This document shows, one piece after another, positions 1 to 57,716 of a stretch of 57,716 nucleotides of DNA. Position 1 is the first letter of the stretch, and the number at the start of each line of letters is the position of its first letter. The position numbers were made by a program, and so were the translations under genes. Under the pieces are notes generated by a model. The model ran no database searches and was not told where the DNA came from. It was given only the letters and a program-made list of their open reading frames with translations. Source of the DNA: Neiella litorisoli (lineage in GTDB: Bacteria > Pseudomonadota > Gammaproteobacteria > Enterobacterales > Neiellaceae); assembly GCF_014773395.1 (NCBI RefSeq), contig NZ_JACXAF010000030.1, forward strand, positions 1 through 57,716. The letters are read 5' to 3'.

Positions 1-44
1 AAAAAAGTAATGTGGAGATCAGATCGAAGTTCACGGAAAAAGTT

Positions 45-79
45 CAAAAAAATCCCCGCCAATTGCTTAGCGGGGATTT
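45..79 (-). terminator. Rho-independent terminator-like hairpin
   Basis: A perfect 10-bp stem (50-59 AAATCCCCGC pairs with 70-79 GCGGGGATTT) has a 10-nt loop. On the minus strand it is followed by a U-run (the A-run at 46-52). It could end minus-strand transcripts, but since an adapter remnant abuts it, this hairpin may not belong next to the genes to its right. Confidence 0.55.
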
Positions 80-94
80 GTGTATAAGAGACAG
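79..94 (+). other. Tn5/Nextera mosaic-end remnant (likely adapter artefact)
   Basis: The 16 bases TGTGTATAAGAGACAG are identical to the last 16 bases of the 19-bp Tn5 mosaic end used in Nextera-type library adapters. A chance exact 16-mer match in a window of this size is very unlikely. The match begins just where a hairpin (stem 50-79) ends. The simplest reading is an untrimmed adapter at a contig edge, so bases 1-94 should not be trusted as contiguous with the gene that follows. Confidence 0.85.
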
Positions 95-140
95 GCGTTA
101 AGCTGGCTTTTTTGTTTGAGCCGATGAGATAAGCAAACCC

Positions 141-752
141 ATGAGGCAAGTACAAGTCGATGATCAGTGGTTTACGCCGAGCAAAATTGTTTGTGTGGGA
201 CGTAACTATGTTGAACATATCGAAGAGCTGGGCAATGAAATACCCGAGCAGATGGTGGTGTTTAATAAGCCCAACTCGGCATTGAGTGACACCTTGCTGG
301 CCAGTCATGGCGAACCACTGCATTATGAAGCGGAGCTGTGCCTATTGGTGAAAGACGGCCGATACTTTGCCGCCGGTGTTGGCTTGGATTTAACCAAACG
401 CATGTTACAAAGCCAGCTTAAAGCCAAAGGTCTGCCGTGGGAGCGGGCGAAAGCATTTGATGGCGCCGTTGTGCTTAGTCCGTTCCGTGTGATTGATCAG
501 GAGCTGGCATCGTTGCGATTTGAACTGTGGGTCGATGGTGCGCTTCGGCAGCATGGTCAACAGCAATTGATGATGTATCCACCAGCCGCCATTTTGGCCG
601 AACTGAACCAATTCACGACGTTACTCGATGGCGACGTGGTGATGACCGGTACCCCTAAAGGGGTTGGCCAGATCCAACCGGGTCAAACCTTTGTGGTCAA
701 ACTCTTTGCTAACGATGCGCTACTGCTCAGCCAAAGCTGGCAAGCGCTTTAG
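141..752 (+). CDS. Fumarylacetoacetate hydrolase (FAH) family protein
   Basis: A 203-residue single-domain FAH-fold protein, the size of the YcgM/FAHD1-like group of acylpyruvate hydrolases and oxaloacetate decarboxylases. The N-terminal region carries the conserved VGRNYVEH segment. The metal-binding region EAELCLL supplies the E-x-E pair, and GLDLT supplies the aspartate. The C-terminal GDVVMTGTPKGVG is the family signature. It probably acts in the cytoplasm on a small 2-oxo/1,3-dioxo acid using Mg2+ or Mn2+; the substrate cannot be read from sequence. Its stop overlaps the stop of the convergent aminopeptidase gene by 4 nt. The ATG at 141 has only a weak Shine-Dalgarno, and the upstream 94 bases are suspect because of the adapter-like sequence. 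Confidence 0.9.
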   Translation: MRQVQVDDQWFTPSKIVCVGRNYVEHIEELGNEIPEQMVVFNKPNSALSDTLLASHGEPLHYEAELCLLVKDGRYFAAGVGLDLTKRMLQSQLKAKGLPWERAKAFDGAVVLSPFRVIDQELASLRFELWVDGALRQHGQQQLMMYPPAAILAELNQFTTLLDGDVVMTGTPKGVGQIQPGQTFVVKLFANDALLLSQSWQAL

Positions 753-3454
753 CGACTGAGCGCGTCGATAAACTCATCGGCTTTATTCGCTCGTAATGCC
801 ACGCATTGGTCAATGATTTCTGCGGTCTCTGCAATTTGCCGCGGGGCACCGGATATTTTGTCCTGATTGGCACTGAAAAATGCGCTCATATCGTCCCGTT
901 GCTCGGTGCTGCAAAATGGCGCCGCAACACTGACGATACGAGCAATGCTAAACGAACTGTAGCGCAGCAGCATGGCGTCAAGATTGTCTTTCAACCATTG
1001 CCAAGTAAAGTCTTGTAATACTGGGTTCTGGATGAATGAAGCGAGCAATTGTTGCGCCTCGTTAGAGCGCACCTCGGTTGATAACAGCAGCTCCTCGACT
1101 AACAGTTGGCCCAGTAGGCGATCGTCAATTTGCCCTAAAGCAGTGAATACTTGCTGTCGGAGCAAGCCATTGGTTGAGGTTAAGCCAAGTTCCTTTAATT
1201 CCCAGATGTAAGTTTCATCACTATCTTGGACTGCGGCAATCATGGCGATCCCGACCAGGTTTGGATCAAGCGCTCGGGTGTTGTAGGGCCGGCTGCCAAG
1301 GTAATCATTCAAACGTCGCTTGAGCGCTGAACGAATCGCCGGATCTTTGGCCGTCAAGGCCAAGGCATCGATCACACTGTGACGCAGTAGCGCGGTGGCA
1401 TTGGGGTTTTCTAAATCAGCGCGGGTGTTGGCATCAAAGCCCAACGTGTTGAAATGCGGTTGATAGTAGCGGGCGACCCGCTGAGTGAATTCGGTTGGCG
1501 CTTGGTTGTTGAGCAAGCGGTGTTGCAGCCGCTGTAATTGTGACAGTGGCATGGCCGCCACATCCCAGTAATCGGATGCACTCAGTACCTGATAACCGGC
1601 GAGCAGTCGCTCTGATGACACCGCTCCTTCTAGATAGGCGGCAAATAAGTTGTCGCCAAGGCTAATTAATTCCGACGCGGATAGCTGTTCGGCTTGTTCG
1701 AACAACGTTTGCCAGCCGTCATCATCCAATTGCCAACGATAGTAACCCGCGGCTTCGGCATTGGGCATCAGCCATTCCTGACAGCGCCAGTCTTGCCGAT
1801 ATTTGGGCTGCGCTAACATCAGGCACTGTTTGCCATCTTGGCTACGAAAACAAAACGGAATTTGCCATTGTTGTGGGTCACCTTCGGTGATCCCCATGGG
1901 CACGTAGCGGGATTGCTGCAGCAATAATTTGTCGATCGATGTGTCGCATTGCTGGTTCACTGAAACAGTGGGAACGCCAGATTGATAGAGGAAGCTCTTG
2001 AACGCAGGAATAACCTCAGGCGTCCCCGAACCATCTGCCAGCGACTGCAGAAAGTCGTTGATATCCGCATTGCCCCAAGCATGGCGCTTCATATGTAAGC
2101 GAACGCCATCACGAAAACGGTGCTCGCCAAGGTAGCTCTCAAACATTTGCAGCACGCCGCCACCTTTGCGGTAGGTAATGCCGTCAAACGCATTCATGAT
2201 GTCATCATTGGTGGCGATGGGGTTGCGGATCTGTCGCGCCGAAGACCGAGCATCGACGGCCATGGCGCCATGAGCGCGCATGGTTAAGGTCCGATCAAAC
2301 TCTAAGTCCGGCCGCCATTGGTGCGCAGCTTTGTAGGCAACCCAGGTTGCGAAAGCTTCATTGAGCCAAATGTCATCCCACCATTTCGGCGTGACTAGAT
2401 TACCAAACCATTGATGGCCCAACTCATGGGCATGAACCACCCCGTAGGCGCGCAGTTGCGAGACTGGCGCCTGGTCGTCGAGCAGCAATAAGGTCTCGCG
2501 GTAGACAATGGCGCCGGCATTCTCCATAGCGCCAAAGGCGAAATCGGGGGCGGCAATGAGATCGAGCTTTTGATACGGGTAAGGTAAACCAAAGTAGGAT
2601 TCCAGCGCCTCTAAGATGGCTTGGGTATTGTCCAATGCAAACAAGAGCTGCTCGCCTTTGCCTTTGGCGGCAATACCACGCAGCGGAATCGCCTCGGCAC
2701 GCAAGTCGTTGGGCGGGATTGCTGGCCATTCAATGACATCAAATTCGCCCACCGCAAAGGCAAGCAAATAAGTGGGTAAAGGTTTAGTGGTGGCAAAGGT
2801 GTGTTTGATCAGGCCGTTGGGCAGTTTTTCGGCACTGATTTCTGGGGTATTGCTGATCACCGAATTGTTGGCCTCGGTGGTCACGCTGATATCAAATGGC
2901 GTTTTGAACAAGGGTTCATCAAACGATGGAATCGACATCCGGGCAGAAATTGCCTCCATCTGGCTGAACACGTAGTGCTGGCCGCTTTCCTCCACTTTAT
3001 AGATAGAGTCGAGCGATGTACTGTAATCAGCCTCGTATTTAATTGTGAGACTGGCATTGCCTGAGACAACTCGCGGTAGCGAAATTTTCACCACTCCGCT
3101 GCCATCAACTTGCTCATAGTTCGCGGTTAATGTGTGTTGTGCGGTGAGCAGTTCACTGCTGCTGACTCGTAATCCTTTGCCATGAATAAAAAAGGTATCC
3201 GTTGGCTGGTTAACACTTAGGTCGATTTGAGTGGTGCCGCTAAAGCTCGACTGCTCCGGAAGCAAAGTCAGATCAAGGTGGTAGTGAAGCGGCACAACAG
3301 CCGTGCCCAGTTGACCCGTTGGAACTGGTAAGGGGGCACGTGGTAACCATGCCGACTGACCGTTCGAATCCTCCGAAAAATCAACATGGAGCATGAACAG
3401 AGTAATGATGATGGCAACGGCAATAGCAACAATGGCGACAATGATTTTATTCAT
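749..3454 (-). CDS. Membrane-anchored M1 family metallo-aminopeptidase
   Basis: A 901-residue gluzincin aminopeptidase of the M1 (PepN/ERAP-like) family. Residues about 4-23 form a single hydrophobic helix with no clear cleavage site, so the enzyme is probably tethered to the inner membrane facing the periplasm. The exopeptidase motif GAMEN is at 308-312. The zinc site HELGH is at 343-347, with the third ligand in NEAF (E366), so the catalytic centre is intact. The C-terminal half is helical and ERAP1-like. It is predicted to trim N-terminal residues from periplasmic or imported peptides. It stands alone, convergent with the FAH gene, and differs from cytosolic PepN in having the anchor. Family assignment is secure; location is inferred. 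Confidence 0.93.
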   Translation of the reverse strand: MNKIIVAIVAIAVAIIITLFMLHVDFSEDSNGQSAWLPRAPLPVPTGQLGTAVVPLHYHLDLTLLPEQSSFSGTTQIDLSVNQPTDTFFIHGKGLRVSSSELLTAQHTLTANYEQVDGSGVVKISLPRVVSGNASLTIKYEADYSTSLDSIYKVEESGQHYVFSQMEAISARMSIPSFDEPLFKTPFDISVTTEANNSVISNTPEISAEKLPNGLIKHTFATTKPLPTYLLAFAVGEFDVIEWPAIPPNDLRAEAIPLRGIAAKGKGEQLLFALDNTQAILEALESYFGLPYPYQKLDLIAAPDFAFGAMENAGAIVYRETLLLLDDQAPVSQLRAYGVVHAHELGHQWFGNLVTPKWWDDIWLNEAFATWVAYKAAHQWRPDLEFDRTLTMRAHGAMAVDARSSARQIRNPIATNDDIMNAFDGITYRKGGGVLQMFESYLGEHRFRDGVRLHMKRHAWGNADINDFLQSLADGSGTPEVIPAFKSFLYQSGVPTVSVNQQCDTSIDKLLLQQSRYVPMGITEGDPQQWQIPFCFRSQDGKQCLMLAQPKYRQDWRCQEWLMPNAEAAGYYRWQLDDDGWQTLFEQAEQLSASELISLGDNLFAAYLEGAVSSERLLAGYQVLSASDYWDVAAMPLSQLQRLQHRLLNNQAPTEFTQRVARYYQPHFNTLGFDANTRADLENPNATALLRHSVIDALALTAKDPAIRSALKRRLNDYLGSRPYNTRALDPNLVGIAMIAAVQDSDETYIWELKELGLTSTNGLLRQQVFTALGQIDDRLLGQLLVEELLLSTEVRSNEAQQLLASFIQNPVLQDFTWQWLKDNLDAMLLRYSSFSIARIVSVAAPFCSTEQRDDMSAFFSANQDKISGAPRQIAETAEIIDQCVALRANKADEFIDALSR

Positions 3455-3827
3455 CGGGCGGTCTCGAATGCAATAGCGGGTAACAAGTTGATTCTACTGG
3501 ACAAGGCGCGATGCGAATATGTTAACAGTCACAAGGATTTAACAGTTGGCGTCAAGGAAATGTATTCATCGCCATGTTAGCTCGCGGTTAACGGCATTTT
3601 TCGTTGTTTGCGGCGTTGTTGCTGAACTATTTCTATCAATCTGACAATGCTCTGTTTTTCATCATTTAAGCATGTAGCCCTTGCAACAGGCTGGCTGCTG
3701 ATTTTATGGTGGGATGCGGATATAAAAAATATTTTTGTTATAACGGCTAGATAGTTAGCAGATCGTTAAGTTTCCACTATCTTTTTTAAGTCAACGGAAT
3801 TTATTACTAAAAAGGCAGGCTTTTAAT
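3455..3827. other. Divergent intergenic region between aminopeptidase and RND operon
   Basis: This 373-bp stretch separates two divergent units and must hold both promoters. No convincing coding sequence is seen. An AT-rich imperfect palindrome lies at 3721-3742 (9 of 11 pairs), 86 bp before the adaptor start, and is a possible regulator site. The adaptor ATG at 3828 is preceded by the purine-rich AGGCAGG at a usable distance. I could not pick out a convincing -35/-10 pair. Confidence 0.5.
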
Positions 3828-4931
3828 ATGACGCAATTTCGCAAGATCTGGACAGGTCTGGTGACAGGTGCGACTGTGGCTTTGACTACCCACTTACCTT
3901 TGGTTCACGCCAGCGCTGATGAGGCGAGCGTAGAGGCGGAGGTGATACGCCCAGTTAAAATCATGCGCCTCGGTGCTCCCGGCGAACGCAGCATTCGAAC
4001 ATTTCAGGGGCAAGCGGAATCCAGTAACAGAACGACACTGGCATTTCGGGTTCCTGGGCAATTAATGGAAATGCCAGCAATTGCTGGCCAAGAAGTGAAA
4101 CAAGGCGATTTGCTCGCTCGGCTCGATCCCATTGAGTATGAACTCACGCGCGACAAAGCGCTTGCTCAGTATGAGTTGGCTCAAGTCCAATTCGCTCGGA
4201 CCGAACGACTGGTCAAAGATCAGTTAGTCAGCCAGCGCATGCACGATGAAAATCGTGCTCAGTTAAGCCGTACTCAAGCCATCTATGAACAAGCGGAAGC
4301 AAACGTCGGTTATACCTATTTGCGCGCACCGTTTGATGGCATCGTGTCTCGAACAGCAGTAGAAAACTGGGATTATGTGCAAGCGAAAGCGCCCATTGTC
4401 AGCGTCCAGTCCGAAGGCATGATCGATGTCCATATCCAAATCCCGCAGCATATCGTTACTCAGTTGACCCGTGATTTTATGTTGAACTTGCAAGCGCAAG
4501 TTCAGTTTGTCGCTCAGCCAAGTTATCGCTTTAACGCTGTGGTCAAAGAGGTGGAAACCGAAGCCGATCCTCAAACCCTTAGTTACAAAGTGACGCTAAC
4601 CTTGCCGACTCCGCAGGAATTTAATGTCACGACCGGCATGACGGCGCAAGTGAATATCGACATGTCTCCTTTAGACCCACTGCAGGTCAAATATTACGTG
4701 GTGCCTGAAACGGCAATACTCCGCGCAGAGGATGGCTCGGCCCAGGTCTGGCGCATTGCCGCTGACACCATGACCGCCGAGGCCGTTAGGGTCGATGTGT
4801 TGGGCAAAGCTCGTCGAGGCCTGCGTATTTCTGGCAACTTGGCTGCGGGTGACCAGATCGCGACGACTGGCGTAAACGAGATTTCTGAAAATATGGTGGT
4901 TCGCGAGTGGATTCGCGAGCGCGGCATTTAA
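3828..4931 (+). CDS. RND efflux periplasmic adaptor subunit (first of two)
   Basis: A 367-residue HlyD/AcrA-type membrane fusion protein. The N-terminus has a signal-peptide-like hydrophobic stretch ending near HLPLVHASA and no lipobox, so it is probably a soluble or uncleaved periplasmic protein. The split biotinyl-lipoyl domain is seen at LAFRVPGQL and again at YLRAPFDGIVSR, separated by a helical hairpin rich in Q/A/E/R. A beta-barrel and membrane-proximal domain follow. It starts an operon with a second adaptor 16 nt downstream and the pump after that. Two adaptors for one pump recalls TriAB-TriC of Pseudomonas aeruginosa. The substrate is unknown. Confidence 0.92.
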   Translation: MTQFRKIWTGLVTGATVALTTHLPLVHASADEASVEAEVIRPVKIMRLGAPGERSIRTFQGQAESSNRTTLAFRVPGQLMEMPAIAGQEVKQGDLLARLDPIEYELTRDKALAQYELAQVQFARTERLVKDQLVSQRMHDENRAQLSRTQAIYEQAEANVGYTYLRAPFDGIVSRTAVENWDYVQAKAPIVSVQSEGMIDVHIQIPQHIVTQLTRDFMLNLQAQVQFVAQPSYRFNAVVKEVETEADPQTLSYKVTLTLPTPQEFNVTTGMTAQVNIDMSPLDPLQVKYYVVPETAILRAEDGSAQVWRIAADTMTAEAVRVDVLGKARRGLRISGNLAAGDQIATTGVNEISENMVVREWIRERGI

Positions 4932-4947
4932 GGCGGAGGCTAAACAC

Positions 4948-6048
4948 ATGAAGCCAACTATGAATTACCGTGTAGCGGTTGCGATCGGGCTTTGCTCTGC
5001 CTTTGCGTTAACTGCCTGTAGCAAACCCGCAGCGCCGGCAAAGCCGCCGGCCTCGATTGAAGTGGCGAAAATATCCGATGATATTTTTGGCACCATGCGT
5101 GATTTTCCCGCGGTGGTGCAAGCCAGTGATCAGAGCGACTTAGCCTTTCGGGTGTCCGGTGAGCTAATTGAGTTGCCAGCAAAAGGTGGTATGCGGGTTG
5201 CCAAGGGCGATCTGTTAGCCAAAGTTGACCCCGCTGATTTCATCCGCGCAGTTGAAGATGCCAAAGCAACCTATGACTTGGCTAAGTTGAATTTTGAACG
5301 CGCCGCTTCTTTGTTGAAAAGCGGCTCTATTTCAGCCTCTGAGCACGATACTTTAAAGGCTGAATATCAAATTGCTCAAGCCGAACTCAATATTGCTAAA
5401 ACTCGATTGGGCTTTACTGAACTCAGAGCGCCCAAAGACGGCATTATTGGTTCGGTACCGGTGGATAATTTCGAAAACGTCCAAATTGGTGAGCCCATTG
5501 TGGTGCTCGATAGCGTTGCAACACTCGATGTAGTGGTTGATGTAGCGGAGCATTTGTTAGCCGTTGCTAGCCCACGTTCGGCGGACAATAAGATAAAGCA
5601 CAAAGTCACCATTGAAGGCATTAATGGTGAATTTTATGCCTCTCGTTATGAAGTTGAATCGGAAAAAGACGAGGTTAGTAAAACCTATAAAGCAACCTTG
5701 CGCATGGAACGGCCTCAGCAAGTCGCCATCCTGCCGGGGATGAGCGCTGTGGTTAGCGTCGACATGAACAAAATATCTCGTGACGCGTTTTCCGGTCTGG
5801 TGCTGCCAAGCTCAGCGGTGCAGTTCGAACCGGCAAAGAGTCTTGACGGCCATAACTCATTTATTTGGAAACTCTCTGACACTGGGGATTCAGTGGTGAA
5901 ACAAGCGGTAGAAGTTCAGCAATTATCTGAATACGGCGTTGAAATAAAATCGGGTATCGCACCAGGTGACGTCATTGTTGTTTATGGCCAGGGACTGTTT
6001 GACGGTGCGCCGGTCAATGTGGTGAAAACCAGGGAGATTAACGGATGA
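4948..6048 (+). CDS. RND efflux periplasmic adaptor lipoprotein (second of two)
   Basis: A 366-residue membrane fusion protein with a lipoprotein signal peptide; the lipobox LTAC is at about residues 21-24, so it should be lipidated and anchored to the inner membrane. It carries the lipoyl halves (LAFRVSGELIELPA and FTELRAPKDGIIG) around a coiled-coil hairpin, then barrel and membrane-proximal domains. It is related to, but clearly diverged from, the preceding adaptor, which is not lipidated. It overlaps the pump start by 4 nt (ATGA), indicating translational coupling. The two adaptors may form a mixed hexamer around the pump, as proposed for TriA/TriB; this is inference by analogy. Confidence 0.92.
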   Translation: MKPTMNYRVAVAIGLCSAFALTACSKPAAPAKPPASIEVAKISDDIFGTMRDFPAVVQASDQSDLAFRVSGELIELPAKGGMRVAKGDLLAKVDPADFIRAVEDAKATYDLAKLNFERAASLLKSGSISASEHDTLKAEYQIAQAELNIAKTRLGFTELRAPKDGIIGSVPVDNFENVQIGEPIVVLDSVATLDVVVDVAEHLLAVASPRSADNKIKHKVTIEGINGEFYASRYEVESEKDEVSKTYKATLRMERPQQVAILPGMSAVVSVDMNKISRDAFSGLVLPSSAVQFEPAKSLDGHNSFIWKLSDTGDSVVKQAVEVQQLSEYGVEIKSGIAPGDVIVVYGQGLFDGAPVNVVKTREING

Positions 6049-9000
6049 GCATTGCTGAGTACTTTGTCAAAAATAAAATTATCAGCTGGTTGGTTACCCT
6101 GATTTTGGGGCTCGGTGGTGCGGTTGCGTTTACCGGTTTGGGCCAGCTGGAAGATCCGGAATACACCATTAAAGATGCTGTCGTCATTACTTCATATCCT
6201 GGCGCTTCGCCGCAGCAGGTTGAAGAAGAGGTCACCTACAAGCTCGAGCTTGCCATTACCCAGTTGTCCTATATCGATGAAATTAAATCGATTTCGACGG
6301 CTGGCTTGTCGCAGATTACGGTCACCATGCAGAATAAGTACGACAAGCATGCGTTACCGCAAATTTGGGATGAATTGCGACGCAAAGTCGGTGATGTAGC
6401 TGCCCAGTTGCCTCCCGGCGCGTCAACCCCTTTGGTTAACGATGACTTCGGTGATGTATTTGGTGTGCTGCTGGCCTTTACGGGCAAAGGGTATTCCTAT
6501 AAAGAGCTGAACGATTACGTTGATTTTGTTAAACGTGAATTAGAGGTGATCCCTGGGGTTGGCAAGATTAACTTGGCTGGGGTGTTATCTGAGCAGGTGT
6601 TTATTGAGATTTCCTATAAGAAATTATCGGCGCTTGGGATATCACCCGATACCATTTATGCCTTGTTGAATCAGCAAAATGCGGTGGCGCCAGCGGGAGC
6701 GTTCCGTCACGATGATGAGTACATTCGAATTTACTCAACCGGTGAATTCATGGATGTCTCTGAGTTAGAGAATCTAATTATTGCCGGTGCTGGTTCCGAT
6801 AAGCTGGTTTACTTGCGCGACGTTGCCGATGTCTATCGCGGCTACCAAGAAGTGCCATCCAACCTCTACAACTTTAACAACCAGCAAGCGATTACCATGG
6901 GTATTTCGTTTGCCTCTGGGGTCAATGTGGTAGATGTCGGTAAGTTGGTGAAAGAGCGGATGGATGAGCTGGAATACACCAAACCGCTGGGTATGGAAGT
7001 GGTTCATATCTACGACCAGCCTGGTTCGGTTGAGGTTTCGGTGCAAGGCTTCATTCTCAACCTAGTGGCAGCTGTTGTTATCGTGGTGGTGGTTCTGCTG
7101 TTCTTTATGGGTGTAAAGAGTGGCTTGCTAATCGGTTTGATTCTGGCGCTGACCTGTATCGGCAGCTTTATCTTCATGGCGCAAATGGGCATTGACCTTC
7201 AACGTATTTCGCTTGGCGCTTTGATTATCGCACTGGGGATGTTGGTCGATAATGCCATTGTGGTGGTTGAGGGGATTTTGATTGGTATGCAGCGCGGTAT
7301 GTCGAAAGTCAAAGCCGCTGCCGCCATTGTTAAGCAAACCATGTGGCCATTGCTTGGTGCGACTGTGATTGCCATCGTTGCTTTCGCTCCGATTGGTTTG
7401 TCAGAAGATTCGACCGGTGAGTTTGCTGGCAGCTTGTTCTGGGTACTGCTGATCTCCTTGTTGATGTCTTGGTTTACTGCGATTTCCATTACGCCATTCT
7501 TTGCTGATTTGTTCTTTAAAGAGCAGAAACACGATCCGGATGCGGAATTGGAAGACCCCTACAAAGGCATTATCTTTGTTGGCTACAAAAAGCTCCTCGA
7601 CACCGCGATGCGGTTTAAATGGGCCACCATTGGCATTTGTATTGCGTTGCTGGTGGTGTCGTTGTATGGCTTTACTAAAGTGCGTCAGGCATTCTTCCCG
7701 CCAGCAACAACGCCAATCTTTCTTGCGGATGTTTGGTTGCCGCAGGGCAGTGATATTCGCTACACCAGCGAAGTTGTCGATGAGATGGAAAAGTGGGTAC
7801 TGCAGCAAGAAGAAGTGAAGCAAGTGACCACAACCATCGGCGCTGGCGCACAACGTTTCATGCTCACTTATGAGCCAGAGAAAACCTATCCGGCTTATGC
7901 CCAGTTGTTGGTGAACGTCAATTCAGCGGAGCAAATGCATCCGATGATGCAGCGTTTGCGCGATACCTTTGCACAAGATTTCCCGCAAGCGCAAATCAAG
8001 CTGCGTAATCTTGAAATTGGACCTTCACCGTCGGGCAAAATTGAAGCGCGATTCTCTGGTCCAGATCCGGATGTATTGCGAGATCTGTCCGAGCAGGCTA
8101 AGCAAATTTTGCGTGACGATCCGGTGGCAACCAATATTCGTGATGATTGGCGTGAACGCTCCAAGTTGATCCGTCCAATTTACGACGAATCGCTAGGACG
8201 TCGTGCCGGTATCAGCCGCGCTGATTTGGATAGTACCTTGGAGATGTCCTATTCGGGCTCAACCGTTGGGCTGTATCGTGATGGTACTGATTTGCTGCCA
8301 ATCGTTGTGCGGTTGCCGGAAGAGGAACGTGCCGATAGCTCATCATACGATGGTTTGCAGGTTTGGAGTCCGGTGCAAAGCCAGTACATTCCGATTAAGC
8401 AGGTGGCGCCAAATTATGATCTGGCATGGGAAGATGCTGTGATCCAGCGCCTTGATCGTAAGCGGACGTTGACTGTGATTGCCGACCACGATGTGTTGGG
8501 TGTTGAAACAGCAGCTCAAGTATTTGAGCGAGTACGCCCACAGATTGAGGCGATTCCTCTTCCGAAAGGCTATTCGCTGGAATGGGGCGGCGAGTACGAG
8601 GCCTCTAATGATGCGTCGGTTGCCGTGTTCGGCTCATTGCCAGGCGGTTTGTTGATCATGTTCCTGATCACGATCTTCCTGTTTAATTCGGTGAAACAGC
8701 CGTTAGTCATTTGGTGTTGTGTGCCAATGGCTGTGGTCGGTATCACCTTTGGTTTGTTGGTGCTCGATGCCGCCTTTGGCTTTATGGCCTTGCTCGGCGC
8801 GCTCAGCCTGATTGGCATGTTGTTGAAAAACGGTATTGTGCTGTTGGATCAGATCAACTTGGAAATTAAAGAGGGTAAAGAGCCGTATCAAGCTGTGTTT
8901 GATTCTGGTGTCAGTCGTGTACGTCCGGTATCAATGGCGGCGATTACCACGATTCTCGGCATGATTCCTCTGCTTGGGGATGCATTCTTTGTCGATATGG

Positions 9001-9116
9001 CCGTGACCATTATGTTTGGTTTAGGTTTTGCCACTGTGTTGACACTCGTTGTGGTGCCAGTCTTGTATGTGGTGTTCCATGGCTTCAAATATCGCTCTCT
9101 TGATAGTATGAAATAG
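6045..9116 (+). CDS. RND family efflux transporter permease
   Basis: A 1023-residue inner-membrane pump of the AcrB/MexB superfamily, normal in length. It shows the expected plan: TM1 near the N-terminus, a large periplasmic porter loop with the GASPQQVEEEVT segment, TM2-6 including the LGMLVDNAIVVVEG motif of TM4 with the proton-relay Asp, a second periplasmic loop, and TM8-12 with GMLLKNGIVLLDQI. It exports small molecules in exchange for protons together with the two adaptors encoded just upstream. No outer-membrane channel gene is present, so a TolC-like protein must come from elsewhere. A good terminator follows at 9163-9194. The substrate cannot be predicted. Confidence 0.96.
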   Translation: MSIAEYFVKNKIISWLVTLILGLGGAVAFTGLGQLEDPEYTIKDAVVITSYPGASPQQVEEEVTYKLELAITQLSYIDEIKSISTAGLSQITVTMQNKYDKHALPQIWDELRRKVGDVAAQLPPGASTPLVNDDFGDVFGVLLAFTGKGYSYKELNDYVDFVKRELEVIPGVGKINLAGVLSEQVFIEISYKKLSALGISPDTIYALLNQQNAVAPAGAFRHDDEYIRIYSTGEFMDVSELENLIIAGAGSDKLVYLRDVADVYRGYQEVPSNLYNFNNQQAITMGISFASGVNVVDVGKLVKERMDELEYTKPLGMEVVHIYDQPGSVEVSVQGFILNLVAAVVIVVVVLLFFMGVKSGLLIGLILALTCIGSFIFMAQMGIDLQRISLGALIIALGMLVDNAIVVVEGILIGMQRGMSKVKAAAAIVKQTMWPLLGATVIAIVAFAPIGLSEDSTGEFAGSLFWVLLISLLMSWFTAISITPFFADLFFKEQKHDPDAELEDPYKGIIFVGYKKLLDTAMRFKWATIGICIALLVVSLYGFTKVRQAFFPPATTPIFLADVWLPQGSDIRYTSEVVDEMEKWVLQQEEVKQVTTTIGAGAQRFMLTYEPEKTYPAYAQLLVNVNSAEQMHPMMQRLRDTFAQDFPQAQIKLRNLEIGPSPSGKIEARFSGPDPDVLRDLSEQAKQILRDDPVATNIRDDWRERSKLIRPIYDESLGRRAGISRADLDSTLEMSYSGSTVGLYRDGTDLLPIVVRLPEEERADSSSYDGLQVWSPVQSQYIPIKQVAPNYDLAWEDAVIQRLDRKRTLTVIADHDVLGVETAAQVFERVRPQIEAIPLPKGYSLEWGGEYEASNDASVAVFGSLPGGLLIMFLITIFLFNSVKQPLVIWCCVPMAVVGITFGLLVLDAAFGFMALLGALSLIGMLLKNGIVLLDQINLEIKEGKEPYQAVFDSGVSRVRPVSMAAITTILGMIPLLGDAFFVDMAVTIMFGLGFATVLTLVVVPVLYVVFHGFKYRSLDSMK

Positions 9117-9162
9117 TCAGTTAAGGGCGATTCAGCCATAGCCTGGGTCCATCCTATTGAAC

Positions 9163-9194
9163 AAAGCCAGCGTAGCAAAACGCTGGCTTTTTTT
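9163..9194 (+). terminator. Terminator of the two-adaptor RND operon
   Basis: AAAGCCAGCG (9163-9172) pairs with CGCTGGCTTT (9181-9190), giving a 10-11 bp stem. It is followed by a run of seven T (9188-9194). The site lies 47 nt after the pump stop codon. Confidence 0.9.
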
Positions 9195-9294
9195 GTTGGG
9201 GCCACAAGGATTGGCATTAGTCGTATACAAGCTTCTGTAAATGGTCTAGTTTTTGTATGGTTTGATCATTATTAGTAAACATGGAGAATGTTTC

Positions 9295-9798
9295 GTGCGT
9301 TGTTTTTTAGCGGCAATTGCCGCAGTTGGCTTGGTAAGTGTTGAAGTAAATGCTGCTGAGCAGCAAGTGCCGGTGGCAGAGTCCGAACAAGCTCGGTTCG
9401 CCGTTGGTGGTGGTATTTGGGAAGCGCTGGATAACATGGACATTTACTATGCCCAGTCCGCTTATGAATTTGCTGAATTTGAGCCATTGTGGGGAATTCG
9501 GCCAACCGTGTTGGCGATGCTGAGCGAAGATGGGGAGTATTATTTCGCCGGTGGCTGGTTAAAGGAATTTGAATTGGCCGAGCGCTGGGATTGGGGCTCT
9601 GGTAACGTGGTTGGTTATCACAGTGACAATGACTTTTTAGGCCATCATTTAGAGTTCTATTCGCGTATTTTTGTCAATTACGGCTCAAAATCAGACGGTT
9701 TCTGGCGTCTCGAATTTGGCCACATTTCAAACGCCAGCATTGGCGATCGTAACCCCGGCACTGAGACGTTGACCTTGACCTATAACTGGCGCTTATAG
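9295..9798 (+). CDS. PagL-type lipid A 3-O-deacylase (acyloxyacyl hydrolase family)
   Basis: A 167-residue outer-membrane beta-barrel protein of the PagL family, which removes the 3-linked acyl chain of lipid A. The C-terminal segment GHISNASIGDRNPGTE carries the family's catalytic His, Ser and Glu in the correct spacing (H-x-S and E twelve residues after the Ser). The mature chain ends in an aromatic-rich strand. The GTG at 9295 is chosen because GGAG lies 8 nt upstream and because it gives a compact signal peptide (RCFLAAIAAVGLVSVEVNAA). A longer reading from TTG at 9253 would put a polar stretch in front of the signal. It follows the RND terminator and is probably separately transcribed. 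Confidence 0.85.
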   Translation: MRCFLAAIAAVGLVSVEVNAAEQQVPVAESEQARFAVGGGIWEALDNMDIYYAQSAYEFAEFEPLWGIRPTVLAMLSEDGEYYFAGGWLKEFELAERWDWGSGNVVGYHSDNDFLGHHLEFYSRIFVNYGSKSDGFWRLEFGHISNASIGDRNPGTETLTLTYNWRL

Positions 9799-9846
9799 CG
9801 CCAGCCTTTGCTTGTTCTATTGGTTAGGCTCAGCCTAGCTGAGCCT
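9786..9846. other. Two short hairpins between convergent genes
   Basis: Two perfect inverted repeats sit where the lipid A deacylase and diguanylate cyclase genes converge: CTGGCGCT/AGCGCCAG (9786-9804, 3-nt loop, spanning the deacylase stop) and AGGCTCAGC/GCTGAGCCT (9826-9846, 3-nt loop, spanning the cyclase stop). Neither has a proper U-run, so they may pause or protect 3' ends rather than act as classical terminators. Confidence 0.45.
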
Positions 9847-11830
9847 GACGTGGTTCTGCGATATATTGGTGGACCACCACTTTGTTTCGCCCTGTCGCCT
9901 TGGCTTGATACAGAGCCTCATCAGCCGCTTGGTAAATGTCTTTAACTGACAATTGCTCAGTGTGCTGAACTAGGCCAACACTACAAGTGACCGATGGGCT
10001 AGCGATGGTTTGTTCGACCGCTTCTCGCACCCGCTCCATGACAATCTGCGCCCCTTCGGCATCAGTAAATGGCAGCAATACGCCAAACTCCTCGCCGCCA
10101 ATTCGCCCCAAGAAGTCAGTATTTCTCAGTACTTGTGATACCACGCTGACAAATTCGATTAGTACCGAGTCACCAATATCGTGACCATGGGTATCATTGA
10201 TTTTCTTAAAATGATCTAAATCGACCAAGGCTAAGGTGAACGAGCTATTTGGGTAACGCAGACTGTTTTGCAATAACCGAGAGAACTCATCGTCAAAACG
10301 TCGGCGGTTAAATGCACCGGTCAAGGGATCGGTCACCGACTGCAATCGTAATTGCTGCTCTAAGCGTTTTTGCGCCGAAATATCCACGAAACTTGCGATG
10401 TAGTAATCCGGTGATTTTGACCTTGAATTCCAGTAGATCGCGGTGATTTCCTGCATAGTTGTCAGTAATTGTCCTGACTTCGCCCGATAGGTCAGCTCTC
10501 CGCGCCAGTGTCCCTTGGTAGCCAACTGATTTTTCATCGCTTGCAGGCTATCAGCGCTTTGCAGGCCTGAGCGGAACATCATCGGCTTCTTGCCAATCAC
10601 TTCGTCTGCTTTGTAGCCCAGTAGTGATGTAAACATCTGGTTGACGGCAATGATCTGATGGGTGCCATCGGTCATTACCGCAGCGGCCATGCCGTTGGCT
10701 GCGTGCAGCATCAAGCGCTTAGCATTTTTTACCGTCCATGCTTTTTGCACTAAGATTGCGGCCAGCAAGCTAACGATAAAAATGACGATCAAGGTGGCGA
10801 AGCTGTTGGCGTTAAGTTTAATCAGCGAAGGGGCTATCGCTTGCATGACAAAATCATCATCAAAACGAGTCAGCAGGATAAATTCGCGCTGATTAACTTT
10901 GGTGTTCTCGTCCGGCTGAATGAGTAAGGGAGAGAAGGCCGCGTGTAAATTCTCTCCAGAATAAAATCCGTTACTCGATTCGGCTGTGACCGTTTGCCAA
11001 AGTGCCGGATTCGTTTGCTCCAGCGACCAATGGGCGCGCTCTGGCAAAATATGGCCAAATGATAATTCCGGTTGTGCGGTGTAAATGTAATGGCCGGACG
11101 TCGATAAAATATCGAGTTTCAGCCCTGTCATACTTTGGTGATGACGAAACTCATTCAACAACTCGGCAATATTGAGGTTGACCACCAAATAACCGGCTCT
11201 GACACCTTCATTATTGAGCACTGGGGTAATGAATCGAGCGGCGATTAAATAGGGCTTCACGTAATCATTATGCTCTTGCTCTAAGTCGAAGATGGTCAAG
11301 CCAACTTGGTCATTGGTTAACATGGCTGCATTGAGAAAGTAGTGGCGCCTACCTTTAAATTGCAGCTTTTCAGCGACCGATGAGGTATCTGTTGCCGGAT
11401 CGTAATTCACTCGGATCACTTCGTGACCGGCCAAGTCAATAAAGCGCACCTGACGAAACTTTTCCCACACTTGTGTTTGTTGAATCCACATGGATTCGAT
11501 TTCTTGCTTGAGCTTTGTGCGCTGTTGGTTTTGCCCCATACCGGCGAACTGTTGCAGGTAATCTTGGCTCGCTAGCAGGCGGGTGGTGTTTTCCAAATGC
11601 GATAACTGGTCAAAAAACAATTGGCCCAGTAATCGATGGGTAACCTTGGCATTATTCGAAATAGCCATGGTTTGTTGGTCGAATAATTGTTGGCGCTGGT
11701 ACTGGATATTTGCCAGTAGTAGCAAGGCTAACACCGTGAATATTGCGGTGGCAATTGGCCAAAGTCTGGGTTTGAGGCTACTGCAAAATGGCAGCATGGC
11801 TTCATTGTGCTTGCGATGAACTGAATTCAT
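9830..11830 (-). CDS. Membrane diguanylate cyclase with periplasmic sensor, PAS and GGDEF domains
   Basis: A 666-residue sensor. TM1 (about 23-41) is followed by a ~300-residue periplasmic Cache-like domain (note RFIDLAGHEVIRV, typical of a double-Cache sensor group), then TM2 near residues 340-360. A cytoplasmic PAS domain (about 370-490) precedes a C-terminal GGDEF domain (about 500-655). The active-site loop is GGEEF, and an RxxD inhibitory site (RNTD) lies five residues before it, so the enzyme should make cyclic di-GMP from two GTP and be product-inhibited. No EAL domain is present. The gene follows the LysR gene on the same strand with an 86-nt gap. The ligand is unknown. Confidence 0.93.
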   Translation of the reverse strand: MNSVHRKHNEAMLPFCSSLKPRLWPIATAIFTVLALLLLANIQYQRQQLFDQQTMAISNNAKVTHRLLGQLFFDQLSHLENTTRLLASQDYLQQFAGMGQNQQRTKLKQEIESMWIQQTQVWEKFRQVRFIDLAGHEVIRVNYDPATDTSSVAEKLQFKGRRHYFLNAAMLTNDQVGLTIFDLEQEHNDYVKPYLIAARFITPVLNNEGVRAGYLVVNLNIAELLNEFRHHQSMTGLKLDILSTSGHYIYTAQPELSFGHILPERAHWSLEQTNPALWQTVTAESSNGFYSGENLHAAFSPLLIQPDENTKVNQREFILLTRFDDDFVMQAIAPSLIKLNANSFATLIVIFIVSLLAAILVQKAWTVKNAKRLMLHAANGMAAAVMTDGTHQIIAVNQMFTSLLGYKADEVIGKKPMMFRSGLQSADSLQAMKNQLATKGHWRGELTYRAKSGQLLTTMQEITAIYWNSRSKSPDYYIASFVDISAQKRLEQQLRLQSVTDPLTGAFNRRRFDDEFSRLLQNSLRYPNSSFTLALVDLDHFKKINDTHGHDIGDSVLIEFVSVVSQVLRNTDFLGRIGGEEFGVLLPFTDAEGAQIVMERVREAVEQTIASPSVTCSVGLVQHTEQLSVKDIYQAADEALYQAKATGRNKVVVHQYIAEPRQAQLG

Positions 11831-11916
11831 GCTGATTCCAACTGAGTGACGAAATTAGCTTGGCATTATCCAGACAGCAAACGGTTGGATAAATAATGCT
11901 CAGCGCAAGTGTTTAT

Positions 11917-12822
11917 TCATTTGGTGAATGTTTCCTCGGCGATATGCATCAGTAAGGCGTCGATAAAAACTTTTTCTCGCAGCGGCTGCATGGTTCGGGA
12001 GCGATAGCAGATGTGAAGTGTGCGGTTAAAGCCGTACTTGCCATCAAACAACGGCACCAATGCGCCACTTTTCAGTTGTCTCGATAAGATTGGCATGGTC
12101 GACATGATCACACCAAGACCTGCAACCGCAGGTAAGGTCATTAACGACACATGATCGACAGTCAAGGATGGCTTAATTGCAATGGAGTGCTCTTGACCTG
12201 ACTCTTGATAATGCCAGTCAACCAAATCTCGATACTGCGGCGGAAAGCCAATACAGGGGTAATTCACCAGATCAGTAGGATGATTGGGCATGCCATATTG
12301 GGCGATGAATTGGGGCGCAGCAAAGAAACAGAAATCGTAGCTATAGCAGGGGCGGCAGATGAGCTGCTCATCGGCAAGCTCGATGGCGCTCAGGCGTAAA
12401 TCGCCGCGCATCGGCATTTTATGATGCTCAGCGGTGATGGTGGTGAAGGTCAGCTGAATGTCTGGGTATTGACGAGCAAACTGGGGCACCAGATGTTCGA
12501 GCATCATTTCGATGGCAAGATATGGCGCTTCGATTTCAAGGCTACCGGACGGTTTGTTTTTGCTGTTTTCGGCAAAGGATTCGGCGTCCGTAACGGCGTT
12601 ATGAATGCGTTGGCAATGATTCAGAAATTGATGGCCAAAGTTCGATAGTTTAATTGAGCGTCCGGCGCGCTCAAACAGTCGCAATCCCAAGTGTTGCTCA
12701 AGGTTTTTAATTCGCCGGCTGATTGTCGGCTGTGGCATGTCGAGCGCTTCTGCGGCGGCAGTAATGCTGCCAGCATCAACCACGGCCATAAACAATCGAG
12801 CATCTTCTAGGTTTAACGACAT
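11917..12822 (-). CDS. LysR family transcriptional regulator
   Basis: A 301-residue LTTR of normal length. The N-terminal winged helix-turn-helix (residues ~2-62, with AGSITAAAEALDMPQPTISRRIKNLE) is followed by a substrate-binding domain. No divergent target gene is adjacent: it lies 54 nt after the phosphatase gene of the kinase/GH3 operon on the same strand. It could be the tail of that operon or a separate gene. The region before its ATG holds the imperfect palindrome ATTCATCATGTGAATGAAT, a possible autoregulatory site. Target and inducer are unknown. Confidence 0.92.
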   Translation of the reverse strand: MSLNLEDARLFMAVVDAGSITAAAEALDMPQPTISRRIKNLEQHLGLRLFERAGRSIKLSNFGHQFLNHCQRIHNAVTDAESFAENSKNKPSGSLEIEAPYLAIEMMLEHLVPQFARQYPDIQLTFTTITAEHHKMPMRGDLRLSAIELADEQLICRPCYSYDFCFFAAPQFIAQYGMPNHPTDLVNYPCIGFPPQYRDLVDWHYQESGQEHSIAIKPSLTVDHVSLMTLPAVAGLGVIMSTMPILSRQLKSGALVPLFDGKYGFNRTLHICYRSRTMQPLREKVFIDALLMHIAEETFTK

Positions 12823-12876
12823 CGAGCGACTTACTATTCATCATGTGAATGAATCATAAGTATGGTACAGGATTGG

Positions 12877-13629
12877 CTATTGTCTGCCGTTGTTTCGCGC
12901 CACCACAATGGTGACATTGTCATGACCGCCGGCGGCTAATGCTGCCGATAGCAATCGCTCAACGGCAAGCCTTAGCGATGGCGCGGTGAGTAGTAGAGTG
13001 GCCATTTGATTGCGCGATACCATGTCCGATAAACCATCGGAACAGAGCAACAGTAGGTCGCCCGGCTGCCAGCGATGGCTGACCTGTTCGATATGATCCG
13101 GTTGAAATTGGCTAGCGCCAAGCGCTGTCGTCAAGACATGGCTGTATTGACGGCTGGCGGCGTCATTTAATGGTTGCCCTTGCTGGCGCAACTGTTCGGA
13201 TAAGGTGTGATCGGTGGTGAGCTGGGTCAGTTGGGTTTGGTCGTGAGGTAATAGATAAGCCCTGCTGTCGCCGAGCCAGTGCACAGTAAATTGACTGGCT
13301 TGCAGCGCCGCACTGACGACAGTGGCGCCCATGTTCTTCAGTCTGACATTGTGTTGAGCGTGATAACAAATGTGTTGATGAGCGCCGGCAATCGCGTCTG
13401 CGCCACCGTTTTGCTCGTTCAGGGCTCGGTAGATTTGCTGAATGGCAATAGCAGCAGCCATTTCGCCAGCGTTGTTGCCACCAATGCCATCGGCCACCAA
13501 GACAATGCCCTGATCGGCCGCCGCAGCAAAGTTGTCCTCGTTATTGCCTCGGCGCAAGCCTTGATGGCTAACCCCGATGATGTCGAGGTCGCCACCAGTG
13601 CTTTGCCAGTGCACCAGTCCATCGCTCAT
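12877..13629 (-). CDS. PP2C-family Ser/Thr protein phosphatase
   Basis: A 250-residue cytoplasmic PPM/PP2C phosphatase (Stp1/PrpC-like). The metal-coordinating motifs are intact: RxxNED (N30-E31-D32), VADGIGG (D47), GDSRAY (120-125), SDGL (D198) and GGHDNVT (D237). Its start overlaps the GH3 stop by 1 nt (TAATG), making it the last cistron of a five-gene operon whose first gene is a Ser/Thr kinase. The obvious inference is that it reverses phosphorylation by that kinase; the shared substrate may be one of the three enzymes encoded between them. No membrane segment or sensor domain is present. Confidence 0.93.
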   Translation of the reverse strand: MSDGLVHWQSTGGDLDIIGVSHQGLRRGNNEDNFAAAADQGIVLVADGIGGNNAGEMAAAIAIQQIYRALNEQNGGADAIAGAHQHICYHAQHNVRLKNMGATVVSAALQASQFTVHWLGDSRAYLLPHDQTQLTQLTTDHTLSEQLRQQGQPLNDAASRQYSHVLTTALGASQFQPDHIEQVSHRWQPGDLLLLCSDGLSDMVSRNQMATLLLTAPSLRLAVERLLSAALAAGGHDNVTIVVARNNGRQ

Positions 13630-15323
13630 TAATCAAGCTCGATGACTTTAACAAGTTCCGGTTTGATCACTGATGTCGCCGCTTTCATAGGACTGAGCAA
13701 CTCAGTTTTAGCCTGAAACATCCGCTTGCCCTCAGACACCATATCTTTGCGAGCACGCTCATACCAGCCGTCGCGCATGACATGAAGCTGTGGCGGTGCT
13801 AAGCGTTGCGATTCACGCTTACTCTTGTACTCGATATTAATTTGTTGCAGCGCTTCATCAAACGCTTGCAAAAAGCTGGACAATTGCTGGTCTGGATAGT
13901 GGCCAACAGGCTCCAAGCGCAACACATAGCGGCTTTGTTCAGATGCTGCTTCGGCCTTAAAGTGGGCGGCTAGCACGCCGCTTTTTTCACTGGCTTTTTG
14001 AATGCCATCAATCACCTGATTAACACTGAGTTTTTCGCCGGTGATGTTGGTCATGCCGCGGCCTTTGCGGAGAAATTGAATCTTCGGCGCTTGGTTGTAA
14101 AAGCCTTTGACCGTAATCACATCGTTAATGTCATAGCGATAGAGGCCACCTGTGGTGGTGAGGAAGATGTAATATTCGCCACCATCTTCAAGTTCGGTGA
14201 CGGTTTTGTATTGCCAGGCCGTTGGGTCATTGGGGTTTTGTGTGACTTCGTCGGCATCAACAAACTCATAATAATTGACATCAAGCGCCAATGGCCCTGC
14301 CGCACCTTCATCACTTAACGGTACTGAGCAGCGCGCTTCACTTGATAAAAATCCCCAGTCTCGAGTTGCCACCGGCTTATTGCCGTCGGGGTTGAACCAA
14401 GTGTCAAATTTGTCGATGTAGTGACCAACGGTGCCACCTTTCCAACAGCCAATTAGAGCCAGCTCTGGCCAGTAATCCCCCGGTAGCAAATGACCATTGC
14501 GACGCTCATAGCAGGCTTTTAGCTGCTTGGCTCGGGCCGGAGCAGGCTTTAGTTTGGCTTCCAAAGCCTGACGAATATGAGGCTCGATGTTGAACTGATT
14601 GGATAAGGTGCCGTCTTTCACATCGTTGATCAGAATGGTGGCGTATTCGTCTGCTTTTTCGCACATTTTCAAAATAGACGATGGGTTTGCCGTGGCCAAT
14701 AAGCCGACTTTTTCTGCCAGCGCGATTCTCATCAAAGCATAATATTTGGCTTCGTAATCTTCGATCTCGAATACCGGATAAGGCACCGCATAAATTTTCT
14801 GAACGATGCCGGGCATTTGTTTGTAGATATGGCCGGAGGTAGCGCCATAGGGCAGTCCGCACTCGGTCTCACCTTCAATTGCAGGCGACACCAATGACAC
14901 AATTTTTCCGCCATATAAGCCGGGATGGGCGAGCTTGGCGTGATACATCCAGCTGCGCATCATGTCTTTGCTGGCCGTGCGACCACAGCTTGGTGTAAAC
15001 GGAATGAATTTGGCTTTGCCGGTGGTGCCGCTGGTCTGGGCGAACATAATGGGCTGCTCAGCGACCAGCTGGTTTGGTTCGCCGTTACACATGCGGTCGA
15101 TGTATGGCTGAATGTCATTGTAACTGACCAATGGCACGGTTTGGCGGTATTGCTCTGGGCTTTTAATGGCCGCAAAGTCGTATTTTTTGCCGTACTCCGT
15201 ATCTTTGTTGCGTTCTAAAATCGTCATCAGCAAATTGCGCTGAGTTTGTTCCGCATTGAGGGTGGTGTGCTCAAAGCGTTTAGCCGAGCGGCTGGCAATA
15301 AAATGAATCAGTAAACCCAGCAT
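13629..15323 (-). CDS. GH3 family acyl-acid adenylating/amido synthetase
   Basis: A 564-residue member of the GH3 (auxin-responsive GH3) branch of adenylate-forming enzymes. In plants these couple a carboxylic acid to an amino acid through an acyl-AMP; bacterial members are mostly uncharacterised. The ATP/AMP motif TSGTTGKAKFIP is at 97-108, and YRYDINDVI and the GCWKGG segment are typical of the family. The start at 15323 is chosen over an upstream in-frame ATG because GGAGG lies 7 nt before it and the longer form would run into the preceding gene. It sits 2 nt after the enolase-superfamily gene and overlaps the phosphatase by 1 nt. A predicted role is ATP-driven amide formation on an unknown acid, perhaps the product of its operon neighbour. 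Confidence 0.9.
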   Translation of the reverse strand: MLGLLIHFIASRSAKRFEHTTLNAEQTQRNLLMTILERNKDTEYGKKYDFAAIKSPEQYRQTVPLVSYNDIQPYIDRMCNGEPNQLVAEQPIMFAQTSGTTGKAKFIPFTPSCGRTASKDMMRSWMYHAKLAHPGLYGGKIVSLVSPAIEGETECGLPYGATSGHIYKQMPGIVQKIYAVPYPVFEIEDYEAKYYALMRIALAEKVGLLATANPSSILKMCEKADEYATILINDVKDGTLSNQFNIEPHIRQALEAKLKPAPARAKQLKACYERRNGHLLPGDYWPELALIGCWKGGTVGHYIDKFDTWFNPDGNKPVATRDWGFLSSEARCSVPLSDEGAAGPLALDVNYYEFVDADEVTQNPNDPTAWQYKTVTELEDGGEYYIFLTTTGGLYRYDINDVITVKGFYNQAPKIQFLRKGRGMTNITGEKLSVNQVIDGIQKASEKSGVLAAHFKAEAASEQSRYVLRLEPVGHYPDQQLSSFLQAFDEALQQINIEYKSKRESQRLAPPQLHVMRDGWYERARKDMVSEGKRMFQAKTELLSPMKAATSVIKPELVKVIELD

Positions 15324-15325
15324 GA

Positions 15326-16471
15326 TTAATCCTCCAGGTTGAGTTGCCAATGTTGTTGCTGGCATTGGCTCAGCTGCTGTGGCGATATGTTGATGCCCAA
15401 ACCATGGCCGCTGAGCGGCTCGACCAGAGCTTGCGGTCCGATCATCAGTGGCGGTAGAAAAATATCATGGGCAAGGAGTAGGGTGCCGAAACAACCTTCG
15501 CGCCACCTGAGTGTTGGGGTAATGGTTGCCAGCGCTAATCCGGCGGCAGATAAACAACTGGTTTCGCCAACCTGAGCACCAAGTTGGCAGCGAATACCAT
15601 GTTCGGCGGCCATTTGTGCAATACGATGGCTGTTCCCTAAGCCACCACATTTTGAGATGCGAATGTTAAATAGGTCGCAAGCGTGACGGTCAATCAGGGT
15701 TTCGGCATCGGCCAGCGAACAAATGGACTCATCAACCATCACCGGCGTAATCGCTGCTTTAGTGAGCGCCGCTAAGCCATCAAGATCGTCGCTGGCCAGC
15801 GGTTGTTCGATGCTGTTTAAACCAAATCGCTTTAATTCAGAGAGTTGCGCTGCGGCCTCATCGGCATTTTGCCAAGCGCAGTTGGCGTCGCCACGTAAGT
15901 CATGATCTGGGCCCAGCACCTCGCGCACGGTTTGTAGGAGCTGGATATTTAAATCCAATTCTTGATGCAGCTTAATTTTGCTACAAGGCACCGCCAGATG
16001 TTTAATTTGTTGCGCCATGGCAGCCGCTTTTTGTGGCTCACCCACGGCAATAACGCCGCTGTACTGTTGTTTATCGCTCGATGGCGTGGCGATTAAACAG
16101 GCAGCCTGACACTCGCGCTGTTTACCGATTAAATCGAGTAAGGCTAATTCGAGGGCACAAAAAGCCGCATGCTTGTTCCGTGGCAGCTTGATGGTTTGCA
16201 TCATTAGCCAATCTTGCAAATGCTCGCTGCTGGTGTCTTGTAGTTCTTTGAGTTGGGGTAACAGCTCATCGGTTAAGGTTTGCCAAGCTTGTTCAAAAGT
16301 CTCGCCGGTGACGTAGTGACGGGGGCAGCTTTCACCGAAGCCGGTTAAGCCATCTGCAGTGGTGATTTTCAACAAAATATTGCGCGCGATTTTGCGTGAT
16401 GCCAGCGCGTGTTCAACTTCCACCAGCATGGGAATTTCGATGGCGTAAAGCTCCGCTGATTGAAACTTCAT
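15326..16471 (-). CDS. Enolase-superfamily enzyme, muconate-lactonizing (MLE) subgroup
   Basis: A 381-residue MLE/mandelate-racemase-like protein: N-terminal capping domain followed by a TIM-like barrel. The MLE-subgroup residues are complete: K165-x-K167 on strand two, metal ligands D195, E222 and D247, and the opposing base K274 (ISKCGG). Annotators may call it dipeptide epimerase, but the C-terminal DxD that binds the dipeptide amino group in L-Ala-D/L-Glu epimerases is not seen. Instead the segment reads CFGTLLLAHDI, closer to muconate cycloisomerases (FGPLLL). It could be a cycloisomerase, an OSBS/NSAR-like enzyme or an epimerase. Its ATG overlaps the preceding hydrolase stop by 1 nt, with a strong AAGGAGG inside that gene. 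Confidence 0.85.
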   Translation of the reverse strand: MKFQSAELYAIEIPMLVEVEHALASRKIARNILLKITTADGLTGFGESCPRHYVTGETFEQAWQTLTDELLPQLKELQDTSSEHLQDWLMMQTIKLPRNKHAAFCALELALLDLIGKQRECQAACLIATPSSDKQQYSGVIAVGEPQKAAAMAQQIKHLAVPCSKIKLHQELDLNIQLLQTVREVLGPDHDLRGDANCAWQNADEAAAQLSELKRFGLNSIEQPLASDDLDGLAALTKAAITPVMVDESICSLADAETLIDRHACDLFNIRISKCGGLGNSHRIAQMAAEHGIRCQLGAQVGETSCLSAAGLALATITPTLRWREGCFGTLLLAHDIFLPPLMIGPQALVEPLSGHGLGINISPQQLSQCQQQHWQLNLED

Positions 16472-17418
16472 TATGGTGCCTCCTTGTGACTAAGCCATTG
16501 ACTGATATCGGTTGCCAGTCGATTTGGCAGTTCCAGTTGTATGGCATGGACCTGCTTGGGGTAATGTTGCACTGATGTGGCTTGCTGGCCCCTGAACAAA
16601 AGTTTGGTGACTTTGTCGTTATCAATAATTTCATCACGGCCAGCGAGAAATAGCAGGGTGGGGCGTTGCAACTGGTTGATGTTGCTTGCAATCCACTTAT
16701 CCATTCGGCGGGTCTGCCAGAGAAATTCGGCGGTGACCATTGGGTTTCGCAGGGGATCTGCTTCGATAAACTCTACCCATTGCGGTTTGTCGCTAAACAT
16801 TGCCGGCGTGACGGGGACAGGGTAGGTGCTTTGTTGGCAAAACAAATGACAGAACGCGATGGAGAGCTTGTCGATACCGTTGTAATCAACTGCGGCCACC
16901 AGCCCAGGGGTGACCAAAGCTAAACCGCTAATTTTGTCTGGGTGGGCCAAGCCATAGGCGGTGGCAAGTTTGCCGCCCCAAGATAATCCGATCAGGTAAA
17001 TGTGGCTATATTGGGGTCTGATTTGGCGGATAAAGTCATCTAAATCATCAAGCCAATCATGCCAACTATCGATGTGCCCTGCTGTGATACCGCGTTGCGA
17101 GCGGTTTACTCCGCTGCCGCGGCGATCCAACATGTAGACATCGTGGCCTTGCGCCGCTAATCGATTGGCGGTTAACTCAAACCAGCCTGAATGACTGGCA
17201 ATGCCGTGCAAGTACACCAAAGCTGTGTCTGGATGCTCCGAGGCCATGCGGGCAAAGTAACCCAACTTGGAACCATCACGGGTGACGTATTCCAGCTCTG
17301 AACGTTGTTCAATGTGCTGATAAATCTCTTCTTTAAGACTGTCATCATTGGCCCGAGCAAACTGACTGGCGGCAATACAAGCAGTCATTAGAAGGGCTAG
17401 GATCTGCTTGTAGTTCAT
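16471..17418 (-). CDS. Exported alpha/beta hydrolase (serine lipase/esterase-like)
   Basis: A 315-residue alpha/beta hydrolase of the Hydrolase_4/monoacylglycerol-lipase type. A signal peptide (residues 1-~23, ending FARA) predicts export to the periplasm. The oxyanion segment YLHGIASHSGWF is at 69-80. The nucleophile elbow GLSWGG has S146, and D262 (GRDEIID) and H291 (VHAIQL) complete the triad. The start at 17418 is preferred because it overlaps the kinase stop by 4 nt (ATGA) and has GAGG just upstream; the longer in-frame reading lacks a signal peptide. Probable substrates are esters, lactones or amides. It is the only exported enzyme in this operon. Confidence 0.88.
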   Translation of the reverse strand: MNYKQILALLMTACIAASQFARANDDSLKEEIYQHIEQRSELEYVTRDGSKLGYFARMASEHPDTALVYLHGIASHSGWFELTANRLAAQGHDVYMLDRRGSGVNRSQRGITAGHIDSWHDWLDDLDDFIRQIRPQYSHIYLIGLSWGGKLATAYGLAHPDKISGLALVTPGLVAAVDYNGIDKLSIAFCHLFCQQSTYPVPVTPAMFSDKPQWVEFIEADPLRNPMVTAEFLWQTRRMDKWIASNINQLQRPTLLFLAGRDEIIDNDKVTKLLFRGQQATSVQHYPKQVHAIQLELPNRLATDISQWLSHKEAP

Positions 17419-19508
17419 CGTGTTAATTCCTCGGTTACGTCGACGGATTGTTGTTGTGGTAACAGCAAGTTGGCGTCTTGCTGCCACAACGAAGCTGCCG
17501 TTTGCGCTGACCATGGTGTCGATTCAGATAGTTGGTAAAGGGTTTGCAGTAATTGCTGGCAGTCCTGTGGCCGCTGCTTCGGGTCGCGGCTGATGCAGGC
17601 CATGATGAGCGCTTCCAATGCCGGTGAGATGGCGCCATCGCAGTGAGCAGATAGCTTCACCGGCTCTTCGCTAAGCATTTTGGCCACCATTTCCATCGGC
17701 GTGTCGGCGGCAAATGGTGAGTTGGCGGTAAGCAGGTTGTACGCCACCACCCCAATGGAGTAAATATCGACGGCAACGCTGGCGGCGAGCGGATCGCTCA
17801 AGCGCTCTGGCGCGATATAAGCGGCGGTGCCGGCAATTGACTGGGTTTGGGTTAGCGCCATGTCTGGTTCACTGGCAATGTGCTTCACCAAGCCGAAATC
17901 CAGCACTTTGACAAAATCGGCCTGGCCGCCCAATTGGCACAGCATAATATTGGCTGGTTTGATATCGCGATGGATCAGGCCTTTGCGGTGGGCTTCATCG
18001 AGGCTTTGGCACAGCTGCTGGATAATGTGAATCACCCGAGCCTCGGGCTGCGGTCCGCGTTGTTCAATGAGATCGGCTAATGAAAAGCCGTTCAGGAGCT
18101 CCATGACATAAAAAAAGCGGCCGTTTTCAGTGATACCGAAATCATAAATCTCAATGGTATTCGGGTGCCGTAACATGGCGGTTTGCTGGACTTCCAACTC
18201 GAATCGTTGGATGTTCTCTGGGCTTGATTGTTCACGGCGCAGTAGCTTCACTGCAGTCGGTCGTTGAAGCAGCGCATGTTTGGCCTGATAGACACTGCCC
18301 ATGCCGCCCTCACCAATTTTGTGCTGCAAGCGGTAGTTACCGAGTTTCGATAAATCATCGATTTGCTGGGCCATGTGCGACATTCGATACCGCAGCACCG
18401 ATAACCCAGCAATCGCCAGACAGACCAGCGCCAGTAAGCCGTATTGACTGTAAACCAGTGGTGACATCAGGTTAAAGGCATCATCGCGCTCCACCTCGAT
18501 AATCAAGCCAATCTCAAGCGCAGGCTCCCATGCCCAAGCGCCCATGACTTCAATACCTCGAAAATCCTCATAGCCATCGACATTAACTCCCGATTGCTGC
18601 TGACTAACTGCTTGTACCGATTTGATTAATTGCTCTGAGTTGGGACGTGTTAGGCGCAAGTTAAAGAGCAAATCGTCATTGTCTGGATCGAGGCGCTGTT
18701 GCTGTGTTTTGGGCACGGCCAGCGCCATGGGTGAGATCAGCACGCCATCGCGGTTAACGATATAGCTGTGAGTAAAGTCGTCTTTATCAAAGATCTCTGT
18801 CAGGTAGGTGAGCTCTGTTTCCGGATCTAATACCGAGATAGCGACATGTTGCTGACCGTTATGTTCCAGTGCGATGCCTACCAGAATGACAGGCACCGCC
18901 AGATCGATTTTGGGGAATAACTGTTTGGCATTTTCCAGTGCCGACATATGGACGCCGGCTTCCAGCGTTTGGTGGACGAAATAGGTCATCCTTGGTGTTA
19001 ACTGGCTTTCTTTGGCTGCTCGGTGGGAGCTGAGAACGACTTTGCCTGAGTTGTCGACGATGGCATAGCCAATGGCGCTGACGCTTTCGGTGTAACGCTT
19101 GAGCAGTTGGTGAACTGCTTCCAGATCGGCTTCACGCTGACTATCGAGGTAGCGGTTAAACAGCGTCGGTAGCGCTAACTCGTCGGCGAGAAACTCAACA
19201 TGGGTTAGTTCGGCTTGATACCAGCGTTGGATAATGTTTTGGTGGGTATCAATTTGCTGAGTTAAACGATGTTCGTAGCTTTCTTCAACGCCTTCAATAA
19301 TGTGGCTGGAAATCACAAAAGCGAGGACAAACAGCAGCAGGGCGGTTGCCAAAACCACCAAGGTTAGATTTTCTCTACGGGTGCGTTTTTTGCGTTTGGG
19401 GCTTAAGGTCAGACGGGTTTGGCCGCTGTCAGTGGTCAAAGTAGCAACTCCATGGTCATGATTACAGTCAACCTTGCTGCCGTCATGGCGATGCCAAGCA
19501 GTATTCAT
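17415..19508 (-). CDS. Transmembrane Ser/Thr protein kinase with periplasmic sensor domain
   Basis: A 697-residue receptor-like Hanks-type kinase. TM1 at about 48-69 and TM2 at about 354-373 flank a ~285-residue periplasmic domain resembling a double Cache sensor. The kinase domain (about 392-660) is intact: glycine loop GEGGMG (399-404), ATP lysine K421, HRDIKPAN (513-520) with catalytic D515, DFG (537-539) and APE (566-568). The N-terminal sensor/C-terminal kinase order is the reverse of PknB-type kinases, which sense with an extracellular C-terminus. It is the first gene of a five-gene operon ending in a PP2C phosphatase. It probably couples an extracytoplasmic small-molecule signal to phosphorylation of an operon enzyme; that is inference. 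Confidence 0.93.
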   Translation of the reverse strand: MNTAWHRHDGSKVDCNHDHGVATLTTDSGQTRLTLSPKRKKRTRRENLTLVVLATALLLFVLAFVISSHIIEGVEESYEHRLTQQIDTHQNIIQRWYQAELTHVEFLADELALPTLFNRYLDSQREADLEAVHQLLKRYTESVSAIGYAIVDNSGKVVLSSHRAAKESQLTPRMTYFVHQTLEAGVHMSALENAKQLFPKIDLAVPVILVGIALEHNGQQHVAISVLDPETELTYLTEIFDKDDFTHSYIVNRDGVLISPMALAVPKTQQQRLDPDNDDLLFNLRLTRPNSEQLIKSVQAVSQQQSGVNVDGYEDFRGIEVMGAWAWEPALEIGLIIEVERDDAFNLMSPLVYSQYGLLALVCLAIAGLSVLRYRMSHMAQQIDDLSKLGNYRLQHKIGEGGMGSVYQAKHALLQRPTAVKLLRREQSSPENIQRFELEVQQTAMLRHPNTIEIYDFGITENGRFFYVMELLNGFSLADLIEQRGPQPEARVIHIIQQLCQSLDEAHRKGLIHRDIKPANIMLCQLGGQADFVKVLDFGLVKHIASEPDMALTQTQSIAGTAAYIAPERLSDPLAASVAVDIYSIGVVAYNLLTANSPFAADTPMEMVAKMLSEEPVKLSAHCDGAISPALEALIMACISRDPKQRPQDCQQLLQTLYQLSESTPWSAQTAASLWQQDANLLLPQQQSVDVTEELTR

Positions 19509-19534
19509 CCGCTGTGGCCAGTTGGTTACCTGTA

Positions 19535-19562
19535 ATTATGTGCCAATTTGTTGATGTTTCAA
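19535..19562 (-). promoter_or_regulatory. Candidate sigma-70 promoter of the kinase/GH3 operon
   Basis: On the minus strand TTGAAA (19562-19557) and CATAAT (19540-19535) are separated by 16 bp, with transcription expected to begin about 20 nt before the kinase ATG at 19508. The match is reasonable but not perfect, and the surrounding sequence is AT-rich. Confidence 0.45.
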
Positions 19563-19701
19563 TAAATTAATTAGATTTACTGCAGTCAGCTTGGTCGCTG
19601 TGCCATGCTCGTCTGTAGCGCAAGCCATTGCTGTGCCGAAGAAGCATGGATGACCTCTTCGGCAAAGCAGCGACAATTAGTACAGCTCCGATCAGTAAAA
19701 T

Positions 19702-22700
19702 CTAATTTGCCTGACGGCGGAAACTGATGCGGAAAAAGATACTGTACAGTACTGGCACAGCAATAAGGGTGAGGATAGTCGCGAACGCCAGCCCCCCCAT
19801 AATGGTGACGGCCATGTCGGCGAAAAAGGCATCAAAGAGCAGCGGGGCCATCCCTAAAATGGTCGTAATTGCCGCCAGCGCGACGGGCCGCAAACGGCTT
19901 AAACTAGCTTCGACTAAGGCTTGTCGTTGGGGCTTTCCTTCTGCAATTTGCAGGTCAATTTCTTCAACCAAGACAATGGCATTTTTAATTAACATGCCAA
20001 ACAGGCTGAGGAAGCCAAGGAGCGACATAAAGCCAAAGGGCATATCCGTTGCGAGCAAACCGCTGACCACGCCTACGGTTGCCATCGGCACCGTTAACCA
20101 AATGATCAAGGGTTGTTTGACCCGACCAAAAAGCAGCACGGTGACGAGGATCATCACCAAAAAACTCATTGGCAGGCCGGCACCGAGGGCTCGTTGGGCG
20201 TCGCCGGCTGATTCATATTCGCCGCCCCAGTCGATGTCATAGCCATCAGGCCGCTCAATTGCTTCGACTTGCTGACGGATCCGACTTAGTGCGGCAGCTG
20301 CAGTGTCATCAAAGCCTGGCTCGGCAAAAACGCTAATGGTGCGAACGCGATCGCGGCGCTGAATCAGGGTATCTTCGCTGGCGAGTTCTACCTCTCGCAT
20401 GACCTGACTCATGGGAATATAACGGCGCTGGTGGGCACTCCATACCAGTGCGTTGCGGAGGCTTTCAACGTCGGCAACGGCGGCGTTTGGCACTTTTGCA
20501 ACAATGGGGTAGTCGTAGTCGCCATCGCGCAGTTTACCTAATTCCAAACCACTACTGACATATTGCACCGCATCGGCGAAATCGGCTCGGGTGACGCCAG
20601 CAACACCGGCATTGTACTCATCAAAGTCGGGCACCAGTGTGAGCGCTTTTTCGCGCCAGTCATGACGAATATCGCGGATCTGGCCGTCGGCCCGCATGAT
20701 GCTTTCAGCTTGCGCGGCTAGTTTGCGAAGTTCGCTAATGTCAGGGCCAGAAAAGCGCGCTTCGAGCTTGGCGGTGGTGCTGGGGCCGAAGACCATGCGT
20801 TTCAGGTAAAAATCTGAATCCGGATCCATGGCATTAAGCTTGGGCGTAATGGTGGCAATGAAATCATCGATGGCTTCGGCATCTTTCATTTCCACCAGAA
20901 ACAGATTGTAGCTTTCGTTGCGCGCCTCTGGGCCATAGGTCAGGGTAAATCGGGCGGTGCCTTGGCCGATACTTGAGGTGACCGCGGCGACATCATCATA
21001 TTGCAGTAGCAGTTTTTCGATCGCTTTGGCCTGCTGCTCTGTGGTGCGAATATCGCGAGCCTGTGGTCCCCAGTGATGGATGTAGAACATTGGCGTATTG
21101 GACGGCGGGAAGAAACCTTGCTTGACGTTGCTGAAATTCGCCATGGCGACCAAAGTAATGGCAATCAACGCAGCTATAGTCAGCCAGCGGAATTTCAGCG
21201 CCGAACGCAATGCCGATAAGTAGCCTCGATGAAACAACGAGTTGGCAGTCTGCTCGGCGCTGTTGTTCGATGTTTTATAGAAGTAAGAGCCGAATAGTGG
21301 TGTCACTGTCACGGCCAATACCCAGCTGAGCATCAGCGAAATTAAGATCACCGCGAATAATGAAAACAGAAATTCACCGGTGGCATCATCAGACAAACCA
21401 ATACCAGAAAATGCGGCAATGCCAATGACGGTGGCTCCGAGCAATGGCCACTGGGTTCGCTTGACGATAAAACTGGCGGCATCAATGGCACGTTTCCCCT
21501 GTTGCATTCGCAGCATCATCCCTTCGGCGACCACAATAGCGTTGTCGACTAGCATGCCCATGGCAATGACCATGGCGCCAAGTGAGATCCGCTGTAACTG
21601 TAAGTCGAACAGCCACATCAGCAAAATCGTACCCATCACGGTGAGCAGCAATACTGCGCCAATCACGACACCCGAGCGCCAGCCCATGAACAAACAAAGC
21701 GTGAGGGTCACGACTAAAACCGACAGTTCTAAGTTGAGGATAAAGCCTTTGACCGACTCATCAACAATACTGGCTTGGTCATAGATTGGCGCTAAGGTTA
21801 TGCCCGCAGGCAGTTGCCGCAGCATGCGCTCAACTTCTACTTGTACCGCTTGGCCGACTTCAACAATGTTGACATCGTCGTTGGCGGAAATGGCGAGAGT
21901 AATCGCCGGATCGCCTTGGTAGCGCACCAGATTAGGTTGGACGTCAACCGGCTCAATGCGAAGCTCAGCAAAATCGCGGACTCGAATGGTCGCTTTCGAG
22001 CCGGGCACCGCCAAAATTAAATCGCCCAGCTCTTGCAGCCGATTGTCGGCGGCTTCGATCGGAATGCGCACGCGATTGCCATCAACCAACAAGCGGGCAT
22101 CGTGCAGCGGTCGTAAGTTGTATTGCAACAGTTGCGCAATATCGGGAAATGACAAACCCAGACCAGCAATATGATTGAGATCCATTTCAACCACGATTTG
22201 CTCACGCAGCACGCCGCTGACATCAACCTTCGCAACACCAGGAACGGTGAGTAGGTTGCGGCGAATAATACGAGAAAACTCACGCAGTTGATAAGGACTA
22301 AAATCGGGAGCGGACAGCGCGTAGTAGAGGCCAAACACGTCGCCAAAATCATCATAGACGGTCGGCGCTCTGGCTCCGGCAGGCAAACTCTTACTGGCAT
22401 CAGCCAAACGTTTGCGCAACTCATCCCAGATTTGCGGCAACTGTGAGCCGTCAAAATGGCGCTTCATCTCTACCGTGATCTCCGATACGCCAGGCTTGGA
22501 GGTGGAAGTGAGCTCATACAACTGGGGCATTTGCTGAATCGCAATTTCCAGTGGCTCGGTGATCTCATCTTCCACTTGAAGGGCGTCAGCGCCGGGATAC
22601 TGGGTGATCACTTTGGCTTGTTTAATGGTAAATGCCGGATCTTCAAGGCGGCCAATATTGCTCAGGCCGATGATACCGCCAATCAGGCAAATAATAATAA

Positions 22701-22749
22701 GTAGCCAGGTATTGACGGGGGTATTGATTGAGTAGCGGGCTAAATCCAC
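19702..22749 (-). CDS. RND family efflux transporter permease (second pump)
   Basis: A 1015-residue AcrB-superfamily pump. It has the standard 12-TM plan, with LGAMVIAMGMLVDNAIVVAEG in TM4 (proton-relay Asp present), two large periplasmic porter loops and the C-terminal GMLIKNAIVLVEEIDLQ motif. It is homologous to, but clearly distinct from, the pump at 6045-9116. It is the second gene of an adaptor-pump pair, 6 nt after the adaptor, and is divergent from a TetR-type regulator that probably controls it. No outer-membrane channel is encoded nearby. A 9-bp hairpin without a U-run (19634-19664) lies downstream. The substrate is unknown. Confidence 0.95.
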   Translation of the reverse strand: MDLARYSINTPVNTWLLIIICLIGGIIGLSNIGRLEDPAFTIKQAKVITQYPGADALQVEDEITEPLEIAIQQMPQLYELTSTSKPGVSEITVEMKRHFDGSQLPQIWDELRKRLADASKSLPAGARAPTVYDDFGDVFGLYYALSAPDFSPYQLREFSRIIRRNLLTVPGVAKVDVSGVLREQIVVEMDLNHIAGLGLSFPDIAQLLQYNLRPLHDARLLVDGNRVRIPIEAADNRLQELGDLILAVPGSKATIRVRDFAELRIEPVDVQPNLVRYQGDPAITLAISANDDVNIVEVGQAVQVEVERMLRQLPAGITLAPIYDQASIVDESVKGFILNLELSVLVVTLTLCLFMGWRSGVVIGAVLLLTVMGTILLMWLFDLQLQRISLGAMVIAMGMLVDNAIVVAEGMMLRMQQGKRAIDAASFIVKRTQWPLLGATVIGIAAFSGIGLSDDATGEFLFSLFAVILISLMLSWVLAVTVTPLFGSYFYKTSNNSAEQTANSLFHRGYLSALRSALKFRWLTIAALIAITLVAMANFSNVKQGFFPPSNTPMFYIHHWGPQARDIRTTEQQAKAIEKLLLQYDDVAAVTSSIGQGTARFTLTYGPEARNESYNLFLVEMKDAEAIDDFIATITPKLNAMDPDSDFYLKRMVFGPSTTAKLEARFSGPDISELRKLAAQAESIMRADGQIRDIRHDWREKALTLVPDFDEYNAGVAGVTRADFADAVQYVSSGLELGKLRDGDYDYPIVAKVPNAAVADVESLRNALVWSAHQRRYIPMSQVMREVELASEDTLIQRRDRVRTISVFAEPGFDDTAAAALSRIRQQVEAIERPDGYDIDWGGEYESAGDAQRALGAGLPMSFLVMILVTVLLFGRVKQPLIIWLTVPMATVGVVSGLLATDMPFGFMSLLGFLSLFGMLIKNAIVLVEEIDLQIAEGKPQRQALVEASLSRLRPVALAAITTILGMAPLLFDAFFADMAVTIMGGLAFATILTLIAVPVLYSIFFRISFRRQAN

Positions 22750-22755
22750 AGGCTG

Positions 22756-23844
22756 TTACTCCTCAACATAAGGTTTAACAGCCAAGCCTTCGCGCATTTG
22801 CGAGACGCCAGCGGAGACAACTTGGTCGCCCAGTTGCAGGCCGCTTTGAATCACCACCATGTGACCTTGAGTATTGGCAACCTCAACGGCAACTTGCGTC
22901 ACGGTTCCCTGAGATTCTTGATAACGCCAAACCGAGTAACTGTTATCTGGGTTGACTTGCAAGGCATTGAGCGGGACGTAGAGAGCGGGCGAATCGTCGC
23001 TATGGCCGACCTCAACGTTCACCGAGGCTCTGATCCCCGGTGTTAAATGGGTGTCTGCAGGTGGCTCGCTGGCAAAAACAACCTTGTAGGTTTGCGTCAC
23101 TGGATCGGCTGCAGTGGTGTGTTCGACGTACTCAAGCTCGAATTCGTCATCGCTGCGGCCTGCTACCGAAGCTGTTGCGCTAAGGATTTTGTTATCGATA
23201 TTGGCGGCCAGCACGCGCTCCGACACGTTGATTTCGAAGTGGACTTTCGACACATCCTGTAAGCGGGTAATCGCGGTACCGGTGATGATATAGCTACCGG
23301 CTTCGACCAGACGCTCGCTGACCAGCGCGTCAAATGGTGCTCGCAGCTCGGTGTAGCTGAGATCTTGAATGCTGTTTTCCAGATCAACCTGAGTGATTTC
23401 AAATTGGGTTTCGGCATTGTCCAACTCGCGCTTAGCGGCCAAACCTTTTTTGTACAGTGACTGAATGCGCTCCAGCTCTAATCGAGCCTGTTTGTGACGC
23501 GCACGGTTTTCTCGCACGCTGCGCTCAAAGGGAGCCGCGTCAATTGCCGCCAGCAGGGTGCCTTCAGGCACGCGCTGACCTTGCTTCAAGTCGACGTATT
23601 TCAATCGTCCTGATACTTCAAAATTCAGTTCCACTGTTTTTACTGGAATCACTGTGGCAGGAAAGCGGTAAGACTGACTGCTATCGGTTTGCTGAACGGT
23701 GCTGAGTTGCACGGTTCGCGGTTGTGCAACGGTCAAATCTTCAGGTTTGTCAGCAGGTCCGCAAGCGCTGAGTACGGCAGATAGCGGGAGAAGTAACAGG
23801 AATAATCGAATCACGGCGGGACACACTTGGTTAGTAATCAACAA
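22756..23844 (-). CDS. RND efflux periplasmic adaptor lipoprotein
   Basis: A 362-residue membrane fusion protein with a lipoprotein signal (hydrophobic RLFLLLLPLSAVLSAC, lipobox LSAC). The lipoyl halves lie at NFEVSGRLKYVDL and YTELRAPFDALVS, around a helical hairpin rich in R/E/Q; barrel and membrane-proximal domains follow. It partners the pump 6 nt downstream. The start is uncertain: TTG at 23844 is used here, but GTG at 23814 (giving MIRLFLLLL) would still leave a full lipoprotein signal. Neither has a strong Shine-Dalgarno. It is transcribed divergently from the TetR gene, with a palindrome in the shared promoter region. Confidence 0.92.
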   Translation of the reverse strand: MLITNQVCPAVIRLFLLLLPLSAVLSACGPADKPEDLTVAQPRTVQLSTVQQTDSSQSYRFPATVIPVKTVELNFEVSGRLKYVDLKQGQRVPEGTLLAAIDAAPFERSVRENRARHKQARLELERIQSLYKKGLAAKRELDNAETQFEITQVDLENSIQDLSYTELRAPFDALVSERLVEAGSYIITGTAITRLQDVSKVHFEINVSERVLAANIDNKILSATASVAGRSDDEFELEYVEHTTAADPVTQTYKVVFASEPPADTHLTPGIRASVNVEVGHSDDSPALYVPLNALQVNPDNSYSVWRYQESQGTVTQVAVEVANTQGHMVVIQSGLQLGDQVVSAGVSQMREGLAVKPYVEE

Positions 23845-23858
23845 TAACGGCTGTCAAC

Positions 23859-23883
23859 TTAACACATTTTTAAAAAGTGTAAA
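23859..23883. promoter_or_regulatory. Candidate TetR-family operator palindrome
   Basis: A 25-bp near-palindrome centred on 23871 has arms ACACATTTT and AAAAAGTGT (8 of 9 pairs), with two of three flanking pairs also matching. It lies just upstream of the adaptor start and upstream of the TetR start, where such regulators usually bind to control both themselves and a divergent efflux operon. The target is inferred from position only. Confidence 0.6.
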
Positions 23884-23957
23884 CTTGTAAATTGCTAATC
23901 CAGATCAAAATCGTTAACCTTGGTCGCCAGTTTCAACCCCAAAAAAATATCTCAGAC

Positions 23958-24527
23958 ATGCTCGCAAGTACCGAAACTATTCTAAAAGCGGCCCGCCAGT
24001 GTTTTTTTCAACACGGTTACACCACCAGTAGCATTGCCATGATTAGTCGCTATGCAGATATTTCGCGAGTCACTATCCACAAGCAATTTGGTAGCAAAGA
24101 GCAGTTGTTCCGAGCGTTCCTAAAACATGAGCATGAAAGCCAATACAGCAAACTGGCCGGTTACATCACCGATTACGATTGTATTTGGCAACAGCTAGAG
24201 GTGATGCTGTTGGATTGGGGCCGACCATTGTTTGAGGAAATAACCGATAAGCTGGTGTTGAGTGACTTGGTCCGCACTGCGAGTGACCATTGTCAGGATA
24301 TTTTTGATTCTCACTCGGCGGTGATCACCGATTTTGTGGTGTCGGCACTAGCCGAAGCCGAAAAAAAATCGCAAATCTCCTTTGCCCAACAAAGCTTGAC
24401 TCCCCGTGAATTTGCCGAAACGCTGGTGGTGACGGCTAAGGCGATTTTCTCTATTTCACCGTTGACCGATGGCAAGCAGGCCGTACTCAACAACCTTGCC
24501 ATTTATCGAGCAGCTCTCAGCCGTTAA
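23958..24527 (+). CDS. TetR/AcrR family transcriptional regulator
   Basis: A 189-residue TetR-family repressor. The N-terminal helix-turn-helix (about residues 5-50) contains AARQCFFQHGYTTSSIAMI and ISRVTIHKQFGSKEQLFRAF, the classic signature. The C-terminal ligand domain is of the AcrR/PsrA-like size and is not specific. The ATG at 23958 is chosen because it places the first helix at the usual distance from the N-terminus; an in-frame TTG at 23892 would add 22 unusual residues and run close to the operator. It is divergent from the second RND operon and probably represses it through the palindrome at 23859-23883. Confidence 0.88.
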   Translation: MLASTETILKAARQCFFQHGYTTSSIAMISRYADISRVTIHKQFGSKEQLFRAFLKHEHESQYSKLAGYITDYDCIWQQLEVMLLDWGRPLFEEITDKLVLSDLVRTASDHCQDIFDSHSAVITDFVVSALAEAEKKSQISFAQQSLTPREFAETLVVTAKAIFSISPLTDGKQAVLNNLAIYRAALSR

Positions 24528-24695
24528 CTTGTTGGCTGAGGCCGTTGTAGGCTCTAGTTTCCCTCGCTCTCAATAGCTTCTATGCTAAACGCCTACATTG
24601 GTTGGCGTTAGTTTCTTGTTTGTTGTCGAAACGCAACATACAGCCTACTGTTTTTATTATATTTATCGCCTCGATCTTAAAAAGCGGAGAGCCTG

Positions 24696-25967
24696 ATGAA
24701 AAAGGAAACCCTGGCCATTCATGCCGGATATCAAACCGATCCAACGACCAAATCGGTTGCTGTACCCATTTATCAAACGGTGTCATATGAATTTGATTCA
24801 GCCCAACATGGTGCTGATCTGTTTGATTTGGCAGTGCCGGGCAATATCTACACTCGCATTATGAACCCCACGAATGACGTGCTAGAGCAGCGCATGGCGG
24901 CATTAGAAGGCGGTATCGCGGCGCTGGCTGTCAGCTCCGGTATGGCTGCAATTACTTATGCAGTGCAAACCTTAGCGCAGCAGGGCGACAACATTATTAG
25001 CGTGCCGCAGCTCTACGGCGGAACTTACACCCTGTTTGCTCACATGCTGCCAAGTCAGGGCATTGAAGTGCGCTTTGCCGCAGATGATTCAGCCGCGGCC
25101 ATCGAAGCGCTGATCGATGACCACACCAAAGCCGTGTATCTTGAAACAATTGGCAATCCGGCCGGTAATATTGTTGATTTAGCAGCGATTTGTGATGCTG
25201 CTCATCGTCACGGTGTGGCGGTCATTGTGGATAACACGGTGGCGACACCGATTTTGTGCAATCCCATCGAACATGGTGCTGATATTGTGGTCCATTCCCT
25301 GACCAAGTACGTCGGCGGCCATGGTACTTCGATTGGCGGTATTATTGTCGATTCCGGTAAATTCCCTTGGGCTGAGCACAAAGAACGCTATCCAGTTTTC
25401 AATCAACCTGAACCGTCTTATCACGGTGTGGTTTATACCGAAGCGTTTGCTGAGGCTGCGTATATCGGTCGGGCCCGCACAGTACCGCTGAGAAATACCG
25501 GTTCAGCCATTTCACCAATGAATGCTTTTCTGATTCTACAAGGCTTGGAAACGCTGGCGTTGCGGATGGAGCGCCATTGTGAAAATGCGCTGGTAGTGGC
25601 TAAGTTCTTAAAACAGCATCCACAAGTGGAATGGGTTAATTATGCCGGTTTGGAAGATGATCCTTACCACCAGTTGGCACAACAATATTGTGCTGGCGCA
25701 CCGGCGTCACTGCTCACTTTTGGTATCAAAGGTGGTTTTGATGCAGGGGTTAAGTTTTACGATGCCTTGGCATTAGTGAAGCGCTTGGTCAATATTGGTG
25801 ATGCTAAAACCCTAGCTTGTCACCCCGCGTCAACGACGCACCGGCAATTATCAGAGCAAGAACAAGCTGCTGCTGGGGTTAAACCTGAGACCATTCGGAT
25901 TTGTGTCGGCATCGAGCACGCCGACGATATTCTGGCTGATCTGGAGCAAGCATTTGCCGCGATTTAA
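24696..25967 (+). CDS. metY: O-acetylhomoserine aminocarboxypropyltransferase / sulfhydrylase
   Basis: A 423-residue PLP enzyme of the Cys/Met metabolism family, matching the MetY length (about 420-430) rather than MetB/MetC (about 385). The start MKKETLAIHAGYQTDPTT is typical. The PLP lysine is K204 in SLTKYVGGHG, with the ring-contacting D179 and the SSGMAAI phosphate loop near residue 80. It forms homocysteine from O-acetylhomoserine and sulfide (or uses methanethiol to give methionine). A GGAG Shine-Dalgarno sits 7 nt before the ATG. It stands alone; no MetJ box or SAM riboswitch was recognised upstream. It shares a bidirectional terminator with the convergent DUF4397 gene. Confidence 0.92.
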   Translation: MKKETLAIHAGYQTDPTTKSVAVPIYQTVSYEFDSAQHGADLFDLAVPGNIYTRIMNPTNDVLEQRMAALEGGIAALAVSSGMAAITYAVQTLAQQGDNIISVPQLYGGTYTLFAHMLPSQGIEVRFAADDSAAAIEALIDDHTKAVYLETIGNPAGNIVDLAAICDAAHRHGVAVIVDNTVATPILCNPIEHGADIVVHSLTKYVGGHGTSIGGIIVDSGKFPWAEHKERYPVFNQPEPSYHGVVYTEAFAEAAYIGRARTVPLRNTGSAISPMNAFLILQGLETLALRMERHCENALVVAKFLKQHPQVEWVNYAGLEDDPYHQLAQQYCAGAPASLLTFGIKGGFDAGVKFYDALALVKRLVNIGDAKTLACHPASTTHRQLSEQEQAAAGVKPETIRICVGIEHADDILADLEQAFAAI

Positions 25968-25996
25968 TGCTTGTTAAACCGAACTAGCAACAAAAA

Positions 25997-26024
25997 GGGA
26001 GCCGTTTTAGCGGCTCCCTTTTTT
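25997..26024. terminator. Bidirectional Rho-independent terminator
   Basis: GGGAGCCG (25997-26004) pairs perfectly with CGGCTCCC (26011-26018) across a 6-nt loop. It is followed by a T-run (26019-26024) and preceded by an A-run (25992-25996). It therefore fits both metY on the plus strand and the DUF4397 gene on the minus strand. Confidence 0.92.
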
Positions 26025-26047
26025 CATGCTTTTGTAACGACCAAGGT

Positions 26048-27448
26048 TTACTGGTTCAAGCGGTTCACTGAAACGTCCGCTCCGGCGAACATCACGTTGT
26101 AACCGAATGGCGTGTCCGGATCGTTGTACAACAACATGGTGTAGTTGAAGTTATCCTGGAAATCGAACATTTCTGACTGATACACCATTTCCAAGGTGTG
26201 ATCTTCTGTTTCAATCACGACATTAACGCGATAGTTGTTGGTTGGCAGGTTACCCGTCTCCACTTCTTCAAAATCAACGCTTTGGAAAGTGTAAGGCGTG
26301 GTATCGATGGTTTTGCCTTCCTCAACAAAGTAAACGTCCACTTGGTCGATATCTGTGGTCAGGTTTACGAAGTTAATATCAACCTGGTAGGTCAGCTGAC
26401 GCACCGACTCAGGGAAGGTCAGAACTTTCACTGCACCTTCTTTGTCGTGGTAAATCGCCGCACCCATGGTTGCGTTTTGTGGCAGGCTCATGACAACGCC
26501 ACGGTAGATTTCCTGATCGTTTTCGTCATTCAGGAAGATCTTGTAATCGTTGTAGTTAACAACGTCATACGGGCTTGACGAGTATGGCGCGATATCTTCT
26601 TGGGTGTAGGTATCGTCACCTGAGACAAGCTCCGAGTTAACGGTTTGGTCAATCAAGTTCATGAAACGATACTGAGCAGCGCCGAAGGCATCTTCGTAGC
26701 TAACCACAGTTGACGAGCTGGTCATCTTATCGATCGCCACACCTGAGTTACTTGGGCCGAAGGTATCGCGCAGTACAATGATGTAGCCAGTTTCTGATTC
26801 CATGTTGACATCTTCTGCAGTGAAGACGATGTCTGTGGTGCCGGTGTTGGTTAGATAGATGTCATAAGTGTCGGTTTCGAAATCACCAACTTCAATCATG
26901 CTGCCGGGTACACTAGTGGTCCAAAGCTCTGCAGCTGAGAAGCCTTCATCAGCGATGCCAACGTATACATCGTAGCCAGGGCTGTTGACTTTAAAGTCCG
27001 CGACCAGAAAACGCATGGTGTCGTCAAACAGATCGTTGAGGTTGAAATCAAATTCAGCCAGAGCAATTTCTGGATAGATGCCATAGGTAAAGACAATGTT
27101 ACGTTGGTCGCTACGGATAGTAACTTCAACATCTTTGAGGATATCTTCACGGTCACCGTTGGCATCGATACCAGAGACGGTTACTTCGTGAGTTCCGTTT
27201 TTTGAAACCTGGGTTAAGCCACTGGCATCGCCGAAGGTGATGAAGCTCGCGATGTGAGTAGTTTCGTTATTCTTTTCAAATTCGTAGGTTAAGCCTGTGC
27301 TGTTTGGCGAGGCGTTGTAAACCTGAATACGCGTCTCGTTAACGTCGTCACTTTTCTCGTTGTTGTTGCCGCCGCCGCCGCCACAGGCAGTCAGCATTGC
27401 GGTAGCAAAGGAAAGAGCCAGCGCAGGATATAAATTGTTTTTAAGCAT
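26048..27448 (-). CDS. DUF4397 domain-containing lipoprotein
   Basis: A 466-residue exported lipoprotein: signal peptide, lipobox LTAC followed by a poly-Gly/Asn linker (GGGGGNNN), then beta-rich repeats. The segment TRIQVYNASPNSTGLTYEF is the start of a DUF4397 domain, and a second copy-like stretch (YQVDINFVNLTTDIDQVDVYF) occurs about residue 350. The sequence is acidic (D/E-rich), as expected for a surface protein of a marine bacterium. It probably faces the periplasm or cell surface; its function is unknown. It is monocistronic, 107 nt downstream of the Gate-protein gene on the same strand. Confidence 0.85.
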   Translation of the reverse strand: MLKNNLYPALALSFATAMLTACGGGGGNNNEKSDDVNETRIQVYNASPNSTGLTYEFEKNNETTHIASFITFGDASGLTQVSKNGTHEVTVSGIDANGDREDILKDVEVTIRSDQRNIVFTYGIYPEIALAEFDFNLNDLFDDTMRFLVADFKVNSPGYDVYVGIADEGFSAAELWTTSVPGSMIEVGDFETDTYDIYLTNTGTTDIVFTAEDVNMESETGYIIVLRDTFGPSNSGVAIDKMTSSSTVVSYEDAFGAAQYRFMNLIDQTVNSELVSGDDTYTQEDIAPYSSSPYDVVNYNDYKIFLNDENDQEIYRGVVMSLPQNATMGAAIYHDKEGAVKVLTFPESVRQLTYQVDINFVNLTTDIDQVDVYFVEEGKTIDTTPYTFQSVDFEEVETGNLPTNNYRVNVVIETEDHTLEMVYQSEMFDFQDNFNYTMLLYNDPDTPFGYNVMFAGADVSVNRLNQ

Positions 27449-27555
27449 AAATCTTCTTTCTCTGGTTCAAACAGCAAATTGAGGGCTGATTACCTTCAGA
27501 CACTCGACTGCACTACTAAATAAGCTTGTAAAATCTCGTTCCTTAAGAAACCCTT

Positions 27556-28923
27556 TTACAAGAACAAATGAGCCATCAGGCAGATAACGGGCAAGGTTAC
27601 CAAAGTTCTGAGTAAGAACACCACGAATAGTTCCCACAATTTGATGGGAATTTGACTCCCTAGTAACAAAGCACCAACTTCTGACATGTAAATCAACTGA
27701 GTGACCGACATGGCAGCGATAACAAAACGAGTCAGTTCATGGTCAATACTGGCAGCCAGAATTGACGGGATGAACATATCAGCGAAGCCAACCATCACGG
27801 TTTTGGAAGCCGCTTGCGCTTCGGGAATTTGCATTAGTTCTAACAGCGGCACAAAAGGCATGCCGAGATAGTCAAAAATAGGGGTGTACTCGGCGATGAT
27901 CAGTGCCGTGGTACCAATGGCCATGACCACAGGTAGAATGCCAAACACCATGTCGATGGCGTTACGGACACCTTCGAAAAATACCTGACGGAAGCTTTGG
28001 ATTTGGCTGGCCTTGGTCAGTGCGCGCTCCATTCCCCAGCCCCATAAGCTGTGCTCTGCCGGTGTTTGCTCAGCATTGTCATTACGAGTGGAACCGTCGA
28101 TAAAGCAATCTTTTTTATTCCGCAGTGGCGGCAATTTGGGCACGACAATGGCGGCAACGAAGCCAGCTAGACAAACCGTCAGATAAAACGGGGCAAATAA
28201 ATGCTCCAGCTTAACTTGAGTAATAACCACAAGAGAGAAGGTGATGGAGACGGCTGAGAAGGTGGTGCCAATAATCGCGGCTTCTTTTTGGGTGTAGTAC
28301 TTGGCTTCGTATTGTTTACTGGTTAGCAAAATACCAACCGAGCCATCACCGAGCCAGGAAGCCATGCAGTCAATTGCGGAGCGCCCCGGCAAGCCAAAAA
28401 TGGGTCGCATGATTTTGGTTAGCAGAGTGCCAAATAGTTCCAGCAAGCCGAAATTGAGCAATAACGGCAACAACAAACCCGCCAACAGAAATACCGCTAG
28501 CAGCACTGGCATTAGTTCATACAGCACCAGACCGCCGGTAACCTCGGAGTGAATCAACTCGGGGCCGACTTTAAAAAATGCCAGCAACACAAACACAGCG
28601 CCAAAGCAGCGCACCACAAACCACACCGGCGATACGTTGAGTAAGGCATTAAGGAATGGATCCTTGGTCACCCAGCGTGGGGCGAGTGCTTTGGTAAATA
28701 CTGAGGCCAAGGTTGCCAATACCACTACGGCCGCGATCAACGAGGTGATATTGCCGCCGAGGAATTGCTGAATCCACTTGGCCAGAATGGCAATCGGGAT
28801 AGTCAGTCCGCCTTGGTATGGCACAGGCAGCATAAACAACCCAATGCCGATCAATGAGGGGATGGCGAAAATGGCGATGTTGCGAGCGCTGTACAACGGG
28901 GCTGTTCGAGTCTGGCGAACCAT
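27556..28923 (-). CDS. YjiH family membrane protein with nucleoside-recognition (Gate) domain
   Basis: A 455-residue polytopic inner-membrane protein (about 10-11 hydrophobic segments) resembling E. coli YjiH and related Gate-domain proteins. A conserved cytoplasmic-side segment is seen around GLPGRSAIDCMASWLGDGSVG, and the Gate motif region AIDMVFGILPVVMAIGTTAL is in the second half. Family members resemble concentrative nucleoside transporters and SpoIIIAC-type Gate proteins, but the YjiH substrate is not established. It is a single gene with an apparently weak ribosome-binding site; no neighbour suggests a nucleoside pathway. Confidence 0.85.
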   Translation of the reverse strand: MVRQTRTAPLYSARNIAIFAIPSLIGIGLFMLPVPYQGGLTIPIAILAKWIQQFLGGNITSLIAAVVVLATLASVFTKALAPRWVTKDPFLNALLNVSPVWFVVRCFGAVFVLLAFFKVGPELIHSEVTGGLVLYELMPVLLAVFLLAGLLLPLLLNFGLLELFGTLLTKIMRPIFGLPGRSAIDCMASWLGDGSVGILLTSKQYEAKYYTQKEAAIIGTTFSAVSITFSLVVITQVKLEHLFAPFYLTVCLAGFVAAIVVPKLPPLRNKKDCFIDGSTRNDNAEQTPAEHSLWGWGMERALTKASQIQSFRQVFFEGVRNAIDMVFGILPVVMAIGTTALIIAEYTPIFDYLGMPFVPLLELMQIPEAQAASKTVMVGFADMFIPSILAASIDHELTRFVIAAMSVTQLIYMSEVGALLLGSQIPIKLWELFVVFLLRTLVTLPVICLMAHLFL

Positions 28924-29024
28924 ATCGGCTGGGTTGTTTGATGGAAAATGAAATCAGCCACGCATGCTAAAGCGACAGCGCGGCGAACTCAATAGCTAAA
29001 GCAATATTATTAGAGTCTGTTAGC

Positions 29025-31028
29025 TTAATAACTCGCTGACTTTTCTTGCGTCGTTAGCATTTCAACGTTTTCTTGTCCTGTGCCTTTGGCATAAATAACC
29101 TGATAAGCCAGCACGGCTTGGACGTAGTCGCGGGTCTCGCGAAACGGAATGGTTTCGATCCAGACATCAAAAGGCAGTGGCGTGCCATCGTTCAGCCAGC
29201 TGTTGATTCGGTGCGGCCCCGCATTGTACGAAGCAATGGCTAACACACTGTTTTGGTTAAATTGTTTGAGTAACCGCTGGATATAAGCGGAGCCCAGTCG
29301 AATATTGGTCTCGGGCTGATAAAGGGTGCTGACGCCACGGTATCTCAGATTGATTCTGCGGGCCATTTCTTTTGCTGTGGCCGGCATCAGCTGCATTAAG
29401 CCACGGGCATCCTTGGGCGAGCGAGCATAGCGGTTATAACTACTTTCACGGCGCGCGATGGCCATCAACAGGGTGTCATCGACTTTGCGCATGTCGGCAA
29501 ATGTTGTGAACAGATCTTGATAGGCGATGGGAAAGCGTAAGTCGATGGCGTCCCAAATTTGCGCCCGAATCGCAGCGGAAATTGCAAAATGCCACCATCC
29601 TTGTTGCTGCGCGTAGTGAGACAGTGCAACACGTTTGTCATCGTCGCTGTAACGCAATAAATAAATCCATTCGGAATTGGCATCGCCATATTGTTCATTG
29701 GCCATCAGCGCTCTAACACGCGCTAAGCCCTTGGATGTCGACAGCTGTTCAATACTCGATGCTGTTGGTTGCGGTGTTGATGCGGCAAGTTGATAGTCAA
29801 GCTTGAGTTCATCGGCCGCTAGGTAGGCGTAATAATTGCGGTTGCCGGCAATCCGTTGTAGCCGCTCGGTTGCGGCTTGTTGCAGGCCGTTGTGCTGCTC
29901 TATTTTGGCCAGCCAGTATTGCCAGCGCTCTGATTGCTGTTGCTCTGGTGAGAGCGCTTCAATCAGTCTTTTAACTGCCGGCCAATCTTGTTTTTTGAGT
30001 TGCTGCCGAATACGCCGTTCAGTTAAATCATTGGCGGCTAAGTCAGCAAGCCGAGTATCTGCCCAAGCGCTGGCTTCGGCATCCTTGCGGGCAAAGGCGT
30101 AGCGTACAATTTGTTTTTCGATGGCTGCTTTTTGTGCTTGGGTAAACGTGAATTGTTGTTGATAGTGCTGCCATTGGGCGATTGCTGTTTGCGGTGATGT
30201 CCGCGTTAACTTGCGCAAGGTGGCGCTGATTATTGCGCGAGTCTCGCTATTATCCTGCTTGAATGAGCTGTGTTTTTTAAGCCGTTTGGGGCTGTTGTAG
30301 AGCGACCATAGTTGCTCGCCGTAGCGACGGTAGTCACCGCTGAGTTTGCGATTTAAATAAGAAAGCAGGCCACGCTCTCTGGCATCGAAAGCCAATAGCA
30401 TCCGCTCCCAGATCTGCTCATTGGTGCGCAGGCCTGCTTTGGTCCATTCGTCAAATAGCACATCACATGCCTTGGGCTGTGAGGTACCGCTGAGCCATAA
30501 GCTTTCGGCGCCATCATAGCCAATTTCTTTGGTGCCTTTTTGCAGTTGGGCGCGATGATAATAACAGCGCAACTCGGTCGACACAGGTTCCTTTGGACTG
30601 ACGGTTAAAAAGTCATCCCAGCGTCTTTTCGGGCCGATGTATTTTAAGTAACGACGCTGCAGGCGAGGACCGAGTGGTGAGCCTTTCGCTCGCGCAATAA
30701 AATCCGCGACCTGATCGGCGCTGAGTTGTTTCAGCCGGTCGCCGAGGTAATAGTAATCAAGGTAAATCGCTAGGGGATGGTCATCGAGTTGTTTGCGCAG
30801 CACTTTGTAATTGCTCACTTGGCCTTTTCGCAGCGCCTGCCGAGCTTTGCTGTATTGCTGCTGTTGCTGCGCTGAGAGTGCTTCAAGTTCAATGCTAAGT
30901 GGCGGTGCCGCAGGAGTGCTGTTCGACCAAGAAAAGGGCGCGGCGACAACCATTAGTGTAACCGCAAACCTTTGAGCAAACCGGCGTGTGGAATTAGATA
31001 TCCGCTGAAGCTGTTTGTTGCTAACCAC
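29025..31028 (-). CDS. slt: Soluble lytic murein transglycosylase
   Basis: A 667-residue Slt70-type lytic transglycosylase. A hydrophobic signal peptide near the N-terminus is followed by a long alpha-helical superhelix (U and L domains). The C-terminal goose-lysozyme-like SLT domain starts about residue 515: IARRESSYNRYARSPKDARG with catalytic Glu near residue 525, then GLMQLMPATA and NIRLGSAYI. It cleaves peptidoglycan glycan strands to 1,6-anhydro-muropeptides in the periplasm. The ORF begins with GTG and has no strong Shine-Dalgarno. It lies 98 nt after mltD on the same strand, so the two transglycosylases may be co-expressed. Confidence 0.95.
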   Translation of the reverse strand: MVSNKQLQRISNSTRRFAQRFAVTLMVVAAPFSWSNSTPAAPPLSIELEALSAQQQQQYSKARQALRKGQVSNYKVLRKQLDDHPLAIYLDYYYLGDRLKQLSADQVADFIARAKGSPLGPRLQRRYLKYIGPKRRWDDFLTVSPKEPVSTELRCYYHRAQLQKGTKEIGYDGAESLWLSGTSQPKACDVLFDEWTKAGLRTNEQIWERMLLAFDARERGLLSYLNRKLSGDYRRYGEQLWSLYNSPKRLKKHSSFKQDNSETRAIISATLRKLTRTSPQTAIAQWQHYQQQFTFTQAQKAAIEKQIVRYAFARKDAEASAWADTRLADLAANDLTERRIRQQLKKQDWPAVKRLIEALSPEQQQSERWQYWLAKIEQHNGLQQAATERLQRIAGNRNYYAYLAADELKLDYQLAASTPQPTASSIEQLSTSKGLARVRALMANEQYGDANSEWIYLLRYSDDDKRVALSHYAQQQGWWHFAISAAIRAQIWDAIDLRFPIAYQDLFTTFADMRKVDDTLLMAIARRESSYNRYARSPKDARGLMQLMPATAKEMARRINLRYRGVSTLYQPETNIRLGSAYIQRLLKQFNQNSVLAIASYNAGPHRINSWLNDGTPLPFDVWIETIPFRETRDYVQAVLAYQVIYAKGTGQENVEMLTTQEKSASY

Positions 31029-31126
31029 TTAGTGTTCTCGTCTAAGCAAAGGCGATGCTCATGAGTGTAATCAAGCTGGCGCTAAGCTGACAGGAAATAC
31101 TTGGTTATTTTTTTGTTAACAGCTCG

Positions 31127-32641
31127 TTAGCCGCTGGTCAGGTTGACCTCAATTTTCAACCGTTGACCGGCCCGCAGAAAGTCTGAAGTCAGCGAATTCC
31201 AACGTTTCAAGGCAGAAACGGAAACATCAAAACGTTTAGCAATGAGGCTTAGCGAGTCGCCGTTACGGACTTTATAGCGCACCGTTTTGGTTTGCTGTTG
31301 CGGTTCATTCGTATAAATAGTGAGCGTTTGGCCCGGTTTCAGCATGTTGCTGCTGAGGCCATTCCAACGGGCAATATCCTGATGTTTGACCTTGTAGCGT
31401 CGTGCGATCAGCCACAGGCTATCGCCACGTTGCACTTGATATTTGGTGGGTTTATCGTCGGCCAAACGAAGTGGCGGCAGACGCGCTTCGTCGCCCAGTG
31501 GGATCATCAGATGGCGGCCTGCGCGAATAATGTGACTGCGCAAATTATTCGCGGTCATCAACACCTTCACAGTGGTGTGGTGTTTTTTAGCAATGCGCTC
31601 AAGGCTGTCGCCCGGGCGAATTTCATAGCGTTGCCAGCTGACACGCTGCTCGGCCGGTAATTGCGCTAAGCCAGCCTCAAGTTGCTGTTGTTGGCTTTGC
31701 GGGATCAGCAACATGTTGGATGTGGTCGGGGCGGTAGCCCAGCGGTTGTAGCCGGGATTTAACTCGGCGATTTGTTTCAAGCTCATGCCAGCCAGCTCGG
31801 CAACGATGGCGAGTTCGATTTGGTTGCCGACATCAATGGCAACTAACGTTTGCTGATTGGGTCGCTGCGGCAACTCCATGTTGTACTGCTCGGCGTTTCT
31901 GACAATGTCAGTAATGGCTAACAAACGTGGCACGTAAGCGGTGGTCTCTGAGGGCAGCTTCAACGAGAAGAAGTCGGTGGCTTTGCCTCGGCGTTTGTTT
32001 TTCTTCACCGCTCGTTTCACTCGGCCTTCGCCACTGTTATAAGCCGCCAGCGCTAACAGCCAGTCGCCATCAAACATCTCATGCAGGTATTTGAGGTAGT
32101 CAATTGCGGCCAGCGTTGATAAGTAGATGTCGCGGCGGCCATCAAACCACCAATCATTGGCGAGGCCAAAACGTTTGGCCGTGGCTGGCATAAACTGCCA
32201 CATGCCAACGGCACCGCCATGGCTATAGGCATAGGGGTCAAAACCACTTTCGACAAAGGGCAACATGGCAATTTCGAGCGGCATTTGATGTTGTTCGAGC
32301 TGCTCAATGATGATTGCTAAATAGGCGCCGGCACGTTTGTCGATTTCGGCAATGACATCTTTGTGTCGCAAATAACGCTTGCGTTCTTTGTCAATCGACG
32401 GGTGGGATTGTTCGGTAAGCGCAAACCCTTCGCGCATATGATGCCAGAGGTAGAGTTCGGCTTTGCTTGGCTCAGCGGGTTGCGGCGTCGCTTCGAGAGC
32501 TGGTGGCGCAGCTGTTGTGACAACCTGCTGTGCGGTTGGCTCGCTAACTTCTGAAGTGCTTTGACAGCCAGCCAGCAGCAAGCCCATCAATAATCCAACT
32601 AATCGATTATTTGTACAACGTTTCAACAAACCAACTACCAC
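31127..32641 (-). CDS. mltD: Membrane-bound lytic murein transglycosylase D with three LysM repeats
   Basis: A 504-residue lipoprotein (hydrophobic core then LAGC near residues 23-26). The SLT domain (about 105-220) has the catalytic E131 in LPFVESGFDPYAYS followed by GAVGMWQFMPATA. Three C-terminal LysM peptidoglycan-binding repeats begin near YEIRPGDSLERIA, YQVQRGDSLWLIA and YKVRNGDSLSLIA. It cleaves peptidoglycan from the outer-membrane side. Its neighbour gloB upstream is the same as in E. coli. A GTG start at 32641 is used; an internal TTG (giving MKRCTNNRL) is also possible. Confidence 0.95.
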   Translation of the reverse strand: MVVGLLKRCTNNRLVGLLMGLLLAGCQSTSEVSEPTAQQVVTTAAPPALEATPQPAEPSKAELYLWHHMREGFALTEQSHPSIDKERKRYLRHKDVIAEIDKRAGAYLAIIIEQLEQHQMPLEIAMLPFVESGFDPYAYSHGGAVGMWQFMPATAKRFGLANDWWFDGRRDIYLSTLAAIDYLKYLHEMFDGDWLLALAAYNSGEGRVKRAVKKNKRRGKATDFFSLKLPSETTAYVPRLLAITDIVRNAEQYNMELPQRPNQQTLVAIDVGNQIELAIVAELAGMSLKQIAELNPGYNRWATAPTTSNMLLIPQSQQQQLEAGLAQLPAEQRVSWQRYEIRPGDSLERIAKKHHTTVKVLMTANNLRSHIIRAGRHLMIPLGDEARLPPLRLADDKPTKYQVQRGDSLWLIARRYKVKHQDIARWNGLSSNMLKPGQTLTIYTNEPQQQTKTVRYKVRNGDSLSLIAKRFDVSVSALKRWNSLTSDFLRAGQRLKIEVNLTSG

Positions 32642-32734
32642 AATTGAAAATAATTAAACGACCCGAATCTGGGGAGCCATAGGTCGCCAAGTCGACCTCA
32701 AACCGAGCAATCCTATAGTGTTGCCATCACAAGG

Positions 32735-33499
32735 TCAAAACTGGTCTTTCCATTGCCTGAGTAGGGTGAAGGTGGCGAGCTCGTCAGTTGCGGGCTGTTT
32801 GCTCCAGCTAGCCACCGCTTGTGCCAAACCGGGCTCGTTACAGCGTAAAAATGGATTAATGCGTTTTTGTTCAGCGATATTCGTTGGTAGCGATGGCAAG
32901 TCGACAGTCCTTAACGCCGCAACACTGTCGGCCATATCTTGCAGCGGCGCATAATTGGGTTCAACCGCGGCGGCAAAGGCCAAGTTGGCTTCGGTGTACT
33001 CATGGGTGCAATAGACTCGGGTTGCATCGGGCAGGGCCGCGAGTTTATTCAAGGAAGCCAGCATTTGCTCTGGTGAGCCTTCAAACAGCCGGCCACAACC
33101 GGTGTGAAATAAAGTATCACCGCAAAATACTGCGCCGTGACCATAATAAGCAATGTGATCGAGGGTATGGCCGGGGATCGCCAACACCTGAAAATGAAGC
33201 GCCAAGGGCGCAATGAAAATGGTTTCGCCATCGCCTGCGACTTGCTCAATGCCATTGATAGCTGGGTTGTCTGGGCCGATGACGGTTGCTTGCGGAAATG
33301 CCGACTTTAGCGGCGCAATACCACCGGTATGATCGCGATGATGATGGGTGATCAGCACTGCGACCAGTGTGAGTTGCTGTTGTTGGCAATAATCGAGTAC
33401 TGGTTGGGCATCGCCTGGATCAACCACAACAAGATTATGCTTGTCATGAATTGCCCATATATAGTTATCTTGAAACGCGCGAATCGGGTAAATTGTCAC
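32735..33499 (-). CDS. gloB: Hydroxyacylglutathione hydrolase (glyoxalase II)
   Basis: A 254-residue metallo-beta-lactamase-fold enzyme. The binuclear-metal motif THHHRDHTGG is intact, with further ligands in PGHTLDHIAYY and DTLFHTGCGRLFEG. These and the C-terminal RCNEP segment identify glyoxalase II. It hydrolyses S-D-lactoylglutathione to D-lactate and glutathione. The ORF starts at GTG 33499. It is divergent from a YafS-like methyltransferase gene and precedes mltD, the same order as E. coli gloB-yafS. Confidence 0.95.
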   Translation of the reverse strand: MTIYPIRAFQDNYIWAIHDKHNLVVVDPGDAQPVLDYCQQQQLTLVAVLITHHHRDHTGGIAPLKSAFPQATVIGPDNPAINGIEQVAGDGETIFIAPLALHFQVLAIPGHTLDHIAYYGHGAVFCGDTLFHTGCGRLFEGSPEQMLASLNKLAALPDATRVYCTHEYTEANLAFAAAVEPNYAPLQDMADSVAALRTVDLPSLPTNIAEQKRINPFLRCNEPGLAQAVASWSKQPATDELATFTLLRQWKDQF

Positions 33500-33542
33500 A
33501 ACAGTGCTAGCCCATCACCAAGGTATCGATAGCGATCATATT

Positions 33543-34403
33543 ATGAGACCCGCGGCAACAAATAAAGCGTTGAGCATGCCGCTGAGTTGGCAAGAGCTGG
33601 CTCAGGGGCCGTGGCTGAAGCAACAGCTAGAGCCTGCTATTGTGCCGATGCTTGAGCGTATGTTTGGTTACTACATGGTCACTCTGGGGCCATTGGGTGA
33701 CACCTTGGATACCAGCGCATCAAGTATTAGCCGGCAATTGCGGCTGTCGTCATTGCTGAGCGGCAGCATTCGCGGCAAGGAGACAGAATTGCCGTTGAGC
33801 GAAAACTCAATCGACGCATGTGTGGTGCCGTTTTGTCTCGACTTTTGCAATGATCCGCACCAAATGGTGCGCGAAGTGCATCGAGTGGTCATTTCAGATG
33901 GTCATATTTTGCTGGCGGGGTTTAATCCGCTGAGTTTAGTGGCGACGGGAAAACTTTGGCCCAGTTGGCGTAAACGAAGCCCTTGGAATGGCCGCTTTTT
34001 TACCCGGAACCGGATCAGCGATTGGTTTCAGTTACTCGGGTGCGAAATTATTGCTAGCCAAACATTGGCCTTTAGCAGTTTGCTGGGCAGTAAGCCTGCC
34101 AATCATAAAATTCAGCAGGTTGGTCAGCGTTATGCGCCATGGGCGGGCTCAGTCTATGTCATGCTGATGAAAAAACGCGAAGTGCCATTGACGCCGGTGA
34201 AACCATCGTGGAAAGCAGTGAACCGGATAAAAACGGTTGGCGCATTGACTGGCGCTGGCGTTGCCGGCCGCCAGTTTTCGACAGGCCAGCGCTCAACAGG
34301 CTCTAAGGGTTATAGCCTTGATCTTCCATGGTCGGCGCTTGCGCCGCTTCGCGGGCTAAATCATCGACCCGTTCATTTTCATCATGACCGGCATGGCCTT
34401 TGA
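33543..34403 (+). CDS. YafS-like class I SAM-dependent methyltransferase-fold protein
   Basis: A 286-residue protein (from ATG 33543) related to E. coli YafS and the Methyltransf_11 group. The later motifs are visible: [20 protein letters not shown] (motif II/post-I region) and [20 protein letters not shown] (motif III). The usual glycine-rich motif I with GxGxG is not recognisable, so SAM binding is uncertain. The start is uncertain (GTG 33504, ATG 33543 or ATG 33576); no Shine-Dalgarno is decisive. The last 33 codons run antisense through the end of rnhA, a 101-bp convergent overlap, and look low-complexity in composition compared with the rest, suggesting a shifted or lost stop. Confidence 0.75.
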
Positions 34404-34761
34404 CCCAGCGCCAATCAATTTGGTGGCGTTGTGTTTCGGCATCTAATGCTTGCCACAGATCGATATTTTTAACCGGTGTTTTATTTGATGTTTTCCAGCC
34501 TTTGCGTTTCCAGCCGGCAATCCAGCTTTCGATGCCTTGTTTGACATATTGGCTATCGGTGGTAAGCGTCACTTGGCATGGGCTGGTGAGTGCTCGCAAA
34601 CCCTCAATCGCCGCCAGTAGTTCCATCCGATTGTTAGTGGTAAGAAAATAACCGCCGCTCAGTTCTTTTTCATGCTGGCCGTAGCGGAGCAGGGCGCCGT
34701 AGCCACCCGGACCCGGATTGCCAAGACAAGAACCATCGGTGAAGATTTCAACCTGTTTCAT
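34303..34761 (-). CDS. rnhA: Ribonuclease HI
   Basis: A 152-residue RNase HI, close to the 155 residues of E. coli. The catalytic carboxylates are present: D in [13 protein letters not shown] in [13 protein letters not shown] in [11 protein letters not shown] and the late D near DDLAREAA. It removes RNA from RNA-DNA hybrids such as primers and R-loops. It is divergent from dnaQ (119 bp apart), the classic enterobacterial arrangement. Its 3' end overlaps the convergent methyltransferase ORF. Confidence 0.97.
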
Positions 34762-34880
34762 TGTTTTTCGCTTCTTGTTGTAATATCAACAGCCTTGAGG
34801 GGCTATTGCGCAGTTGTCGCGAGTATAAACGAGCCCTTAACCATACATCAAAGGTCAAGCGGCCCGATATAGAGGATACG

Positions 34881-35636
34881 ATGCAACCAGATCAAACTCG
34901 GCAGATCATTCTGGATACCGAAACCACAGGTATGAATATGAGCGGCGGCGCGCCGCATCTTGGCCACCGCATCATTGAAATTGGTTGTGTGGAGGTGATT
35001 AATCGTCGCCTGACTGGCAATCACTACCATGTCTACCTCAATCCTGATATGCCGATTGACCCCGAAGCGACGACGGTTCACGGTATCACTGACGACGATG
35101 TCAAAGATTGTCCGCGCTTTGCTGACGTTGCCGAGCAGTTTGTCGAATTCATTCGTGGTGCCGAGTTGATTGCCCACAATGCGCCGTTCGACGTGGGCTT
35201 TATGGATCATGAATTTGGCAAGCTCGGGGCGGGGTGGGCAAAGACCGATGAACTATGTCAGGTGACCGACTCCTTGGTACTGGCAAAGGACATGTATCCA
35301 GGCCAGAAGAATAACCTCGATGCCTTGTGTCGCCGACTCGGTATTGATAATTCGCATCGTGAATTGCACGGCGCATTGCTCGATGCCGAGATTCTGGCAG
35401 ATGTTTATCTGTTAATGACCGGCGGCCAGACCAAGCTGGCGCTGGGTCAAGATGGCGATGATGGCTCGGCGGCCTCTGCCGGCGAAATCAGACCGGTCAC
35501 CTTAGCTGGCGATGCGCTTCCTGTGATCAAGGCCTCATCGACTGAATTAGAAAGTCATCAAGAAACCATGGCTCGGGTCGAAAAGAAAGCAGGGACAAGT
35601 ATTTGGCAAACTTTGGGAGCCGCTGAATCAACATGA
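34881..35636 (+). CDS. dnaQ: DNA polymerase III epsilon subunit, 3'-5' proofreading exonuclease
   Basis: A 251-residue DEDDh exonuclease. The DxE motif is ILDTETTGMN, exo II includes LIAHNAPFDVGFM, and exo III gives HRELHGALLDAEILADVY with the catalytic His. The C-terminal tail contains the region that binds the polymerase alpha subunit. The start at 34881 is preferred because AGAGGA lies just upstream and it matches the family length; an in-frame start at 34761 would add 40 residues reading through the rnhA promoter region. It overlaps the next gene by 4 nt (ATGA). Confidence 0.97.
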   Translation: MQPDQTRQIILDTETTGMNMSGGAPHLGHRIIEIGCVEVINRRLTGNHYHVYLNPDMPIDPEATTVHGITDDDVKDCPRFADVAEQFVEFIRGAELIAHNAPFDVGFMDHEFGKLGAGWAKTDELCQVTDSLVLAKDMYPGQKNNLDALCRRLGIDNSHRELHGALLDAEILADVYLLMTGGQTKLALGQDGDDGSAASAGEIRPVTLAGDALPVIKASSTELESHQETMARVEKKAGTSIWQTLGAAEST

Positions 35637-36967
35637 AAAAAATCCTGCTTGGTTGTTTGACCAGCCTGCTGTTGGCGCTGGCGGTACCATCATTTGCCGA
35701 AGCCCCAGAGAAGCTCGTTCGTAGTGCCTATCAATTGCTTGATAACCGCTTTCGCCTTGATCACGGTATTGAAGAAGTCACTTTGGTGGTGTATCGCAAG
35801 CCCGGCGCAGGACCAATTGTGTTGGTCCAGCCGGATGGCTCTAAGCTCTATGCTCATACTTCGCCGCAGAATGTCAGTTGGTATGACGAAGATTCGTTTG
35901 ACTTAATTACCATTACCAAGCCGATTCCTGGGCCATGGCAAATTGTCGGCAGTATTGATCGGCGCAACGCCATTGAAATTCTCAGCGCTATTGAGTTGCA
36001 AGTGACCGAAGCGCCTAAGGTGCTCTACCAGCACGAGCGGATAAAACTGACCGCCGAGTTGTTCAATTACGGCGATCGGATTAATAGCGATGCTTTTTAT
36101 CGCTCCACAGAGCTCGATTTGTTTTTAATCCGACGTACCCTGAACCAGCCCAATCCAGCGTTGAATCCTGGCTCAGCAGATCGCATGGGCAAGTTTTATG
36201 ATAATGGCACCGGCCTAGATGCCTATCCCAGAGACGGTATTTTTACCGGGGAAGTGGATATCCGCCAGAAGCCCGGCCGCTACAAGCTGTATGCGCGGGT
36301 TAGCAACAAAACCTTCCAGCGCGCAGCGGTGCAAGATATTGAGCTCAAGCCGTTGCCAATTGAGGCCAATATCGTGCGTATTGCCGACAATGCATTGCGC
36401 GTCGAGTACACCGTTGATGCTAATGAGATAAAACTTGATACCGTTGCCATTAATCTGATGGTGACCGGTGCTAACGACTTTCAGTATCCACTGACGCTGG
36501 TTGAACCTAACAATAGCACCTTCTCGATGGATTTGGATTTTGTCGCTCGAACTGGCGATTATCGAATTGGTGGTTGGCTGTTTGCTGATGACCAAAGTGG
36601 CCGCGAAGTGGCTATCGAAATTCCCAAAGAGCGCTTTAGTGTGATCAAAGCCGCGCCGACCTTCTTGAGCAAAGATGAGGTGGAACCAGAGCAAAGCCCA
36701 GAAATAGTTCTTGAGGGCGATGTGTTGCCAGCATCTGAGCAACCTGACGCCACTGATCCTGAATCAGAGTTAGCGGCTGATGCAGAGTCTGGAGGCATTG
36801 CTTGGTGGGTTTGGGCAATCGCAGGTTCGGTTGGTTTACTACTTATTGTTGGCGGTGTGGTTTTTGTCATTCTCAGAAAGCGCAAAAAAGCAGCAAAAAC
36901 TGGCGATGAAAACGACGATTCTGACGATGATGGCGATATTGATCTGAATCGGCCAGAAGACCGCTAA
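35633..36967 (+). CDS. TIGR03503 family membrane protein
   Basis: A 444-residue protein with an N-terminal signal peptide (ending PSFAEA), a large periplasmic beta-rich region, and one C-terminal transmembrane helix (WWVWAIAGSVGLLLIVGGVV, about residues 391-414). A basic stop-transfer and then an acidic D/E-rich cytoplasmic tail follow. This architecture and the position just after dnaQ match the TIGR03503 family found in Vibrio/Shewanella-like genomes. The function is unknown. Its ATG overlaps the dnaQ stop by 4 nt, so the two are translationally coupled; nothing in the sequence links it to replication. The tRNA-Asp cluster begins 106 nt downstream. Confidence 0.85.
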   Translation: MKKILLGCLTSLLLALAVPSFAEAPEKLVRSAYQLLDNRFRLDHGIEEVTLVVYRKPGAGPIVLVQPDGSKLYAHTSPQNVSWYDEDSFDLITITKPIPGPWQIVGSIDRRNAIEILSAIELQVTEAPKVLYQHERIKLTAELFNYGDRINSDAFYRSTELDLFLIRRTLNQPNPALNPGSADRMGKFYDNGTGLDAYPRDGIFTGEVDIRQKPGRYKLYARVSNKTFQRAAVQDIELKPLPIEANIVRIADNALRVEYTVDANEIKLDTVAINLMVTGANDFQYPLTLVEPNNSTFSMDLDFVARTGDYRIGGWLFADDQSGREVAIEIPKERFSVIKAAPTFLSKDEVEPEQSPEIVLEGDVLPASEQPDATDPESELAADAESGGIAWWVWAIAGSVGLLLIVGGVVFVILRKRKKAAKTGDENDDSDDDGDIDLNRPEDR

Positions 36968-36974
36968 AAAGTGG

Positions 36975-37003
36975 TTGACTCACTTTTGGGGAATCCGTAT
37001 TAT
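36975..37003 (+). promoter_or_regulatory. Strong sigma-70 promoter of the tRNA-Asp cluster
   Basis: TTGACT (36975-36980) and TATTAT (36998-37003) are separated by exactly 17 bp. A GC-rich discriminator (TCCGCCCGCGC) follows the -10, as usual for stable-RNA promoters under stringent control. The first tRNA begins 70 nt after the -10. Confidence 0.85.
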
Positions 37004-37072
37004 TCCGCCCGCGCTGCACGGTGGCGTCATACAAAGTTCATCTTTGTTAGCGAGTCACCGGCAGATTAGTGC

Positions 37073-37149
37073 GGAGTGGTAGTTCAGTTGGTTAGAATAC
37101 CGGCCTGTCACGCCGGGGGTCGCGGGTTCGAGTCCCGTCCACTCCGCCA
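37073..37149 (+). tRNA. tRNA-Asp (GTC), copy 1
   Basis: A 77-nt gene with a perfect 7-bp acceptor stem GGAGTGG/CCACTCC, discriminator G and encoded CCA. The D-arm has GTTAG, the anticodon loop CTGTCAC gives anticodon GTC (Asp), and the T-arm has GGTTCGAGTCC. It is the first of four identical copies, 102 nt before the second. Confidence 0.99.
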
Positions 37150-37251
37150 ACATTTTTCAAAGCCACGCGAAAGCGGGGCTGACGCAGTAAAGAAGTGCAA
37201 TTCAGTACATCTGCTCTGCAGCTCGTAAGAGCAACAATCAGGTTCCAGTGC

Positions 37252-37328
37252 GGAGTGGTAGTTCAGTTGGTTAGAATACCGGCCTGTCACGCCGGGGGTC
37301 GCGGGTTCGAGTCCCGTCCACTCCGCCA
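37252..37328 (+). tRNA. tRNA-Asp (GTC), copy 2
   Basis: Identical in all 77 positions to the copy at 37073, with encoded CCA and anticodon GTC. The spacer to the next copy is 29 nt. Confidence 0.99.
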
Positions 37329-37357
37329 ATTTTCCTGATGACAATGAGTTCCGATGC

Positions 37358-37434
37358 GGAGTGGTAGTTCAGTTGGTTAGAATACCGGCCTGTCACGCCG
37401 GGGGTCGCGGGTTCGAGTCCCGTCCACTCCGCCA
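37358..37434 (+). tRNA. tRNA-Asp (GTC), copy 3
   Basis: Identical to the other copies; encoded CCA and anticodon GTC. The spacer to the fourth copy is 35 nt. Confidence 0.99.
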
Positions 37435-37469
37435 TCTTCTCAACGTCAAATACAAACAGTTTTCAGTGC

Positions 37470-37546
37470 GGAGTGGTAGTTCAGTTGGTTAGAATACCGG
37501 CCTGTCACGCCGGGGGTCGCGGGTTCGAGTCCCGTCCACTCCGCCA
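37470..37546 (+). tRNA. tRNA-Asp (GTC), copy 4
   Basis: Identical to the other copies; encoded CCA and anticodon GTC. A Rho-independent terminator starts 10 nt downstream, so the four copies form one transcription unit from the promoter at 36975. Confidence 0.99.
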
Positions 37547-37555
37547 TCTAACATC

Positions 37556-37586
37556 AAAGCCCTGCTCATTTGAGCGGGGCTTTTTT
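37556..37586 (+). terminator. Terminator of the tRNA-Asp cluster
   Basis: AGCCCTGCTC (37558-37567) pairs with GAGCGGGGCT (37572-37581) across a 4-nt loop with one G-T wobble, extended by A-T pairs. A run of six T follows (37581-37586). Confidence 0.92.
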
Positions 37587-37615
37587 GTTAGTTGCTCTTG
37601 TGCTTAGCTGAAAAT

Positions 37616-37716
37616 CAAAGCAATTAACGCGTTAGCGAAGCGTCGCTGGCATGGAAGCCAGCGCCGAGCCTACAGGGACGTATTTACGGCGTCTGAGCGT
37701 TGGGTTAATTGCTTTG
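37616..37716. repeat. Palindromic repeat-like element with 13-bp inverted ends
   Basis: CAAAGCAATTAAC (37616-37628) is inverted exactly at 37704-37716 and encloses about 75 bp. Inside is the hairpin CGCTGGC/GCCAGCG (37644-37650 with 37657-37663, loop ATGGAA), then the segment CCTACAGGGACGTATTTACG followed by a short GACG/CGTC pairing. The layout suggests a small interspersed palindromic element or structured RNA. I recall similar text (TACAGGGACGTATTTACGGC) scattered between genes in marine gammaproteobacteria, but that is memory, not a search. It contains no ORF. It lies between the tRNA terminator and the fadE terminator. Confidence 0.65.
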
Positions 37717-37732
37717 CAATGGGTTAGAAAGA

Positions 37733-37770
37733 CAAAAAAGGCGTCATGTGCCGAGCGAGGACATGACGCC
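37733..37770 (-). terminator. fadE terminator
   Basis: A perfect 10-bp stem, GGCGTCATGT (37740-37749) with ACATGACGCC (37761-37770), is followed on the minus strand by a U-run (A's at 37733-37738). It lies 55 nt after the fadE stop. A smaller hairpin (AGGGGC/GCCCCT, 37787-37804) lies between the two. Confidence 0.88.
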
Positions 37771-37824
37771 TAAATGTTGGGAAGTACAGGGGCTTCAAGC
37801 CCCTTGTTGTTATTGTTGACTAGT

Positions 37825-40281
37825 TCAGGCTGCGTTCTTGGTTGCCTTTTGTGGGATTGTTGATTTATCGGCAACTAACTCATCCGAATCAAAATCATCG
37901 ACGTTAATCGCCTTCATACGGCCAATCTCGGCGCGGCGCAGTAATTGTGCGTCTGCTTCGCTCAACACGCCCATCTCCAGACCTTCATCGGCAATCCGAT
38001 CGAGCCAGATAAACGGTACCTTTTGACCCTTCGCTTTACTCACTTTAGCAACCAGTTCCTCGGCAGCAATAATGTCGTTCAAGGTTGTTTGCAGGGTACC
38101 AAGTGGATTGTTATCGCAATCAGTCAAAAAGCTCATATGACCCAGCCGATCGCGAGTTTCGCTTGGGGTCATTACTAATTTAGCGACTTTATGGTCAAGT
38201 TTGTCGCCCATACGCTTACTCGGTAAGCCAAGCGGCATAATGAGCGCCTTCATCAGAGAGCCAACACCGGCGACAGGGAAGTTATCGAGCAAATCGCGCA
38301 GGGCAACACGAAGCTTCGCTAATGAATCCTCTAATGCCCACTGCAGCAGTGGTAAATCTTCCGCTGGGCGACCATCGTTGTCATATCGCTTGAGTGCGGC
38401 AGAGCATAGATACAGCTCGCTGAGCATATCGCCCAAGCGTGCTGACACGCGCTCGCGGCGTTTTAGTGAACCGCCAAGAGTAGCCATGGCAATGTCTGAC
38501 AGCAGTGCAAGGTTTGCCGAGTAGCGATTTAATTGACGGTAATACTGAGCAGTCGCGTCACGTTGTGGTGACTTGCTGAAACGGTAGCCGCCCCAACCAA
38601 ACCAAATGCTACGAAAGACATTACTAATGGCAAAACCAATGTGACCAAATACCGCTTTATCGAAGTCTGCCAAGGCTTTTCGCTGATCGCTCAGACTTGC
38701 CGCTTCAAGCTCTGCGAGCACGTACGGATGGCAGCGAATTGCGCCTTGTCCATAGATGATCATCGAGCGGGTAAGAATATTGGCACCTTCCACGGTAACT
38801 GCAATTGGCGCGCCTTGATAGCCGCGGGCTAGGTAGTTTGACGGTCCCATGCAGATGCCTTTACCACCGTGAATATCCATTGCATCGATCATGGCTTTCT
38901 GGCCACGGTCGGTCAGGTGATATTTGACGATCGCTGAGATCACCGATGGCTTCTCACCCATATCGATCGCAGTGGTCGTCAAATTGGCAGCGCCGTCCAT
39001 CAAGTAAGCATTACCGGCAATTCGAGCCAATGGCTCTTCGATTCCTTCAAGGTAACCGATCGGTACCTTAAATTGACGGCGGACTCGGGCATAGGCGCTC
39101 GATGACATCGCTGCTAGCTTGGCACCGCCAGTGGCATTTGCTGGTAGCGTAATGCCACGGCCAACGGACAAGCATTCAACTAACATACGCCAGCCCTGAC
39201 CGGCCATTTTTTCGCCGCCGATAATGTAATCAATCGGGACAAAGACATCGTCGCCGCGTGTTGGGCCATTTTGGAATGGTACATTTAGTGGGAAGTGGCG
39301 GCGGCCAATATCAACCCCTTGAATGTCCGTTGGGATCAACGCGCAGGTGATGCCCAGCTCTTTCTCGCCACCCAATAATTGCTCAGGATCGTCTAACTTG
39401 AACGCCAGACCAAGTACGGTCGCGACAGGCGCTAGCGTAATGTAACGCTTGTTCCAAGTTAGACGCATACCGAGTACTTGTTTTCCTTGCCATTCGCCCA
39501 TGCAAACAGTGCCACGATCTGGGATCGCACCGGCATCAGAACCGGCCTCAGGACTGGTTAGGGCAAAGCAAGGAATTTCCAAGCCTTTGGCTAATCGCGG
39601 CAAGTAATGGTCTTTTTGCGCTTCGGTACCATAGTGCTGCAGCAATTCGCCAGGGCCAAGCGAGTTGGGCACGCCTACGGTACTGGCCAATACACCACTG
39701 ACGGTGGCGAGTTTCTGTAGCACGTAGCTTTGCGCGTACGCAGAAAACTCTAAACCGCCATACTGCTTTTTGATGATCATGGCGAAAAAGCCATTGTCTT
39801 TCAGGTACTGCCAAATTTCGGGTGGCAAGTCAGCGCGCTCATGGGTGATCTCAAAATCATTGGTCATTTTACAAACCGTTTCGACCGGACCATCAATGAA
39901 TGCTTGCTCTTCGGCGCTAAGCACTGGCGCAGGGTAATTGTGCAGCATGCTCCAATCAGGGTTGCCACGGAACAATTCACCTTCCCACCACGTCGTGCCC
40001 GCCGAGATTGCATCACGCTCGGTGGATGACATCTCCGGCATGATCTTGCGGTAGGCATTGAGCATGGCTCGGCTGAACAACGCTTGGCGAATCGCCGTTA
40101 CGTTAAGTGGTAGGGCAATCGCAGCCCAAATTGCCCAAGACCAGGCTGGAACGTTCAAAACAAATTGACCGACGGCAAGCCAGACTGCGGTAGCAGCGCT
40201 GGCTACCAGAAGTGATTGACGGTGATACGCAATCACGCCGATGACAGCTACTAGAGCTAGAATCCAAAGAAATATCTCCAC
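37825..40281 (-). CDS. fadE: Acyl-CoA dehydrogenase FadE
   Basis: An 818-residue protein, matching the unusually long FadE type (E. coli 814 residues) rather than ~380-residue acyl-CoA dehydrogenases. The N-terminus has two or more hydrophobic segments, so it is membrane-associated. The dehydrogenase core is recognisable by [19 protein letters not shown] and [18 protein letters not shown], with a FadE-specific helical C-terminal region ([20 protein letters not shown]). It catalyses the first, FAD-dependent step of fatty-acid beta-oxidation. A FadR-like palindrome lies 27 bp before the start, implying repression released by long-chain acyl-CoA. It is monocistronic with its own terminator. Confidence 0.96.
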
Positions 40282-40307
40282 GACACATCCCCCATTTTTA
40301 TTATTTC

Positions 40308-40324
40308 AAGAGGTCAGACCTCTT
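40308..40324. promoter_or_regulatory. Candidate FadR operator upstream of fadE
   Basis: AAGAGGTCAGACCTCTT is a perfect 17-bp palindrome (8+1+8). Its core GGTCnGACC is the conserved centre of the FadR consensus recalled from E. coli (aaCTGGTCnGACCAGtt), although the next base pair differs (A/T in place of T/A). The position, 27 bp before the fadE ATG, fits a repressor overlapping the promoter. Confidence 0.7.
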
Positions 40325-40432
40325 ACGAGTTGAGCCTATTAATAGATCAAACGCTTGTTCGGATCAAGCAGGTTGATATGGAATTGCGGTATCATCCGCG
40401 GCTGAGTGTGACTAATGGGTGGAATTGTTGTT

Positions 40433-41206
40433 ATGTGCGAGTTGTTGGCGATGAGTGCCAATGTGCCAACTGATATTTGTTTTAGCTTTTCGGGTTTGTT
40501 GCGTCGAGGTGGTGATACTGGCCCCCATCGTGACGGCTGGGGCCTGACCTTTTATGAAGGTAAAGGTTGCCGTAGCTTCAAGGATCCGGAGCCGAGCTAT
40601 CAAAGTCGTATCGCGAAGTTGTTAGAGCAGTACCCGATTAAAAGTGAAATTGTCATTGGCCATATTCGGCAAGCAAATCGCGGCGGTGTCCGGTTAGAAA
40701 ACACCCATCCGTTTGAACGTGAATTAGGTGGCCGGATGTGGACATTTGCTCACAACGGCCAATTATCTGATTACAAAGATCTGTCGCTGGGCTGCTTTGA
40801 GCCGGTTGGCAACACCGATTCCGAATTCGCGTTTTGTTATTTAATGGGGCAACTCAAGCAGCGTTATGCCAAGGCGCCAAGTAATCCGGCCGCATTCGGT
40901 CGCTTCGTTGCCAAGCAAGCGGATATGTTTCGCGCCAAAGGGGTTTACAACATGCTGCTTTCGGATGGCCGCTGGTTGTTTGCTTATTGCTCGACCAAGC
41001 TCCACTGGATCACTCGGCGAGCACCATTTGGCACCGCGACATTGCTAGACAATGATTGGGAAATTGATTTTTCCAAGGAGACCACACCAAACGATGTGGT
41101 GTCGGTAGTTGCTACTCAGCCACTGACCAAAGATGAACAATGGCACGCAATGAAGCCGGGTCAGTGGGTGTTATTCAAAGCTGGCGAAGTCATCGCCAGC
41201 AATTGA
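40433..41206 (+). CDS. Class II glutamine amidotransferase (YafJ family)
   Basis: A 257-residue Ntn-hydrolase of the GATase_2/YafJ group. Starting at ATG 40433 places the catalytic Cys at position 2 (MCELLAMSA), which must become the N-terminal nucleophile after Met removal; the longer in-frame reading would bury it. Glutamine-binding motifs follow: GHIRQANRGGV, NTHPF and FAHNGQLSD. It is predicted to release ammonia from glutamine or a related amide; its acceptor and pathway are unknown. It is divergent from fadE, and E. coli also has yafJ near fadE. Confidence 0.92.
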   Translation: MCELLAMSANVPTDICFSFSGLLRRGGDTGPHRDGWGLTFYEGKGCRSFKDPEPSYQSRIAKLLEQYPIKSEIVIGHIRQANRGGVRLENTHPFERELGGRMWTFAHNGQLSDYKDLSLGCFEPVGNTDSEFAFCYLMGQLKQRYAKAPSNPAAFGRFVAKQADMFRAKGVYNMLLSDGRWLFAYCSTKLHWITRRAPFGTATLLDNDWEIDFSKETTPNDVVSVVATQPLTKDEQWHAMKPGQWVLFKAGEVIASN

Positions 41207-41211
41207 TAGGA

Positions 41212-41967
41212 TTATGATTTGGCTTGGGCTTGAGGTTCCGAAGGGGCTTCTTGTCCGCCATCATTGAGTAGCTCAAACTCAGCGAGACGTAAGTCTGCTT
41301 GCTCATCGCCATCTTTTGATTGCCAAATTCGAGCGAAGATGTAATCGTGTTGTTTCGACAGCCAGACAAAGGTTTCGCGGCGGTTGTTCTTGCGTACGCG
41401 TTTCAATTTGACCGCTTCGACCTGACCGATTGGCAGTTCAATCACTTCATCGCCAACCACTTCATAGCGGTATTCGCGACGCTCACCTTTGTACAAGACC
41501 GGATACAGTAATTGGCTTTTACCGGCCGCAACGTCTAGCCGCATTTGCAGCTGATAACCCACAGGATCAAGCAAATCAGCAGCCCACTCGGTTGCCAACG
41601 GGTAATCATCATAGATGTCAGTCAGACTTTTTTTGGAGCCATCAAAAATGATGTGGCTTTCGCGATCAGGGCCGGTACCGGAGCGATTAAATTGGTACTC
41701 GACGGAATTGACTTTACCGTCGGTTAACTTGACCCAGCTTTGCTCTTTGCGTTTATCCGACAAGATAAACCAGTTCAAGCTGCTTTCTGAGCAAAAATAC
41801 CAGCGGCCGTCGGCACTGTGGTGAAACGTTCGTTTGCCGGTGCCCACTTCGCTGCCGTTACGAAATACTTTGTAAGTGCTTTGGAAGGCGACTAATTCAA
41901 AGGGACTATCCGCGTGACTTGGTGTTGCGAAAAAAGCTATGGATGCCAATAGCAACCAATAACGCAT
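41212..41967 (-). CDS. DUF3108 domain-containing exported protein
   Basis: A 251-residue protein with a Sec signal peptide (LLASIAFFATPSHA) and a beta-rich DUF3108 domain (about residues 25-230; note YKVFRNGSEVGTGKRTF and the PVGYQLQMRLD region). It is probably periplasmic, and its function is unknown. It lies 24 nt after purN on the same strand and is likely the third gene of a purM-purN operon. It converges on the YafJ gene with a 5-nt gap between the stops. Confidence 0.88.
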   Translation of the reverse strand: MRYWLLLASIAFFATPSHADSPFELVAFQSTYKVFRNGSEVGTGKRTFHHSADGRWYFCSESSLNWFILSDKRKEQSWVKLTDGKVNSVEYQFNRSGTGPDRESHIIFDGSKKSLTDIYDDYPLATEWAADLLDPVGYQLQMRLDVAAGKSQLLYPVLYKGERREYRYEVVGDEVIELPIGQVEAVKLKRVRKNNRRETFVWLSKQHDYIFARIWQSKDGDEQADLRLAEFELLNDGGQEAPSEPQAQAKS

Positions 41968-41991
41968 GATAAATCCCCTTAATGATAATCG

Positions 41992-42639
41992 TTAATCTGA
42001 AGCGTACCCTGCCGATGTTAATGGATTTCCATCCAATTGAGCAACGCCATTGATCAGTTTTGCGCGTCCGGTAGCAACCCATTGAATCGTCAGCGGGAAA
42101 ATCCGATGCTCTTGTTCTAAGACTCGTTGTTGCACCGATTGTTCATCATCATCTTCAAAAATTGGGACTTTGGCCTGCAAAATGACTGGTCCACCATCTA
42201 ACTCTTCGGTGACAAAGTGGACTGAACAGCCATGTTCTTTGTCGCCAGCTTCGATCGCTCGGCGGTGGGTATTAAGGCCCGTGTACTTTGGCAGAAGTGA
42301 CGGATGGATGTTAATCATCTTGCCTTCGAATCGGCGCACGAATTGCGGCGTCAAAATTCTCATAAAGCCAGCAAGAACAATGACATCTGGCTCAAACGTG
42401 TCCACTAAACCAGCCAATGATTGATCATAATCTTCGCGATTAGCAAAGAGTGAGTGCTCGAGTACTTTGGTAGGGATCGATGCGGAAGCAGCGCGCTCTA
42501 AACCATAGGCATCGGAGCGGTTGGAGATAACGCCAACCACTTGGCCGTCAATTTGACCATTTTCTGCGTGGTCAATAATGGTTTGCAGGTTGCTGCCGTT
42601 GCCCGAAATGAGCACAACAATGCGAGCTGGCTCTGTCAT
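41992..42639 (-). CDS. purN: Phosphoribosylglycinamide formyltransferase 1
   Basis: A 215-residue GAR transformylase (E. coli 212). Signature segments: VLISGNGSNLQTIID (phosphate site), DVIVLAGFMRILTPQFV, the catalytic NIHPSLLPKYTGLNTHRRAIEAG (Asn/His pair) and the EELDGGPVI loop with the catalytic Asp. It transfers a formyl group from 10-formyltetrahydrofolate to GAR in purine synthesis. The ATG at 42639 overlaps the purM stop by 1 nt (TGATG), so it is translationally coupled. Confidence 0.96.
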   Translation of the reverse strand: MTEPARIVVLISGNGSNLQTIIDHAENGQIDGQVVGVISNRSDAYGLERAASASIPTKVLEHSLFANREDYDQSLAGLVDTFEPDVIVLAGFMRILTPQFVRRFEGKMINIHPSLLPKYTGLNTHRRAIEAGDKEHGCSVHFVTEELDGGPVILQAKVPIFEDDDEQSVQQRVLEQEHRIFPLTIQWVATGRAKLINGVAQLDGNPLTSAGYASD

Positions 42640-43679
42640 CACTTGATTTCGACCTGCTCTTCGCCTTGCTCAGCGGCGGCAATTGAGCCAATTAACCAGG
42701 CTTCTTCACCGTGTTGCTGTAACAATGCTAATGCTTGCTCTACTTGCTCTTGCGGTAATGCCACGACTAAACCAACACCACAGTTAAAGGTGCGGTACAT
42801 TTCGTGGGTTTCAACGTTACCTTGCTTTTGTAACCAGTTGAAAATCTCTGGCCACTGCCAAGAATTACCATCGATCACAGCTTTGGTTTGCGCCGGCAAG
42901 ACGCGTGGAATGTTTTCCCAGAAGCCGCCACCGGTAATGTGGCTGATGGCGTGAACATCAACTGTTTTGAGCAACTCTAGGGTTGATTTGACGTAAATGC
43001 GGGTTGGCTCTAGAAGTGCTTCGCCTAAGGTTTTATCGCCAAACGCTTCGCTAGTATCGGCACCGGAAACTTCCAAGATCTTGCGGATCAGTGAATAGCC
43101 GTTGGAGTGTGGGCCACTGGAGCCAAGTGCAATCAGAGCATCGCCTGCTGCAACTTTACTGCCATCAAGGATCTTGGCTTTTTCAACGACGCCGACACAG
43201 AAGCCAGCCATATCGTAATCATCGCCTTCGTACATACCCGGCATTTCAGCGGTTTCGCCACCGATCAGAGCACAGCCAGATAGCTCACAGCCTGCGCCAA
43301 TGCCGGTAACAACGTCTGCTGCGGTATCAACGGCGAGTTTGCCAGTGGCGTAATAGTCGAGGAAGAACAGTGGTTCAGCACCTTGAACGATCAAATCGTT
43401 CACGCACATGGCAACCAGATCGATTCCGACGGTGTCGTGTTTTTTCAGATCAATAGCCAGACGCAGTTTGGTGCCTACACCGTCAGTGCCGGCAACCAAT
43501 ACTGGTTCGTCATAGCCTTTGGGCAGTTGGCAAAGGGCGCCAAAACCACCTAAACCCCCCATGACTTCTGGACGGGATGTGCGTTTCGCAACGTGTTTGA
43601 TGCGGTCTACCAACGCATTACCGGCATCAATATCAACACCCGCGTCTTTGTAACTCAAAGAAGGTTTATTCTCGCTCAC
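42639..43679 (-). CDS. purM: Phosphoribosylformylglycinamidine cyclo-ligase
   Basis: A 346-residue AIR synthetase (E. coli 345). Conserved elements: [13 protein letters not shown] at the N-terminus, [12 protein letters not shown], the [22 protein letters not shown]-binding segment and [13 protein letters not shown]-like region (here [18 protein letters not shown]). The start is set at GTG 43679 because GAGG lies 6 nt before it and the length then fits the family; the ORF extends 16 codons further upstream without support. It is the first gene of purM-purN-DUF3108. No clear PurR box was seen upstream. Confidence 0.96.
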
Positions 43680-43908
43680 TTGTAACCTCAGTCGAACTGG
43701 CCAAAAAAAGACGCGGTATTCTACCAATCGTTCGGTCTAGGGGAAACTGTTAGAGGCGAAGATCAGGCTGAATTCGGTAAATTGACATGATTTAGTAGCG
43801 AAATCTCTGTCTTGCTCGTCAGTATGGATTGGAATTGCTACTATACATGCCACTTCAATGTCCCCAATGTCATTGCGCATGGGTTATATCGTTTGACAAG
43901 GAATTACT

Positions 43909-45030
43909 GTGAGTTGTCGAGTTGTTCTGCTGCTACTTGCGCTGCTCAGTCCGCTACATAGCTTAGCGACCGAAGTAGCAAACTTGTATACGGCGCGCGT
44001 TGATGCTTCGTTGAAATTAGAAACTGGATTGTCGCAGGGCTTTGATCAGGTTTTGGTGCGCGTATCGGGCCAACGAAATGCCCTGAGTAATGCGTTAGTC
44101 ATGGCGCAAAAAAGTTCGGTACGCCAATACTTAGTGCAATACGGTTACATTGACGAAGGCGGTAAGCGCTGGCTGGAAGTGACCTTCAATCAGGAAGCCG
44201 TTGATCGCTTATTGCGTCAGGCCAACCTGCCCATTTGGGGGAGCTTGCGGCCAATGACCATCGTGTGGCTTGCCACCGAGCAAAACTTTGAACGTGAACT
44301 GGTCAGCGAACAAAGCCCGCTACTTGCCGAGGCTAATTTGGCCGATGTGCTGCGTCAACGGGGCGTGCCTATGATGCTGCCACTGCTCGACTTAGATGAC
44401 ATTATGTTGGTCGATGCCGCTGATATCTGGGGCAATTTCCCGATGCCGGCAATTCAGGCCTCGGCCCGTTACAGCGCCGATCAAATGGTGATGGCAAAAC
44501 TCTATCAGCTCGGCGGTGAACAATACCAGCTGCAATGGTCGGTCTATCAGTTAGCTGACATGCAACCCAACACCATTGCTAAGGCTTGGCATCAAGAGCA
44601 GTTACAAGGCGAACTCGACACCTTATTACCCGAATGGCTAGAGCAAATGGCGGATGTGTTTGGCCAGCAATATGCGACGCAAGCCGGCCTTTCTGCAGCC
44701 GATAGCGTTCAGGTTAAAATTTATAACCTCACCGACTTGTCGCGGGTGTTGCGCGCCGAGCAGAGTTTGTCATCAATGGCCATGGTGTCGCAGGTTGATT
44801 TGCAGGACTTTAGCGCCAATTATGCGGTGTTCCGAGTCAATCTGTTGGGCGCCGCTCAGGATTTCTATCGCGCTTTGGCGCTCGACAAGCAATTGCAAGC
44901 GATGGAAACCTTTGATGCGCCAATGGTCGGGGCCGATGCAGAGGTGACTGAAGCTGACAACGATCAGCAAGGCGAACAGCAAACACCAGCGGCCAAGCAA
45001 ACCATGCCTTCTTATATGTGGCAAATGTAG
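43909..45030 (+). CDS. DUF2066 domain-containing exported protein
   Basis: A 373-residue protein with a Sec signal peptide (LLLLALLSPLHSLATE) and a DUF2066 domain (from ANLYTARVDASLKLETGLSQGFDQVLVRVSG-like start through about residue 330). The function is not known; it is probably periplasmic. The GTG start at 43909 has AAGGA 6 nt upstream. It is followed 18-24 nt later by hda, an arrangement recalled from other Alteromonadales/Vibrio-like genomes, so the two are likely cotranscribed. The last ~40 residues are Q/E-rich and low-complexity. Confidence 0.88.
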   Translation: MSCRVVLLLLALLSPLHSLATEVANLYTARVDASLKLETGLSQGFDQVLVRVSGQRNALSNALVMAQKSSVRQYLVQYGYIDEGGKRWLEVTFNQEAVDRLLRQANLPIWGSLRPMTIVWLATEQNFERELVSEQSPLLAEANLADVLRQRGVPMMLPLLDLDDIMLVDAADIWGNFPMPAIQASARYSADQMVMAKLYQLGGEQYQLQWSVYQLADMQPNTIAKAWHQEQLQGELDTLLPEWLEQMADVFGQQYATQAGLSAADSVQVKIYNLTDLSRVLRAEQSLSSMAMVSQVDLQDFSANYAVFRVNLLGAAQDFYRALALDKQLQAMETFDAPMVGADAEVTEADNDQQGEQQTPAAKQTMPSYMWQM

Positions 45031-45053
45031 TGCTAATTTAAGGTAGGTTGGTT

Positions 45054-45758
45054 CTGACAATCGATAATTCCGGCCAGTTGCCACTGGCCATTCAACTTCC
45101 CGATGATGAGACCTTTGCCAGCTTTTATAGTGCTGGCAACGAGGTGCTTGTCGCTGCCATGAAACAGGCATTGAATTCCGACTCTGGTGGTTTCCTCTAT
45201 TTGTGGGGACCGACAGGCAGTGGTAAAAGTCATCTATTGCACGCCGCTTTAAACTGGTGTGCAAGCTGTCATCAGCCGAGTAGTTATATTCCGCTGCAGC
45301 ATCATGCCAGTATGGCGCCGGAAATGCTTGAAGGGCTGGAAAATCTCCACTTGGTGGTGCTAGACAACTTGGATGAGATTGCCGGTAACGAAATCTGGGA
45401 ACAAGCCATTTTTGATCTGTTTAACCGCATTCAAGAGCAGGGCAAAGTGCTGGTTGTGAGCGCCGATGGGGCCGCTCGCCATTTACAGTTACAGCTGCCT
45501 GATTTGAGATCGCGGCTCGACTGGGGAACCAGCTACCAGTTAGCGGCACCCGATGACGATAGCAAGCTGGCGATTCTGCAGCTCAGGGCCAATATGCGCG
45601 GTTTGGTGTTGTCGGATGAAGCCGGACGCTTTTTATTGCACCGTGCGAGCCGCAACATGGCTGATTTATGGCTGACCTTGGATAAGTTGGATACGGCGTC
45701 AATGCAGGCTCAGCGCAAACTCACCGTACCCTTTATCAAACAAGTGCTGGGATACTAG
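45054..45758 (+). CDS. hda: DnaA regulatory inactivator Hda
   Basis: A 234-residue AAA+ protein homologous to the ATPase domain of DnaA. The N-terminal clamp-binding motif is QLPLAI, followed by the signature LPDDETFASFYSAGN. Walker A is GPTGSGKSH, and Walker B is LVVLDNLDEI. With the DNA clamp it promotes hydrolysis of DnaA-bound ATP and so prevents re-initiation. The start is set at CTG 45054: AAGGTAGG ends 6 nt before it, and it gives an N-terminus of family length. An in-frame TTG at 45048 is the alternative, but it sits inside the Shine-Dalgarno spacing. There is no ATG in the right place. E. coli Hda is also reported to start at CUG. Confidence 0.93.
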   Translation: MTIDNSGQLPLAIQLPDDETFASFYSAGNEVLVAAMKQALNSDSGGFLYLWGPTGSGKSHLLHAALNWCASCHQPSSYIPLQHHASMAPEMLEGLENLHLVVLDNLDEIAGNEIWEQAIFDLFNRIQEQGKVLVVSADGAARHLQLQLPDLRSRLDWGTSYQLAAPDDDSKLAILQLRANMRGLVLSDEAGRFLLHRASRNMADLWLTLDKLDTASMQAQRKLTVPFIKQVLGY

Positions 45759-45772
45759 AGCCTACGGACTGA

Positions 45773-46153
45773 TTACTTCCCTTTGCGTTTTTTCAGGCCC
45801 AATCCAAGCTGTTGACCGCGCCAGCGGGCGAATAGAATCGAACCTACCAGCCAACAACTGACCAGCACAATTTCGATAAAAGCGAGTAGCCGCTCGGCTG
45901 GCTCGACGTATATCTGCACGCAGCCATGCATTAAATAGAGCAACGCGATAAAGGTGCTCCAGGCATGGGTATAGGGATTGTTGGCAATAATGCCACGCAG
46001 CGGAAACAGCAACGGCAGCAACCACAGCAAGGTAAGCCAAAACGAGGAAACATGTGGATGTGGCGATAACACACTTTGCCACAAAATGATCAGCGCAAAG
46101 AGGCCGAAATAACCAAATTTCGAAAGCCAGCAAACGGTCGTTATTTTTTGCAT
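45773..46153 (-). CDS. DUF2069 domain-containing inner-membrane protein
   Basis: A 126-residue polytopic protein with four hydrophobic segments (about 14-30, 38-55, 66-84, 90-110) and a basic C-terminus (LKKRKGK). The pattern and the location beside hda and arsC fit the DUF2069 family. The function is unknown. It converges on hda with 14 nt between stops. An overlapping ORF in another frame (45762-46133) lacks the family pattern and is rejected. Confidence 0.85.
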   Translation of the reverse strand: MQKITTVCWLSKFGYFGLFALIILWQSVLSPHPHVSSFWLTLLWLLPLLFPLRGIIANNPYTHAWSTFIALLYLMHGCVQIYVEPAERLLAFIEIVLVSCWLVGSILFARWRGQQLGLGLKKRKGK

Positions 46154-46305
46154 GATTGGTGTTCTTCGGTTCGCAGCACGATCAGCGCTGGGCTGTAAAT
46201 GGCAGGGAGACTAGCGCCGTGTTGGCGTCAATGCAAGCCATACCGCGTTGGTCCGGTATGGATTGCCAAAGTGATTGTTGGGTGATTCGCCGAGGTCGGC
46301 CGACC

Positions 46306-46662
46306 TTAACCGTTGATCAGGGTCAGCACATTCTCTGGCGGACGGCCAATGACCGCTTGCTCGCCTTTGACCACGATTGGTCGTTCGAGCAATTTCGGCG
46401 TCTTGGCGATCGCGTTGATCAGCGCCGCTTCGCTGACATCATCTGCGTCAAGCTGCTGCTCTTTGTATTCGGCTTCTTTGGTACGCATCATCTGACGCGG
46501 AGCCAAATGCAGCAACTCAGCCAGATTTTCAATTTCATCTGGCGTAGGCGGTGTTTTCAGGTATTCAATGATTTCTGGTTCAATACCATTTTCTTGCAGC
46601 AAAGCCAGTGTCTGGCGCGACTTTGAGCAACGAGGGTTATGGTAGATGCGATAGGTGTTCAT
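46306..46662 (-). CDS. arsC: ArsC family (YfgD-like) arsenate reductase homologue
   Basis: A 118-residue thioredoxin-fold protein. YHNPRCSKSRQTLALL carries the single catalytic Cys in the ArsC context, and the later RPIVV segment with the conserved Arg is present, so glutaredoxin-dependent arsenate reduction is plausible. It is the YfgD type found next to hda/bepA in E. coli; its true substrate there is uncertain. ATG 46662 is chosen over an ORF start 26 codons upstream because the protein then begins at the first strand. It follows bepA in the same direction. Confidence 0.9.
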   Translation of the reverse strand: MNTYRIYHNPRCSKSRQTLALLQENGIEPEIIEYLKTPPTPDEIENLAELLHLAPRQMMRTKEAEYKEQQLDADDVSEAALINAIAKTPKLLERPIVVKGEQAVIGRPPENVLTLING

Positions 46663-46763
46663 GCACTTTCTCTGCTGGTTTATTGTTGTAATTGAATAAA
46701 AACAATTCGCTTTTATGCCACGGCGCCATGATTGCTGCAAGGCGACTTAGGTCGTACCTGTGG

Positions 46764-48248
46764 TTATAGTGACTTCAAGCGAGTCAGATCATTGCGGTAT
46801 TGGCGCACCTTCGCTTCGAGTTTCACAATCTCAATATTGTTGTCATCCGGAGTGGCGTGTAACGCTCGTTCCAGCATGGCAATGGCTTGCTCGTATTGCA
46901 GCATCAGGGCTAACCGGTCGGCTTTGACACTATAGTGCTGAGCCGTATTGCCTTGCTTTAAATAAGCGTCACTAAGCAATGCCAGCGCGACCATGTCTTC
47001 TGGGTGCTTGACGCGAAAACGATTCAACAGCTCAATGGCTTTGTCGGCCTTGTTTCGTTTGATGAGAACGTTGGCATAGTTGAGGGTGATGACCTGATTG
47101 TTGGGCATGTACTGGTAGAAGTCATTGAGACGCGATTCAGCTCGCTCGGCATTGCCCGTTTCCATATCGATATCGGTGATGGCATCAATAACAAACAGAT
47201 TACGCGGGTATTCTTTTAGCAAAGGCGCGATGGTTTTGGCCGCTTGTTTGGCGTTGCCATCATCAAATTGGGCAATGGCCAAGCCATAAACTGCTGCATC
47301 AACTAAACGGCCTTCTTTCTTGTCGACTCGACGCTGAAACTCTTGCACCATGACCTTTGACGATTTGCCGGAGTAACGTGCTTCAATCCGCGCCTTGGCA
47401 AATTGAAAATCAACACTGACCGGATAGGCTTTGCGCGGGAACTGCTGAGCGCGCAGCTGCGCATCGGCAACCCGGCTTTCCGGAATGGGGTGAGTCAGCA
47501 AAAATTGCGGCGGCTTGCTGACATATCGATATTGTGCCGCCATTTTGGCAAAAAACTCAGCCGCAGCGTATGGATCATAGCCAGCAGCAACTAAGGTTTG
47601 CATGCCAATTCGGTCGGCCTCGGCCTCGTTTTTACGGGTAAAGTTAATGCTCATTTGCTGCGATGCAGCCATCGTCGTTTGCAGCGCCGCGATACCCGCT
47701 TGCGGCGCTAATACCGCCAGCACGATAGAGCCCAATGCGGCGCCCAGTGTCGCTGGCTGGTTTTGCATTTGCGCTTCAATATGGCGGGCTAGGTGGCGCT
47801 GATTGACGTGGGCGATTTCGTGCGCCAACACCGAGGCAATTTGACCCTCCGAATCAGCGTGCAGATATAAGCCACTGTGAACACCAATGTGACCACCGAA
47901 AAAGGCAAAGGCGTTAATGCTGTTTTCATTAACCCAAAAGAACTTAAATGGATGAATCGGTTGTTTGGTGGCGGTGACCAAGCGATAACCCAAAGATTCG
48001 AGATGTTCTTGCAATACTGGGTCATTAATTAGCGGATAAGCACCACGGATTTGGCGCATGGAAATATCACCAATCATGCGCTCTTTTTCTAAAGTAAGCG
48101 CGGATAGCCCCGCGGTTCCTATATCGGGGAGATTGTTGCCTGTCGACACGGCATGACTGGCCGGTGCCAGCATCGCCGTCATCAGAGTCGCGAGAGTTAC
48201 CGCGCGAAGTTGAGAAAAAGTTGCCGTCAGGCGCTTGGTTACATTCAA
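46764..48248 (-). CDS. bepA: Periplasmic M48 metalloprotease/chaperone BepA
   Basis: A 494-residue protein (E. coli BepA/YfgC 487). A signal peptide (cleavage near SHAVS) is followed by the M48 zinc site HEIAH (143-147), with the third ligand E207 in NEAEAD. The C-terminal half is a TPR-like superhelix. BepA assists LptD assembly and degrades stalled outer-membrane proteins with the BAM complex, so it fits functionally with bamC 3 kb away. It lies just upstream of arsC on the same strand and is divergent from the TusA-like gene, as in related genomes. Confidence 0.95.
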   Translation of the reverse strand: MNVTKRLTATFSQLRAVTLATLMTAMLAPASHAVSTGNNLPDIGTAGLSALTLEKERMIGDISMRQIRGAYPLINDPVLQEHLESLGYRLVTATKQPIHPFKFFWVNENSINAFAFFGGHIGVHSGLYLHADSEGQIASVLAHEIAHVNQRHLARHIEAQMQNQPATLGAALGSIVLAVLAPQAGIAALQTTMAASQQMSINFTRKNEAEADRIGMQTLVAAGYDPYAAAEFFAKMAAQYRYVSKPPQFLLTHPIPESRVADAQLRAQQFPRKAYPVSVDFQFAKARIEARYSGKSSKVMVQEFQRRVDKKEGRLVDAAVYGLAIAQFDDGNAKQAAKTIAPLLKEYPRNLFVIDAITDIDMETGNAERAESRLNDFYQYMPNNQVITLNYANVLIKRNKADKAIELLNRFRVKHPEDMVALALLSDAYLKQGNTAQHYSVKADRLALMLQYEQAIAMLERALHATPDDNNIEIVKLEAKVRQYRNDLTRLKSL

Positions 48249-48378
48249 AATGTCTATTCTTCCGTTACTTTTGCGACCATTGAGACCATCAGCTTGGCCA
48301 TGCTCAGAGCGCAGTTTACCCAGTTCTTGCTAAAAAATGCCATTGTCAGCGTTGGTTTAGACTGAAATAATCATCACC

Positions 48379-48645
48379 ATGCAACGACCACCACAAGTTC
48401 TGGCTAACACACTTGATTTGACGCATGAGCGCTGCCCCATGGCGTTTGTGCGCTGTAAGCACGCTTTGTTGAAATTGCAGCACGGCGAGTCGCTTGATGT
48501 TCATTTTAGCGACTCTTCGAGTGTAGCGGATATCCTTGACTGGTGCCGAGCTAGACCGTTGCAAGCTAACGTTTTTAATACAAATAATGAAATTCATGTG
48601 GTGTTTTCATTGACCTCAAATGGCGCCCATGGAGCCGCAACCTAA
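48379..48645 (+). CDS. TusA-related sulfurtransferase-like protein
   Basis: An 88-residue protein of the TusA/YedF fold (beta-alpha-beta-alpha-beta-beta). The TusA N-terminal motif is recognisable as LDLTHERCPMAFVRCKHALLKL, but the usual CPxP reads CPMA, so the conserved second Pro is missing while the active Cys is kept. A second Cys follows in VRCK. It could be a sulfur carrier or a diverged relative with another role. It lies 16 nt before perM and is probably cotranscribed; it is divergent from bepA. Confidence 0.85.
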   Translation: MQRPPQVLANTLDLTHERCPMAFVRCKHALLKLQHGESLDVHFSDSSSVADILDWCRARPLQANVFNTNNEIHVVFSLTSNGAHGAAT

Positions 48646-48660
48646 GGAGTTCATCACTGT

Positions 48661-49740
48661 ATGTTACGGATGATGAAAAGTTGGTATCAGCGTAAATTTT
48701 CTGACCCCGCAGCGGTTAGTTTGTTCACCATTTTGTTAACTGGTTTTCTACTTATTTACTTTGGCGGCTCGTTATTAGCGCCTATTTTTCTGGCCATTGC
48801 ATTTAGTTACATTCTCGATTGGCCGGTGACCCAACTGGAACGAATAGGCGTCCGCCGTGGCCTCGCAACGTCGTTAGTGCTGATTTTATTTGTTGGTTTA
48901 TTGCTGATCGGCGTACTGGGCTTGATCCCGCTGATTTGGGGGCAGGGGGTCAATCTGGTGACTGAATTGCCGGTGATGTTTGAAAAAGCTCGGCATGGCC
49001 TGTGGGAGTTGCAGTCGACTTATCCGCAATTTGTCAGTAAAGCGCAAATCGCGCTGATCACCGACAACATTCGTGATTCAGTACTGAGTTATGGCCAAAC
49101 GTTTGTCTCTACTTCGTTGCAGTCATTGGTTAGCTTAGTGACGGTACTGATTTATTTGATTGTGGTGCCGTTGTTGGTGTTTTTCTTTTTGAAAGACAAA
49201 GACCAGCTACTCTCTGGTATGAGCCGTTTTCTGCCGGGCAATCGCAAATTGGTCAATCAGGTCGGCGAAGAGATGAATCTGCAAATCATCAATTATATTC
49301 GCGGTAAGCTGATTGAAATTGCTGTTATTGGCGTGGCCTCTTACGTCTTTTTTATTGCCATTGATTTGCGCTATGCCGCCTTGTTGGCCGTGCTAGTCGG
49401 GTTATCTGTGGTGATCCCCTATGTTGGAGCAACCTTAGTGACCATTCCGGTTGCGCTGGTTGGCTTGTTTCAATGGGGCTTAACGGCCGATTTTGGTTAC
49501 CTAATGCTGGGCTATGGTGTGATTCAGGCACTTGATGGCAACTTGCTGGTGCCGCTGCTGTTTTCTGAGGCGGTTAATCTTCATCCCGTGGTCATTATCA
49601 TTGCGGTGTTGGTATTTGGTGGGCTGTGGGGCTTTTGGGGCGTGTTCTTTGCTATTCCGTTGGCAACCTTGGTGAAGGCTGTGATCAATGCTTGGCCGAC
49701 GACTCAAACAGATGAGCCGCCGCCGCAGACAGAGGTTTAG
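48661..49740 (+). CDS. perM: AI-2E family transporter PerM
   Basis: A 359-residue polytopic membrane protein of the AI-2 exporter/permease family (E. coli YfgO/PerM 353). About eight hydrophobic segments are visible, beginning with LFTILLTGFLLIYFGGSLL and including the family's LIVVPLLVFFFLKD segment. The reference is its position between bepA and bcp, which matches E. coli. The transport substrate in this branch is not established (TqsA exports autoinducer-2, PerM is less clear). Its last 4 nt overlap the convergent bcp gene. Confidence 0.93.
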   Translation: MLRMMKSWYQRKFSDPAAVSLFTILLTGFLLIYFGGSLLAPIFLAIAFSYILDWPVTQLERIGVRRGLATSLVLILFVGLLLIGVLGLIPLIWGQGVNLVTELPVMFEKARHGLWELQSTYPQFVSKAQIALITDNIRDSVLSYGQTFVSTSLQSLVSLVTVLIYLIVVPLLVFFFLKDKDQLLSGMSRFLPGNRKLVNQVGEEMNLQIINYIRGKLIEIAVIGVASYVFFIAIDLRYAALLAVLVGLSVVIPYVGATLVTIPVALVGLFQWGLTADFGYLMLGYGVIQALDGNLLVPLLFSEAVNLHPVVIIIAVLVFGGLWGFWGVFFAIPLATLVKAVINAWPTTQTDEPPPQTEV

Positions 49741-50201
49741 CCTTTCAAGTAACCGAGCACCACATCGTGGTGCTCTTTTGTTTTGAACTTATCAAAAACA
49801 TGCTCGACTTCGCCTTGCTCATTGATTAAGAAAGAAATTCGGTGGATTCCGTCATATTCCTTGCCCATGAACTTCTTCAAGCCCCAAACGCCGAAGGCGT
49901 CAGCGATGGCATGATCTTCATCTGACAACAAATCAAAGTTGAGATCGTACTTTTCGATGAACTTTGGTAGCCGTTTAACCGGATCGGGGCTAATGCCAAA
50001 CACCACGGTATTCAGCGCATCCAACTCCGCTTTGCTGTCGCGTAAACCACAAGCTTGAGTGGTGCAGCCGGGCGTCAGCGCTTTCGGGTAGAAATAGACC
50101 AGCACTTTTTTGCCTTGATAATCGGCAAGACGAACGATATCGCCATGTTGGTTCGGTAATTCGAACGCCGGCGCTTGGCTTCCAGATTGAATAGGGTTCA
50201 T
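49737..50201 (-). CDS. bcp: Thioredoxin-dependent peroxiredoxin Bcp
   Basis: A 154-residue peroxiredoxin (E. coli 156). The active site PKALTPGCTTQACGLRD holds the peroxidatic Cys and, five residues later, the resolving Cys of the BCP subgroup. It reduces H2O2 and organic peroxides using thioredoxin. ATG 50201 is chosen because AAGGA lies 7 nt upstream and the length then fits; the reading frame stays open 46 codons further upstream without family similarity. It is divergent from dapA and convergent with perM. Confidence 0.95.
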   Translation of the reverse strand: MNPIQSGSQAPAFELPNQHGDIVRLADYQGKKVLVYFYPKALTPGCTTQACGLRDSKAELDALNTVVFGISPDPVKRLPKFIEKYDLNFDLLSDEDHAIADAFGVWGLKKFMGKEYDGIHRISFLINEQGEVEHVFDKFKTKEHHDVVLGYLKG

Positions 50202-50326
50202 AGGTAATCCTTGCTTTTTTAATGAAATCGGCCGATGTCGGTGGCCAGGTCTTAACGGTTGGTCGAAAAGTGTCCATTGATACCGCTTAGATGTGATTAC
50301 GGTGCTGATTCGTGCGCAGTTCAACC

Positions 50327-50355
50327 TTGTCTTTAACAAGGCTGCAAATTACCAT
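50327..50355 (+). promoter_or_regulatory. Candidate promoter of dapA-bamC
   Basis: TTGTCT (50327-50332) and TACCAT (50350-50355) are 17 bp apart, and transcription would begin about 25 nt before the dapA ATG. Each hexamer has two mismatches to the sigma-70 consensus. Confidence 0.45.
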
Positions 50356-50386
50356 AGAGCGCTTAGCTTTTCAGGGGAAAAATTAC

Positions 50387-51268
50387 ATGCTGTCAGGAAG
50401 CATCGTAGCGCTGATCACACCTATGGATGATCAGGGAAACGTGGATTACGACGCGCTCGCTCAATTAGTCGAGTGGCACATTGAATCGGGCACTAGCGGT
50501 ATCGTCGCAGTCGGTACTACCGGAGAGTCGGCGACATTGAGTGTTGAAGAGCATCAGCAGGTGATCCGAAAGACCGTCGAATTCGCAGCTGGTCGTATCG
50601 ATGTTATTGCTGGCACTGGCGCGAACTGTACCCGAGAAGCATTGGAATTGACCCATGGGGCGGAAAAGGCCGGCGCCAAAGCCTGCTTGAGCGTCACACC
50701 TTATTACAACAAGCCAAGTCAGCAGGGCTTGTATTTGCACTATAAAACAATTGCAGAAAACAGCTCGCTACCTCAGGTCCTTTACAATGTGCCTGGCCGT
50801 ACCGCAGTTGACCTGTTGCCAGAAACCGTGATTGAGTTGGCGCAAGTCAACGGCATTGTCGGGATTAAAGAAGCCACCGGCGATGTTGCTCGAGTTGCTA
50901 CCTTACGCCAAGGCTGTGGTGATGATTTTGTATTACTCAGTGGTGATGATGCCACCGGCTTGCAGTTTATGCTCGATGGTGGTGATGGCGTTATTTCAGT
51001 GACCAACAACCTCGCGCCTGCGGCAATGGCCAAAATGTGCCAACTGGCCAAGTCGGGCGAGGTTGAACAAGCGCAAGCGATTAACCAGCGATTGATGCCG
51101 TTGCACGAACATTTATTTGTTGAAGCAAACCCAATTCCTGTGAAATGGGGACTTTGGCGGCTTGGCCGGGCAGCATCTCCGGCGTTGCGTTTGCCACTGA
51201 CCACTTTATCCGAATCGAATCAGGCGATTTTGCAAAAAGCCATGATTGATGCTGGTTTAACTCTGTAA
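50387..51268 (+). CDS. dapA: 4-hydroxy-tetrahydrodipicolinate synthase
   Basis: A 293-residue DapA (E. coli 292). Conserved elements: [25 protein letters not shown], the catalytic [15 protein letters not shown] tyrosine region and the Schiff-base lysine in [13 protein letters not shown]. It condenses pyruvate with aspartate semialdehyde in lysine and diaminopimelate synthesis. ATG 50387 has AGGGG upstream and fits family length; a 25-codon upstream extension is rejected. It is followed 17 nt later by bamC, as in E. coli. Confidence 0.96.
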
Positions 51269-51285
51269 GTCGGGAGATTAACATC

Positions 51286-52398
51286 TTGAATAAGCTAGTA
51301 TTCGGTGCCGTAGCTGCCGGGATTATGTTGGCAGGTTGTACCGGAAATGACTACCGGGCTCGTTCTGATTTTGAGTACCTCGAAGAACAAAGTAACCCTG
51401 AATTTCAGGTTCCCGAGGATTTGACGGCTCCGCCTAAGCGAGCCGATTACTACATCCCGCCGGTGCAAGAAACCGAAGAAACCGCCTATGGTGCCGATTT
51501 GGCGATCTCAGCGCCGATTCAAGTATTGACCCTGGTTGATGGCAGCTTACGTCCGCAAGGCGATGATCGTCGCGCTTCAATCGAATTTGATATCACCAGC
51601 GTTGATGGCGACAATCCAGTTGATGGCATCTGGAATTCATTGTGGGGCTTGATCCAGAAGCGTGGCATTGCGGCCCGCTTTTGGGACAAAGATGGCGGCA
51701 TTCTGGTAACCGATTGGTTTGTTGCTCATCGCGATGAAGATCCAAATTACTTCTTTGGTCTGGAAGATTACTTTATGGATCGCCGTGGCGATCTGGAAGT
51801 GCGTGCCCGTTATGCTTTTAATTTAGAAGTGGGCCGAACCGGCCGAACTGCCAAGTTAAGCGCTGCTATGGTTGGCTTTGAGCGCTACTTTGATAACCAG
51901 TTAGAGCGCGATAAACCAACCCAAGTTGAGCGTGATAATTTCACCGTCAACGTGCTTAACGGCGTTGTTAAACAGTACCAGCAAGACATGCAGCTGCAAC
52001 GCCAAGAGAAGTCGCTAGAACAACAGCGAGCGATGGCGTTATCACTGCAGGTGGATCAAAAAGGGTTGGCTTCAATTGTTGCTGCTGTACCGTTTGATCA
52101 GGCATGGCAAAATGCTGAATCGCTGCTCGAAGCCGCTGGCTTTATCGTCGAAGATAAAGACCGCACTCAGGCTACCTACTTCGTCAACGTGCCATCGAAC
52201 TGGAGCTTCAGAAAGCTGTTCGTGACCGATGACGAGGAGATGGGAATTGAGTCTGGTGATTACAAACTATTCTTTGGCGATCGTGGCCAGACCACAACCA
52301 TTAGCATCTTTAACGATGACAACAAGCCGCTGAGCGAAGAAGAAGTCAGTAAAGCCTATCACTCACTGCGCGAAGCATTGGAGCGAATGACTAACTAA
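51286..52398 (+). CDS. bamC: Outer membrane assembly lipoprotein BamC
   Basis: A 370-residue lipoprotein (E. coli 344). TTG start at 51286 with GGGAG upstream, then a lipoprotein signal MNKLVFGAVAAGIMLAGC with lipobox LAGC. An unstructured N-terminal segment (DYRARSDFEYLEEQSNPEFQVP-like) is followed by two helix-grip domains. It is part of the BAM complex that inserts outer-membrane beta-barrels. The dapA-bamC pair matches E. coli. Its end overlaps the stop of the small DUF2897 gene on the other strand by 3-4 nt. Confidence 0.93.
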   Translation: MNKLVFGAVAAGIMLAGCTGNDYRARSDFEYLEEQSNPEFQVPEDLTAPPKRADYYIPPVQETEETAYGADLAISAPIQVLTLVDGSLRPQGDDRRASIEFDITSVDGDNPVDGIWNSLWGLIQKRGIAARFWDKDGGILVTDWFVAHRDEDPNYFFGLEDYFMDRRGDLEVRARYAFNLEVGRTGRTAKLSAAMVGFERYFDNQLERDKPTQVERDNFTVNVLNGVVKQYQQDMQLQRQEKSLEQQRAMALSLQVDQKGLASIVAAVPFDQAWQNAESLLEAAGFIVEDKDRTQATYFVNVPSNWSFRKLFVTDDEEMGIESGDYKLFFGDRGQTTTISIFNDDNKPLSEEEVSKAYHSLREALERMTN

Positions 52399-52574
52399 TC
52401 AGTTTGGTCTGTGTCTTTGTTATATTTGGCCCGAGCCATGGGATCGACTAGATCCTCTCGCTTGGGCCATTTCATTTTAGCGGAATACTTCAACACCATT
52501 AGATTGCTGACAATTACACCCAGCACCAGCAAAATGATGACCGCGATACTCCAACCAGATAACTCTGTGCCCAT
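52395..52574 (-). CDS. DUF2897-like small membrane protein (59 aa)
   Basis: A 59-residue gene that falls below the usual length cut-off. Translation on the minus strand gives MGTELSGWSIAVIILLVLGV, a single membrane helix (about residues 9-27), then VLKYSAKMKW and a polar, charged tail. The helix followed by LKYSAKMK is the pattern I associate with DUF2897. Its ATG is 4 nt after the stop of the carboxypeptidase gene, with AGGG 7 nt upstream, so it is translated as the last cistron of that unit. The stop overlaps bamC by a few bases. Function unknown. Confidence 0.8.
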   Translation of the reverse strand: MGTELSGWSIAVIILLVLGVIVSNLMVLKYSAKMKWPKREDLVDPMARAKYNKDTDQTD

Positions 52575-52578
52575 TTCC

Positions 52579-54395
<1,817 letters not shown>

Positions 54396-54761
54396 CTAGT
54401 TTCCTTGTGCCAGCAGCGGGCTGTAAAGTTTGTCGTTAAAGCCCACAATCAATGTTTCTGCGATGACTAGCACTGGCCGCTTCATTAAGGTTGGTTGCTC
54501 TAGAATTAACGCCAGCGCTGATGATTCATCAAGGTTTTGCTTTTGTTCGTCGGTTAATGCCCGATAACTGGTCGAGCGCTTATTGAACAGTACTTCCCAG
54601 CCAACTTGCTGAGCCCATGCTGACAATTGAGCGTGTTCTAGTGGTTGTTCGCGAACATCCTGAAAGGTAAAGTCGATATCGTTTTTTTCTAGCCACTTAC
54701 GGGCCTTGCGAACCGTATCGCAGTTGCTGATCCCGTAAACAGTGGCGTGATGAGTAGACAT
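54396..54761 (-). CDS. ArsC/Spx-like (YffB family) reductase
   Basis: A 121-residue thioredoxin-fold protein of the ArsC superfamily, YffB branch: TVYGISNCDTVRKARKWLE carries the single Cys, followed by NDIDFTFQDVR. The FNKRSTSYRAL and RPVLVI segments are also typical. YffB proteins are glutathione-dependent thiol reductases of unclear substrate, not proven arsenate reductases. ATG 54761 has AAAGGGA 4-5 nt upstream. It starts the unit ArsC-like-dapE-VanY-like-DUF2897. Confidence 0.9.
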   Translation of the reverse strand: MSTHHATVYGISNCDTVRKARKWLEKNDIDFTFQDVREQPLEHAQLSAWAQQVGWEVLFNKRSTSYRALTDEQKQNLDESSALALILEQPTLMKRPVLVIAETLIVGFNDKLYSPLLAQGN

Positions 54762-54891
54762 GTGATCCCTTTGGCGCAATCAAAATTGGGCCAAGAATAT
54801 CACAATCCTTTAAGCAGTCAGGAGTGGATTGACTAATGATTCATGCAACTCGCATGAACATGCAGTCAAGATGAACCTCGACGCAACAAAC

Positions 54892-55965
54892 TTACAATAC
54901 TGCAACTGACTTCACTTGTGCCCAGACATGATGACCCGGATGGATTTGTAATCGCTCTACCGAGTGGCTTGATAGCTGCGCCAGTAGCTGCTGCTCCTCG
55001 CCCAAATCAAGTGTCACCAGTTTCTCGCCGGGCCGCCTGCCTTCGGCAACATGACTGACTTTGGCGGGAAAAATATTGCTGATACTGGTGTCGTGAGGCT
55101 GAGTTAGACACACACTGACATCTGACGCAAACACGCGGCAACGCAACTGTTGACCAACCGGATGGTCTTGCTGACTCAGGCGAAGGGCAAAGCGGCCAAA
55201 TTTCAACTCACTGGCAAAGTGTTCGAGGTGCCTACTAATTCGGCCTTCAATCACCGAGCTGGCGCCGTCATTGAACAGTTCTGCGTGTTGATGATCGAGC
55301 AACACCTGTTTGATTGGCCCTGCCGCTTTGATTTCGCCATGGTCGATTAACACCAAATGGTCCGCCAAGCGCGTTACTTCATCGGCAGCATGGCTGACAT
55401 AAACCACCGGAATAGCTAATTCCCGATGTAACCGTTCGAGATACGGCAAGATCTCCTGTTTGAGGCCTTTATCCAGTGCCGATAAGGGTTCATCCATCAA
55501 CAGCAGTCTTGGTGACGTCAACAGTGCACGAGCAATCGCAACTCGCTGTCGCTCGCCGCCGGACAGGGCGCTCGGCGAGCGTTTTAATAACGGCGACAGG
55601 CCAAGTAACTCAACAATATGAGATTCGGAAACTTGACGCTGAACCGGCGCAATGCGTTTCATGCCAAATTGCAAGTTGGCGGCGACATCTAAATGGGGAA
55701 ATAAACTGGCTTCTTGGAACACGTAGCCGACTTGACGTTGGTGAGGTGGTACAAAAATGCCATTGGCTTCATCTTGCCAAGTGTCCTGACCAATCTGAAA
55801 AAAGCTATTGGGCAGTCGCTCCAGCCCCGCCATAGCTCGCAAACAAGTGGTCTTGCCGGAGCCTGATGCCCCGTACAACGCGCTGATACCGGTGGCCGGT
55901 AGCTCGATTTTGACATCGAGGGTAAATCCCTGACGCTGAACGTGAAATGCAGCCGTAACCGACAT
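54892..55965 (-). CDS. modC: Molybdate ABC transporter ATP-binding protein
   Basis: A 357-residue ATPase (E. coli ModC 352). Walker A GASGSGKTT (about 31-40), signature LSGGERQRVAIARAL, Walker B LLLMDEPLSALD and the switch His in VVYVSHAADE. The C-terminal domain is a Mop/TOBE-type regulatory domain (RCRVFASDVSVCLTQPHDT region). It powers molybdate uptake with ModB and ModA. Its start overlaps the modB stop by 1 nt (TGATG). Confidence 0.95.
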   Translation of the reverse strand: MSVTAAFHVQRQGFTLDVKIELPATGISALYGASGSGKTTCLRAMAGLERLPNSFFQIGQDTWQDEANGIFVPPHQRQVGYVFQEASLFPHLDVAANLQFGMKRIAPVQRQVSESHIVELLGLSPLLKRSPSALSGGERQRVAIARALLTSPRLLLMDEPLSALDKGLKQEILPYLERLHRELAIPVVYVSHAADEVTRLADHLVLIDHGEIKAAGPIKQVLLDHQHAELFNDGASSVIEGRISRHLEHFASELKFGRFALRLSQQDHPVGQQLRCRVFASDVSVCLTQPHDTSISNIFPAKVSHVAEGRRPGEKLVTLDLGEEQQLLAQLSSHSVERLQIHPGHHVWAQVKSVAVL

Positions 55966-56645
55966 CAGAGCGTCCCTCGCTGGCTGGCTCGATGATTAAT
56001 CATGTAGATGGCCAGTAGCGCGATAAACGAAAAGGCCACCATACCGCCAGCTAGCCAATGCGCCTGACCGTACTCCATGGCCTCGACGTGGTTGTATATT
56101 TCAACCGACAGGACTCGTGTTTCGCCGGGAATATTACCGCCAATCATCAGCACGACGCCAAATTCGCCGATTGAATGACAAAAGCCCATCACAATCGCGG
56201 TGAAAAAACCGGGCCGGGCCATCGGTACGACGACGTGCCAAAAGCAGTCCCAAGGGGAGGCCCTGAGTGTGGCAGCAACTTCCAATGGTCGCTTGCCAAT
56301 GGCTTCAAATGCATTCTGAAGCGGTTGTACCACAAAGGGCAGGGAATGAACCGCACAGGCGATAGCGATGCCGGCAAAACTAAAGGGTAATGTGCCTAAA
56401 CCTAAAGCGGCAGATAATTGGCCTGCCGGACCGTTTGGTCCGAGCAACAGTAACAGATAAAAGCCCAACACGGTTGGAGGCAGAACCAGCGGTATGGCAA
56501 AAATAGCGCCCACTGCAGGTTTAAATTTGGATTGAGTTTGCGACAGCCACCAGGCGATCGGAGTGGCAATCAGCAGCAGTAACAGGGTCACCACAGACGC
56601 CAATTTTAGCGTCAGCCAAACAACGCTCAAATCGACGCCGCTCAT
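55965..56645 (-). CDS. modB: Molybdate ABC transporter permease
   Basis: A 226-residue permease (E. coli 229) with five to six membrane helices. The cytoplasmic EAA loop is EAIGKRPLEVAATLRASPWD, which docks the ATPase, and IPLVLPPTVLGFYLL is typical of ModB. It is the second gene of modABC, 103 nt after modA and overlapping modC. Confidence 0.95.
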   Translation of the reverse strand: MSGVDLSVVWLTLKLASVVTLLLLLIATPIAWWLSQTQSKFKPAVGAIFAIPLVLPPTVLGFYLLLLLGPNGPAGQLSAALGLGTLPFSFAGIAIACAVHSLPFVVQPLQNAFEAIGKRPLEVAATLRASPWDCFWHVVVPMARPGFFTAIVMGFCHSIGEFGVVLMIGGNIPGETRVLSVEIYNHVEAMEYGQAHWLAGGMVAFSFIALLAIYMINHRASQRGTL

Positions 56646-56748
56646 CGGCTCAGTGCCCGTTGAGGTGGTGGTTGCTGTGTCGCTGCACTTGATCGATTCA
56701 CGGACAAGGCTTGGTTTTCCCTATTTTGTTTCAGTTAAGCCTATCAAA

Positions 56749-57537
56749 TCAGTGGCTTTGTGTCTGGTAGCCAAAGGATTCAATAATACGTTTCGCAGCC
56801 GGCGAGCGGAAGTAGTTGAGCAGTTCCACAGCCGCTTGAGGTTGTGCCGCTGAATTGATGATCACGGCATCTTGTTTTAACGGTTGATGAAGGGACTCAG
56901 GCACTAACCAGGCCGAGCCACTTGTCAGTTGACCATGATGATAGACCTGCGAAGCGGCGACAAAACCAGCAGTTGCGTTGCCGCTGCTCACATATTGATA
57001 GGTATGACTAATGTTTTGCCCTTGGACTAAACGAGATGACCAATAATCTTTGACCCCAAGGTGCTCCATCACTGTCAGGGCGGCTGCACCATAGGGTGCT
57101 GATTTTGGATTGGCGATGGCAAGGCGGCTGATGGCAGAGTCTGGTTGCAACTGTTGTGGCCCAGCGATTAGCTCCGGATCGGCGGACCACAAGACTAATT
57201 GGCCTATGGCGACCGTCAGCTGAGATGCGGCTTTCGCTCTGCCATTGTCGACAAGCGCTTTGGGTCTGGCTTGATCGGCGGCAATGAACACATCGAACGG
57301 TGCACCGTTAATGATTTGGGCGTAGAGCTTACCGGTTGAGCCTGCGGACAGTGATACCTGATGGCCGCTGCGTTCCGTGAAGTCGCTGGCGAGCGCTTGC
57401 ATTGGTCGGTAAAAGTTAGCTGCAACGGCAACACGGATTTGTTCTGCATGAATGCGATTGGAGAATCCAGTCGCTACCACGAATACGAATATGAGCCACA
57501 ATTGTAAACCACGAGGCTTGCTGTTAAACATTATCAA
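56749..57537 (-). CDS. modA: Molybdate ABC transporter substrate-binding protein
   Basis: A 262-residue periplasmic binding protein (E. coli 257). A signal peptide (LIFVFVVATGFSNRIHA) precedes the ModA N-terminus EQIRVAVAANFYRPMQALA and SLSAGSTGKLYAQI, with GAPFDVFIAAD, the oxyanion-binding region, and IANPKSAPYGAAA. It captures molybdate or tungstate. The TTG at 57537 has AGGGG 6 nt upstream; an ATG two codons later (57531) is the alternative. No ModE box or molybdenum-cofactor riboswitch was recognised upstream. Confidence 0.93.
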   Translation of the reverse strand: MIMFNSKPRGLQLWLIFVFVVATGFSNRIHAEQIRVAVAANFYRPMQALASDFTERSGHQVSLSAGSTGKLYAQIINGAPFDVFIAADQARPKALVDNGRAKAASQLTVAIGQLVLWSADPELIAGPQQLQPDSAISRLAIANPKSAPYGAAALTVMEHLGVKDYWSSRLVQGQNISHTYQYVSSGNATAGFVAASQVYHHGQLTSGSAWLVPESLHQPLKQDAVIINSAAQPQAAVELLNYFRSPAAKRIIESFGYQTQSH

Positions 57538-57626
57538 TAAAAGCCCCTAAATCTTGGTGATAAAAATATTGCTGATAAAACCAATGAGTTGCCTAACGAA
57601 CGACATTTAAACATGGCCAACAGCCT

Positions 57627-57658
57627 AATGCCAGTCAGTTAAGCTGACTGGCATTTTT
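57627..57658 (+). terminator. Rho-independent terminator upstream of modA, plus-strand orientation
   Basis: A perfect 12-bp stem, AATGCCAGTCAG (57627-57638) with CTGACTGGCATT (57644-57655), has a 5-nt loop and a T-run (57654-57658). The T-run is only on the plus side. No plus-strand gene is seen between modA and this hairpin. Confidence 0.85.
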
Positions 57659-57716
57659 CTTATTGGGATATTTTCGCGCCTTGTGCTTCACGCATCTAGG
57701 GTAAATTCTGTCTTCC

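What the first reader, a model, noticed from the sequence alone, without database searches (positions are those of the whole stretch)
12877..19508. Five-gene kinase-hydrolase-MLE-GH3-phosphatase operon: candidate undescribed signal-controlled acyl-amide pathway
Five genes on one strand are joined by overlaps of 4, 1 and 1 nt and one 2-nt gap, so they are co-translated. They encode a membrane Ser/Thr kinase with a periplasmic sensor, an exported alpha/beta hydrolase, a muconate-lactonizing-type enzyme, a GH3-type ATP-dependent acyl-amide synthetase, and a PP2C phosphatase. The kinase and phosphatase bracket three enzymes that plausibly act on one carboxylic acid or lactone: hydrolase releases it, MLE-type enzyme isomerises or cyclises it, GH3 activates it and joins an amine. 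I know of no described pathway with this set. The enzyme order is inference; family identities and junctions are seen directly.
Basis: partly seen in the sequence, partly recalled or inferred. Interest (0 to 1): 0.87.

Follow-up and report, generated by a model that had tools for sequence, protein, structure and literature searches.

The report
Signal-regulated bacterial amino-acid lipid operon
Five tightly packed genes of a marine bacterium hold a little-known two-enzyme core, shared by distant bacteria, that probably joins a fatty acid to an amino acid and then flips its handedness, with a membrane protein kinase and a phosphatase added in this lineage as a likely control.

Summary
The five genes and their junctions are as described. 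The window belongs to Neiella. Both other Neiella species found keep all five; a sister genus keeps kinase-hydrolase-MLE-GH3 elsewhere, without the phosphatase.

New here: the core is the GH3-MLE pair. All 11 non-seed loci that score high with the MLE profile have GH3 beside them; none of 20 low-scoring MLE loci does. The pair occurs in Gammaproteobacteria, a Xanthobacteraceae genome and its class, and records named Bacteriovoracaceae, Poribacteria and Omnitrophota. Partners vary: an alpha/beta hydrolase (8 of 21 loci) or an FA_hydroxylase (9 of 21, three fused to GH3; 4 of 4 tested OlsE-like).

GH3 is distantly like OlsH, which makes N-acyl ornithine from free fatty acid (PMC12493201). The MLE model is nearest to N-succinyl-Arg/Lys racemase, cycloisomerases close behind. 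Best reading: GH3 makes an N-acyl amino acid, the MLE enzyme racemises it, the hydrolase frees or transfers acyl groups. Kinase control is a lineage-specific addition (4 of 21 loci). No chemistry was tested. OlsF is present, so the product is probably not plain ornithine lipid.

The parts
17415..19508 (-). Membrane Ser/Thr protein kinase, first gene of the operon; sensor-like region about residues 66-360, kinase domain 392-657
   Evidence: Pkinase 182.6 bits, dCache_1 21.9 bits below its cut-off; motifs G-x-G-x-x-G-x-V, AVK, HRD, DFG, APE
16471..17418 (-). Alpha/beta hydrolase (Hydrolase_4), monoacylglycerol-lipase-like; probably exported, signal peptide read by eye
   Evidence: Hydrolase_4 151.6 bits; PDB monoacylglycerol lipases; relatives in other module loci, Ser nucleophile in window
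15326..16471 (-). MLE-subgroup enolase-superfamily enzyme, proposed N-acyl amino acid racemase
13629..15323 (-). GH3-type ATP-dependent acyl acid-amido synthetase, proposed N-acyl amino acid synthetase
   Evidence: GH3, GH3_M, GH3_C; plant GH3 structures E down to 2.5e-36; OlsH model 81.6 bits, below its cut-off
12877..13629 (-). PP2C-type Ser/Thr phosphatase, seen only in the three Neiella loci
   Evidence: PP2C_2 52.3 bits; Stp1-type 177 bits, cut-off 230; motifs NEDN, DGIGG, SDGL, DNVT; 3 of 21 loci

Best explanation
The operon makes and modifies an N-acyl amino acid (a small aminolipid or lipid-like signal). Shown by sequence: a GH3 amide synthetase and an MLE-subgroup enzyme with a complete two-lysine racemase/cycloisomerase active site form a co-inherited pair across distant bacteria. 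Inferred: (1) the exported lipase-like hydrolase frees fatty acid, or moves an acyl group, from envelope lipid; (2) GH3 adenylates the free acid with ATP and joins it to an amino acid; (3) the MLE enzyme racemises the alpha carbon of the resulting N-acyl amino acid, giving a D- or DL-configured product; (4) in the sister flavour an OlsE-like hydroxylase, sometimes fused to GH3, hydroxylates the product. In Neiella a sensor kinase at the head of the operon and a PP2C phosphatase at its tail are a lineage-specific control, whose target is unknown.
For: GH3-MLE adjacency in 11 of 11 non-seed high-scoring MLE loci against 0 of 20 low-scoring ones (searches; stretches 32, 52, 53; tables 55, 56). 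GH3 and MLE distances correlate, r 0.90 over 17 loci and 0.76 without four close ones, 0 of 5000 permutations each. OlsH, a GH3 enzyme, makes N-acyl ornithine from free fatty acid, ATP and ornithine, in an operon with an alpha/beta hydrolase (PMC12493201, sections read). MLE: catalytic residues invariant in 19 of 19; nearest structure N-succinyl-Arg/Lys racemase. Partner hydroxylases match OlsE over full length in 4 of 4 tested. Kinase at the operon head in 4 of 4 family genomes with the module, including one relocated copy.
Confidence: 0.5

Rival explanations
1. MLE acts before GH3: it isomerises, cyclises or dehydrates a carboxylic acid that GH3 then joins to an amine.
For: The MLE protein scores highest among NCBIfam models with muconate/chloromuconate cycloisomerase (134.8 bits) and next with o-succinylbenzoate synthase (123.4 bits), both below cut-off. 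Gene order in Neiella is hydrolase, MLE, GH3.
Against: Closest solved sequences and structures are N-succinyl-Arg/Lys racemase and dipeptide epimerases, though cycloisomerases are near; GH3 products are the substrate class of such racemases; GH3 precedes MLE in 9 of 9 hydroxylase-type loci; partner hydroxylase is OlsE-like, a lipid enzyme.
Confidence: 0.2
2. The hydrolase is an O-acyltransferase that works like OlsI, and the operon makes a full acyloxyacyl aminolipid.
For: OlsI is an alpha/beta hydrolase-fold O-acyltransferase in an operon with OlsH (PMC12493201). Two module hydrolases have Cys in place of the nucleophile Ser (L090, L093), as some acyltransferases do (recalled).
Against: OlsI model gives 22.3 bits against a cut-off of 385; best solved relatives are monoacylglycerol lipases; the protein looks exported by eye.
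Confidence: 0.25
3. A degradative or inactivating pathway: the hydrolase opens an ester or lactone signal, and GH3 conjugates and silences the acid, as plant GH3 enzymes do with auxin (recalled).
For: Solved GH3 relatives are plant hormone-conjugating enzymes. Weak matches of two module hydrolases, L089 and L093, to an N-acyl-homoserine lactonase model (20.0 and 22.8 bits, cut-off 400).
Against: Gives the co-inherited MLE no clear role; OlsE-like partners point to membrane lipid.
Confidence: 0.12
4. Kinase and phosphatase regulate something else and are operon partners only by transcription.
For: They are not seen in 17 (kinase) and 18 (phosphatase) of 21 module stretches of 5.9-57.7 kb.
Against: Kinase stays at the operon head with a 4-nt overlap in two genera although the operon moved; one other locus has a different signalling gene, PAS-GGDEF-EAL, overlapping its head by 4 nt (L063).
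Confidence: 0.35

Closest known systems
OlsH-OlsI-OlsG operon of Singulisphaera acidiphila (PMC12493201; abstract, sections 4, 7, 8 and part 1 of 2 of section 9 read, other passages by term search)
   Same: GH3 enzyme and an alpha/beta-hydrolase-fold protein in one operon; OlsH makes N-acyl ornithine from free fatty acid, ATP and amino acid
   Different: Here GH3 is only distantly OlsH-like (81.6 bits, cut-off 620); an MLE enzyme, a kinase and a phosphatase are added; no methyltransferase among the five genes; the hydrolase is not an OlsI by its model
N-succinyl-Arg/Lys racemase of Bacillus cereus (2p88) and N-acylamino acid racemases
   Same: Fold, metal ligands and two catalytic lysines; top structural match
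   Different: 27% identity; family-invariant H21, R51, E325 and inserted G302, rare or absent in 20 control MLEs; paired with GH3
OlsE ornithine lipid hydroxylase (two passages of PMC3972451 read)
   Same: Partner FA_hydroxylase proteins match it over full length, 4 of 4 tested
   Different: Less than half of its curated cut-off; in three of the 21 loci fused to GH3; not in the window operon
Plant GH3 acyl acid-amido synthetases (JAR1, GH3.5, GH3.12)
   Same: All three GH3 Pfam domains; E down to 2.5e-36
   Different: Bacterial, operonic, substrates unknown

Membership tests
GH3 acyl acid-amido synthetases | GH3 N-terminal, central and C-terminal domains over Pfam cut-offs | tested here: met
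   267, 69 and 62.1 bits, cut-offs 23.6
GH3 acyl acid-amido synthetases | ATP-dependent amide bond formation | not testable with these tools
   TSGT residues 97-100 invariant in 20 of 20, no assay
OlsH lyso-ornithine lipid synthetase | NCBIfam equivalog cut-off 620 bits | tested here: not met
   81.6 bits
OlsI O-acyltransferase | NCBIfam equivalog cut-off 385 bits | tested here: not met
   22.3 bits
MLE-subgroup N-acyl amino acid racemases | Two catalytic lysines, three metal ligands, enolase fold (residue roles recalled) | tested here: met
MLE-subgroup N-acyl amino acid racemases | Racemisation of an N-acyl amino acid | not testable with these tools
   No assay
N-acetyl-D-Glu racemase DgcA | NF042940 cut-off 400 bits | tested here: not met
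   94.6 bits
Muconate cycloisomerase | TIGR02534 cut-off 334.95 bits | tested here: not met
   134.8 bits
L-Ala-D/L-Glu dipeptide epimerase | NF041118 or NF011708 cut-offs, 500 and 343 bits | tested here: not met
   72.6 and 67.4 bits
OlsE (partner protein in related loci) | NF052566 cut-off 475 bits | tested here: not met
   179-206 bits over full length in 4 of 4 tested
Hanks-type Ser/Thr kinase | Pkinase domain and catalytic motifs | tested here: met
   182.6 bits; motifs
PP2C phosphatase | PP2C domain and metal-site motifs | tested here: met
   52.3 bits; motifs
dCache sensor | dCache_1 cut-off 45 bits or a confident model | tested here: inconclusive
   21.9 bits; model pLDDT 37.8, unusable; weak matches, 62 bits or less, to sensors of other proteins in the order, three of four examined with sub-cut-off dCache_1

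The most novel reading that the evidence does not exclude
A widespread, undescribed bacterial pathway makes D-configured (or racemic) N-acyl amino acid lipids: GH3 builds the amide, a dedicated enolase-superfamily racemase inverts it, an OlsE-like hydroxylase (sometimes fused to GH3) or a lipase-like enzyme tailors it; in Neiella the whole is run by a sensor kinase and phosphatase.
Probability: 0.38. Interest if true: 0.82.

Novelty: new variant of a known kind. Interest (0 to 1): 0.66.

Why it matters
A lipid role for a bacterial GH3 enzyme was shown in 2025 (PMC12493201), and that paper says the functions of the many other bacterial GH3 proteins remain to be worked out. A closely linked racemase-type partner gives one GH3 clade a testable reaction. 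If right, it would be a dedicated route to D-amino acid lipids, the first that I know of (recalled, no targeted search for such lipids), and in Neiella a membrane-lipid or lipid-signal pathway put under eukaryote-like kinase control.

Tried and rejected
Muconate-type aromatic degradation: model far below its cut-off and no such pathway gene seen among the 18 window ORFs scanned with Pfam; dropped. Plain ornithine lipid synthesis: OlsH cut-off failed and the genome holds OlsF at 905 bits; unlikely but not excluded. Sensor fold: model unusable (pLDDT 37.8), no fold search made. Type VI secretion kinase/phosphatase pair (recalled idea): not tested. Dipeptide epimerase: models not met. Chance adjacency: rejected.

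Results against the reading, and limits. Eight of nine fetched low-scoring GH3 loci lack MLE; four further ones (G618, G490, G329, G460) were not fetched. L070 is the exception: low GH3 score, yet a hydrolase and a contig-cut MLE fragment. L028's genome shows no MLE at E 1e-20. L027 has GH3 near a contig end with no MLE visible; its genome has another contig with the pair (L089). L097, one of the 20 low-scoring MLE loci, falls among the GH3-linked rows of the MLE tree on a long branch, lacks the K-x-K lysines, and has no GH3 on its 8.7-kb contig. Five of those 20 loci (L095, L097, L102, L103, L104) have the MLE within 400 nt of a contig end, so one flank is unseen. Low-scoring MLE places were not fetched. 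The genome searches scored only a few first-look candidates per genome, so weak MLEs can be missed. The GH3 tree leaves L070 unsure. L029, L087, L088 and L091 show neither hydrolase nor hydroxylase in the stretch fetched (L087 is cut by the contig end). A CocE/S15-type gene also stands beside a low-scoring control MLE (L099), so it is not specific. The scan sees only proteins with one of two peptide patterns. Bacteroidota and Planctomycetota, where bacterial GH3 proteins are common or studied according to PMC12493201, were not sampled by the genome search. Paper searches were seen as listings, apart from passages of PMC3972451.

Full report
Observation. The five genes are real and placed as stated: Ser/Thr kinase, alpha/beta hydrolase with a signal peptide read by eye, MLE-type enzyme, GH3 synthetase, PP2C phosphatase, all on the minus strand. 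The junctions are -4, -1, +2 and -1 nt. Pfam confirms every family. The kinase and phosphatase carry the expected catalytic motifs. A LysR gene follows the phosphatase after 54 nt and a GGDEF gene follows that after 86 nt.

Origin. The window's close relatives are Neiella marina (GH3 94% identical) and Neiella holothuriorum (90%). Neiella is in Gammaproteobacteria, Alteromonadales, Echinimonadaceae.

Conservation near home. Both Neiella relatives keep all five genes and the LysR, GGDEF and RND neighbours. G020, another genus of the family, keeps kinase, hydrolase, MLE and GH3 in order at 37, 43, 51 and 70% identity. Its neighbours differ and its 19.5-kb stretch has no phosphatase match. Three other sampled genomes of the family show no GH3; two of them are incomplete, at 88 and 60%. 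In the order, 13 of 295 genomes in 5 of 99 genera have any GH3 match.

The core is GH3 plus MLE. A scan of the genome collection (84,980 species) for two peptide patterns gave eight GH3 relatives, six of them outside Neiella. In four of these six (Bacteriovoracaceae, two Poribacteria, Xanthobacteraceae) an MLE gene of the same type follows GH3 directly, 31-34% identical to the window's; the two Omnitrophota loci lie at contig ends. I built profiles A3 (GH3) and A4 (MLE). With A4 I searched 398 genomes of the phylum, 240 of the class of L032, and 14, 48 and 114 genomes of the phyla of L027, L030 and L029; with A3, 369 genomes of the class. Every listed A4 match at E 1e-40 was fetched or already held. 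MLE scores fall into two groups. Eleven non-seed loci score 312-399 bits, or 153 plus 130 for the split gene of L091: L063, L064, L085-L093. All 11 have GH3 adjacent. Two of their genomes (G615, G987) had also been met through GH3. Twenty loci score 142-185 bits (L094-L113) and none shows a GH3; five of them lie within 400 nt of a contig end. From the GH3 side, 2 of 2 high-scoring class genomes have MLE, and 1 of 9 fetched low-scoring ones does; four low-scoring ones were not fetched.

Co-inheritance. Over 17 loci with both genes the two distance matrices correlate at r 0.90, and at 0.76 without four close loci; 0 of 5000 permutations reached either. In a 35-row GH3 tree, 20 of the 21 rows labelled MLE-linked (this label includes L027 and L028, where no MLE is visible) form one cluster, 92/81 support, with one unlabelled row, L019; the other labelled row, L070, is unplaced. 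L019 is a hydroxylase-GH3 fusion cut by its contig end, in the window's own order.

Partners. Of 21 loci with GH3 and MLE (one of them, L070, with a contig-cut MLE fragment), 8 have a Hydrolase_4-type gene: window, L016, L017, L018, L070, L089, L090, L093. Nine have an FA_hydroxylase: L030, L031, L032, L063, L085, L086 as a separate gene, L064, L065, L092 fused to GH3. Four show neither: L029, L087, L088, L091. The kinase is in 4 (window, L016, L017, L018) and the phosphatase in 3 (window, L016, L017). GH3 precedes MLE in 9 of 9 hydroxylase-type loci. Four of four hydroxylases tested (L030, L032, L063, L065) match OlsE over full length at 179-206 bits, below its 475-bit cut-off, and no other NCBIfam hydroxylase model at E 0.001. 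OlsE hydroxylates the ornithine head of ornithine lipid (passages of PMC3972451). An S15-type hydrolase gene stands beside L030, L031 and L064, and divergently beside L032; the one tested in NCBIfam (L031) is CocE/NonD. One control MLE, L099, has such a neighbour too.

Hydrolase. Its solved relatives are monoacylglycerol lipases. All eight module hydrolases aligned share an HG-x-x-SH-x-x-W and DRRG-[SA]-G pattern. The window has a Ser nucleophile; L090 and L093 have Cys at that column. Cys is a feature of some acyltransferases (recalled), so transfer rather than hydrolysis stays open.

Regulation. A search with the sensor region over 290 genomes of the order found strong, near-full-length matches only in the four genomes that hold the module: own, G064, G044, G020. 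Other matches were 62 bits or less; of four examined, one is a GGDEF protein and two are PAS proteins, each with a sub-cut-off dCache_1 match, and one is a PAS protein (the PAS ones are cut by the locus end). So the kinase seems bound to this operon in this family. It is not part of the wider module. G615 (L063) has a PAS-GGDEF-EAL gene overlapping the hydroxylase gene by 4 nt, so other lineages may use other signals.

Not plain ornithine lipid. The window's genome encodes OlsF, 904.6 bits against a cut-off of 620. The GH3 product is therefore probably another N-acyl amino acid, as PMC12493201 suggests for GH3 proteins of the CFB group that also have OlsB or OlsF.

Literature. Searches for GH3 with racemase, enolase superfamily, dipeptide epimerase, OlsE and related terms found no paper on this pair (none; four papers on fungi; six papers; 15 listed of 1,206). 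Of the papers I read passages of PMC4139412 and PMC8142540, and sections of PMC12493201. The library holds open-licence papers only. The only paper found that ties a bacterial GH3 to a lipid pathway is PMC12493201.

Verdict. Observation confirmed; interpretation partly supported. The strongest result is a GH3-MLE module, undescribed as far as these searches go, with the five-gene kinase-controlled form being its Neiella version. The reaction assignments remain inference.

Noticed in passing
L064:10519-13101, L065:8829-11396, L092:6198-8666, L019:3920-6064: Natural fusions of an FA_hydroxylase (OlsE-like in L065, the one tested) to GH3; the L019 copy is in the window's own order and is cut by the contig end.
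   Followed up: partly
L064:14904-15374 and L065:11407-11853: A membrane-like protein of about 150 aa, 42% identical between the two, upstream of both fusion genes (in L064 beyond the S15 gene); no Pfam match.
   Followed up: no
L090:9002-9898 and L093:6915-7865: Module hydrolases with Cys where the window has the nucleophile Ser.
   Followed up: no
L091:7486-8642: The MLE gene is split over two adjacent ORFs beside a single-ORF GH3; left as it is.
   Followed up: no
L097:172-1272: Diverged MLE relative with Arg in place of both lysines of the K-x-K motif.
   Followed up: partly
window 6045-9116 and 19702-22749: Two pump genes of RND type (named by eye) flank the region; the first is 45% identical to the N. 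marina counterpart of the second over 1017 aa.
   Followed up: no
window 9253-9798: PagL-like lipid A 3-O-deacylase (37.4 bits), another envelope-lipid enzyme about 3 kb from the operon.
   Followed up: no
L125:1099-1977 (own genome, contig C11): PEP-CTERM/exosortase-associated acyltransferase, 245.6 bits.
   Followed up: no
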